A stretch of 31,191 bases of DNA from a virus. The notes under the pieces are model-generated. The model saw only the letters and a program-made list of their open reading frames with translations. It had not been told where the DNA came from and ran no database searches. Shown piece after piece: positions 1 through 31,191 of this stretch (the first letter of the stretch is position 1; each line of letters begins with the position of its first letter). The DNA lies in IMG/VR virus record IMGVR_UViG_3300042507_000342, positions 1 to 31,191 of that record; one strand, 5' to 3'. Position numbers and translations under genes: made by a program.

Positions 1-127
1 GCATGGATTCCAGGCAAGTGATTACTTGACAGATCAAGGACTTCCCCCAGCGTCTGCCTGACATTAACACCTTGAACCTTGCTTTTGAACTTAAGACCTT
101 CGCTTGGTTAGTGTGTGGTCTAGGAAG
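1..127. repeat. Terminal direct repeat, left copy (contig closure)
   Basis: Bases 1-127 are identical to 31065-31191. The exact length of 127 equals a common maximum assembler k-mer, so the repeat most likely shows that a circular (or circularly permuted) genome was assembled and cut inside terL. Joining 31191 to 128 keeps the terL frame open, which supports real contiguity. Confidence 0.95.
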
Positions 128-145
128 TGTGATCTTCGTTTGCAA
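1..145 (-). CDS. terL: Terminase large subunit, 5' end (continues at 31191)
   Basis: This is the amino-terminal part of the packaging ATPase/nuclease, cut off by the contig ends. Reading the minus strand from 145 across the junction gives an open frame into the Walker A region at 31126-31104. The in-frame stop is at 152-154 and no ATG lies between it and the ATG immediately before the Walker A motif. The best start is therefore TTG at 145-143, giving MQTKITLPRPH and about 390 aa in total. The start overlaps the end of terS by 26 bases, as expected for coupled terminase genes. Bases 1-127 are counted twice in the window because they repeat at the right end. The TTG start is inference; a start at the later ATG (31128) would cut into the ATPase fold and is less likely. 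Confidence 0.8.
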   Translation of the reverse strand, partial: MQTKITLPRPHTNQAKVLSSKARFKVLMSGRRWGKSLICQVITCLESM

Positions 146-563
146 AGCTGATTATTACTTCTTGTTTTTCTTCGTTCTTAGCTCGATCCGTCCACCCTAA
201 AAGATTCTTAGCGTAGAAGATACCCTTTCCTTCATTGGCTACAATATCGGCCGCTAGAGCGCGAAACATTTCGTCTATCTCTTTGACCTCCTTGTGCAAA
301 GGATGCTCTGATTTAGCTAGTACATTGTACCAATTAGAGCGCTTGTAAAATTCTGCACCTTGTCTAGGTAGCCATATCAAAAGAAAGTAGCTAATAGTCG
401 GCAGGTGTCGCTCTCTAATGATACGAACTCCTGCACCAGTTGCGACTTCCTTAGTAGAATCTAGGCAATAGTCGATATATTTATTCGCCCACTCCATGAT
501 TAAATCAGAATCCCTGATCTTCTCGACTGGCTTCTTAGCTTTCACTGGTTTTTTCTCTTTCAT
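120..563 (-). CDS. terS: Terminase small subunit-like protein
   Basis: A protein of about 147 aa that probably recognises phage DNA and recruits TerL for packaging. The basic Lys/Pro-rich N-terminus is followed by a helical body (RIIRERHLPTISYFLLIWLP) resembling the helix-turn-helix part of small terminases. A conserved C-terminal section near GIFYAKNLLGW comes last. I chose the ATG at 563 because it overlaps the upstream methyltransferase stop as ATGA; an ATG at 584 would add seven residues. Its 3' end overlaps the terL start. Assignment rests on position directly before terL, length and general character, not on a decisive motif. Confidence 0.7.
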   Translation of the reverse strand: MKEKKPVKAKKPVEKIRDSDLIMEWANKYIDYCLDSTKEVATGAGVRIIRERHLPTISYFLLIWLPRQGAEFYKRSNWYNVLAKSEHPLHKEVKEIDEMFRALAADIVANEGKGIFYAKNLLGWTDRAKNEEKQEVIISFANEDHTS

Positions 564-1096
564 TTCTTGAATAATAAACTCCAATCTGTAGGTATTGTCA
601 GGCGTTTTTCTAAGCTATATCCATATTCTGCCATAAATTCGATCCATTGATCAGTCGATTTTATGTTGATGTGCCCCCACCATGCATCGAACTCTAGTGT
701 GGTTGTGTAAGGAGTCGATGAAAGTAGCAGATATTTAGCCTCGATGTTCTCTAAATAGTCATTAATCTGCTCATCTGTTAGGTGTTCAAACACCTCGATC
801 GTCACAATTAGATCGCATTGGTTTGGATAATTCTTTAAACCGTGCAATAATTGCCCCCTCTTTTTAGCAAAAGCTTTGTGATACCTATTTGGCTCAATGC
901 CGTAATACTTTATTTTGAGCTTCGATAAGCATTCGCCTAGCGTTCCCATTCCTGCCCCAATCTCGATGACGCTCTTAGGATCGTATTGCTCAATGATTTC
1001 AGCCGTAGACTTCATGAGATTCCAGTATTCAGGATTCTCAGGAGTTACTCCTATGCTGATTTCATGATCAAAAAACTCTTTAGCCGTTGCTTGCAT
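560..1096 (-). CDS. Class I SAM-dependent methyltransferase
   Basis: A 178-aa Rossmann-fold methyltransferase. Motif I is VIEIGAGMGTLGE (residues 43-55). The acidic residue closing strand 2 is E68 in YYGIEPN, and the strand-4 motif is DLIVTIEVFEHL (95-106). The latter resembles small-molecule or UbiE/UbiG-type methyltransferases more than DNA methylases: there is no DPPY or PC motif. The substrate cannot be told from sequence. It overlaps its upstream neighbour (1080-1511) by 17 bases and touches terS by an ATGA overlap, so it is translationally coupled to the packaging genes. With the glycosyltransferase two genes upstream it may modify a virion protein or a glycan; this is inference. Confidence 0.85.
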   Translation of the reverse strand: MQATAKEFFDHEISIGVTPENPEYWNLMKSTAEIIEQYDPKSVIEIGAGMGTLGECLSKLKIKYYGIEPNRYHKAFAKKRGQLLHGLKNYPNQCDLIVTIEVFEHLTDEQINDYLENIEAKYLLLSSTPYTTTLEFDAWWGHINIKSTDQWIEFMAEYGYSLEKRLTIPTDWSLLFKK

Positions 1097-1511
1097 TATC
1101 TATCTGTTCTAATTTTCTAATCGCCCACTCTATCCCTTCTGTTCCTCCCCAGGCATCCCACATTAAACCACCACAGCCTTCGCCATAGGGAACGTCTTTG
1201 TTCTGCTGGTGTCTTTTGAAGCTTGCCATTCTTGCAATAGTATCGCGTGATATTGGCTCCTTGTTAGCTAGCTGATTAGCACGAATTTTTCCTACCGGAG
1301 TTCCGCAGGATCCCCAGCCATTTTCCTCAGCGTACTTAAGTGCGCGCTTGGCGTTGTTAGTCGCGCTCTCTGGATAGTCATTAAACGATTCAGCAAAAGC
1401 GCCACCGGCTAGAATAGCCTGATAGACTTCGATTGCTTTCTCTTCAGTATCGTAGATGCAAGCACCTGATCCTATTCTGTATTTTGAATTACTGCATTTA
1501 ATGACCGGCAT
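1080..1511 (-). CDS. Conserved phage protein of unknown function
   Basis: 143 aa. The N-terminus (KCSNSKYRIGSGACIYDTEEKA) looks like a short compact module seen at the ends of phage structural proteins. The second part (about residues 43-140) carries several Gly/Trp/Cys-rich blocks: NGWGSCGTPVGKIRANQLA, ISRDTIARMASFKRH and CGGLMWDAWGGTEGIEWA. I recognise these blocks as a recurrent domain in phage prohead-protease or head proteins, but I cannot assign a function. Two cysteines (in WGSCGT and EGCGG) could bind metal or form a disulphide. It starts two bases before the glycosyltransferase stop region and overlaps the methyltransferase, so it belongs to the same unit. Confidence 0.7.
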   Translation of the reverse strand: MPVIKCSNSKYRIGSGACIYDTEEKAIEVYQAILAGGAFAESFNDYPESATNNAKRALKYAEENGWGSCGTPVGKIRANQLANKEPISRDTIARMASFKRHQQNKDVPYGEGCGGLMWDAWGGTEGIEWAIRKLEQIDNASNG

Positions 1512-1512
1512 A

Positions 1513-2535
1513 TTATTCGATTAGTTTACTATAAATAGCGAAGCGCTGAGTATTAATTTTAAAAATATCGTAATGCTCTCGGACATACTCCCCATTACGA
1601 TAGCCAAAGTCATCGCGCATCTGCTTACTGAATGCCATTCGTTTAATGTCACGCTCCCAGTTATCCACTTCGAAGATCGTCGGAATGTCATCATAAGGTG
1701 CGCGCTTGTAGGTTAGGATAGGAATGTTCTTCGCCCCTGCTTCTAGTGCCTTTAGGTTTGATTTAAGTCTGTTGAATTTGTTATCCAATAATGGAACCAA
1801 AAGCATGTCAGCCTCAAGGTAGAAATTCATGTAAAGATCCACCGGCAAGGATTCAATGATTTTATATTCAAGCTTCTCATTAGCAGTGTATAGATTTCCC
1901 ATCTGATTCCAGTGCCATTTATTAAACTCATTCCAACCGCACAGAAGCATCCTAGTATTTTCTCTAAATACCCTAGACTTTGCTAGCTCCTCAATCGGTC
2001 TCTTTAATTGCTGAATGTCTGGATAGTGAGTGATCGATCCGGTGTGAGCTATTGTCACTCTGTCATTCTCCTTCTTGATTGCTGTGAATTGGTCCTTGTC
2101 AAATGGCAGGCCGTTAGGCAGGATTTCACAGTTTTTATTAATTTGGATTATTTCTAAATAAAGTCGATTGTGTGTCGTGGTTACTAGGTCAGCGTATCGG
2201 ATGTAATCCTTTATAATCCTAGTGATCCCAAGGCGTCTATAGGTTGCAGCGCTTAGGTGCTTATCGAATAGACTCCAATAATCGTCAATGTCTACCACCA
2301 ATTTAAAGCCAAACTTCTGGCGCCATTCTAGAAGCTGAAGCAAAGGCGTGGATTCTAGGAACCGATTAACCACTACCACATTAAAATTCTTTTCTTTCAA
2401 TAGGTCCTCTGTAATCGTGTCAGTGATCAGGCAGTATTCCTTTTCCATGATCGACAAAGGAAGCGCCAGTCTGTGGTAGGTTACGCCACTATTTTGACTT
2501 CCTACCGCGAGGATTCTTAGCTTGGATTTTGTCAT
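1513..2535 (-). CDS. GT-B type glycosyltransferase
   Basis: A 340-aa protein of two Rossmann-like halves. The N-terminal acceptor half has the opening strand ILAVGSQNSGVTYHRLALP and the strand LVVDIDDYW (residues about 80-88). The C-terminal half has VTIAHTGSITHYPDI and the donor-binding region around NLKALEAGAKNIPILTY, typical of GT4/GT1-like enzymes. It probably transfers a sugar from a nucleotide donor. The target, whether phage DNA, virion protein or host surface glycan, is not visible. Its ATG is preceded by a double AACCAAAC element and overlaps the upstream 101-aa gene by 47 bases. No signal peptide or membrane segment is apparent, so it should act in the cytoplasm. Confidence 0.85.
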   Translation of the reverse strand: MTKSKLRILAVGSQNSGVTYHRLALPLSIMEKEYCLITDTITEDLLKEKNFNVVVVNRFLESTPLLQLLEWRQKFGFKLVVDIDDYWSLFDKHLSAATYRRLGITRIIKDYIRYADLVTTTHNRLYLEIIQINKNCEILPNGLPFDKDQFTAIKKENDRVTIAHTGSITHYPDIQQLKRPIEELAKSRVFRENTRMLLCGWNEFNKWHWNQMGNLYTANEKLEYKIIESLPVDLYMNFYLEADMLLVPLLDNKFNRLKSNLKALEAGAKNIPILTYKRAPYDDIPTIFEVDNWERDIKRMAFSKQMRDDFGYRNGEYVREHYDIFKINTQRFAIYSKLIE

Positions 2536-2794
2536 TTGTTTGGTTAGTTTGGTTTACTGCCTCCGCTTGCTTAGCTGAGATGACATTCTCATAGTGATGC
2601 TTTAATCTCTTAAGCATATCAAAGACACAAGCGCCACAGAAAGCGTTTAAGTGAAATCCAGCGTCTAGTGATCTCTGATATATTCGTGTGTACTCATCAA
2701 GTATTCCGTGCTCCAAATTTCTAGTATAACCTAGTGCTACTGTTTCGAAGTTGATGATATTGTCTTGGATGAATTTGATATCTTGGTCTGTCAT
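2489..2794 (-). CDS. Small hypothetical protein with a CxxC motif
   Basis: 101 aa from the ATG at 2794, which overlaps the upstream stop as TAATG. An upstream in-frame start at 2830 is less likely. The helical protein contains FCGACVFDMLKRLKHHYENV, a CxxC followed by an amphipathic helix, and ends in a basic tail (PRGRKSK). I do not recognise a family function. The 3' end overlaps the glycosyltransferase start by 47 bases, an unusually long overlap for this genome. Confidence 0.7.
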   Translation of the reverse strand: MTDQDIKFIQDNIINFETVALGYTRNLEHGILDEYTRIYQRSLDAGFHLNAFCGACVFDMLKRLKHHYENVISAKQAEAVNQTNQTNDKIQAKNPRGRKSK

Positions 2795-3033
2795 TATAAT
2801 TTCATTAATAGTCTGTAAATAATGGCGCACTTCACACCTGCCCCGAACGTGATAGCTATAACCTCACAGAGTTCCACTGGCGCCCAGATCAATGCTAGCG
2901 CAGTCCAGAATCCTAGACATGGCGCGCAGTTGAATGGCTTAAAGTTTAGGCTGAGGCTGTGGTGCAGATTGTTCATCTGGAAGAACGTGACAAAAGCGAC
3001 AGAGGCTAATAGCTGTATCATTAGTCCATCCAT
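2794..3033 (-). CDS. Small membrane protein
   Basis: 79 aa with two hydrophobic stretches. The first, LLASVAFVTFF, is near the N-terminus, and the second runs through FWTALALIWAPVELCEVIAITFGAG. Between them is the motif NCAPCLGFW, a CxxC next to a Gly-Phe-Trp. Such Cys-plus-aromatic signatures occur in small phage/bacterial membrane proteins of the DUF1360 kind, but I hold that only loosely. It probably sits in the inner membrane. The start overlaps the tiny gene at 3021-3137 and the stop is coupled (TAATG) to the next gene. Confidence 0.65.
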   Translation of the reverse strand: MDGLMIQLLASVAFVTFFQMNNLHHSLSLNFKPFNCAPCLGFWTALALIWAPVELCEVIAITFGAGVKCAIIYRLLMKL

Positions 3034-3137
3034 TTGCCATGATTGAACAAATGCCAGGTTCTATGTTTTAGAACCTCAATAATTAAGGAGAACAAAGAAT
3101 CTGCTTCGTACTCTCCAGCTTCTACGATTAACTTCAT
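3021..3137 (-). CDS. Tiny hypothetical protein, 38 aa
   Basis: It starts MKLIVEAGEYEADSLFS and ends with GKWMD. The ATG at 3137 overlaps the preceding stop as ATGA, and the stop at 3021 overlaps the next start by 13 bases. It therefore fills the only gap between 3033 and 3134 in the same tight pattern as its neighbours. No domain is recognisable. Support is positional. Confidence 0.6.
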   Translation of the reverse strand: MKLIVEAGEYEADSLFSLIIEVLKHRTWHLFNHGKWMD

Positions 3138-3325
3138 ACGATTTCAATTTTGTAGAGGGCTTCTTGCACCTCCAGGTGATAGCACTTATCGTCCATCCTT
3201 TGGTGATATTCGATAAACTTTGTACAGATATACAGAGCGCACTCTCGCGCCATTAGTTTTGATCCGGTAAAGTAAAGGCAATTATTAAATAAATCCTTTG
3301 CAAATTCGTCAGGCTTCTTATTCAT
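3134..3325 (-). CDS. Small helical protein, dispersed member of the 8.6-9.5 kb paralogue family
   Basis: 63 aa. The layout is an N-terminal Lys-rich start, ADxLF-like helix, central Cys/Ala helix (ARECALYICTKFI), acidic patch RMDDK and final helix HLEVQEALYKI. It matches the pattern of the four tandem genes at 8648-9472 (A..L..F, then central Ala/Cys-rich helix, then YW.EV). The usual YW is replaced by YH here. Function unknown. It overlaps the sigma-like gene by 8 bases. Confidence 0.65.
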   Translation of the reverse strand: MNKKPDEFAKDLFNNCLYFTGSKLMARECALYICTKFIEYHQRMDDKCYHLEVQEALYKIEIV

Positions 3326-3821
3326 CCTTGAGTTTCTTTTTGATTAAAGCGATAGTTTTAACGATCGACGGATACGGTATCTTTGTTTTTCTGTGGACGT
3401 CCATCTGATTAAATCCTGATTCAACGTATTGATCCAGAAGTCTGTCCTCATACCAGCACAGCGTCTTCCTTTTACTATCTAGCAAATCAAAGAGAATCTC
3501 CTTCTGGTCCTTCGAGTTGTCAATGTGATCCTCTAGGTTTTCGATCTCCTCAATCGACTCGAACTTAGCTCTGAAGTTTCTGAAGAATGGCTGATTCATC
3601 CCGGTGCTTCTGATCATGTTTAACATGGCTCTGACCAGGTAAAACTTCAGCGCGTTATTCTCGTGAAGGTTCCAGAATTTCTCATCGCTTAGAGTGCAAA
3701 GTGAGATAAACATCTCTTGCCTAAGATCGTCGCGGAGGCTAGCCGGTTGCATCTTGCGAAGCGCCTGGCTTATATCCTTGGAAAGGTAAAGCTCCTCGAT
3801 TATCTCGTTTCTGCTCTTCAC
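3318..3821 (-). CDS. Sigma-70-like transcription factor (putative)
   Basis: 167 aa. Residues about 30-85 (DDLRQEMFISLC, FWNLHENNALKFYLVRAMLNM) resemble sigma region 2 with its DLxQE start. Residues about 120-167 (LDQYVESGFNQMDVHRKTKI and the basic end ALIKKKLKDE) look like a region-4 helix-turn-helix. It could direct the host RNA polymerase to late phage promoters. It lies upstream of the packaging and structural genes in transcription order, which fits such a role. Similarity is to the small phage sigma-like proteins annotated in Bacteroidota phages. A degenerate HTH protein without sigma activity is the alternative. Confidence 0.55.
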   Translation of the reverse strand: MKSRNEIIEELYLSKDISQALRKMQPASLRDDLRQEMFISLCTLSDEKFWNLHENNALKFYLVRAMLNMIRSTGMNQPFFRNFRAKFESIEEIENLEDHIDNSKDQKEILFDLLDSKRKTLCWYEDRLLDQYVESGFNQMDVHRKTKIPYPSIVKTIALIKKKLKDE

Positions 3822-4090
3822 TATAAATCTTCTGGTAGATTAGCGATGTAAGCTTCGACTTCCTTGACGATTCGCTTTGTATTCTCGATTTCGAATTTCA
3901 AGTATTCCATTGCTTTCTCTAGGTCCTTAAGGCGATCATCTTTCTTGCCTGCTCTTAAGACATATTTTACGACGTTACCTAGGGAGAACCCAAGCCCAAA
4001 AGCCTCGATCACATCGATCGCCTGGAGTCCTCCCTTTCCTTGATAGTGATCAGGCTTGACCACTTGTTCAGCGTTACTATTCATTTTCAT
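3821..4090 (-). CDS. DUF3310 family protein
   Basis: 89 aa with the DUF3310 hallmark: KPDHYQGKGGLQAIDVIEAF, then LGNVVKYVLRAGKKD, then LKDLEKAMEYLKFEIE. The family is common in phages and sometimes described as nucleotide-kinase-like; its biochemical role is not established. The ATG at 4090 follows an AACCAAAC element (ATAACCAAACAAA before ATG). The stop shares bases with the sigma-like gene start. Confidence 0.85.
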   Translation of the reverse strand: MKMNSNAEQVVKPDHYQGKGGLQAIDVIEAFGLGFSLGNVVKYVLRAGKKDDRLKDLEKAMEYLKFEIENTKRIVKEVEAYIANLPEDL

Positions 4091-4124
4091 TTTGTTTGGT
4101 TATGCAAAGCTTAAAAAATCTTTT

Positions 4125-4469
4125 TTAAAATTCCAAATTTACACCGTAGTTTTTTAGTAATATATTCAGCTGAGTGTTAAGCCCTTCGCTCTTAGTCTCT
4201 GTCATTTCAGTCATCTCCATGCCTAAGCGGAAGAACAACAGCATGAGCTTGCCGGCATCCAAGTACTGATCAGTGACCTCTCCAGTCGGATCGCCCTTGT
4301 AGATCTCCTGCTCTAGCTTGAGCAGTTCATCCAGTACGCTATTGGATTTCATCTTAAGCGATTGGCGATTAAATATCGAAGGACGAAAGTCTGCCTCGAT
4401 GTGATCAATCAGCGCGTTGATTAGTCCAGCGTAGATTATGATCGTTTCTTTTTCTTTTAGCTTTTTCAT
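4125..4469 (-). CDS. Hypothetical helical protein
   Basis: 114 aa, mostly helical. It has a Lys-rich N-terminus, the segment IIIYAGLINALIDHIEADFRP, and a later hydrophobic helix GKLMLLFFRLGMEM. No recognised domain. The ATG at 4469 overlaps the previous stop (ATGA). A 34-base gap after the stop holds an AT palindrome (TTAAAAAA-TC-TTTTTTAA) in front of the DUF3310 gene. Confidence 0.65.
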   Translation of the reverse strand: MKKLKEKETIIIYAGLINALIDHIEADFRPSIFNRQSLKMKSNSVLDELLKLEQEIYKGDPTGEVTDQYLDAGKLMLLFFRLGMEMTEMTETKSEGLNTQLNILLKNYGVNLEF

Positions 4470-4618
4470 GAGTTAAATAGTTTTAGAAATTCTAGTAAAA
4501 AAGGATTGTCTTTCATTGTGTATAATTGACACTCTGTCAAAGTACCTTGAAATAAAACAGATTCTTCTGTTTCGTTTACCACCTGGTAAGTTTCATTTTT
4601 TAGATGTATTATTTTCAT
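4466..4618 (-). CDS. Tiny hypothetical protein, 50 aa
   Basis: It reads MKIIHLKNETYQVVNE and ends FLKLFNS. Both ends are coupled: its ATG (4618) overlaps the stop of the upstream gene, and its stop (4466-4468) overlaps the next ATG, each as ATGA. That double coupling is strong support despite the short length. No domain is recognised. It fills what would otherwise be a 145-base gap. Confidence 0.7.
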   Translation of the reverse strand: MKIIHLKNETYQVVNETEESVLFQGTLTECQLYTMKDNPFLLEFLKLFNS

Positions 4619-4857
4619 TTGTTTTTATTTAGATAGTCCTTTATTCTTTTGGTCCTCAGGAACGCTGCTCTTCGCTCCGCCCCGTGGTTGTTTAAAATTC
4701 TCAATAGATTGATTCTAAGCGAATGATTTACGTCACTGATACGAACACCAGGCAATAGGATAGATCGTGTCTCTCGTGTCAATTCTGACTCGATCCAAGC
4801 GATGCACTGCTTATAATTGTCCGGCAGATTTTTATTAGTGTCCAAATTTTTGCTCAT
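4615..4857 (-). CDS. Hypothetical protein
   Basis: 80 aa from the ATG at 4857 (MSKNLDTNK); the longer frame to 4884 has a less likely start. Basic and helical, with CIAWIESELTRETRSILLPG and a Lys-rich C-terminus. No recognised family. It overlaps the upstream gene by 23 bases. Confidence 0.6.
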   Translation of the reverse strand: MSKNLDTNKNLPDNYKQCIAWIESELTRETRSILLPGVRISDVNHSLRINLLRILNNHGAERRAAFLRTKRIKDYLNKNK

Positions 4858-5047
4858 AGTATTCTTCGGCGTTATCGTGAGCAAGTATCTGATAGTCTAA
4901 GTATCCATAATTATAAGCATCAATTATCTGCTCCTTTTCCATTTGTTTGGCTTTTTCAATCATAAAATGTATGCCTCCAATTTCGTGTGGAAAATATTCT
5001 CCTATTTCTTCAATTAGCCATTGTACTGCTGTTTGTTTATTTTTCAT
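4835..5047 (-). CDS. Small conserved phage protein
   Basis: 70 aa, starting MKNKQTAVQWLIEE, followed by an acidic helical body ending EEYYEQKFGH. This N-terminal pattern recurs in short Bacteroidota phage proteins of unknown role. I use the ATG at 5047, directly after the rusA stop (TAA-A-ATG); a start at 5059 would overlap rusA by 11 bases. Confidence 0.65.
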   Translation of the reverse strand: MKNKQTAVQWLIEEIGEYFPHEIGGIHFMIEKAKQMEKEQIIDAYNYGYLDYQILAHDNAEEYYEQKFGH

Positions 5048-5048
5048 T

Positions 5049-5396
5049 TTATTTTTCATTTATTTTTTTTATCTCAAACTCAATTCTAGGATCCATCTTA
5101 TCGATGTGCTTTCTCATGACCAGCACAGAGCACAGTCGATCGTTTTGAATCATGCCACAATTCTGGAGGCAGTCCAGGATTACCTTTGCCGAATTGTCCA
5201 GGTCAGATCGATTAGACTGGAAGTATACATCAATCCAGATTTCAAATGGAACGCTAATCGTTTCGCCTTTGTGCTTTCTAATCTGCCACTCAAAGCTCAC
5301 TTCGTAGCTCTTAAGATCGACAGTCTTATAAAGGCGATTGCCTCCTATTCGGTATCCGTTTGACTTGCTAGGCACCTGGCCTTTTATAGTTATCAT
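5049..5396 (-). CDS. rusA: RusA-like Holliday junction resolvase
   Basis: 115 aa from MITIKGQVPSKSN at 5396; the extra upstream residues in the frame lack similarity and overlap the previous gene. The RusA signature is present: RSDLDNSAKVILDCL (residues 63-77) and the following NDR (85-87). The acidic residues D65, D67, D75 and D86 are candidates for metal binding. It should cut branched DNA made during replication or recombination, clearing it before packaging. It sits with helicase and initiator genes, consistent with that. Confidence 0.85.
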   Translation of the reverse strand: MITIKGQVPSKSNGYRIGGNRLYKTVDLKSYEVSFEWQIRKHKGETISVPFEIWIDVYFQSNRSDLDNSAKVILDCLQNCGMIQNDRLCSVLVMRKHIDKMDPRIEFEIKKINEK

Positions 5397-5406
5397 TTTA
5401 TTTTTT

Positions 5407-6225
5407 TTAGTCTGTGCAAAATCCTGCTTGACATCCTGATCCGGTTCCAAAATGGAAATCCATCTGCAAGCCTATCTCCTTAAATTGGAAGTAGGTGCCT
5501 TCTTTTTTCCACTTCTTTGTTTTGGATTCCTGCTCAGCGAACCACTGCATCTTCTCAGGCTCTAAATCCCAGTTTTTTCTAAGCTGTTGCATTGGTTTGT
5601 GAAAGCATCCTACACAGTTGGAGTCTGCTGGAAAAATCAAAGGAGTTGAATCTGCCCACTTCTTAACATCGTAGTGAGTGATTCTATTTTCAATCAAAGG
5701 GAAATAACCTTCTCGCCATTCTATTTCATCCCATTTATTCCTTCCGTTTGCAGATTGTCCTACGATTCCCTTAAATGTAGTAGATAAGCGATCAGCTCTT
5801 TCCATCTCATCGTATCTAAACCCGATACCCATCTTAACCTTCTCGTTTATATTCTTAAACCACCAATCCCAAATCGGTCTCATCTTCATCTCGGTAGTGC
5901 AAAATCTCCATTGCTGATTAGGCAATCCTTTGCCTCCAGTTGCTTTGCGATTAACCTGCTCAAATGTTCTTCCGGTTACCCAGATTATCTCTTGCCCGAT
6001 TAATTGTTCTAAATCAATAACCGCCTTTAGCGTAATATCTGATTCAGCTGTCGCAATAAACTCCTGACCGATTTTATCTGAAATAAACTGAACTAGCTTT
6101 TCATCTTTAGGAGTGCATCTTCTGTCCTCGATTCTAACCAATGAGAAGATATTGTAATCGGCAGGAAAGTGCTTTGCTAGATAGCTTGATGTTTTGCCTC
6201 CGCTTAGTGAGTTTATTGTTTTCAT
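5407..6225 (-). CDS. PAPS-reductase-like / adenine-nucleotide alpha-hydrolase (PP-loop) protein
   Basis: 272 aa. The PP-loop SLSGGKTSS is at residues 6-14 and binds the ATP/adenylate phosphate. The family-like motif WRFCTTEMK is at 106-114 (C109). Two further Cys pairs follow, DSNCVGCFHKP (C204, C207) and GSGCQAGFC (C265, C270), which could hold zinc or an Fe-S cluster. The family includes PAPS reductases, DndC of DNA phosphorothioation and tRNA thiolases. I see no DndD/E or other phosphorothioation partner, so the substrate is open. It lies between dnaB and rusA, a place shared with DNA-handling genes. Confidence 0.8.
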   Translation of the reverse strand: MKTINSLSGGKTSSYLAKHFPADYNIFSLVRIEDRRCTPKDEKLVQFISDKIGQEFIATAESDITLKAVIDLEQLIGQEIIWVTGRTFEQVNRKATGGKGLPNQQWRFCTTEMKMRPIWDWWFKNINEKVKMGIGFRYDEMERADRLSTTFKGIVGQSANGRNKWDEIEWREGYFPLIENRITHYDVKKWADSTPLIFPADSNCVGCFHKPMQQLRKNWDLEPEKMQWFAEQESKTKKWKKEGTYFQFKEIGLQMDFHFGTGSGCQAGFCTD

Positions 6226-6228
6226 TAG

Positions 6229-7647
6229 TTAAAATTTAGCTTCTTCAAATAAATTCTTTAATTGCTTTAGTGCTTCGTCTCCAGAATTTAATCCTAGATT
6301 CTGATAAGCCCTAAGCTCATCATAAGAATCAGCGATTCGATTGGTAGTCACATCCACATAGCGATCAATAGTGCAAGTCTCCCCATCTCTGTTTTTAAGG
6401 ATCACATAGTTTAGGATATTATCGTCCGGTCCTTTGGCTGTATTGTTAGCCCTGGCGTCTGTGTACTTGTAGTAATCGTCGCGATATAAACCGATCACAG
6501 CAATGGCATCCTGCTCGACATTCCCAGAGCTTCTAATATCTGATAGCTGTGGAAGTCTTGAGGACCTTCCCTCGATTCCTCTAGATAACTGAGACAAAGC
6601 GATGATCGGAATCTTCAGCTTCCTGGTTAGCTTCTGAATCTTATTGGATACAGAAGAAACCTGAGCAAAGTCTGACTGGTCCTTTAGCTGATTGTCTCTA
6701 ATTAGTTGCAGATAGTCGATGACTACGATGTCAATCTTATTCCGTTTGGCTTCAGATGTCAGAATCATGGACAGATAGTTTATGTCTCTATTATCAGAGT
6801 CATAGAAGAAGATCGGAAGCGATTTAAGGATCGAAGCGTTTGAGTTCCTGATTTTTAGAATGTCATCTGGCTTCACTCGGTTAGCTTTTAGATCACTGTA
6901 TTTGTAGTCGTGATTCTCTGAGCTAATAAGTCGAAACATTAGCGACTCTTTAGGCATCTCTAGTGAAAGGAATAGAACTCGCTTGCCTGATTTCGCTGCA
7001 CTCTTAGCGTGTTGAAGTCCTGCGATAGTCTTGCCCATACCTGGACGCCCAGCGATTACCGTCATTCCTTCCTGGAATCCTCCTAGGATATAGTTCAAAT
7101 CCCTAGATCCGGTGTCGATACCTGAGAACTTAATCTTCCCAGCGTTAGCTTCTAGCTTATCGATGACATGATCATAAACTGAGGCAATGTCAAACACCTC
7201 AGAGGATTCGATTGATCGCTCTAAGCTATCCATCTCCTTGGTAATTATCGTCTGCAAGTCAGAGACTTCCTTGTTATCCAGGATTGCAGTCTGAATCTTG
7301 AAGGCTAAATCGTGGAATCTTCTCTTTCCTTCTGTCTCTTTTAGCTGATAGCAGGATTCTTCTAGGTTAATCAATCGGTCAGGCATTAGTTTCAGGACCA
7401 ATTCAGCCGAAATTCCTTTTTCTTTTTCTTTGCTTTTAAGGACTCTAAATATATCCGCCCTAGTGATTCTCTTATCTTCTAGGGATAGTTCCTTAAATGC
7501 AAGAAATGACGCCTTAAATAAAGCGTCTGTGAAAGATTCTTCACTGACTAATTTATTAGCTTCACTAAATAGGTGAGGATAAGCTAGTAAGTGTGAGACG
7601 ATGTCACGCTCCAGGTGCACATCATTTAGATTAAGTTTTATTGCCAT
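6229..7647 (-). CDS. dnaB: Replicative DnaB-like helicase
   Basis: 472 aa. The N-terminal helical domain (about 1-110) is followed by a RecA-like motor with Walker A GRPGMGKT (200-207) and Walker B VVIDYLQL (308-315). ALSQLSR (350-356) and LSDIRSSGNVEQDA (368-381) complete the DnaB signature. It is a hexameric 5'-3' helicase that should unwind phage DNA at the fork. It overlaps the end of the initiator gene by 10 bases, a usual initiator-helicase pairing. The ATG is preceded by ATACCAAACGA. Length is normal for phage DnaB. Confidence 0.95.
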   Translation of the reverse strand: MAIKLNLNDVHLERDIVSHLLAYPHLFSEANKLVSEESFTDALFKASFLAFKELSLEDKRITRADIFRVLKSKEKEKGISAELVLKLMPDRLINLEESCYQLKETEGKRRFHDLAFKIQTAILDNKEVSDLQTIITKEMDSLERSIESSEVFDIASVYDHVIDKLEANAGKIKFSGIDTGSRDLNYILGGFQEGMTVIAGRPGMGKTIAGLQHAKSAAKSGKRVLFLSLEMPKESLMFRLISSENHDYKYSDLKANRVKPDDILKIRNSNASILKSLPIFFYDSDNRDINYLSMILTSEAKRNKIDIVVIDYLQLIRDNQLKDQSDFAQVSSVSNKIQKLTRKLKIPIIALSQLSRGIEGRSSRLPQLSDIRSSGNVEQDAIAVIGLYRDDYYKYTDARANNTAKGPDDNILNYVILKNRDGETCTIDRYVDVTTNRIADSYDELRAYQNLGLNSGDEALKQLKNLFEEAKF

Positions 7648-8327
7648 TCGTTTGGTATTATAGGTTTGTCGTTCAAAGCTAATTGATTAACTGGACTTTT
7701 CAAATTTTGTATTTCATCATTGAAACATTTGCCATTAAGATAGGTCAGGGGATTCTTTCTATACTGCAAGTCTGGATTTGCTTGGACGTAGAACTTTACG
7801 TTCGCTAGAATCTTCTGAACCTCCTGATCTGTCAATTTACTCCAGACCTTTTCAGTCTTTGCTCTATCCACTTTCTTGTTATACTCATTCCAGAAAATTT
7901 CAAACTCATCTTTGTATTTTATTTCATTTACTTTACTTTCCTTTACTTTAGGAGTGTTACGAACGTGTTCCGAACGCGTTACATTTTCGCTAAGTTGCTG
8001 ATTTTCACGCCATTCTAAAATTCGTTTTGCATTTTTTTCTTTTTTAATTTGATACTTTTCACTAAAGTTTAGCAATTGTTTGTTAAAAGTCTCACCATTA
8101 TTCGAAGAAATCAAATCTATTTGCTCCATAAATGACCAGCATTTTTCTAGTTTTTTACCTACGTTTAGCTGGTGCTTTAGGATGTTAGTCTTGATTGGTT
8201 TCTCTTGCAAAGCTAGCTTCTCTAGGATCGTGTAAAATAATCCAAGACCTTCGTATCCAAACTCGAGATAAAGCTCTGTGATCTTCTCATCATTGAATGA
8301 GTTGGAATCATGTAAAAAGTATTTCAT
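7638..8327 (-). CDS. Replication initiator/organiser, DUF4373-like
   Basis: 229 aa from the ATG at 8327. The open frame continues upstream to a GTG at 8432, but that stretch is a structured leader and not coding. Residues 1-60 (KYFLHDSNSFNDEKI, FGYEGLGLFYTILEKLAL) match the Lin1244/Lin1753-type N-terminal domain (DUF4373), a winged-helix DNA-binding module. A polar linker of about residues 100-145 follows. The C-terminal part has FEIFWNEYNKKVDRAKTEKV and NPLTYLNGKCFNDEI, like helicase-loader/replisome organiser tails. The linker-coding DNA holds tandem repeats that may be the origin. The gene lies directly downstream of the kissing-loop leader. Confidence 0.8.
   Translation of the reverse strand: MKYFLHDSNSFNDEKITELYLEFGYEGLGLFYTILEKLALQEKPIKTNILKHQLNVGKKLEKCWSFMEQIDLISSNNGETFNKQLLNFSEKYQIKKEKNAKRILEWRENQQLSENVTRSEHVRNTPKVKESKVNEIKYKDEFEIFWNEYNKKVDRAKTEKVWSKLTDQEVQKILANVKFYVQANPDLQYRKNPLTYLNGKCFNDEIQNLKSPVNQLALNDKPIIPNEWQ
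7921..7986. other. Candidate replication origin inside the initiator gene
   Basis: Two 10-bp direct repeats, CGAACGTGTT (7960-7969) and CGAACGCGTT (7971-7980), lie 11 bp apart, one helical turn. A degenerate third copy sits at 7949-7958 in the same register. Beside them are two TTTACTTTA copies (7927-7935, 7942-7950) in a pyrimidine/AT-rich tract that could unwind. Phage lambda has the same plan: iterons plus an AT-rich tract within the linker-coding part of gene O. Function is inference. Confidence 0.45.
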
Positions 8328-8335
8328 TTTAAAAT

Positions 8336-8373
8336 AAAAAAAAGCCAGTCTGCGTAGGAGTGCAAATCTGGCT
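8336..8373 (-). terminator. Rho-independent terminator in front of the initiator gene
   Basis: On the minus strand AGCCAG (8373-8368) pairs with CTGGCT (8348-8343). Inside it TTTGC (8366-8362) pairs with GCAGA (8353-8349) with one G-U pair and one bulged A. The loop is ACTCCTAC (8361-8354) and eight T follow, the first of them overlapping the stem (8343-8336). It ends nine bases before the initiator ATG, so it should act as an attenuator or as the 3' end of a small RNA. Confidence 0.75.
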
Positions 8374-8425
8374 CTGGTTTTTAAACCGGTAAACAACCCA
8401 AGAACTCCTACCCTCTTGGCTTGTT
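8336..8425 (-). ncRNA. Structured leader or small RNA with complementary hairpin loops
   Basis: About 90 nt between a promoter and the initiator gene. Hairpin 1 pairs AACAAGCCAAGA (8425-8414) with TCTTGGGTTGTT (8403-8392), 11 of 12 positions, with loop GGGTAGGAGT. Hairpin 2 is a short GGTT/AACC stem (8387-8376). Hairpin 3 is the terminator with loop ACTCCTAC. The loops of hairpins 1 and 3 are perfectly complementary over 8 nt (8404-8411 with 8354-8361), so they can kiss. The predicted transcription start falls at the base of hairpin 1. I recognise no known RNA family. No good reading frame is present apart from an implausible GTG extension of the initiator. Confidence 0.65.
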
Positions 8426-8426
8426 G

Positions 8427-8463
8427 TGTCACAAATATATCTAAATCTGTGACATCCTACAAA
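8427..8463 (-). promoter_or_regulatory. Bacteroidota-type promoter with overlapping operator-like inverted repeat
   Basis: Minus strand TTTG (8463-8460), 20-nt spacer, TATATTTG (8439-8432): a near-consensus TTTG-N19/20-TAnnTTTG promoter of the Bacteroidota primary sigma factor. A perfect 7-bp inverted repeat TGTCACA (8427-8433) / TGTGACA (8448-8454), centres 21 bp apart, covers the -7 box and spacer. It looks like a site for a dimeric regulator. It should drive the leader RNA and the replication genes. Confidence 0.65.
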
Positions 8464-8651
8464 TCATTTAAAAGATTTTCTAGCCTCATGATCTCCGCCT
8501 CAGCTTCACTGATCTTATCAAGAATCAAATCGAACGCTTTGACGTCTGGATTATAGTACTTCATGATCTGGCTGTATTCATTTAGATCGATTTTACGGTG
8601 CGCTATTTGTACGTTCACCACTGCAAGAAAGCATCTGTCTTCTAGTGTCAT
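8457..8651 (-). CDS. Small hypothetical protein
   Basis: 64 aa. Helical, with a coiled-coil-like acidic end (LDKISEAEAEIMRLENLLNDL trimmed at the stop). The ATG overlaps the next upstream stop as ATGA, and its 3' end contains the -33 box of the replication promoter. The final stretch has a leucine heptad feel, so it may dimerise. No known family; not obviously a member of the paralogue array beside it. Confidence 0.65.
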   Translation of the reverse strand: MTLEDRCFLAVVNVQIAHRKIDLNEYSQIMKYYNPDVKAFDLILDKISEAEAEIMRLENLLNDL

Positions 8652-8848
8652 TGTCTTTCTTTTATGTGACTAACCACCTCGCGCCAATAGGTGCAATCTA
8701 GACCGTCGATTATTCTGTTTTTAATGATCAGCCTGGAGTTTTCTAATGCCTCCTCTAGGACGCTCTTCATGTGGATCTTACCGTATTGCTTGAGGTGTGT
8801 GCCTGCAATATAGTCGATTATATCTTCTGCTTTCTCCTTCGCTGTCAT
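8648..8848 (-). CDS. Tandem paralogue 1, small helical protein
   Basis: 66 aa. It shares with the next three genes the start MTxKxKAxxI, a middle helix, and the end pattern YWREVVSHI. The family resembles small phage proteins of unknown role with an N-terminal helix and a C-terminal YWxEV helix. It is joined to both neighbours by ATGA overlaps. The middle is the most diverged of the four, having lost the Ala/Cys-rich core. Confidence 0.7.
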   Translation of the reverse strand: MTAKEKAEDIIDYIAGTHLKQYGKIHMKSVLEEALENSRLIIKNRIIDGLDCTYWREVVSHIKERQ

Positions 8849-9033
8849 ATCATTCCTAGGGCATAGACTTCAAAGCGTACCTCCTGCCAATAGGCAGAAT
8901 CTTCCTCGTAGTCAGTTTTCTCATCTATGATTTCAAATACTGCAATCCCGGCGCACTGCTTAGCGATGTCAAAATCTCCGGTAGCCTGGTAAAATCTGCG
9001 GACTAGGTCCTTTGCTTTTTCTTTCGGTGTCAT
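8845..9033 (-). CDS. Tandem paralogue 2, small helical protein
   Basis: 62 aa: MTPKEKAKDLVRRFYQATG, a core helix QCAGIAVFEIIDE, then SAYWQEVRFEV. This copy is closest to the consensus of the array, and its EIIDE core recurs as DEIL or AEIV in its neighbours. Function unknown. The stop is coupled to copy 1, and one base separates it from copy 3. Confidence 0.7.
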   Translation of the reverse strand: MTPKEKAKDLVRRFYQATGDFDIAKQCAGIAVFEIIDEKTDYEEDSAYWQEVRFEVYALGMI

Positions 9034-9034
9034 G

Positions 9035-9277
9035 TTAATATAGGTCTTCGTTAAATCTGTCTGCTCTTGCTTCGTGTCTTCCGCTTCTCATATCCATTAT
9101 AATATCCCGGACTTCATGCCAATAATCAAAGGCTTGTTTGCTATTAACATTTGGAGACATGAAATTAAGTATTTCATCAATACATAAACAAGCGCAAAGT
9201 CTTGTCTGGTCAAAGTCCATTGTAAAATCCAATGTATACTTCCTAATTAGCTGGTCTGCTTTCTGTTGTGGTGTCAT
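9035..9277 (-). CDS. Tandem paralogue 3, small helical protein with extra tail
   Basis: 80 aa: MTPQQKADQLIRKY, core LCACLCIDEIL with three Cys, then FDYWHEVRDIIMDM. It has an additional charged tail of about 16 residues (RSGRHEARADRFNEDLY) missing from the other copies. The Cys-rich core may be structural. It follows copy 4 after three bases. Confidence 0.7.
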   Translation of the reverse strand: MTPQQKADQLIRKYTLDFTMDFDQTRLCACLCIDEILNFMSPNVNSKQAFDYWHEVRDIIMDMRSGRHEARADRFNEDLY

Positions 9278-9280
9278 GGC

Positions 9281-9472
9281 TTATAGATTGATTATGTCCT
9301 CTCTTAATTCTGCCCAATAGCTGAGGTCTAAGTCTCCAGCGTGTATCGCTTCCATGACAATCTCCGCGCCTAGGATAGCTGAGGCAATGGCCTCCTCTTT
9401 GTTTTTCTTGATCTGTGGATGCGCTTCCTGGAAACGCTTCACTAGAGTGCTTGCAAATTGTTTTCTTGTCAT
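9281..9472 (-). CDS. Tandem paralogue 4, small helical protein
   Basis: 63 aa: MTRKQFASTLVKRFQEA, core EAIASAILGAEIVMEAI, then LSYWAELREDI. It is the first of the four to be transcribed. Its ATG is preceded by AACCAAGTA, a variant of the recurring pre-start element, and by a 7-bp hairpin. A candidate -7 box lies about 45 bases upstream. Function unknown. Confidence 0.7.
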   Translation of the reverse strand: MTRKQFASTLVKRFQEAHPQIKKNKEEAIASAILGAEIVMEAIHAGDLDLSYWAELREDIINL

Positions 9473-9487
9473 TACTTGGTTAGATGT

Positions 9488-9525
9488 GGGCTAGCCTTTG
9501 TGACTAGCCCTGGTTTACAAATTTA
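9488..9525 (-). promoter_or_regulatory. Candidate -7 box followed by a leader hairpin
   Basis: Minus strand TAAATTTG (9525-9518) fits TAnnTTTG, though no clear -33 TTTG is seen. Directly downstream GGGCTAG (9510-9504) and CTAGCCC (9494-9488) form a perfect 7-bp hairpin that would sit at the 5' end of the RNA for the paralogue array. Its loop overlaps TTTGTGAC (plus strand 9497-9504), resembling the operator half-site at 8448-8454. Confidence 0.35.
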
Positions 9526-9526
9526 A

Positions 9527-9793
9527 TTAATTTTTTATTCTCCTAGCTCTGTGGTAAAAAATTCCTTCTAGGTAAGGGAAGTCTGATTCGAATTTGTAGG
9601 CATAGTCTACAGTAAAATTATTATTAACCTTGTAGCGTTCAGTCTTTTCGATCATTGACTCCCAGCGGATCCGCTCGAATACTTGCTTAGATCCTATTTT
9701 CTTGTGGCCTCTATTGATCAGCAAAAATGCGAAGCGCTTGAACTCTTCGTATATCTGAGGATTGCGCTCGTGATACTGTTGAAATGTTAGCAT
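9527..9793 (-). CDS. Conserved small phage protein
   Basis: 88 aa. It starts MLTFQQYHERNPQIYEEF and has a central KIGSKQVFERIRWES and an end section FTVDYAYKFESDFPYLEGIF with a basic tail. The FTVD-Y-KFE-FP layout recurs in Bacteroidota phage and prophage proteins of unknown function; a small DNA-binding role is only a guess. Its first 83 bases also lie inside the frame of the upstream gene. Confidence 0.7.
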   Translation of the reverse strand: MLTFQQYHERNPQIYEEFKRFAFLLINRGHKKIGSKQVFERIRWESMIEKTERYKVNNNFTVDYAYKFESDFPYLEGIFYHRARRIKN

Positions 9794-9896
9794 CGTTTTG
9801 ATATTTAGATGAATAGTAAAGTTTTCGGTAGTCTGCCTGGAGCTGGTTAGCTATGTGATCCATCCAGTCGTTAAATTTAATCTTCTCTGTTTTCAT
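9711..9896 (-). CDS. Small hypothetical protein with a long 3' overlap
   Basis: 61 aa, MKTEKIKFNDWMDHIANQLQ at the start. Residues 1-34 are unique. The last 27 codons lie in another frame over the start of the next gene (9711-9793) and read STVSRAQSSDIRRVQ, which looks less constrained. Real start support comes from overlap with the upstream stop by 20 bases and from the otherwise empty 9794-9876. The C-terminus may vary between relatives. Confidence 0.5.
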   Translation of the reverse strand: MKTEKIKFNDWMDHIANQLQADYRKLYYSSKYQNDANISTVSRAQSSDIRRVQALRIFADQ

Positions 9897-10080
9897 AGGG
9901 ATTCTCTGTCGTTATATAAATCCAAGCTTCCATTCTTTCCGGATCGTTTGTATTGCTACAAAAATACTTGTAATTCAAATCAGGGTTTAGCATTATGAAA
10001 TGACTAATCGCCCATTCATGATATTCTGAATCTCGCACCCAGACTATCTGTCCTTCTTTAAATTTTAATTCCGTGCTCAT
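9877..10080 (-). CDS. Small SH3-like hypothetical protein
   Basis: 67 aa. FKEGQIVWVRDSEYHEWAI suggests a small beta-barrel of the SH3 kind (an opening G-x-x-V-W-V-R strand). WIYITTENPYENRED closes it. Similar short proteins occur in Bacteroidota phages and prophages; the function is unknown. It overlaps the preceding gene by 23 bases. Confidence 0.65.
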   Translation of the reverse strand: MSTELKFKEGQIVWVRDSEYHEWAISHFIMLNPDLNYKYFCSNTNDPERMEAWIYITTENPYENRED

Positions 10081-10231
10081 TATAAATCGATTTAATTTCC
10101 TCTAAAACTTCTGGATAATTTAACTTTCCATAGACAGTCTGCTGGACTATTCCTATGTTCCACTCCCTAGCGCTAAAGGGTTTAATCCCCTTAGCATTTA
10201 GGCGCTCAGCACATTGCTGGTATACATTCAT
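10058..10231 (-). CDS. Small hypothetical protein
   Basis: 57 aa from MNVYQQCAERLNAKG at 10231; a start at 10249 would overlap the previous gene by 14 bases. GIKPFSAREWNIGIVQQTVYG resembles a short helix-turn-helix (S-x-x-E-W-x-x-x-x-V), so it might bind DNA. That reading is tentative. Confidence 0.55.
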   Translation of the reverse strand: MNVYQQCAERLNAKGIKPFSAREWNIGIVQQTVYGKLNYPEVLEEIKSIYNEHGIKI

Positions 10232-10235
10232 TTTC

Positions 10236-10433
10236 TTAATCCTGATCATCTTGATTCTGCTTTAATTTTTCGTATGGAGTTGATCCAATTACTTTGTATC
10301 CTGACATCATTTGCCAGTCCACATATTTGAGGTATTCTTCACTCGAAGCGAATCGCTCTATAACTGTGAAGTAGTTTCCGAATTGGCTCTTCATATCTAA
10401 TCGAAGAACCTGAGGGTATGTCTCGACTACCAT
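10236..10433 (-). CDS. Small hypothetical protein
   Basis: 65 aa, mixed alpha/beta (GNYFTVIERFASSEEYLKYV, SGYKVIGSTPYEKL) with an acidic/polar tail. No family recognised. It overlaps the SSB-like gene's stop by 7 bases, so both are probably co-translated. Confidence 0.6.
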   Translation of the reverse strand: MVVETYPQVLRLDMKSQFGNYFTVIERFASSEEYLKYVDWQMMSGYKVIGSTPYEKLKQNQDDQD

Positions 10434-11077
10434 GGCAGATCGTCCTCCTCCACTTCCATAATTGGCTCCTCCACAGCTGTGGCTGTTGGCTTAGCGTTTT
10501 GCTTTAGTGCCTTGTATTCATTTGATGATTCAATCTTCTCCTTGATGAAATCAGGGAATGAATCAAAAGCCACCTGGTCAAAGTTACTAACTGAAAAAAC
10601 CATTTGAGGATTCATCAAAGCAGGCACTTCCATGCCTTTCATGACGCCACCAATGGATCCGATCTCAGCGTAAACCTTACCGCTTACCTTAGAAGTCTTA
10701 TGAATGATCGACAAGGTGCAAGCCTTGCCAGCTAGGACCGTAATATCGAACGCCTTGCATTCCTCTTCTGTTAGCGCCTTGCCTCTCCAGGAGTTTAAGA
10801 AAGCGCGAAGGTTTGACTTCTCACCTAGTGACAAAGTAAATTCTTTCGAAATTACTTGAGGCTGTTCTCCGTTCTCCTCCTTAAATACTTTTAGTTCAGT
10901 TGGAAGCTCGAAGGTAAGGCGCACTTTATTAACGAACTTCTCTTCGCCCATGTAGGACTCTTTTACTGTTCCCATGTGAATCATGGAATAGCATCGTGCG
11001 ACGTAAGTACCGGCCTGGATCGGCTCGTAGTTTGAGCCTCCAGTCGAAGAGGCGATAATCTGTGTTTTGGTAGACAT
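10427..11077 (-). CDS. Single-stranded DNA-binding-like protein with acidic tip
   Basis: 216 aa from the ATG at 11077 (MSTKTQIIASSTGGSNYEP). The frame continues upstream to 11146, but that part overlaps a separate tiny gene. The body is beta-rich (YVARCYSMIHMGTVKES, VRLTFELPTELKVF, ISKEFTLSLGEKSNLRAFL), consistent with an OB-type core. The end EEDDLPW is an acidic tip like the DDIPF tail that bacterial SSBs use to recruit partners. It should coat single strands during replication. It is the first sizeable early gene after the 11.2 kb promoter. Family membership is inferred from layout and tail, not a decisive motif. Confidence 0.6.
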   Translation of the reverse strand: MSTKTQIIASSTGGSNYEPIQAGTYVARCYSMIHMGTVKESYMGEEKFVNKVRLTFELPTELKVFKEENGEQPQVISKEFTLSLGEKSNLRAFLNSWRGKALTEEECKAFDITVLAGKACTLSIIHKTSKVSGKVYAEIGSIGGVMKGMEVPALMNPQMVFSVSNFDQVAFDSFPDFIKEKIESSNEYKALKQNAKPTATAVEEPIMEVEEDDLPW

Positions 11078-11088
11078 GATAATAAAAA

Positions 11089-11199
11089 TTAAAGGTTTGA
11101 AATGATTGTGATAATTGATAAGATGCCGATTATAACTAAGGTCCATACAGTTGCCTCAGCTACTTCGCTACGCGTTAGATTTTTAAGTGATTCTCTCAT
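11089..11199 (-). CDS. Tiny single-span membrane peptide, 36 aa
   Basis: MRESLKNLTRSEVAEAT is followed by one hydrophobic span (VWTLVIIGILSIITIIS), with a short polar N-terminus. The ATG at 11199 sits after an A-rich stretch, and the stop is 11 bases before the SSB-like start. It is the first gene after the candidate early promoter. Small membrane peptides in this position often act on the host early in infection, but no function can be read here. Confidence 0.6.
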   Translation of the reverse strand: MRESLKNLTRSEVAEATVWTLVIIGILSIITIISNL

Positions 11200-11241
11200 T
11201 TTTTTAGATGATTATATCTCAGCACCGTTGCTTCGATATGT

Positions 11242-11249
11242 CAAAGGTA
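11242..11249 (-). promoter_or_regulatory. Candidate early promoter -7 box
   Basis: Minus strand TACCTTTG fits the Bacteroidota TAnnTTTG box. At the expected 19 nt upstream there is TTTT instead of TTTG. The flanking DNA is almost pure A/T. It points at the 36-aa membrane peptide and the early genes. Confidence 0.45.
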
Positions 11250-11320
11250 CACAAAGATTTTAGATTAAAAAATTATTTTAAATTTATTTTTATTATTTAG
11301 TGAATTATTTATTTAACGGT
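11250..11320. other. AT-rich non-coding gap between late and early genes
   Basis: From about 11256 to 11316 the sequence is almost entirely A and T. It lies between the late terminator and the early -7 box and contains no plausible minus-strand gene. It could be an UP-like promoter element or an easily melted region. The 11200-11412 gap is the longest gene-free minus-strand stretch in the window. Confidence 0.5.
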
Positions 11321-11323
11321 AAC

Positions 11324-11356
11324 AAAAAAGCCCGGAGACATTATCCCAGGGCTTTT
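11324..11356 (-). terminator. Late-operon terminator
   Basis: On the minus strand AAAAGCCC (11356-11349) pairs with GGGCTTTT (11333-11326), with an inner GG/CC closing pair. T6 runs to 11324. It follows the phosphoesterase gene stop (11413). On the plus strand the same hairpin is followed by TTTT, so it may be weakly bidirectional. Confidence 0.7.
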
Positions 11357-11412
11357 CATTAATCATCTAAACCTATAAAAACACTATGAAAACAATTAAT
11401 TACATTACAAAT

Positions 11413-12405
11413 CTACACTATTTTCCCGTCTTTTATCATAAGATTTTGAACTTTTGACAATCCGTCTTTGATTTCTACCAATGCAAAGCCGTGATTGTGT
11501 TGTGCGAACGGATAGTATTTAGGCGATAAGTGAGTCAGGCACCCGGTAGAATAGGAATGAATGAACTTTTTAAAGCCATTCTTCTTGATTGTGCTGGTAG
11601 TTCTATGGACGTGACCGATCAAAGTATTACAGAAGGTCTTATTGAACGTCGTTTGCGAAGGATTCATTCCTCCTGCCATGATCTCATGACCATGACAGAC
11701 TAACAAATCGCCCATTTCCATGCCTTGCCAATCCTCAATCCACTCGATTTTTAAGTGATCCATCCTGAAGAACTTGTCAAACTGCAATTCGTGGAGGCCA
11801 GCGAACTCTTCAGCCTGGCTAAACAGATAGCGCTGGAAGCGATTCTCATGATTGCCGGCCTTGAAGTAGATCGGTATCGTGGGGAATATATCGCGAAGCT
11901 TCTGAAGGAAGTTTCTAGCCATCTCAATCTCTCGCGGAAAGTCTCTGAGGTCCTTCTCCTTCTCATGCCTGGAGATCGAATAGAAATCGAAGGTATCTCC
12001 GTTCAAATAAAGGCAGTCTATCTCTTGCTCTCTTAGGTACTTTATAGCGCAGGTAAGCGCTTCTAAGGAATGAAAAGGAACGTGAATGTCAGATAGTATT
12101 CCAATCTTTTTTAAATGCTCAGGAAGGCGCGCACTGGTGTATTCCTTTCCGATGCCTGGCTCTATTCCAAAGCTGTCCACCTCGTCTAAGTTAAATGACT
12201 CTATCTTCGCGCTTGGTCTGGTCTTTTTAAAGTATTGAGATCGATCCTTTACAGAGATTCCGTATCTAGTCATCTGCCGATGGAAGGAAGCTAAATCTGC
12301 GTATCCGTAATTCTCCCAGTTTTCCCTTTCGAAATCTGCTCGAGTCATATTAGTCGAGTAGAAATGCTTTTTAATTGCCTCCGCCTTAGCGTTGTCTTTG
12401 CTCAT
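11413..12405 (-). CDS. Calcineurin-like metallophosphoesterase
   Basis: 330 aa. All metal-site motifs of the family are present: DIH (106-108), GDTFD (136-140), GNHE (184-187), CHGH (237-240) and GHVH (264-267). The N-terminal 90 residues (with FERENWENYGYADLASFHRQM) look like a separate small DNA-binding-like or adaptor domain. Such enzymes cleave phosphodiesters or nucleotides; relatives in phages include Mre11-like and single-domain phosphatases. It is the last gene of the late unit, immediately before the terminator. The substrate is unknown. It overlaps the upstream 67-aa gene by 20 bases. Confidence 0.88.
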   Translation of the reverse strand: MSKDNAKAEAIKKHFYSTNMTRADFERENWENYGYADLASFHRQMTRYGISVKDRSQYFKKTRPSAKIESFNLDEVDSFGIEPGIGKEYTSARLPEHLKKIGILSDIHVPFHSLEALTCAIKYLREQEIDCLYLNGDTFDFYSISRHEKEKDLRDFPREIEMARNFLQKLRDIFPTIPIYFKAGNHENRFQRYLFSQAEEFAGLHELQFDKFFRMDHLKIEWIEDWQGMEMGDLLVCHGHEIMAGGMNPSQTTFNKTFCNTLIGHVHRTTSTIKKNGFKKFIHSYSTGCLTHLSPKYYPFAQHNHGFALVEIKDGLSKVQNLMIKDGKIV

Positions 12406-12589
12406 ATTCTTCCATTAGCTGGTCCACAAGGAACTCAATGTTATTTAATAGCTTCATTCGAAGCACGAAGCCAGCGTCATCAATGTGCTCTATTGACTCC
12501 ATGACTTCAATCATTTTATCAAGCGTTTCCGTGGTAGGATTTCTAGGATTTTCGATCGGTTCTATATCTATTTTATACACGAAGCCCAA
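12386..12589 (-). CDS. Small acidic hypothetical protein
   Basis: 67 aa: VYKIDIEPIENPRNPTTETL then an acidic helix (IEVMESIEHIDDAGF) and a charged end EEYEQRQR. It overlaps the spanin-like gene by 17 bases and the phosphoesterase by 20 bases, so all three are coupled. No family recognised. Confidence 0.6.
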   Translation of the reverse strand: MGFVYKIDIEPIENPRNPTTETLDKMIEVMESIEHIDDAGFVLRMKLLNNIEFLVDQLMEEYEQRQR

Positions 12590-13022
12590 ATTTAACGTAT
12601 AGCCATGCGACTAACATAATCGCCTGGCCAAATAGCAACATTACCACCCAGGTAGGAACCCGGTATTTAATTATTTCTCTGTCTCTGTATTCGATTGTTT
12701 TCTTCTGTGAGTTCCGATAAATGTTCTCGATCTCCTGGCGTATAGAATCTATATCGATTGTCGCTCTGATCTGCCCCTTGTCGGACTTGATTGTCACTGA
12801 TCCATTTGGAAGGACCAGGCGTGAATAGAACGTCGATAGTAAGCCAGAAGAATCGCAGGGATTTGTGATCACTAAAGTGTCATGGACCGCTCTGAACTTC
12901 TCTATAATTTTCTCCGACTTTATTGTGTCGATTCTAAGCGTTTCTTTATACTCAGTGACTGACTTATTAGACTTGCATGAAACAAATGCAACACAAGCCA
13001 AAAGAATGATGAATTTTTGCAT
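12573..13022 (-). CDS. Unimolecular spanin-like lipoprotein
   Basis: 149 aa. The N-terminal signal MQKFIILLACVAFVSC ends in a lipobox-like Cys16, so the protein could be lipidated and anchored in the outer membrane. The middle (about 20-115) is polar and partly helical. A C-terminal transmembrane segment follows (VPTWVVMLLFGQAIMLVAWL, about 122-141) with a basic end. An N-terminal lipid plus C-terminal membrane span is the plan of u-spanins such as T1 gp11, which fuse inner and outer membrane at lysis. It sits directly after lysozyme and the TM/coiled-coil protein, as expected. The lipobox is not a strict match (FVSC). Confidence 0.65.
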   Translation of the reverse strand: MQKFIILLACVAFVSCKSNKSVTEYKETLRIDTIKSEKIIEKFRAVHDTLVITNPCDSSGLLSTFYSRLVLPNGSVTIKSDKGQIRATIDIDSIRQEIENIYRNSQKKTIEYRDREIIKYRVPTWVVMLLFGQAIMLVAWLYVKFGLRV

Positions 13023-13024
13023 GA

Positions 13025-13483
13025 TTATGAGAAGTATAGATCAGCCTCCGCCTGGCGTCTCCTGGTTAGTCCAAGTAAAACCTTTCCGCCTCCCTTATTC
13101 CACTTCATAAACTCAGCCCTGATTGAAGGATCATTTGGGTTTTTGTTTACTTTTTTGATCAAGGTAGACTTTTGCAAGTTTCCCACACCTACGTTATAGG
13201 CGAAGGATGTAAGCGCATCGAATTGATTTTGGCTAATGTCATCCCGGCAGAAAGAATCGACGCCTTTCTCATAGGATGTTAGAAGGAATTTAAGAAGCTC
13301 CTCCGCTTTCTCTTTGGTGATTGCCGGATCGGTTAGTTTGACTTTGGCTCCTGAAGGATAATAAGTATTGCCGTAGCCAATTGTTGGAATCGAAGCCGGG
13401 CAGTTGTATGGCTTTAATTTAAGCCCCTCAAATCTTTTTATTAGATCGAGTCCTTTTTGGCTTGCTTTCGTTACTTTCATCAA
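13025..13483 (-). CDS. GH24 (T4-type) lysozyme, endolysin
   Basis: 152 aa. The catalytic pattern is E19 (KRFEGLKLKPY), C28 and T34 (PTIGYG), with 8 and 5 residues between, fitting the E-8-D/C-5-T rule of this family. FDALTSFAYNVG (about 90-101) is the other conserved helix. It hydrolyses peptidoglycan glycan strands. No signal peptide is visible, so a holin is needed for export. It overlaps the upstream TM/coiled-coil gene by 56 bases. The start could be either of two adjacent ATGs (13483 or 13480). Confidence 0.9.
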   Translation of the reverse strand: MMKVTKASQKGLDLIKRFEGLKLKPYNCPASIPTIGYGNTYYPSGAKVKLTDPAITKEKAEELLKFLLTSYEKGVDSFCRDDISQNQFDALTSFAYNVGVGNLQKSTLIKKVNKNPNDPSIRAEFMKWNKGGGKVLLGLTRRRQAEADLYFS

Positions 13484-13748
13484 TTATGCCTAGTTTGGTT
13501 TTCAGATTTGAATTTTCGGATTTCAGTGAGTGAACCTCTTCGGTAAGGATGTCGATTTTGTCGCTTAGTTCCTTTACCTTGTCTGACATTTCTTGAGCCA
13601 TCTGTCTCCAGATTTCAATCGCTTTGGTGGTTTGGTCCAGCTCAGTTGTTGTGATTTCAGCCTGCTCTTTTCGTCTACCTACCAGCCATCCAATGAAGGC
13701 CGCGATTGCGCCCGTCACAGATTGCCCAAGAATGTCATTAATCTCCAT
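13428..13748 (-). CDS. Membrane plus coiled-coil protein, putative holin
   Basis: 106 aa. One N-terminal membrane span (SVTGAIAAFIGWLVG, about 10-24) is followed by RRK and a long charged coiled coil (about 45-95, KVKELSDKIDILTEEVHSLK). A basic end closes it (KPKRTRSNKKI). Its position before lysozyme and its architecture suggest the holin. Such one-span coiled-coil proteins are frequent beside Bacteroidota phage lysins. An anchoring or scaffolding role is the alternative. Confidence 0.55.
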   Translation of the reverse strand: MEINDILGQSVTGAIAAFIGWLVGRRKEQAEITTTELDQTTKAIEIWRQMAQEMSDKVKELSDKIDILTEEVHSLKSENSNLKTKLGIIDESNESKPKRTRSNKKI

Positions 13749-13751
13749 TAA

Positions 13752-14021
13752 TTAGTCTTTTTTCAAAACTTGTAATAATTGCGCTTTTGCTAGAATCGTG
13801 AAACCTTCAGAATCCTTAATAAAATTTTTGATTGTTTCCTGGTCAGACGAGTCTAAGTCAAGAACTTCTCCCTTGTTTAAGCTTACCGCCCAGTCCCAGA
13901 ACTTCAAGGCATCGCCTTTTGATCCCTGAGCTAAAGCATTAGCTAATAATTTACCTGCATTTGCACCCTCGATAGGTTGCTCATCTAACCCTAATAGGTC
14001 AAAATTGAAATCTAATTTCAT
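13752..14021 (-). CDS. Small hypothetical protein downstream of the fibre
   Basis: 89 aa. Acidic start (FDLLGLDEQPIEGANAGKLL), helical middle (ALKFWDWAVSLNKGEVLDL) and an end helix ILAKAQLLQVLKKD. No known family. The ATG is preceded by AAACCAAACG. It lies three bases before the holin-like gene. Confidence 0.65.
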   Translation of the reverse strand: MKLDFNFDLLGLDEQPIEGANAGKLLANALAQGSKGDALKFWDWAVSLNKGEVLDLDSSDQETIKNFIKDSEGFTILAKAQLLQVLKKD

Positions 14022-14068
14022 CGTTTGGTTTGTTTAATTTATTAATCTATAAATAGATAGCAAAAGTC

Positions 14069-14407
14069 CTAGATTTTTGCAGGATCCGACCAAGGCAAAG
14101 GATAAGCTACAATAGGAGGATTTAAAAAGTTATCTATTTGTGCATCCAAATTAGCATCGATTGCCTCGCAGTCAAGCCCAGCCTCTAGCCATCCTTCGAC
14201 CATTTCTTTAGTGACATCATCGTAAGGAGTGAAGCTCGCTTCGTGTGGTGCATCGACTGCCAAAGCTCCGTAAGTGTCAGCCGTAAAGTGAATCACATCC
14301 TCTTCGTATTGCTTTTGCGCTCTCCAATGAATTGTAGAAATTACTTTGTCCATTCCGTCAAGTGAAGGAATAGAGTCTAATTGAGATATTACCCAGTTAA
14401 ATGCCAT
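14069..14407 (-). CDS. Fibre-associated hypothetical protein
   Basis: 112 aa: FNWVISQLDSIPSLDGM, VISTIHWRAQKQYEED, then an acidic helix (ANLDAQIDNFLNPPIVAYPL). The NWxIxxL / xxxHWR pattern recurs in small proteins next to phage tail-fibre genes, including T4-like phages. A fibre-assembly or decoration role is inferred from position only. It starts one base after the fibre stop. Confidence 0.65.
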   Translation of the reverse strand: MAFNWVISQLDSIPSLDGMDKVISTIHWRAQKQYEEDVIHFTADTYGALAVDAPHEASFTPYDDVTKEMVEGWLEAGLDCEAIDANLDAQIDNFLNPPIVAYPLPWSDPAKI

Positions 14408-14408
14408 A

Positions 14409-17033
14409 TTATTTGTTTTTTAATGTATCTAATTCTGCTTTTAATTCTTGAACTGCTTTAATTAACATCGGTACAAATACAGAGTATTTAACGGATTTGC
14501 TAATTTCATCTGAATCTTTTTCCTTGTAAACTTCTACCATATTAGGGAATACTTCTTCTAATTCTTGTGCAATTACACCTAATTGTTTAGTAGAATCTCC
14601 TATTAAATTATAGTTTCTAACTTTTACTTTTAATAAATCAGATAATTTTGAAGTAGCATCCGATATATTTTCTTTGAATTTAATATCAGAAATTGCACCA
14701 TAGCTATTATTTCTATTTACTACATTACCATTAGACCAAACTATAAATTTAGAGTTTGTAGAATCGTCACACCAAATAAATTGATTATCTCCAGTTACAT
14801 TTGGAGAAGCATTTGGATATGAAATATATAAACCGTATGGACTTGCAGATTTATTTGATATAACTTGAGTCCAAGTAGTATTAGTAGAACGAACTTCATG
14901 ATAACTGCCAGTGGCAAAATAAGTTCCATCACTAGACATTTTTGTAAATCCGTCACTAGTAATCCGCATGCGTTCGGTAGAAGATGTAGCCAAAACCATA
15001 GCATCCACGCTATGTTGGTATTGAATATATCCAGAATATGATGCTATACCACCACCGGTTGCATCTCCGAAAAATATGTTACCAGTTCCAGTTGTGGTAG
15101 ATGCTATTTGAATATAACTATCGGCAGTAGAGCCAGCTTGCCCTACTGTTAAAGGGAAGCTTGGCGCCGTCGTTCCTATGCCGACGTTGCCAGCGGAAGT
15201 TATTCTTACTTTTTCTGTATTGTTAGTAAAAAACCTAAAATTATTATTTGCACTATCTCCAAGTAAAAAAGTAGTATTTGCCCCCCATCCTATTTCATTA
15301 CCATCAGATAGTCTTACACTTGTTGCCGTAACACTAGAACTAAAAGTGGCGGCGCCTGTGCCTATAACTCTCAAAATATCTCCTCCTACATAATTAGAAA
15401 TTAAAAACGCAACATCGCTTGAATTAGAGCCAGCTATTATATTAGCTCCATAAGATTGTCCAAGAGTTGTACTTCCGTTTACTACTAATCCCCAATCATT
15501 CGCAGGGCCAGTAGTTGTAACTTTATTCGAAAATGTGGCGGCGCCAGTGTTTGCAATAGTAAGAGCTTTATTCCAAGTAGAATTTTTTACATAGACCTCG
15601 TAGCCTCCGCTTGTGTTAAGATTAAAACCGAAGCCTTTATCTCCGGCAAAGTTTGCAAATTGAGCAGTCAATCCGCTTGCATAAGTATCGCTTAAAACAT
15701 TTGAAACTAAATATATTACCGCCTTTTGGCTAGTACCGGTTCCATCAATTTTAAATGATTGACCAGCTATTAAGCCCTCGCCAGTTGCTCCTTCGGCTGG
15801 ATTATTAGCTCTTACTGTGCTAGTAAATACTGCACTTGTACCGTTTAAAGCTCCGGTAAGTGTGCCTCCAGCTAAAGCTAAATAAGTAGAAGAAGCCGAG
15901 CTTGTAGTTAAATAAGTAGAATTATCGTAGCTTATAGTGCTACCGCTAATCTTTACAAATCCAGTTCCACTTAAAGGAGCTTGGTAATCAGTTCCAGCAG
16001 TTGCTAAAACTAAAGCACCTAAAGCATTTGCTTTTAATATACCACTTGACAAAGAGCCGAAGCTAATATCTGAACTAAAATAAGACTTACCTAGTACACT
16101 TAAACCTAAGCCAGTGCCAGACTGTACAATACTTAAAGCAATATCTGCACTATTTTGGACTAAAGTTAATCTAGTTCCAGTCACTGCACCAGTTAAAGTG
16201 CCACCAGCTAAAGCCAAGTAAGTACTTGCAGCCGTGCCAGTCGTTAAGTAAGTGCTTGAATCTATCGAGCCGTCTGCTTTTAAGAACTGCGCTGAAGTTC
16301 CGCCCGAACGGATAATTTGCCCTACCGTTAGATTACCTCCGAAAGTTCCGTTTCCAGTTGTACCTATTGTAAATCTAGAAGTGCTATTAGTTACATCGTA
16401 AACGGTAAAAGTTCCGTCTGTATTTGAAATAAAATAGTCCGGATTGTTATCTGAATCTGTAAGATAAAAACGTGGATTCGTTCCGGTAAGTGTTAAGTCT
16501 CCGCTAAAGTTTGCACTTGTTCCGTTTAGCGCACCGGTTAAAGTTCCCCCAGCTAAAGCTAGGTAAGTCGAAGCCGCGGCGCTGGTAGTTAAATAAGTGC
16601 TATTATCGTAGCTGATTGTAGTACCTGAAATTTTAACGAATCCAGTTCCAGAAAGTGCCGCTTGTTTAGCGTTAAATGTAGTCCAGTCTGTCGAAGTCAA
16701 ATAGCCGTTCTGTGAGCTTGTAGCCGCCGGAATACTAAATACCCCAGTGCCACTATTATAAGCCAAAGGAGACGAAGCAGAAAGCGCAGCTCTCGCTCTA
16801 GTATCTGTAAACCATCTATTAGTCGGACTAGCTAGCTCCTGGATGTCATCTGTATCCAAGACCACAGCACCCACTAAGGTATTAACAGAGCTAACACCCG
16901 AACCGATAGCCGTTCCAAGATCCGAAATTGTAGTCTTGTAAAGCTGTCCAGTTGTCGGATCCGCAATAGGGAATAAATCAGTGACTAAGACTGAAGGCTT
17001 TGCTACTAATTGAGAGACTTTTTTATTTGCCAT
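14409..17033 (-). CDS. Tail fibre with C-terminal peptidase S74 intramolecular chaperone
   Basis: 874 aa. The N-terminal about 120 residues (KVSQLVAKPSVLVTD) should attach to the tail. Then come Gly/Ser/Thr-rich beta repeats, with three copies of a unit around DNSTYLTT..ASTYLALAGG. The units lie near residues 127-178, 255-290 and 354-402. The end (780-874) is the S74 domain, with SDIKFK (S782, K787) giving the Ser-Lys pair for self-cleavage after trimerisation. A helical end VQELKAELDTLKNK closes it. It binds the host surface. Its ATG overlaps the previous stop (TAATG). The plain, repetitive centre is typical of host-range genes. Confidence 0.9.
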   Translation of the reverse strand: MANKKVSQLVAKPSVLVTDLFPIADPTTGQLYKTTISDLGTAIGSGVSSVNTLVGAVVLDTDDIQELASPTNRWFTDTRARAALSASSPLAYNSGTGVFSIPAATSSQNGYLTSTDWTTFNAKQAALSGTGFVKISGTTISYDNSTYLTTSAAASTYLALAGGTLTGALNGTSANFSGDLTLTGTNPRFYLTDSDNNPDYFISNTDGTFTVYDVTNSTSRFTIGTTGNGTFGGNLTVGQIIRSGGTSAQFLKADGSIDSSTYLTTGTAASTYLALAGGTLTGAVTGTRLTLVQNSADIALSIVQSGTGLGLSVLGKSYFSSDISFGSLSSGILKANALGALVLATAGTDYQAPLSGTGFVKISGSTISYDNSTYLTTSSASSTYLALAGGTLTGALNGTSAVFTSTVRANNPAEGATGEGLIAGQSFKIDGTGTSQKAVIYLVSNVLSDTYASGLTAQFANFAGDKGFGFNLNTSGGYEVYVKNSTWNKALTIANTGAATFSNKVTTTGPANDWGLVVNGSTTLGQSYGANIIAGSNSSDVAFLISNYVGGDILRVIGTGAATFSSSVTATSVRLSDGNEIGWGANTTFLLGDSANNNFRFFTNNTEKVRITSAGNVGIGTTAPSFPLTVGQAGSTADSYIQIASTTTGTGNIFFGDATGGGIASYSGYIQYQHSVDAMVLATSSTERMRITSDGFTKMSSDGTYFATGSYHEVRSTNTTWTQVISNKSASPYGLYISYPNASPNVTGDNQFIWCDDSTNSKFIVWSNGNVVNRNNSYGAISDIKFKENISDATSKLSDLLKVKVRNYNLIGDSTKQLGVIAQELEEVFPNMVEVYKEKDSDEISKSVKYSVFVPMLIKAVQELKAELDTLKNK
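15828..16655 (-). repeat. Diverged repeat units inside the tail fibre gene
   Basis: Three related units lie at about 16500-16655, 16164-16271 and 15828-15974. They encode STYLTT-x(2-4)-ASTYLALAGGTLTGA blocks. Units 1 and 3 also share the preceding LSGTGFVKISG section. The repeats give beta-structured shaft modules and could recombine. Confidence 0.7.
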
Positions 17034-17491
17034 TAGGAAGGATAATTAAAATTTGTAGGAACTTGACAGCGATCCGATAACATCGGGAAGGAGACAGTAA
17101 CGTCTGCCTTTACACCAGCCAAATAGTCCTCTTCTTTCTCTGTGAAAAATTCTAGGGTTACATTATCAGCTATATCCCAGTCGAATTTAGGGTATCGCAT
17201 CATTGATACAATATCCTGAGCGATCAATAGCTGATCTGATAGGACATCATTCTCGTTGGATTCGTCCTGAAGCTGGCGATCTAAGAAATAAAGTGAGAAG
17301 TTTAGGCTCAATTCCTTACCTGCAATCGAGGATCCGGTCAAAGAATAGAACATAGCAGGATAAACATTATCCGTTTGACTTAGAAACTCCCATACATCAC
17401 CGAAATAAACATTGTTTATCTGGTCATGAGCGGATGCTAAATCACTTATTAGCTTGATCGTTTGATTTAATGTCAGCTGTCTTGGTGCCAT
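17033..17491 (-). CDS. Probable head-tail/tail completion protein
   Basis: 152 aa, alpha/beta: TIKLISDLASAHDQINNVYF, LSLNFSLYFLDRQLQDES, IAQDIVSMMRYPKFD, then a beta-rich end. The layout (helices, then strands with a central D-x-L-D-R) resembles tail terminator or minor-tail completion proteins. Its position just after the connector gene supports that. There is no decisive motif. Its ATG is preceded by CTACCCAAACGA. Confidence 0.5.
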   Translation of the reverse strand: MAPRQLTLNQTIKLISDLASAHDQINNVYFGDVWEFLSQTDNVYPAMFYSLTGSSIAGKELSLNFSLYFLDRQLQDESNENDVLSDQLLIAQDIVSMMRYPKFDWDIADNVTLEFFTEKEEDYLAGVKADVTVSFPMLSDRCQVPTNFNYPS

Positions 17492-17555
17492 TCGTTTGGG
17501 TAGCCAGGTAAACCTGGAGTTTTTTGATATTCTTTGTACTGTATGCTTTAGGCAT
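17442..17555 (-). CDS. Possible tiny gene, 37 aa
   Basis: The frame MPKAYSTKNIKKLQVYLA starts in the gap after the connector gene and ends inside the next gene in another frame. The A-rich context (AAACAAG before ATG) resembles that of the capsid gene. It overlaps the following gene by 50 bases. It is basic and without domain, and may be spurious. Confidence 0.3.
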   Translation of the reverse strand: MPKAYSTKNIKKLQVYLATQTNGTKTADIKSNDQANK

Positions 17556-17566
17556 CTTGTTTATAT

Positions 17567-18148
17567 TTAGCAAATTCCGTTTTCGCCTTGGTATCTTTCT
17601 TCAAAACTCATAGGCTTGCAGTCACAGTCATCGCCTAACCAGATCGAAGCCTGGTAAGCGTCACGCTCTGGCTTTATAATATCTACACCGGTCCCGTAAT
17701 TAACGTATTCCTGGAACTTGTCGCTAGTTGATGACACCTGCTTAAGGTGTTTGATTAATCGCTGAGTGTAAAACTCCGCGCGCGTTCTATATCTTGAGGC
17801 TACATCGATCAGGTCCTGCATCTGAGGCGTCTCTGTGTTCTCGCTATTCTTGCGCACTAAGCCCTTATTATAGAACTGATAAGACAATCCTACCGGAAGC
17901 TCTGAAAGCGTGTAATAAACCAAAGGATTCGTGATGAAATTATCCAATAAATCAACCTCATCCGCGTTTAGATTATTGTTCTCAATCCCGTCCTGCAATC
18001 GATTGTATAAAGCAGTTCCCAAAGCAGGAAGTAAATACATATCCTGAGCAGTCAATATCTCTGGAAGGATTAATTTGTCATCTACATTGGTATGCAGAGC
18101 GCTTCTTTCCTTGATCGTGTTTACGTTTATAAAGCAGATATTTTTCAT
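17567..18148 (-). CDS. Head-tail connector/adaptor-like protein
   Basis: 193 aa, mostly helical: ILTAQDMYLLPALGTALYNR, PLVYYTLSELPVGLSYQFYN, YRTRAEFYTQRLIKHLKQV. Adaptor proteins that extend the portal are built from such helices. It starts three bases after the portal stop. It may be the DUF6712-type connector of Bacteroidota phages, held with moderate confidence. The C-terminus has DDCDCKP and a final NGIC, which could bind metal. Confidence 0.6.
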   Translation of the reverse strand: MKNICFINVNTIKERSALHTNVDDKLILPEILTAQDMYLLPALGTALYNRLQDGIENNNLNADEVDLLDNFITNPLVYYTLSELPVGLSYQFYNKGLVRKNSENTETPQMQDLIDVASRYRTRAEFYTQRLIKHLKQVSSTSDKFQEYVNYGTGVDIIKPERDAYQASIWLGDDCDCKPMSFEERYQGENGIC

Positions 18149-18151
18149 TCC

Positions 18152-20131
18152 TTAGTCTTTTTTAATTACTACCTGAGAAGCCCAGACATGACGGCAAGAA
18201 GGAGAGTGTTCTCCGTCTGGCATTGTCCACCATCCGCCTCTGCGATCAAAAACTGAATAGCCTAATCTTAAGCTGATCGCTTCGATCTCTGCTCTTGTAT
18301 AAAGTCTATCTAATTCCATTAGACGCGCACAGAATTGACGCGATGGATGCTCAGCAGAATTACGCTGACCTACCGGAATCGATGATCTCCACTCATAAGA
18401 ATAGCGGACCATGAAGCTCCTTGTCGATGGCTTAGTATCAGTGATCTCAGATAGGGGAGAAGTCAAAATTCTTTCAACAGTTCCTCGCACGTTTGTGGAC
18501 TTAATTAGTCCGCGCTCCTGCAAGCTATCCATGACCTTGTTAATAATCGCTAGGTCCGTCTTAATCGTTCCAGCAATAATCTCTGGAGTGATTCGCTTAT
18601 CCTTCTGGATCAGGTCCAAGACGTTCGCCTCTAGACGTGTCAGCTCTTGCTCTGCGAAGTCCAAATTCATCGCCTCCTCTAAGTCATTAGGCGAAGCTGA
18701 GAACGTGTCTCTAGTGCGAAATATGGAGTAATTAGATTTGCTCTCTCCGAACTGCGCGAATATGTCAAGGACATCGTCTTCGCTGAATCGTAGATTAGTA
18801 GCAGAAGGAGCGACGCTTTCAAGCTCTCCGCCTCCTTGCTCTTGTGTCAAGCCTACTAAAGCTCTGATCTCGTTTGGAGTCATTGACTCTAGGACTTTAT
18901 TTGCTACTAATGGCGATAAGCTATTGATCGCATCGATTACATCTTGAGCGTTTCCAGAAGTTTTTGGTTCTAGCTTAGGCGCTCCAAGCTTCTCGCGGAT
19001 CTCGTCTTTAGTTAAGTTCTGCGCGATTGTAGCCTCAGAGAACTCCATGCCAATCGGCTCGACTGGGATTATTTGTAGCCCATCGATAGCACCGCGTAAT
19101 TTGGCAAGTAAACTGAATACTTGTTCCTGATATATTTGCTTATCATTGACGTAGGTGTTTTTAAATATCTCATAAGAATCGCGCATTTGTTGGCGTGATC
19201 CTAATTGTCCAGGTGTAGCAATACCGAATAAATCAGGAGACGTGATCTGGTGTCCAGCGTACACGTTTTTCTCGATAATCTTATCTACATTGGCAAAGTC
19301 CTCCTTCGTAATGTCAGAAGCTCCAAGGTCCTCAATGATTGGCTTTCTTGAAGCGTCATTTACGAAGGAAAGAATAAACTTCTTACCGTCGGATCCTGAG
19401 AATCGATCAGTGAACTTTCTTTCTACTTGGCGCTTCTCTTCATCTTGTGGCTCACCATTAGGAAGCGTGATTAATTTAGAAGCACTGAAGCCAGTCTGTG
19501 CATTTCCTAGGACGTGCTTAGAAACTTCGATGTCAGACTCAATATAATTTAAGGCGCCCATGTAACCAGGCAAAGAATAAGCCGATAGGTTAGGACGGTA
19601 TTCTTTCAAGTAAAGAATCTGAGTGCCCACTGGAAGCTTATCATTAAATGCGTTGTAAATATCGCGCTTGTATTTATTGTCGCTCCAGTTTTCAGAATAC
19701 CAAAACTGTGTATTATCGTCGTTTGTGCGGACCTTAGTATAGTCTAAGTGATAAATCTCTGAAATCTGACCAGCTACCTGACTCCAAATAACTTGAAGAT
19801 AAGCACCTCCGAATAATTCGACGTCTGTAGAAACCTTCTTTAGGATGTCATTAAGAGATTCGAATGGATTAGGCTTATCAATGAACTGCTTTGCAACCTC
19901 ATCGGCTTCGTCTATTGGCTTGAATCCGTTCCCGGTGATATAATTTACCTTGCTTTTTATGATCGCATTGTGCTTAGCTGATTTAGTAAACAGATCGACC
20001 AGGTAATTAGGGTAATCATTCTTCTTTCCGAACTCAATGTATCCACCATTCTCGCCTTTTTTCTCTGTATATTCTGGCTGTCTGGCCTCCGCAAAGGTTA
20101 GAACGTTCAAGAAATTCGTTGTATTGCTCAT
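18152..20131 (-). CDS. Portal protein with C-terminal winged-helix and Cys/His extension
   Basis: 659 aa. Residues about 30-400 are portal-like: NYLVDLFTKSAKHNAIIKSK, then VELFGGAYLQVIW, ILYLKEYRPNLSAYSLPGY, IITSPDLFGI-like region (about 296-304) and GQLGSRQQMRDSYEIFKNT (308-326). The dodecameric portal is the DNA gate of the head. About 492-560 looks like a winged helix. The end (575-659) has RNSAEHPSRQFCARL, YTRAEIEAIS, RGGWW and SPSCRHVW, with H595, C601, H642, C646 and H648. This resembles the end of gpF-type minor head proteins. A portal fused to a minor-head module is likely. It sits downstream of the capsid, unlike the usual order. Confidence 0.8.
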   Translation of the reverse strand: MSNTTNFLNVLTFAEARQPEYTEKKGENGGYIEFGKKNDYPNYLVDLFTKSAKHNAIIKSKVNYITGNGFKPIDEADEVAKQFIDKPNPFESLNDILKKVSTDVELFGGAYLQVIWSQVAGQISEIYHLDYTKVRTNDDNTQFWYSENWSDNKYKRDIYNAFNDKLPVGTQILYLKEYRPNLSAYSLPGYMGALNYIESDIEVSKHVLGNAQTGFSASKLITLPNGEPQDEEKRQVERKFTDRFSGSDGKKFILSFVNDASRKPIIEDLGASDITKEDFANVDKIIEKNVYAGHQITSPDLFGIATPGQLGSRQQMRDSYEIFKNTYVNDKQIYQEQVFSLLAKLRGAIDGLQIIPVEPIGMEFSEATIAQNLTKDEIREKLGAPKLEPKTSGNAQDVIDAINSLSPLVANKVLESMTPNEIRALVGLTQEQGGGELESVAPSATNLRFSEDDVLDIFAQFGESKSNYSIFRTRDTFSASPNDLEEAMNLDFAEQELTRLEANVLDLIQKDKRITPEIIAGTIKTDLAIINKVMDSLQERGLIKSTNVRGTVERILTSPLSEITDTKPSTRSFMVRYSYEWRSSIPVGQRNSAEHPSRQFCARLMELDRLYTRAEIEAISLRLGYSVFDRRGGWWTMPDGEHSPSCRHVWASQVVIKKD

Positions 20132-20514
20132 ATATCGCGCACTATAAAGGTATTATTCGTTTGGTTGTAAGTAGTGAACTCAAATTCTGTCGCATTTTTA
20201 AGCGACATTTGCCCCACTTCTAGCAGGTTTGTAGCTAAAGCAGGATTCAAATTAGAGCTTGATGTCTGCTCATAGATAGCATAAGTATATTCTCCGCTGT
20301 CATAGTTAGCGAAATAGCTATTTGTCACTATATTAAAAGCGTTAAATCTGTCTTTATAATTGGACAGATCAGCATTGTTTAAAATGACGAATGCCTTTGT
20401 GTTATCTGTAGCCCTGGATGTAAAGTAGAATAAGTAATTAGGCGCTGAAAGAGTTTGCTTCTCCTTAAGCGTCACCACTACCTTAGTCGTTTGTCCTTTA
20501 ATAAAGTGAATCAT
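20128..20514 (-). CDS. Small beta-rich structural protein (putative)
   Basis: 128 aa from MIHFIKGQTTKVVVTL at 20514. The open frame reaches 20592, but that stretch covers the terminator and reads as low-complexity. Beta strands predominate (NYLFYFTSRATDNTKAFVIL, GEYTYAIYEQTSS), giving an Ig-like or decoration-like feel. It overlaps the portal ATG by 4 bases. Position between tube and portal suggests a virion or decoration protein. Confidence 0.6.
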   Translation of the reverse strand: MIHFIKGQTTKVVVTLKEKQTLSAPNYLFYFTSRATDNTKAFVILNNADLSNYKDRFNAFNIVTNSYFANYDSGEYTYAIYEQTSSSNLNPALATNLLEVGQMSLKNATEFEFTTYNQTNNTFIVRDI

Positions 20515-20551
20515 CTTTAATAAATAGCAAAGCAAAGTTATTTTATAAAAC

Positions 20552-20579
20552 AAAAAAAAGAGGAGGCTTTCGCCCCCTC
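20552..20579 (-). terminator. Rho-independent terminator after the tube gene
   Basis: Minus strand GAGGGGGC (20579-20572), loop GAAA, GCCTCCTC (20567-20560), eight pairs with one G-U, then T8 (20559-20552). A very strong intrinsic terminator. It lies inside the late unit between the tube-like gene and the portal unit, so it should boost the ratio of capsid/tube to downstream messages. Confidence 0.9.
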
Positions 20580-20604
20580 CCCGTCTAACCAAACGACTAT
20601 CTTA

Positions 20605-21117
20605 TTAAGCTGTTAATCCAGCAATAATTCCGCTTGCAACCTCTGGAGCCAAAGCTGACTCTGAAGCTGAGAATGTTAGAGTGTAACCAGAACGATCTCC
20701 TTGAGCCGTACCAGTTGCACCATTGCCACCTGACATATTAAGTCCGTGAACCTTACCTAAATACCAATACTTTCCGTTGTTGTCTCCAACTACAGCCACT
20801 AAGGTATTCTGAGCTAATAAAAGAATTTCGTTTCTTGTATTCGCTTGTAATTTGTTAAGAATGATTGACAATTCAGCAGCATAGAAAACAGTTCCATTCT
20901 GCACGTTAGCGTTAATGTTCTCAGTCAAAGAAGAAGTTCCAGGAACTAATTCATATTTTCTAAAAACCTTACCGGCTCCCTTAGTGATTGCAGTGATTAC
21001 ACCGCTCGCCTCAGTCGTGCTAGATACGTTACCCTTTTCAATGAAATACACTTCCGTGATTCCGCCTAATGAATCTCTGCAATCTAGGGTATACCCTTGA
21101 GTTAATGCGCAAGCCAT
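20605..21117 (-). CDS. Major tail tube-like protein
   Basis: 170 aa. Beta-rich with Ser/Thr/Gly content: EVYFIEKGNVSSTTEASGVI, VFRKYELVPGTSSLTENINA, TVFYAAELSIILNKLQ, then YTLTFSASES. Tail tube proteins of this size carry a similar beta-sandwich core and such an N-terminus. It is flanked by a hairpin and by a strong terminator, which fits a highly expressed virion protein. A minor capsid protein is the alternative. Confidence 0.6.
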   Translation of the reverse strand: MACALTQGYTLDCRDSLGGITEVYFIEKGNVSSTTEASGVITAITKGAGKVFRKYELVPGTSSLTENINANVQNGTVFYAAELSIILNKLQANTRNEILLLAQNTLVAVVGDNNGKYWYLGKVHGLNMSGGNGATGTAQGDRSGYTLTFSASESALAPEVASGIIAGLTA

Positions 21118-21144
21118 TATTTTAAATTTAAAAGGTTAAAATTA

Positions 21145-21172
21145 GGGGAGTCCAATCCAATGGAATCTCCCC
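21145..21172 (-). other. Intergenic hairpin between capsid and tube genes
   Basis: GGGGAG (21145-21150) and CTCCCC (21167-21172) pair, with an inner CCA/TGG stem. On the minus strand it is followed by TAATTTTAA rather than a clean T-run, so it may be a leaky terminator or an RNA-processing/stability element. Confidence 0.5.
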
Positions 21173-21189
21173 GAACTTATTGGTAAGAA

Positions 21190-22152
21190 TTAAGCTAAGA
21201 TGAAATCAACCATTTCAGCAGGGAAAGCAATCTGTACGCCAGCCTTGAACTCAGCTACAAAACGAACTTGATCAGCTTCTTTAGCGAAGAACAATTCGAA
21301 ACGCTCTTGCTCATCTAATAAGTCAGTTCCGTAGAACATATTTGAAACGCGACCACCGTAGATCTTAGAAGTTCCATTCAAACCTTGAACAGCTACCACC
21401 TTTACAGTTGTTCCAGGTAACATCATTTCTGAGTCAGCCTTTCCGTCAAATGTGTAAGCGAATAAATTAGCGTTCTTTAATGCGATTGTGTAAGTGCGGA
21501 ATACATCCATTCCTACAAAGATAGTCGCATCGTCTTTAGCTACGATTTCAGCAGGTAAAGCTTTGTAAACTGCATCGATTACAGCAACTACGTTAGAAGT
21601 TGTGATACCAGCAGAAGCAGCTAATGGAGTACCGTAGTAAGTAGTTGTGTTAGCGTGGATTACTGAAGCAGAAGCAGCAGCGATTAACTTAGCGAATCCG
21701 TCAAACTTGTTTAAGTTTCCGTTTGCTGAAGTTGTATCTCCTTGCCATACCGCAATCTCTAATTGAGCAGCGATCTTGTCAGCCTTACGTTGTGAGTACT
21801 CAGCAGCGAAGATGATAGAATCGTAAGAAGAACCAGCAGGCAAAGCCTTCTGTAAATACTTAGCCTCTAAATCTTTCGGGCAAAGTGCCTCGTTTACCTT
21901 AATCTTTCCAACAGTTAATGTGCGCTGTGTGAAAGTTGTTGTACCTGAAGCATTGAAACCGCAAGAAGAACCATCTTGGAAGAACGCGTCTGTATCCATG
22001 ATGTTAACTGTCTCAGCGGATTTAACGCCTAACATTACGTTACCTTGATCCTTGATCAAAGAGATTGTTTTTGCTCCTAATACTGAAGATGCTACTAATT
22101 GGGTAGCGTTCTCTTCTGTATAGTTAGCCAATGAAGAAACTACAAATGCCAT
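21190..22152 (-). CDS. Major capsid protein
   Basis: 320 aa, the likely HK97-fold coat protein. The opening (LANYTEENATQLVASSVLG) and the strand VKSAETVNIMDTDAFFQDG lead to a long helix (SIIFAAEYSQRKADKIAAQL, about 110-130). The late A-domain-like strand is ATIFVGMDVFRTYTIAL. An insertion carries FAYTFDGKADSEMMLPG, with a closing AEFKAGVQIAFPAEMVDF. It follows the protease and scaffold in transcription order. The A-rich start context AACAAACAAGAAA and its position between two hairpins fit high expression. Confidence 0.8.
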   Translation of the reverse strand: MAFVVSSLANYTEENATQLVASSVLGAKTISLIKDQGNVMLGVKSAETVNIMDTDAFFQDGSSCGFNASGTTTFTQRTLTVGKIKVNEALCPKDLEAKYLQKALPAGSSYDSIIFAAEYSQRKADKIAAQLEIAVWQGDTTSANGNLNKFDGFAKLIAAASASVIHANTTTYYGTPLAASAGITTSNVVAVIDAVYKALPAEIVAKDDATIFVGMDVFRTYTIALKNANLFAYTFDGKADSEMMLPGTTVKVVAVQGLNGTSKIYGGRVSNMFYGTDLLDEQERFELFFAKEADQVRFVAEFKAGVQIAFPAEMVDFILA

Positions 22153-22171
22153 TTTCTTGTTTGTTAAATTG

Positions 22172-22774
22172 TTATTTTAAATTTTTTACTTTGTTTAAAA
22201 ATCTTTCGATTTTATCTTCTCTTTTCTCTACTTGAGAGAAAGAATTTTTAGGAGCTTGGATAGGACTAGCGCTAGGAGTTGAAGCTAAACCTAAAACTAC
22301 GTCAGATAAATCGTTAATCGCTTGAGAGAACTTACCCTCGATAGATGCGATCTTAGCTTTTAAAGCTTCGTTCTCTGACTTTAAGTTTTCGATAGTGCCA
22401 TCAATTTCGTTGAACTTATCTTCCTTATCGTCTCCCATTGGAATTTCTTCCACCACTTCTTCAATCGGTTCCATTTCTGCTTGAGGTGTCTCAATGCCTT
22501 CCACTTTACCGCCTACAGTTGTAACCATAGTACCGTCTACTAGCTCATGCTCGCCGTCTGGAGCAGGAGAAGCGTTTCCGCTTTCATCTACTAGCATTGC
22601 CTCAGCGCCAATCTCCAAACCACTTAAGTCAATCTTCGATCCGTCTTTAAGATCGTAGGTTTCAAAAGATAATTGAGTGACCGGTGCAGATTCCTCGCTA
22701 GTCTCCACTTGTACCTCTTCGTTTTCTGAAGCTAGCATCAAGCGGATTTTTTCGATTCCTTCTTTTACTGTCAT
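22172..22774 (-). CDS. Scaffold-like protein
   Basis: 200 aa, strongly acidic. The N-terminal half has FETYDLKDGSKIDLSGLEIG and VDGTMVTTVGGKVEGIE, like the N-terminal module of Bacteroidota phage scaffold proteins. The second half is a coiled coil (IENLKSENEALKAKIASIEG, about 130-150). A basic end follows (EDKIERFLNKVKNLK), the usual capsid-binding tail of a scaffold. It lies between protease and capsid, the canonical place. Confidence 0.75.
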   Translation of the reverse strand: MTVKEGIEKIRLMLASENEEVQVETSEESAPVTQLSFETYDLKDGSKIDLSGLEIGAEAMLVDESGNASPAPDGEHELVDGTMVTTVGGKVEGIETPQAEMEPIEEVVEEIPMGDDKEDKFNEIDGTIENLKSENEALKAKIASIEGKFSQAINDLSDVVLGLASTPSASPIQAPKNSFSQVEKREDKIERFLNKVKNLK

Positions 22775-22830
22775 GTTTGTTTGTTTTTTTACTACGTTTA
22801 TAAATAACTAATTACTAAATACTTTATACT

Positions 22831-23427
22831 TTAAAGTTTACAATCTTGCAAAATCTGAGCGATGTCAGCCCAGAGTTTCTCTTCCTTTGTTATCTCTCCA
22901 GGTTGTTTTTTGTAATTGAATAAGCCTTCGACGCTGAAGCCTTTAAATTCTCCTGACTTAACCTTTCCCCACACCTCATCATTATCGATCGAATAAGAGG
23001 CAAAAGCGGAGCCGTCAGGTGCATCCTCAAAACCTTTCATTGGTTTGATTCCTCTGGACTCATCTGTAATCCAAATCTCAAACATCGTCACGCCATCGAC
23101 TACCTGATTAGGATCGTGCATCAAATTGACGTTTGAAGTGTATCCCTTCTGAAACATCTTTTTGACAATCTTGTAAATCGTATCCTTTGGAAAGGAAACA
23201 AAGTACTCCTGGCCATTGTCGTTTCTGTAGATCGGCGTATCCGCTAGCATGATAGGACCAGAGATGATGCGACGCTCTTCGTCTTGAATCTCAAAGTTCA
23301 TCCGATCCTCTTTGAAGCGAAGGAAGTTTCTTTCGATTGCTGGCTTGTCTACCAATGCAACAAAGTCCACCTCTGATCCATCCATTAGGTCCTCATTAAT
23401 TTCTAGTAAATAAATAGGTAAATTCAT
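22831..23427 (-). CDS. Prohead protease, XkdF-like
   Basis: 198 aa. The conserved start is LLEINEDLMDGSEVDFVALV. Then comes SGPIMLADTPIYRND. His104 in NLMHDP and Ser165 in GFSVEG would be the catalytic pair of this serine-protease family. It should trim the scaffold and capsid during maturation. The end (AQILQDCKL) is helical. It directly precedes the scaffold and capsid genes in transcription order. Confidence 0.75.
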   Translation of the reverse strand: MNLPIYLLEINEDLMDGSEVDFVALVDKPAIERNFLRFKEDRMNFEIQDEERRIISGPIMLADTPIYRNDNGQEYFVSFPKDTIYKIVKKMFQKGYTSNVNLMHDPNQVVDGVTMFEIWITDESRGIKPMKGFEDAPDGSAFASYSIDNDEVWGKVKSGEFKGFSVEGLFNYKKQPGEITKEEKLWADIAQILQDCKL

Positions 23428-23442
23428 TCTTTATTTTTTAGT

Positions 23443-25260
23443 TTAAAATCTTGCCGCTTTCTCAATTCGAGAAATCCTTTGTTGTGATCCAGTGATGTCG
23501 CTCTCGACTACATAAGCTCTAGTCGTTACGTTTGAAATGCTATTTAGTGATCGCTGGTCTAGTGTGGTAGCAATAGGCTCCATTCCTCTAGGTGCTATTG
23601 GTGCTCCTGCGCTAGGGATAGAAGCTCCTCCAGATATATCTGAAACTCCAGCTGCGGAAGGAACTTTAGTATTAATTATACTATTAACAGATAACAATCC
23701 TTGTGCAATAGTAGCAGCTGCTGCAATAAAAGAGAAAGGAGGCGGAAGTGATGACAATGCTCTTGTAGCACCTACATAAGTATTTATAGTCGCGTCTGCA
23801 ATTCCTAAAGCTTTGCCTACAATAGTACCCTCTCCAGCTAATCGTATACCCGTTTGAACAGCCCCAGAAATAATACCTAGTTTTTGGTCCTCTGTTAATT
23901 GAGTTATTACTATTTCTTCCTCTTTTTGCTTTTGAATCGATTGAGTTATCGTCTTATTAAGCATATTTTCTAGCTTAAGACGTGAAGCGTTCTCTTTGTC
24001 TATACGTTTTTCAAACTTTTTAAACTCTTCTTCCCCTGCTTTCTCATCTTTTTTTACTGCCTCTCTTTTTATTTTAAATCGCTGTTCTTCGTATTGTTGA
24101 GTTAATCTAGCTTTTAATACTTCATTATCTGAAAATAATTTTAAGTCTTGATTGTATTGGTTTTGAAGATCCAATAATTTAGCCTCAGTCTCATTTAAGC
24201 CTTGCTTTTGTAACTCAAATAATCGAGCTATTCTCTTTTCATTTTCAGATGCAAAAGCCTCTTCTGCTTGAGCTGTTTTAGCTAATGATTCTTGAGCGGC
24301 TTTTGTTTGTTTTTCTCTGCCTTTTACTATTTGGTCAGTTTGAAAATTTATTAAATCAGTATCTCTTTTTGATCTTAAATTTTTTAATTCCTTTTCTGCA
24401 TCGTCGGCTTCTTTGCCTTTGCCTTTAATTTCTGCAAAAAATCTTTCTTGTGACCTAATTTCTAGCCTTCTGAATTTATCTTGTATAGCAAATATCTCAG
24501 CTTCTGTAGCGCCTCTTCTTTTTGCGAGAGCTATTTCATTTTCTTCTCTTCTTTTTCGAGCATCTTTTTCGCCTTCTTTTTGAGCTTCAGCTCCTTTAAT
24601 TATTGATTTATTAAGTTCCTCCTGCGCTTTCTTTGCATCCTCTGCTCTATTAGCAAATTTTTGAAAAGCAGAAACCGCCTCACCTAAAGCTACTACTAGC
24701 AATCCTATACCAGTCGCAGCGATGGCTACCTTTAATCCTCTAAAAGCTACTGAAGTTGCTTGTACTTCAAGGCCAAAAAGCTTAAAAATTTTACCAGCTA
24801 CGGAAGTAACAACTCCATTGGCTGCAATAAATGTACTTGATTCTTTTACTCTGTTTGATAAGTTAGTGAAAGCATCTTGTAATCCTAGGACAGTATTTAA
24901 ACCTTCTGATAATGCTAAAGCTCCTTGGACTTTTAAGAGTGTTTTCTCTACTGCTTCTCCTTCTACGCCTACTAAGGCAAGCGCTCCCTGAGTTGCTGCG
25001 AATGCTCCAGCTACACCTTGGACTACGGCTCCAAAAGCTTTAAATTTTGCTTCTGGATTAAAGGCTGCAATAGTATCTTTTGCATCTGCGATACGCTCTC
25101 TAAGATCAGCAGCTCTTCTAGCAGCGTTTGCTATTTCATTAGCAGAAGCTCCAGCTGTATTCTGTAGCCTTACTAGATCTTGTGTAGCTTCACGAAGTTG
25201 TCCTCTAAGACTTTTGGTGTCCGCGACTAGGTTAATCCCTACTGTTTCATTTACTGCCAT
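23443..25260 (-). CDS. Tape measure protein
   Basis: 605 aa, mostly helical. The N-terminal part (about 1-65) is a coiled coil with repeated Ala/Arg (NEIANAARRAADLRERIADA). Alanine/glycine-rich stretches follow (FGAVVQGVAGAFAATQGALAL), and a hydrophobic span lies near 178-198 (VAIAATGIGLLVVALGEAV). A long charged coiled coil runs over about 205-420. Hydrophobic segments end it (FIAAAATIAQGLLSV). This is the plan of a phage tape measure, which sets tail length; 605 aa would give a tail near 90 nm. Its ATG is coupled by TAATG to the preceding gene. Confidence 0.85.
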   Translation of the reverse strand: MAVNETVGINLVADTKSLRGQLREATQDLVRLQNTAGASANEIANAARRAADLRERIADAKDTIAAFNPEAKFKAFGAVVQGVAGAFAATQGALALVGVEGEAVEKTLLKVQGALALSEGLNTVLGLQDAFTNLSNRVKESSTFIAANGVVTSVAGKIFKLFGLEVQATSVAFRGLKVAIAATGIGLLVVALGEAVSAFQKFANRAEDAKKAQEELNKSIIKGAEAQKEGEKDARKRREENEIALAKRRGATEAEIFAIQDKFRRLEIRSQERFFAEIKGKGKEADDAEKELKNLRSKRDTDLINFQTDQIVKGREKQTKAAQESLAKTAQAEEAFASENEKRIARLFELQKQGLNETEAKLLDLQNQYNQDLKLFSDNEVLKARLTQQYEEQRFKIKREAVKKDEKAGEEEFKKFEKRIDKENASRLKLENMLNKTITQSIQKQKEEEIVITQLTEDQKLGIISGAVQTGIRLAGEGTIVGKALGIADATINTYVGATRALSSLPPPFSFIAAAATIAQGLLSVNSIINTKVPSAAGVSDISGGASIPSAGAPIAPRGMEPIATTLDQRSLNSISNVTTRAYVVESDITGSQQRISRIEKAARF

Positions 25261-27422
25261 TATGCGTAAGTTAATTCAATTACTCTTAATAATTCTACTT
25301 GTGTAGTCTTTGGAACGCTAGGATTAAAGTCATTGACTTTGTTTAATCTCCACAGAGCGCCATCGATTAGGATTAGCTTTGCAAAGTCTAGCGAATAGAT
25401 GTCCTGCAAGTCTAGATATAAATAGCAAGTAAGGAGCTTACTATCCTTAGCAATAATCTCCGCCAAATAATCACCCCAGAAAGAAGTGAATAAATTTGCT
25501 GAAGGGTACTGAACCGCTAGGCTAAATAATAATTCTTTAGGCACCCCGAAATTAATATCCTTTGTAGGCAATGTCGGATGATCTAAATGACCTGCATATC
25601 CGTAATAATTTATCTGAGCGCCTAGGTTAGTATTTGAAGGATAGATTCCTTTAATGTGGAAATTAGTCACTCCAGTTATTTTCTGAAACTGCATGATTCT
25701 GATATTAGAGTCACGACTTTCTTCGACATCGTCAGAGCGATCGAATATCGATGCACAAAGCTTGTCATCACCTGCTCTTTTAACTAATACAGAAGGACTA
25801 AAAATAATATCTATATTAGTTCTGTCCTTTGTAAATTCAAAGCCAGTGTCCTCTTTGCGATCGCCATAGCTTTCGCTGTACTTCTTATTGTATCGCTCAT
25901 TGTAATAGTCATCGTCCTCCGTATATTGGAAGTCATAGAAGCGCGCATTTAGCTCACTCATTGGCTTAATACTAATGTCCTGCGAATAATCCACTTTGTC
26001 AGTCCAATCGATTGCATTAGAAACCGGATCTTCTAAAAGGACCAGTCCAGTGTTATCTCCTGGCTCTCCATGAAGGAGCAGATCGCCAAAGTCATCTAGT
26101 TTTATAAAGCCTCCACCTATCTGATAGAAGTCAATGAATGGCTCAATAATGATATGCTTGTCTTTTGTGCGATCCTCATATACATAAAGATTAAACATCC
26201 TACAGATCGACATAAAGAAATCCTTTTGAAGGATTCCTTTAGGGATTAGATTAGGCATTGATAGCGATCCGTTGTAAGTCGCTGGCAATGGAATCAAACT
26301 CTCTGATTCAAAACTGAAAGTAAATAGATCAGAAGTCCAGGTAAAATTAGGGCTTGTGCTTGTCGCTGTCCTAATGTTAATTTTGACTGTGTCACCGTTG
26401 TTTAATTCTGCCTGGATAGTTTGATTTAAAGCGAAGTAAGTTTCTTGGTTATTGTTAGCGCCTAGAATGTAGGTGCCTATGATTGTGGTATTTTTATAAA
26501 CCTCAATGAATACCTGCTGTTCAGTTGATATCTTGCCATAACCTACAAGCTTAAAAGTTCCTATCGTCCCGGATGTTCCAGTGAATGTAAATATATTCGA
26601 TGCAACCGTGAACTGATTTAGATTTGTTGAATTAAAACTCAGCAAATCATTTGATCCTACAATCGTCACATTTGTAGACGTGGCATTCAATAGATTAGAA
26701 ACTACCTGCTCCAAGGTTGCATAATTATTTGGAATAATTAAGGATCTAAAGAAGCTAGTATTTATGAAATCAGAGCTATAAGTATAGCCAGAATAATCAA
26801 TTATCTTATCCATTAATTCATGGACAAAGAAAGCAGGACGGAAAGCGTCCAAGTGGTAATCGTTTCCAGTTCCATTTAGTGGACTTCTACAATTACCGTA
26901 ATCAATTAGCGGATAAACAATCCCAGTGCCTGAAGCATCCCAGGAGTTTTTAATGTTTGTCTCATTCCATGCCTGATCATATTGCTGGAAGTGATTAGCC
27001 AGCTGAGTATCTTCTAATAATTTATTAGCGATCGCGGAGGCAAAACCTCCAAGCTCTCCAAACACTGCACACTCGTATTCGATTACACCATTTTTTACTT
27101 TGATTTCAAGCAGGCGAAGAACGCCTTTAAATACTTGGATTTTGTTTACAAAAATCTTCGCATTCGTTTGCTTAGTCGGATCGAAATTATAACCAACAGA
27201 TGGCAAATCTGTATTAACCCCGTAATTGTTAGCGCTAGTAAGGCTATAAATATGCCCAAAAATTTTATTGTTGTTAGCATTGCCTGGAACTGTAATCGTT
27301 TTTGAATACGTTGTATTCCTTGAGCTAAAGTCCTTGATGTCATCAATCGCCAAATTTAATTCCAAGCCAATATCTTCGTAAATATCAAGCCTGCTATTCT
27401 CTAAAATTATTTCTGTAATCAT
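25260..27422 (-). CDS. Tail-tip/hub protein (Tal-like)
   Basis: 720 aa, largely beta. It starts ITEIILENSRLDIYEDIGLE and TYSKTITVPGNANNNKIFGH. An internal beta-sandwich insertion spans about 250-370 (TVASNIFTFTGTSGTIGTFK, QQVFIEVYKNTTIIGTYIL). The later part has KGILQKDFFMSICRMFNLYV and LKTDIN-like strands. It is a large tail-end protein of the sort that forms the hub or baseplate in Bacteroidota siphophages. The insertion may bind carbohydrate. It is TAATG-coupled at both ends. Exact homology to lambda-type Tal cannot be shown by eye. Confidence 0.7.
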   Translation of the reverse strand: MITEIILENSRLDIYEDIGLELNLAIDDIKDFSSRNTTYSKTITVPGNANNNKIFGHIYSLTSANNYGVNTDLPSVGYNFDPTKQTNAKIFVNKIQVFKGVLRLLEIKVKNGVIEYECAVFGELGGFASAIANKLLEDTQLANHFQQYDQAWNETNIKNSWDASGTGIVYPLIDYGNCRSPLNGTGNDYHLDAFRPAFFVHELMDKIIDYSGYTYSSDFINTSFFRSLIIPNNYATLEQVVSNLLNATSTNVTIVGSNDLLSFNSTNLNQFTVASNIFTFTGTSGTIGTFKLVGYGKISTEQQVFIEVYKNTTIIGTYILGANNNQETYFALNQTIQAELNNGDTVKINIRTATSTSPNFTWTSDLFTFSFESESLIPLPATYNGSLSMPNLIPKGILQKDFFMSICRMFNLYVYEDRTKDKHIIIEPFIDFYQIGGGFIKLDDFGDLLLHGEPGDNTGLVLLEDPVSNAIDWTDKVDYSQDISIKPMSELNARFYDFQYTEDDDYYNERYNKKYSESYGDRKEDTGFEFTKDRTNIDIIFSPSVLVKRAGDDKLCASIFDRSDDVEESRDSNIRIMQFQKITGVTNFHIKGIYPSNTNLGAQINYYGYAGHLDHPTLPTKDINFGVPKELLFSLAVQYPSANLFTSFWGDYLAEIIAKDSKLLTCYLYLDLQDIYSLDFAKLILIDGALWRLNKVNDFNPSVPKTTQVELLRVIELTYA

Positions 27423-28573
27423 TATTTAAATTGGCTAAACTGTTTGATACCCAGATCGAAGTTCAATTCGTAGTTAAATATCTTGTCTGAAGAGTTGTTC
27501 TTTTCCTGCCATGTAGTGCCCGTAAATACGATTGGGTAATAGTTGCCACCAAACTGGAAATAAATCTCGTTAGAAGCCAAAAGCTGAGATCCTAGATTGT
27601 AGTCATCGACAGTCAAATAGTCACTGATTACAGAGTAAGAATAATCGATGCCAGTCGTGAAGCTTCTTGAGCCACCATAAAATACATTAGACGAATTTTT
27701 AAAATCCATCGTTTTTGTCTCGACGTTAATTTCATATCCTGAACGTGTATAAGTTTTACGATCCATTGTTTTATTCTGTCGTGATAGTAATCTAAAAGCG
27801 AACTGATCGTATCCTCCAAACTGATTTTGGAATACTATCTGCACCGGTGTAAATCTAGGCGCGCAGGTTTGGGTGATAGTTATCGAATCAGAGCCAATCG
27901 ATACGCGATAGGCATAAGTGCTAGGCGTTATCTTAGTCGTGCCGAGATAGGCGTTTATTGAAGCCGGAGACAAATCTAAAAGAATACCATGCACAGCTGA
28001 AGGCTGAAAGTTAGATCCAGTCGAAGCACTTCCGTTATTTGATCCGTCCTCATTTAGATTTTGGATTGTAGCAGTTAGCGTATTAGCTAAGTCTGAATTA
28101 AAATAGGTAATTAGGAAGGATTCCCCTTGGACTACTTTGGCATTCGTGCGATCACGCGAAGTCAAGAACTTATTTGCATAGGTAGTGATTGGAGTGCGGA
28201 AAGGATCAAGCGAAAAGTTCCAGCCCTTGTAAGATCCAGAAGTTAAATTTGGATAAGTTACTCCGCCATATTCCTCCCCGTAGCGGATTGTGTAATCGAC
28301 ATGAAGGAAACCGTTTGCATTGCGGACAAATCCTGAGCCGTCATCGACAAATTGGCTTTGAAAGTAGTTTCTGACAATAGGTCCGAAATCAATGATCCCC
28401 AAATTGTTAGCGTCTGGATAGACTTTGAAACTTGCGACGGTTGCAAGATTAATCTGTATGTCAAATACATATTTAAAATTAGTTAGTCCTACATTGTTGG
28501 AAGTTACCACAAACCAGAGCGCGTCATGGGCTGAAGAGTAACTAGGAGGAACGCTGTTGATAGTAATAGCCAT
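27422..28573 (-). CDS. Distal-tail-like structural protein
   Basis: 383 aa, beta-rich, with aromatic and Gly/Asn-rich strands: VGLTNFKYVFDIQINL, SFKVYPDANNLGIIDFGPIV, QIVFQNQFGGYDQFAFRLLS. The end has YYPIVFTGTTWQEKNNSSDK. Its place before the hub gene and its composition suggest a Dit- or baseplate-like ring protein. This assignment is inference. TAATG coupling joins it to the hub gene. Confidence 0.6.
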   Translation of the reverse strand: MAITINSVPPSYSSAHDALWFVVTSNNVGLTNFKYVFDIQINLATVASFKVYPDANNLGIIDFGPIVRNYFQSQFVDDGSGFVRNANGFLHVDYTIRYGEEYGGVTYPNLTSGSYKGWNFSLDPFRTPITTYANKFLTSRDRTNAKVVQGESFLITYFNSDLANTLTATIQNLNEDGSNNGSASTGSNFQPSAVHGILLDLSPASINAYLGTTKITPSTYAYRVSIGSDSITITQTCAPRFTPVQIVFQNQFGGYDQFAFRLLSRQNKTMDRKTYTRSGYEINVETKTMDFKNSSNVFYGGSRSFTTGIDYSYSVISDYLTVDDYNLGSQLLASNEIYFQFGGNYYPIVFTGTTWQEKNNSSDKIFNYELNFDLGIKQFSQFK

Positions 28574-29268
28574 TAGCTAAAAGTTTGTTTAATGTTTAAT
28601 GCAATATCTTGACCTAATGCTTGAGCTAGTTTAGCCTGGAACTCAGGACCAAAAGCGATGTCAATGTTATCCTCAAAGAACCCAGTCCTTGAGATACCTT
28701 TGCGCTTTATGTTTCTAGCTGTTGCAATCGCTAGTCCTCTTATTCTTTCAGTCTCATTTCCAATCGCTCCTAGAGTTTTTCTTTTGCGCTGTAAGGAACT
28801 TAGATTCTTTCGCTGGTCTTCATTCCTAATATAGTTTTTATGACGTAAATACCATCTAATTATTGAATCTATGAAGCCTTTAGATAGCCTTAAATTTTTA
28901 AAACTATATGGCGTATTAGTCGGAGTCTTAAAACCTCTAGGAAGTTTGCCTTTAAATCCTCCTATTCCTTTTACTCCTTTGTCATTAAAATCGTAATACT
29001 GAGATGCTGGATTGCTTTTATTATATCCGATTGTCAAAGAGTATTTAGATCCGCTTTGTTGTACTGTAGTTAATACAATATCAGATAGATTCCCAGTATC
29101 AATCTTACCTCGCTGTGTTAATCGTTTTTTAGCTAGCTCAATAAATTTTTCTGCAGCATCGACCATTACTGCTTCAACTCTATTCAAGACAATTTCTTGA
29201 CCTTTGGCTATTCCGCCTACGTCAAAATTAGATCCTAAAGAAGCTTGAGCTTGACTAATGCTTGCCAT
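28573..29268 (-). CDS. Tail completion-like protein (HK97 gp10-like?)
   Basis: 231 aa, basic. Helices open it (VEAVMVDAAEKFIELAKKRL), then GKIDTGNLSDIVLTTVQQSG and the strand KYSLTIGYN. The sequence KIDTGNLSD (small helix, T-G-N/x-L) is the hallmark of HK97-gp10-type tail completion proteins. A long Lys/Arg-rich insertion (about 100-180, with LRHKNYIRNEDQRKNLSSL) exceeds the usual family length. The end is GPEFQAKLAQALGQDI. It overlaps the frameshifted chaperone by 14 bases. Confidence 0.6.
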   Translation of the reverse strand: MASISQAQASLGSNFDVGGIAKGQEIVLNRVEAVMVDAAEKFIELAKKRLTQRGKIDTGNLSDIVLTTVQQSGSKYSLTIGYNKSNPASQYYDFNDKGVKGIGGFKGKLPRGFKTPTNTPYSFKNLRLSKGFIDSIIRWYLRHKNYIRNEDQRKNLSSLQRKRKTLGAIGNETERIRGLAIATARNIKRKGISRTGFFEDNIDIAFGPEFQAKLAQALGQDIALNIKQTFS

Positions 29269-30018
29269 ACGCTTTTTTCATTTGTTCGCGATCGTGCGCG
29301 TTTTTACTCTTTAAATAAGCCAGGTCATTAAGAGCCTGAAGTGTAGGCAAGTTATAAACCTCGTCTAGTTTTATTTTTTCGTGTTCAGCGATGAGGGTAG
29401 CTTGGTAAATCCATCCATAGACACGCATAAAGCTGTCACCGTCATCTCTGCCTCTTGTGTTGTCATTCCCCCCTTCATCATTTCCTCCTTGAAATAATCC
29501 GCTAAACTCCTTATCGAGTCGCTGAATACTTGACAAAAAAAAACCATGCTACCATAAACCTGCTCGAATGGCGCTTCTAGTAAATCTTGAGCGTATTCGT
29601 CATGCTTACTTGCATCGTACTTAGCAACCTTCCAACCTCTCCAAGTTAGTTTCATTGGCATTACCATTGAAGCGGCGATCTTATGTATATTCATCGCGAC
29701 ATCGGTAGTAAAGAATTTAGTTTCTAGGTATCTTGAATAAGGAAGTTTCCTAATATCATAAATACATTTATATCTTTTCTTGCCTAATTTAATAAAATCA
29801 ACTGTCGTAGGAGTTGGCTCCGTGTCAGTAATGAATTTAATTTTTTCTAGCTTAGCTCCTAACTCTTTAATAGTTAAAGAATCAATTTGGTTTTCTGTTT
29901 GGTAGGACAGAATTGCCAAAGATTTTACAGCGACGTCTAGCTCTGTCAGCCCTTCGGTTTTCTGAAGGAGATTCTGAAGCTGGATCCACTGCCATACGGT
30001 TACATCTTTCCAAGTCAT
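29255..30018 (-). CDS. Tail assembly chaperone, frameshifted long form (gpGT-like)
   Basis: Reading from 30018, the first frame ends at 29371 (215 aa). A -1 shift on TTTTTTT (29542-29536) joins it to the frame ending at 29255, giving 254 aa. The heptamer is in the correct phase: GTT TTT TTT then TGT, a U_UUU_UUU site. The -1 frame continues GLFQGGNDEGGND and a conserved end (VYGWIYQATLIAEHEKIKLD, LAYLKSKNAH). Siphophages use such a shift (lambda G/GT) to make a small amount of the long form, which bridges the tube protein and the tape measure. Confidence 0.75.
29371..30018 (-). CDS. Tail assembly chaperone, short form (gpG-like)
   Basis: 215 aa: WKDVTVWQWIQLQNLLQK, LDVAVKSLAILSYQTENQID, MNIHKIAASMVMPMKLTWRG, then a frame-0 end (YFKEEMMKGGMTTQEAEMTV). 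This is the unshifted product of the frameshifting pair. It lies just after terL and should coat the tape measure during tail assembly. Ratio control comes from the slippery site at 29536-29542. Confidence 0.75.
   Translation of the reverse strand: MTWKDVTVWQWIQLQNLLQKTEGLTELDVAVKSLAILSYQTENQIDSLTIKELGAKLEKIKFITDTEPTPTTVDFIKLGKKRYKCIYDIRKLPYSRYLETKFFTTDVAMNIHKIAASMVMPMKLTWRGWKVAKYDASKHDEYAQDLLEAPFEQVYGSMVFFCQVFSDSIRSLADYFKEEMMKGGMTTQEAEMTVTALCVSMDGFTKLPSSLNTKK
29535..29543 (-). promoter_or_regulatory. Programmed -1 frameshift slippery site
   Basis: A run of nine T on the minus strand. In frame it reads GTT-TTT-TTT-TGT, so the heptamer T-TTT-TTT (29542-29536) lies in the X-XXY-YYZ phase. Slipping back one base reads TTG-TCA-AGT into the second open frame. 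Both frames beyond the site encode plausible protein. Confidence 0.75.
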
Positions 30019-30036
30019 ATCGATTATAAATAGCGT

Positions 30037-31191
30037 TTATATAAAATTGTATTTACCGGTCCCTGCTTTGAAGTCTAGCTTGCGCCAGGCTAAAGCTAAA
30101 GCCATTACACAGTCATCATGAAATCCGCTAGGCGCTGAGTATTTAACGCCATTAGCAGAGTACTGATACTCGAATATCTCAAGTTCCTCCTGAATCATGC
30201 CAGCAGGATAGTGAATCTTTTCTTGATGGATTGCAACCTGCAAGCCTAGCATTAGCTCTTGTTTAGATTGGCTTGTAAACTTAAAGCCCTCAATCGCTAA
30301 TCCTTCTCGCTGTAGCTGTTCCACCACCGGATCACCTACGCCAGTGCTATCCACTAACATGGGAACCTTTGGAAGCATTCTGATTTTATTCTGTGTGCTA
30401 GCCCAATCGTTTTGGAAGCGTTCAAAGTAGGCCACATTTCCATTCATGTCTAGCCCTATGATCACAGTCCAGTCGCTTGATTTAGCTAAGTCAATACCAA
30501 AGACTTTGACTGGTTCTGAAGACATCGCAGAGATACAATTTGAAAGCGCTTTAGATCCGAATGGATTCGCACTATTCTCAGCAGGGTTAGCCATGTATTC
30601 CTGCTCGAATACCACTTCAGGCAGAGCCATCCTAGCGCTGTCGATTTCATCGTCTGAGATGTGTGGATTATCATAAGAACTAAACTTAAACGACTCCCAT
30701 TCTGGTGATGGATCGACGCCCTTCAAATAAAGCGAATAAAAGAAATTCTTGCCTTTAGGTGTTGATAAGAATATCGCCTTCCCTTGAAAGTCTGTGAGCG
30801 TTGGACGAATAGCGTTGTTCCAGCCCTCTTCCAGGTTAGGTATGAAGGATGCCTCATCTATGATCACATAGTGAAATTTTAAACCTCTAAGATTATCTAG
30901 GCGTTCGCCAGTGAAGAATCTGATTGAGCCTCCAGTGATTAGCTTAAAGGTTAGATCCGATCTGTTTGGGATTGCTACATTAGCCGGCATCAATAAGGCA
31001 AGCTCATCAAAGAACGCCTTTGCTAATAGATAAGTTGGCGTGATGTACGCGACGCGCTTCCCTTGCATGGATTCCAGGCAAGTGATTACTTGACAGATCA
31101 AGGACTTCCCCCAGCGTCTGCCTGACATTAACACCTTGAACCTTGCTTTTGAACTTAAGACCTTCGCTTGGTTAGTGTGTGGTCTAGGAAG
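30037..31191 (-). CDS. terL: Terminase large subunit, main part (5' end at 145-1)
   Basis: The motor and nuclease of DNA packaging, about 390 aa once joined to the part at 1-145. Counting from the TTG start: Walker A GRRWGKS (30-36), Walker B VIIDEA (115-120), coupling motif FLSTPKGKN near 147-155. The RuvC-like nuclease acids are D240 (GIDLAK), D287 (VDSTGVGD) and D365/D366 (FHDDCVMALA). All key residues appear intact. The end KYNFI lies 18 bases before the tail chaperone gene. It follows terS on the circle. Confidence 0.95.
   Translation of the reverse strand, partial: LPRPHTNQAKVLSSKARFKVLMSGRRWGKSLICQVITCLESMQGKRVAYITPTYLLAKAFFDELALLMPANVAIPNRSDLTFKLITGGSIRFFTGERLDNLRGLKFHYVIIDEASFIPNLEEGWNNAIRPTLTDFQGKAIFLSTPKGKNFFYSLYLKGVDPSPEWESFKFSSYDNPHISDDEIDSARMALPEVVFEQEYMANPAENSANPFGSKALSNCISAMSSEPVKVFGIDLAKSSDWTVIIGLDMNGNVAYFERFQNDWASTQNKIRMLPKVPMLVDSTGVGDPVVEQLQREGLAIEGFKFTSQSKQELMLGLQVAIHQEKIHYPAGMIQEELEIFEYQYSANGVKYSAPSGFHDDCVMALALAWRKLDFKAGTGKYNFI
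31065..31191. repeat. Terminal direct repeat, right copy
   Basis: Exact copy of bases 1-127, lying within the terL coding sequence. See the left copy; it marks the closure of a circular assembly. Confidence 0.95.

Follow-up and report, generated by a model that had tools for sequence, protein, structure and literature searches.

Between the promoter and the replication genes of the window (i.e. all 31,191 nucleotides analysed here, positions 1 to 31,191 of virus record IMGVR_UViG_3300042507_000342), a non-coding leader RNA is predicted in which the loops of two hairpins are complementary to each other, and this loop-loop contact is real and conserved in related phages. The sequence evidence points to an undescribed switch or sensor controlling viral replication. 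Such a leader, with a 5' hairpin and a 3' terminator hairpin whose loops are complementary over 8 nt, had been proposed by the first-pass annotation, and the predicted promoter, fold and terminator (Table 1) support it, GUAGGAGU facing ACUCCUAC in the fold. The two hairpins stand as claimed, while the description lacked a small hairpin of 4 bp between them (H2), as well as the conserved 1x1 mismatch and the 8-nt loop that the minimum free energy (MFE) structure gives H1. The U-tract ends 8 nt before the initiator ATG (8327), instead of the nine bases stated. The fold of 8425-8336 (-) has an MFE of -33.4 kcal/mol (z = -4.4), and none of 200 shuffled sequences is equally stable. An alternative pairing of the 3' arms of H1 and H2, seen by eye, was rejected, as it is not conserved in L008 and L167. 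The annotation had recognised no known RNA family, and Rfam 15 likewise matched none at gathering score or at E<=10, c4 (RF01695) included (the best sub-threshold score was 20.4 bits, versus a cut-off of 80).

Table 1. Features of the leader region and the adjoining replication genes, in positions of the window
Feature	Positions	Strand	Details
Hairpin H1	8392..8425	-	12 pairs; folding and covariation
Loop A (H1)	8404..8411	-	GGUAGGAG within GUAGGAGU; complementary to loop B
Mini-hairpin H2	8376..8387	-	GGUU/AACC; folding
Terminator hairpin H3	8341..8375	-	folding and covariation
Loop B (H3)	8354..8361	-	ACUCCUAC; complementary to loop A over 8 nt
Terminator U-tract	8336..8343	-	U8; folding
-7 promoter element	8432..8439	-	TATATTTG; Bacteroidota TAHHTTTG; box at -12 to -5; predicted +1 = 8427
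Perfect inverted repeat	8427..8454	.	TGTCACA-N14-TGTGACA; spans promoter/-7 box; possible repressor operator
Replication initiator	7638..8327	-	N-terminus like Lin1244_N/DUF4373; PHROG replication initiation protein
Replicative helicase	6229..7647	-	DnaB-type; next operon gene; PF03796, 1.8e-61

The putative -7 element fits the Bacteroidota consensus with its first T at -12 (PMC6847099), so that the RNA is expected to start two bases before H1, and in 59 of 72 distinct copies the base of H1 falls within +1 to +3 relative to that start. The inverted repeat recurs in the close relatives L002, L146 and L244 (and, with one change, in L001), and the leader promoter probably has a repressor besides. 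Downstream, the initiator matches PHROG replication initiation (2e-14) and, just short of the cut-off, Pfam DUF4373/Lin1244 (E = 4.9e-5). Other genes in the window encode a terminase, portal, tail fibre, endolysin and RusA, while the scanned proteins gave no recognisable integrase or repressor. Positions 8648-9277 hold three consecutive small ORFs (66, 62 and 80 aa) that are paralogous at 33-35% identity (lowest E 1e-8) and have no Pfam match, and which the start of 9281-9472 resembles.

That the loop complementarity is hard to explain by chance, as the annotation had argued, is borne out by a scanner for terminator hairpins with a loop complementary to that of an upstream hairpin, which at a score of at least 57 found 192 elements in 2.2 Mb of related loci and none in an equal amount of dinucleotide-shuffled sequence. 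As this scanner itself required complementarity, a covariance model was then built from which the loop pairs were omitted. It gave 100 full-length forward matches (59 distinct), and loss of complementarity, which was looked for in these relatives, did not occur: in 100 of 100 copies the two loops can form 7 bp or more. Across 68 distinct copies, all 476 loop-loop cells are Watson-Crick (cells that do not count as separate events, many loci being near-duplicates), with seven positions paired in 68/68, and the three central pairs of the seven vary on both sides (A-U/G-C/C-G, G-C/A-U and G-C/U-A). Covariation, proposed by the annotation as a check, was found in stems and loops against a tree-aware null that is R-scape-like, not R-scape itself: E < 0.01 for loop pair 21-79, 0.11 for 22-78 and 1.7 for 23-77, with E < 0.01 for the best H1 pairs and 0.03 for the best H3 pair. 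Of the 12 top-scoring column pairs in these 68 copies, 10 belong to the structure. In an alignment of 35 sequences, 99.3% of cells pair and 18 pairs change on both sides, which none of 500 shuffles reaches, whereas control structures slid along the same alignment pair in only 35-51% of cells and none equals the real one (the alignments were in part structure-guided). H2 covaries too, to GGUA/UACC in L235 and L273 as read from the alignment. Outside the loop-closing pair, stem cells hold 22 G-U versus 1 A-C, an asymmetry which argues that RNA of the minus strand is the functional form. Since the loops vary and yet stay complementary, it appears that the pairing rather than the loop sequence is being read, and by RNA rather than by protein.

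Going beyond the first-pass annotation, four or more initiator families have the architecture in common, which also exists in versions of unrelated sequence and, in two relatives, includes a third loop copy at the start codon. A scan of viral contigs with the initiator gave 80 loci, the upstream DNA of which was taken regardless of the RNA, and it shows the same architecture with different loop pairs. A DNA pattern made from the H2-H3 part finds the RNA independently of the gene; pattern matches without H1 stand before unrelated genes and were set aside as chance. The initiators that follow the RNA are of four kinds (with the N-termini MKYYLHDSNSFNDEK, MEKEAFYFPHFCNARHDRK, MAAFRKISVSFW and MAKLKILNKYATVP), and the RNA is therefore not tied to a single protein. 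It usually lies 15-20 nt from the ATG, although one small ORF or HNH gene sometimes intervenes. The proportion of non-redundant upstream regions with a kissing leader (score of at least 48) is 53/67 for MKYY-type, 63/70 for MEKEA-type, 30/54 for MAAFRK-type (where the AT-rich L416 is probably chance) and 16/16 for MAKLK-type initiators, while L057, L242, L274, L382, L383 and L398-L407 are copies missed by the cut-off or the strict promoter rule. A scanner for compound terminators proved too permissive and a promoter-anchored one was used in its place, which at a score of at least 55 found 276 elements versus 0 in shuffles (359 loci, overlapping and repetitive); in shuffles of the last locus set, a score of 48 was reached in 3 of 249 loci and 55 in 2 of 249. 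AT-rich, low-scoring loop pairs from the scanners were treated as chance.

In divergent relatives the leaders are built in another way and their complementary loops have other sequences, with about 25 such pairs in total. In the type II leader, H1 has the loop CTCACTAC and a compound terminator presents GTAGTGAG, with further pairs being CTCTCGAC/GTCGAGAG, CTTCTCAC/GTGAGAAG, CTCCTTAC/GTAAGGAG and GTTCTCAC/GTGAGAAC. From H1 to the terminator, L231/L254 and L260 differ in exactly four bases, which make up two compensatory loop pairs. Type III (L056 and L067) has the pairs AACACAC/GTGTGTT and CAGCAC/GTGCTG and an extra hairpin, A', that follows the terminator and touches the ATG (CCTAA-AACACAC-TTAGG and TCTAA-ACAGCAC-TTAGA); the two phages are 85% identical in this DNA, and the differences between them in A, B and A' are concerted. 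L199 combines GGAGTAAC/GTTACTCC with a second A-like segment, and other pairs are AACCAGCGAC/GTCGCTGGTT (L057), GGTGGAAC/GTTCCACC (L329), ATGGTAC/GTACCAT (L342) and, below the cut-off and by eye, GTTGCAG/CTGCAAC (L398 group) and GTCGCAT/ATGCGAC (L404). The six type-I loop pairs are largely orthogonal, with cognate pairing at -8.5 to -10.7 kcal/mol and other combinations mostly weaker than -5.5, although non-cognate GTCGGAG with CTCTGAC equals a cognate pair in strength through G-U. A role of AGGAG in loop A as a Shine-Dalgarno sequence was dropped, as most other loop types have no AGGAG; Bacteroidota mRNAs are also without Shine-Dalgarno sequences (PMC6847099).

The phages belong to an uncultured group, with all but a few of the loci coming from metagenomes, and its likewise uncultured host is probably a member of the Bacteroidota, judging by promoter type and initiator relatives. 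Neither BLASTN against deposited phages nor a plasmid search gave a match, and protein searches found only distant DUF4373 initiators and terminase/helicase relatives, all below 60% identity, which means that there is no cultured relative among them. Searching genome contigs with the initiator alignment yielded only 4 loci, without type-I RNA. Initiator relatives lie in Spirosoma and Hymenobacter contigs, with two more in MAGs labelled Deltaproteobacteria and Syntrophaceae, for which reason the Bacteroidota host is no more than probable.

Given the order of promoter, 90-nt leader, intrinsic terminator, initiator and helicase, the simplest reading, and quite a probable one, is that the leader is a transcription attenuator of the replication operon; the general plan of intrinsic-terminator attenuators (promoter, short leader, GC-rich hairpin with U-tract, then gene) is found here. 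Transcription would begin at the base of H1, and most transcripts would stop at H3, giving an RNA of ~90 nt with loops A and B, while read-through would give the initiator and helicase mRNA; use of the promoter and termination at H3 are presumed from their sequences. In the nascent RNA, B would pair first with loop A in cis, which is favoured by proximity, thereby hindering closure of H3 and favouring read-through. Once terminated RNAs have accumulated (i.e. with many genomes present), their A and B loops would occupy those of new transcripts, so that H3 folds freely and the operon is switched off. Replication would in this way be under negative feedback, through copy number or through time after infection. 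The full mechanism (attenuation plus feedback by terminated leaders) is put forward tentatively, at slightly below an even chance. Cis pairing alone does not exclude H3, whose lower 7 bp can form while the loop is bound, which makes antitermination by strain a guess. By a rough count, a collinear H1-kiss-H3 stack of ~32 bp would span near 90 Angstrom, against perhaps 65 for the linker with H2 formed, and this strain suggests that cis pairing and full folding compete (a possible antitermination step), or else that one copy contacts another. A' has been seen in only two independent phages and would be present in read-through mRNA only, which is best explained by B acting on A'. The concerted change of A, B and A' would suit a diffusible B with several A targets, and compensatory loop changes can also have a neutral origin.

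It is conceivable, though rather doubtful, that the leader is both sensor and target, with genomes being counted or kin recognised through loop pairing of identical transcripts, and that selection drives the loops apart into types deaf to one another, i.e. an RNA incompatibility code without antisense gene or repressor protein. In any case, these structured RNAs are undescribed, stand at the first replication step of a large group of uncultured phages and have a loop contact that covaries unusually clearly. If the feedback is true, phages without an evident repressor would use RNA alone to set the dosage of replication. The loop pairs that occur naturally would also be a ready-made set of orthogonal attenuators, and replication timing in such phages becomes directly testable in a cell-free assay.

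As for known systems, the best reading is that the leader works like P4 CI RNA or pT181 attenuation while being a member of neither. In P4, the CI RNA from the leader base-pairs with seqA on its upstream side and seqC on its downstream side, which halts transcription of the replication genes (PMC4825925). Here, too, a phage leader stands before replication genes, and a regulator derived from it would pair with complementary segments of the same leader (A:B in all copies; A, B and A' in L056/L067, where the A-B-A' order has the same logic as seqA/seqB/seqC of the P4 leader). Unlike in P4, where a stable, processed CI RNA ends nascent transcription in trans in the lysogen, loop B is carried by an intrinsic terminator and the promoter is of Bacteroidota type. 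The likeness to P4 is one of layout, and no lysogeny genes were recognised in the scanned proteins. In pT181, attenuation depends on an antisense RNA made separately and on a 5' hairpin that contains an antiterminator (PMC4878617). The repC/repR attenuators of pT181/pIP501 share with the present leader the terminator in an initiator leader, control of initiator supply and loop-loop recognition, but there the antisense RNA is a separate transcript of the opposite strand, fully complementary to the 5' part of the leader, whereas here both loops lie on one transcript and are complementary over only 7-10 nt. For the present leader, conservation and the G-U asymmetry point to the sense strand. The pT181 type of antiterminator, which captures the terminator's 5' arm, is absent from it, only the loops being complementary and the predicted fold having H1 and H3 together. 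In P1/P7 heteroimmunity, c4 RNA acts through loop recognition (PMC12197685). It resembles the leader as a short phage RNA whose loop sets the specificity of immunity, but c4 targets ant mRNA and the leader has no Rfam match. Loop-loop contacts of 7-8 bp occur in replication control by ColE1 RNA I/II and R1 CopA/CopT. The contact described here is similar, although theirs involves two RNAs from opposite strands, followed by an extended duplex or Rop-stabilised complexes. The titles and abstracts found by searching the open-licence literature name no such RNA in Bacteroidota phages.

The P4 and c4 precedents raise the question of a type-specific exclusion or immunity RNA, by which the terminated RNA of a resident or earlier phage silences the replication genes of newcomers that share its loop type. 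The occurrence of several mutually orthogonal loop types within otherwise near-identical leaders, and the joint change of A, B and A', would fit this, but the scanned proteins include no recognised integrase or repressor, the commonest loop type is common to many lineages, and the RNA model had no match in 395 Bacteroidota genomes (a weak search, without positive control), so that this explanation is considered unlikely. An equally improbable one is that the contact acts purely in cis, making a compact, stable RNA or an element that binds RNA polymerase or protein (for nuclease resistance, HK022 put-like antitermination or protein autoregulation), without RNA-RNA regulation in trans. The perfect retention of A:B on one molecule and the conservation of H2 and the 1x1 mismatch agree with it. 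However, variation of the loops with pairing kept makes a protein reading their bases unlikely, initiator families swap freely, A' past the terminator would be superfluous for a compact leader, and the collinear stack would strain the linker, by the crude estimate above.

The unit is complete from promoter to terminator, and with another small ORF or HNH gene sometimes lying before the initiator, it could also be an independent small RNA that acts mainly on other host or phage targets, the initiator being merely the next gene. Its near-constant leader position in the replication operon across four initiator families makes this very unlikely, and outside the RNA the loop octamer GTAGGAGT has a single further copy in the window (29807-29814 (+), versus 0.54 expected by chance), which was rejected as a trans target because it is at chance level. 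That the element works as DNA (e.g. as origin hairpins), for which its position next to replication genes might speak, or is a chance or neutral fold, is extremely improbable in view of the 22:1 asymmetry, the fixed promoter distance and the one-sided T-tract, and of the absence of comparable elements from the shuffles.

Kissing leaders also occur away from the initiator. L056 (2130-2215) and L067 (2254-2337) have a second, different one (GTTACTAC/GTAGTAAC and CTCTTCAC/GTGAAGAG), lying three genes before the initiator and ahead of a helicase-like and a probable DNA methyltransferase gene (named by eye); it seems, therefore, that the device is not restricted to initiators. In L083 (3072-3158), a kissing-type leader with CTGCAAC/GTTGCAG lies directly 5' of a probable HNH-type endonuclease gene (by eye), and in L201 (2403-2484) GTGCAGA/TCTGCAC may represent yet another type of leader, ~0.5 kb upstream of the initiator. 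Two different initiator-plus-RNA loci were found in IMGVR_UViG_3300027969_000114 (L007/L090/L268; 59,277 bases), which is about as long as two phage contigs from sample 3300009164 put together (L006 and L095, ~29.6 kb each) and is probably two phages joined in assembly.
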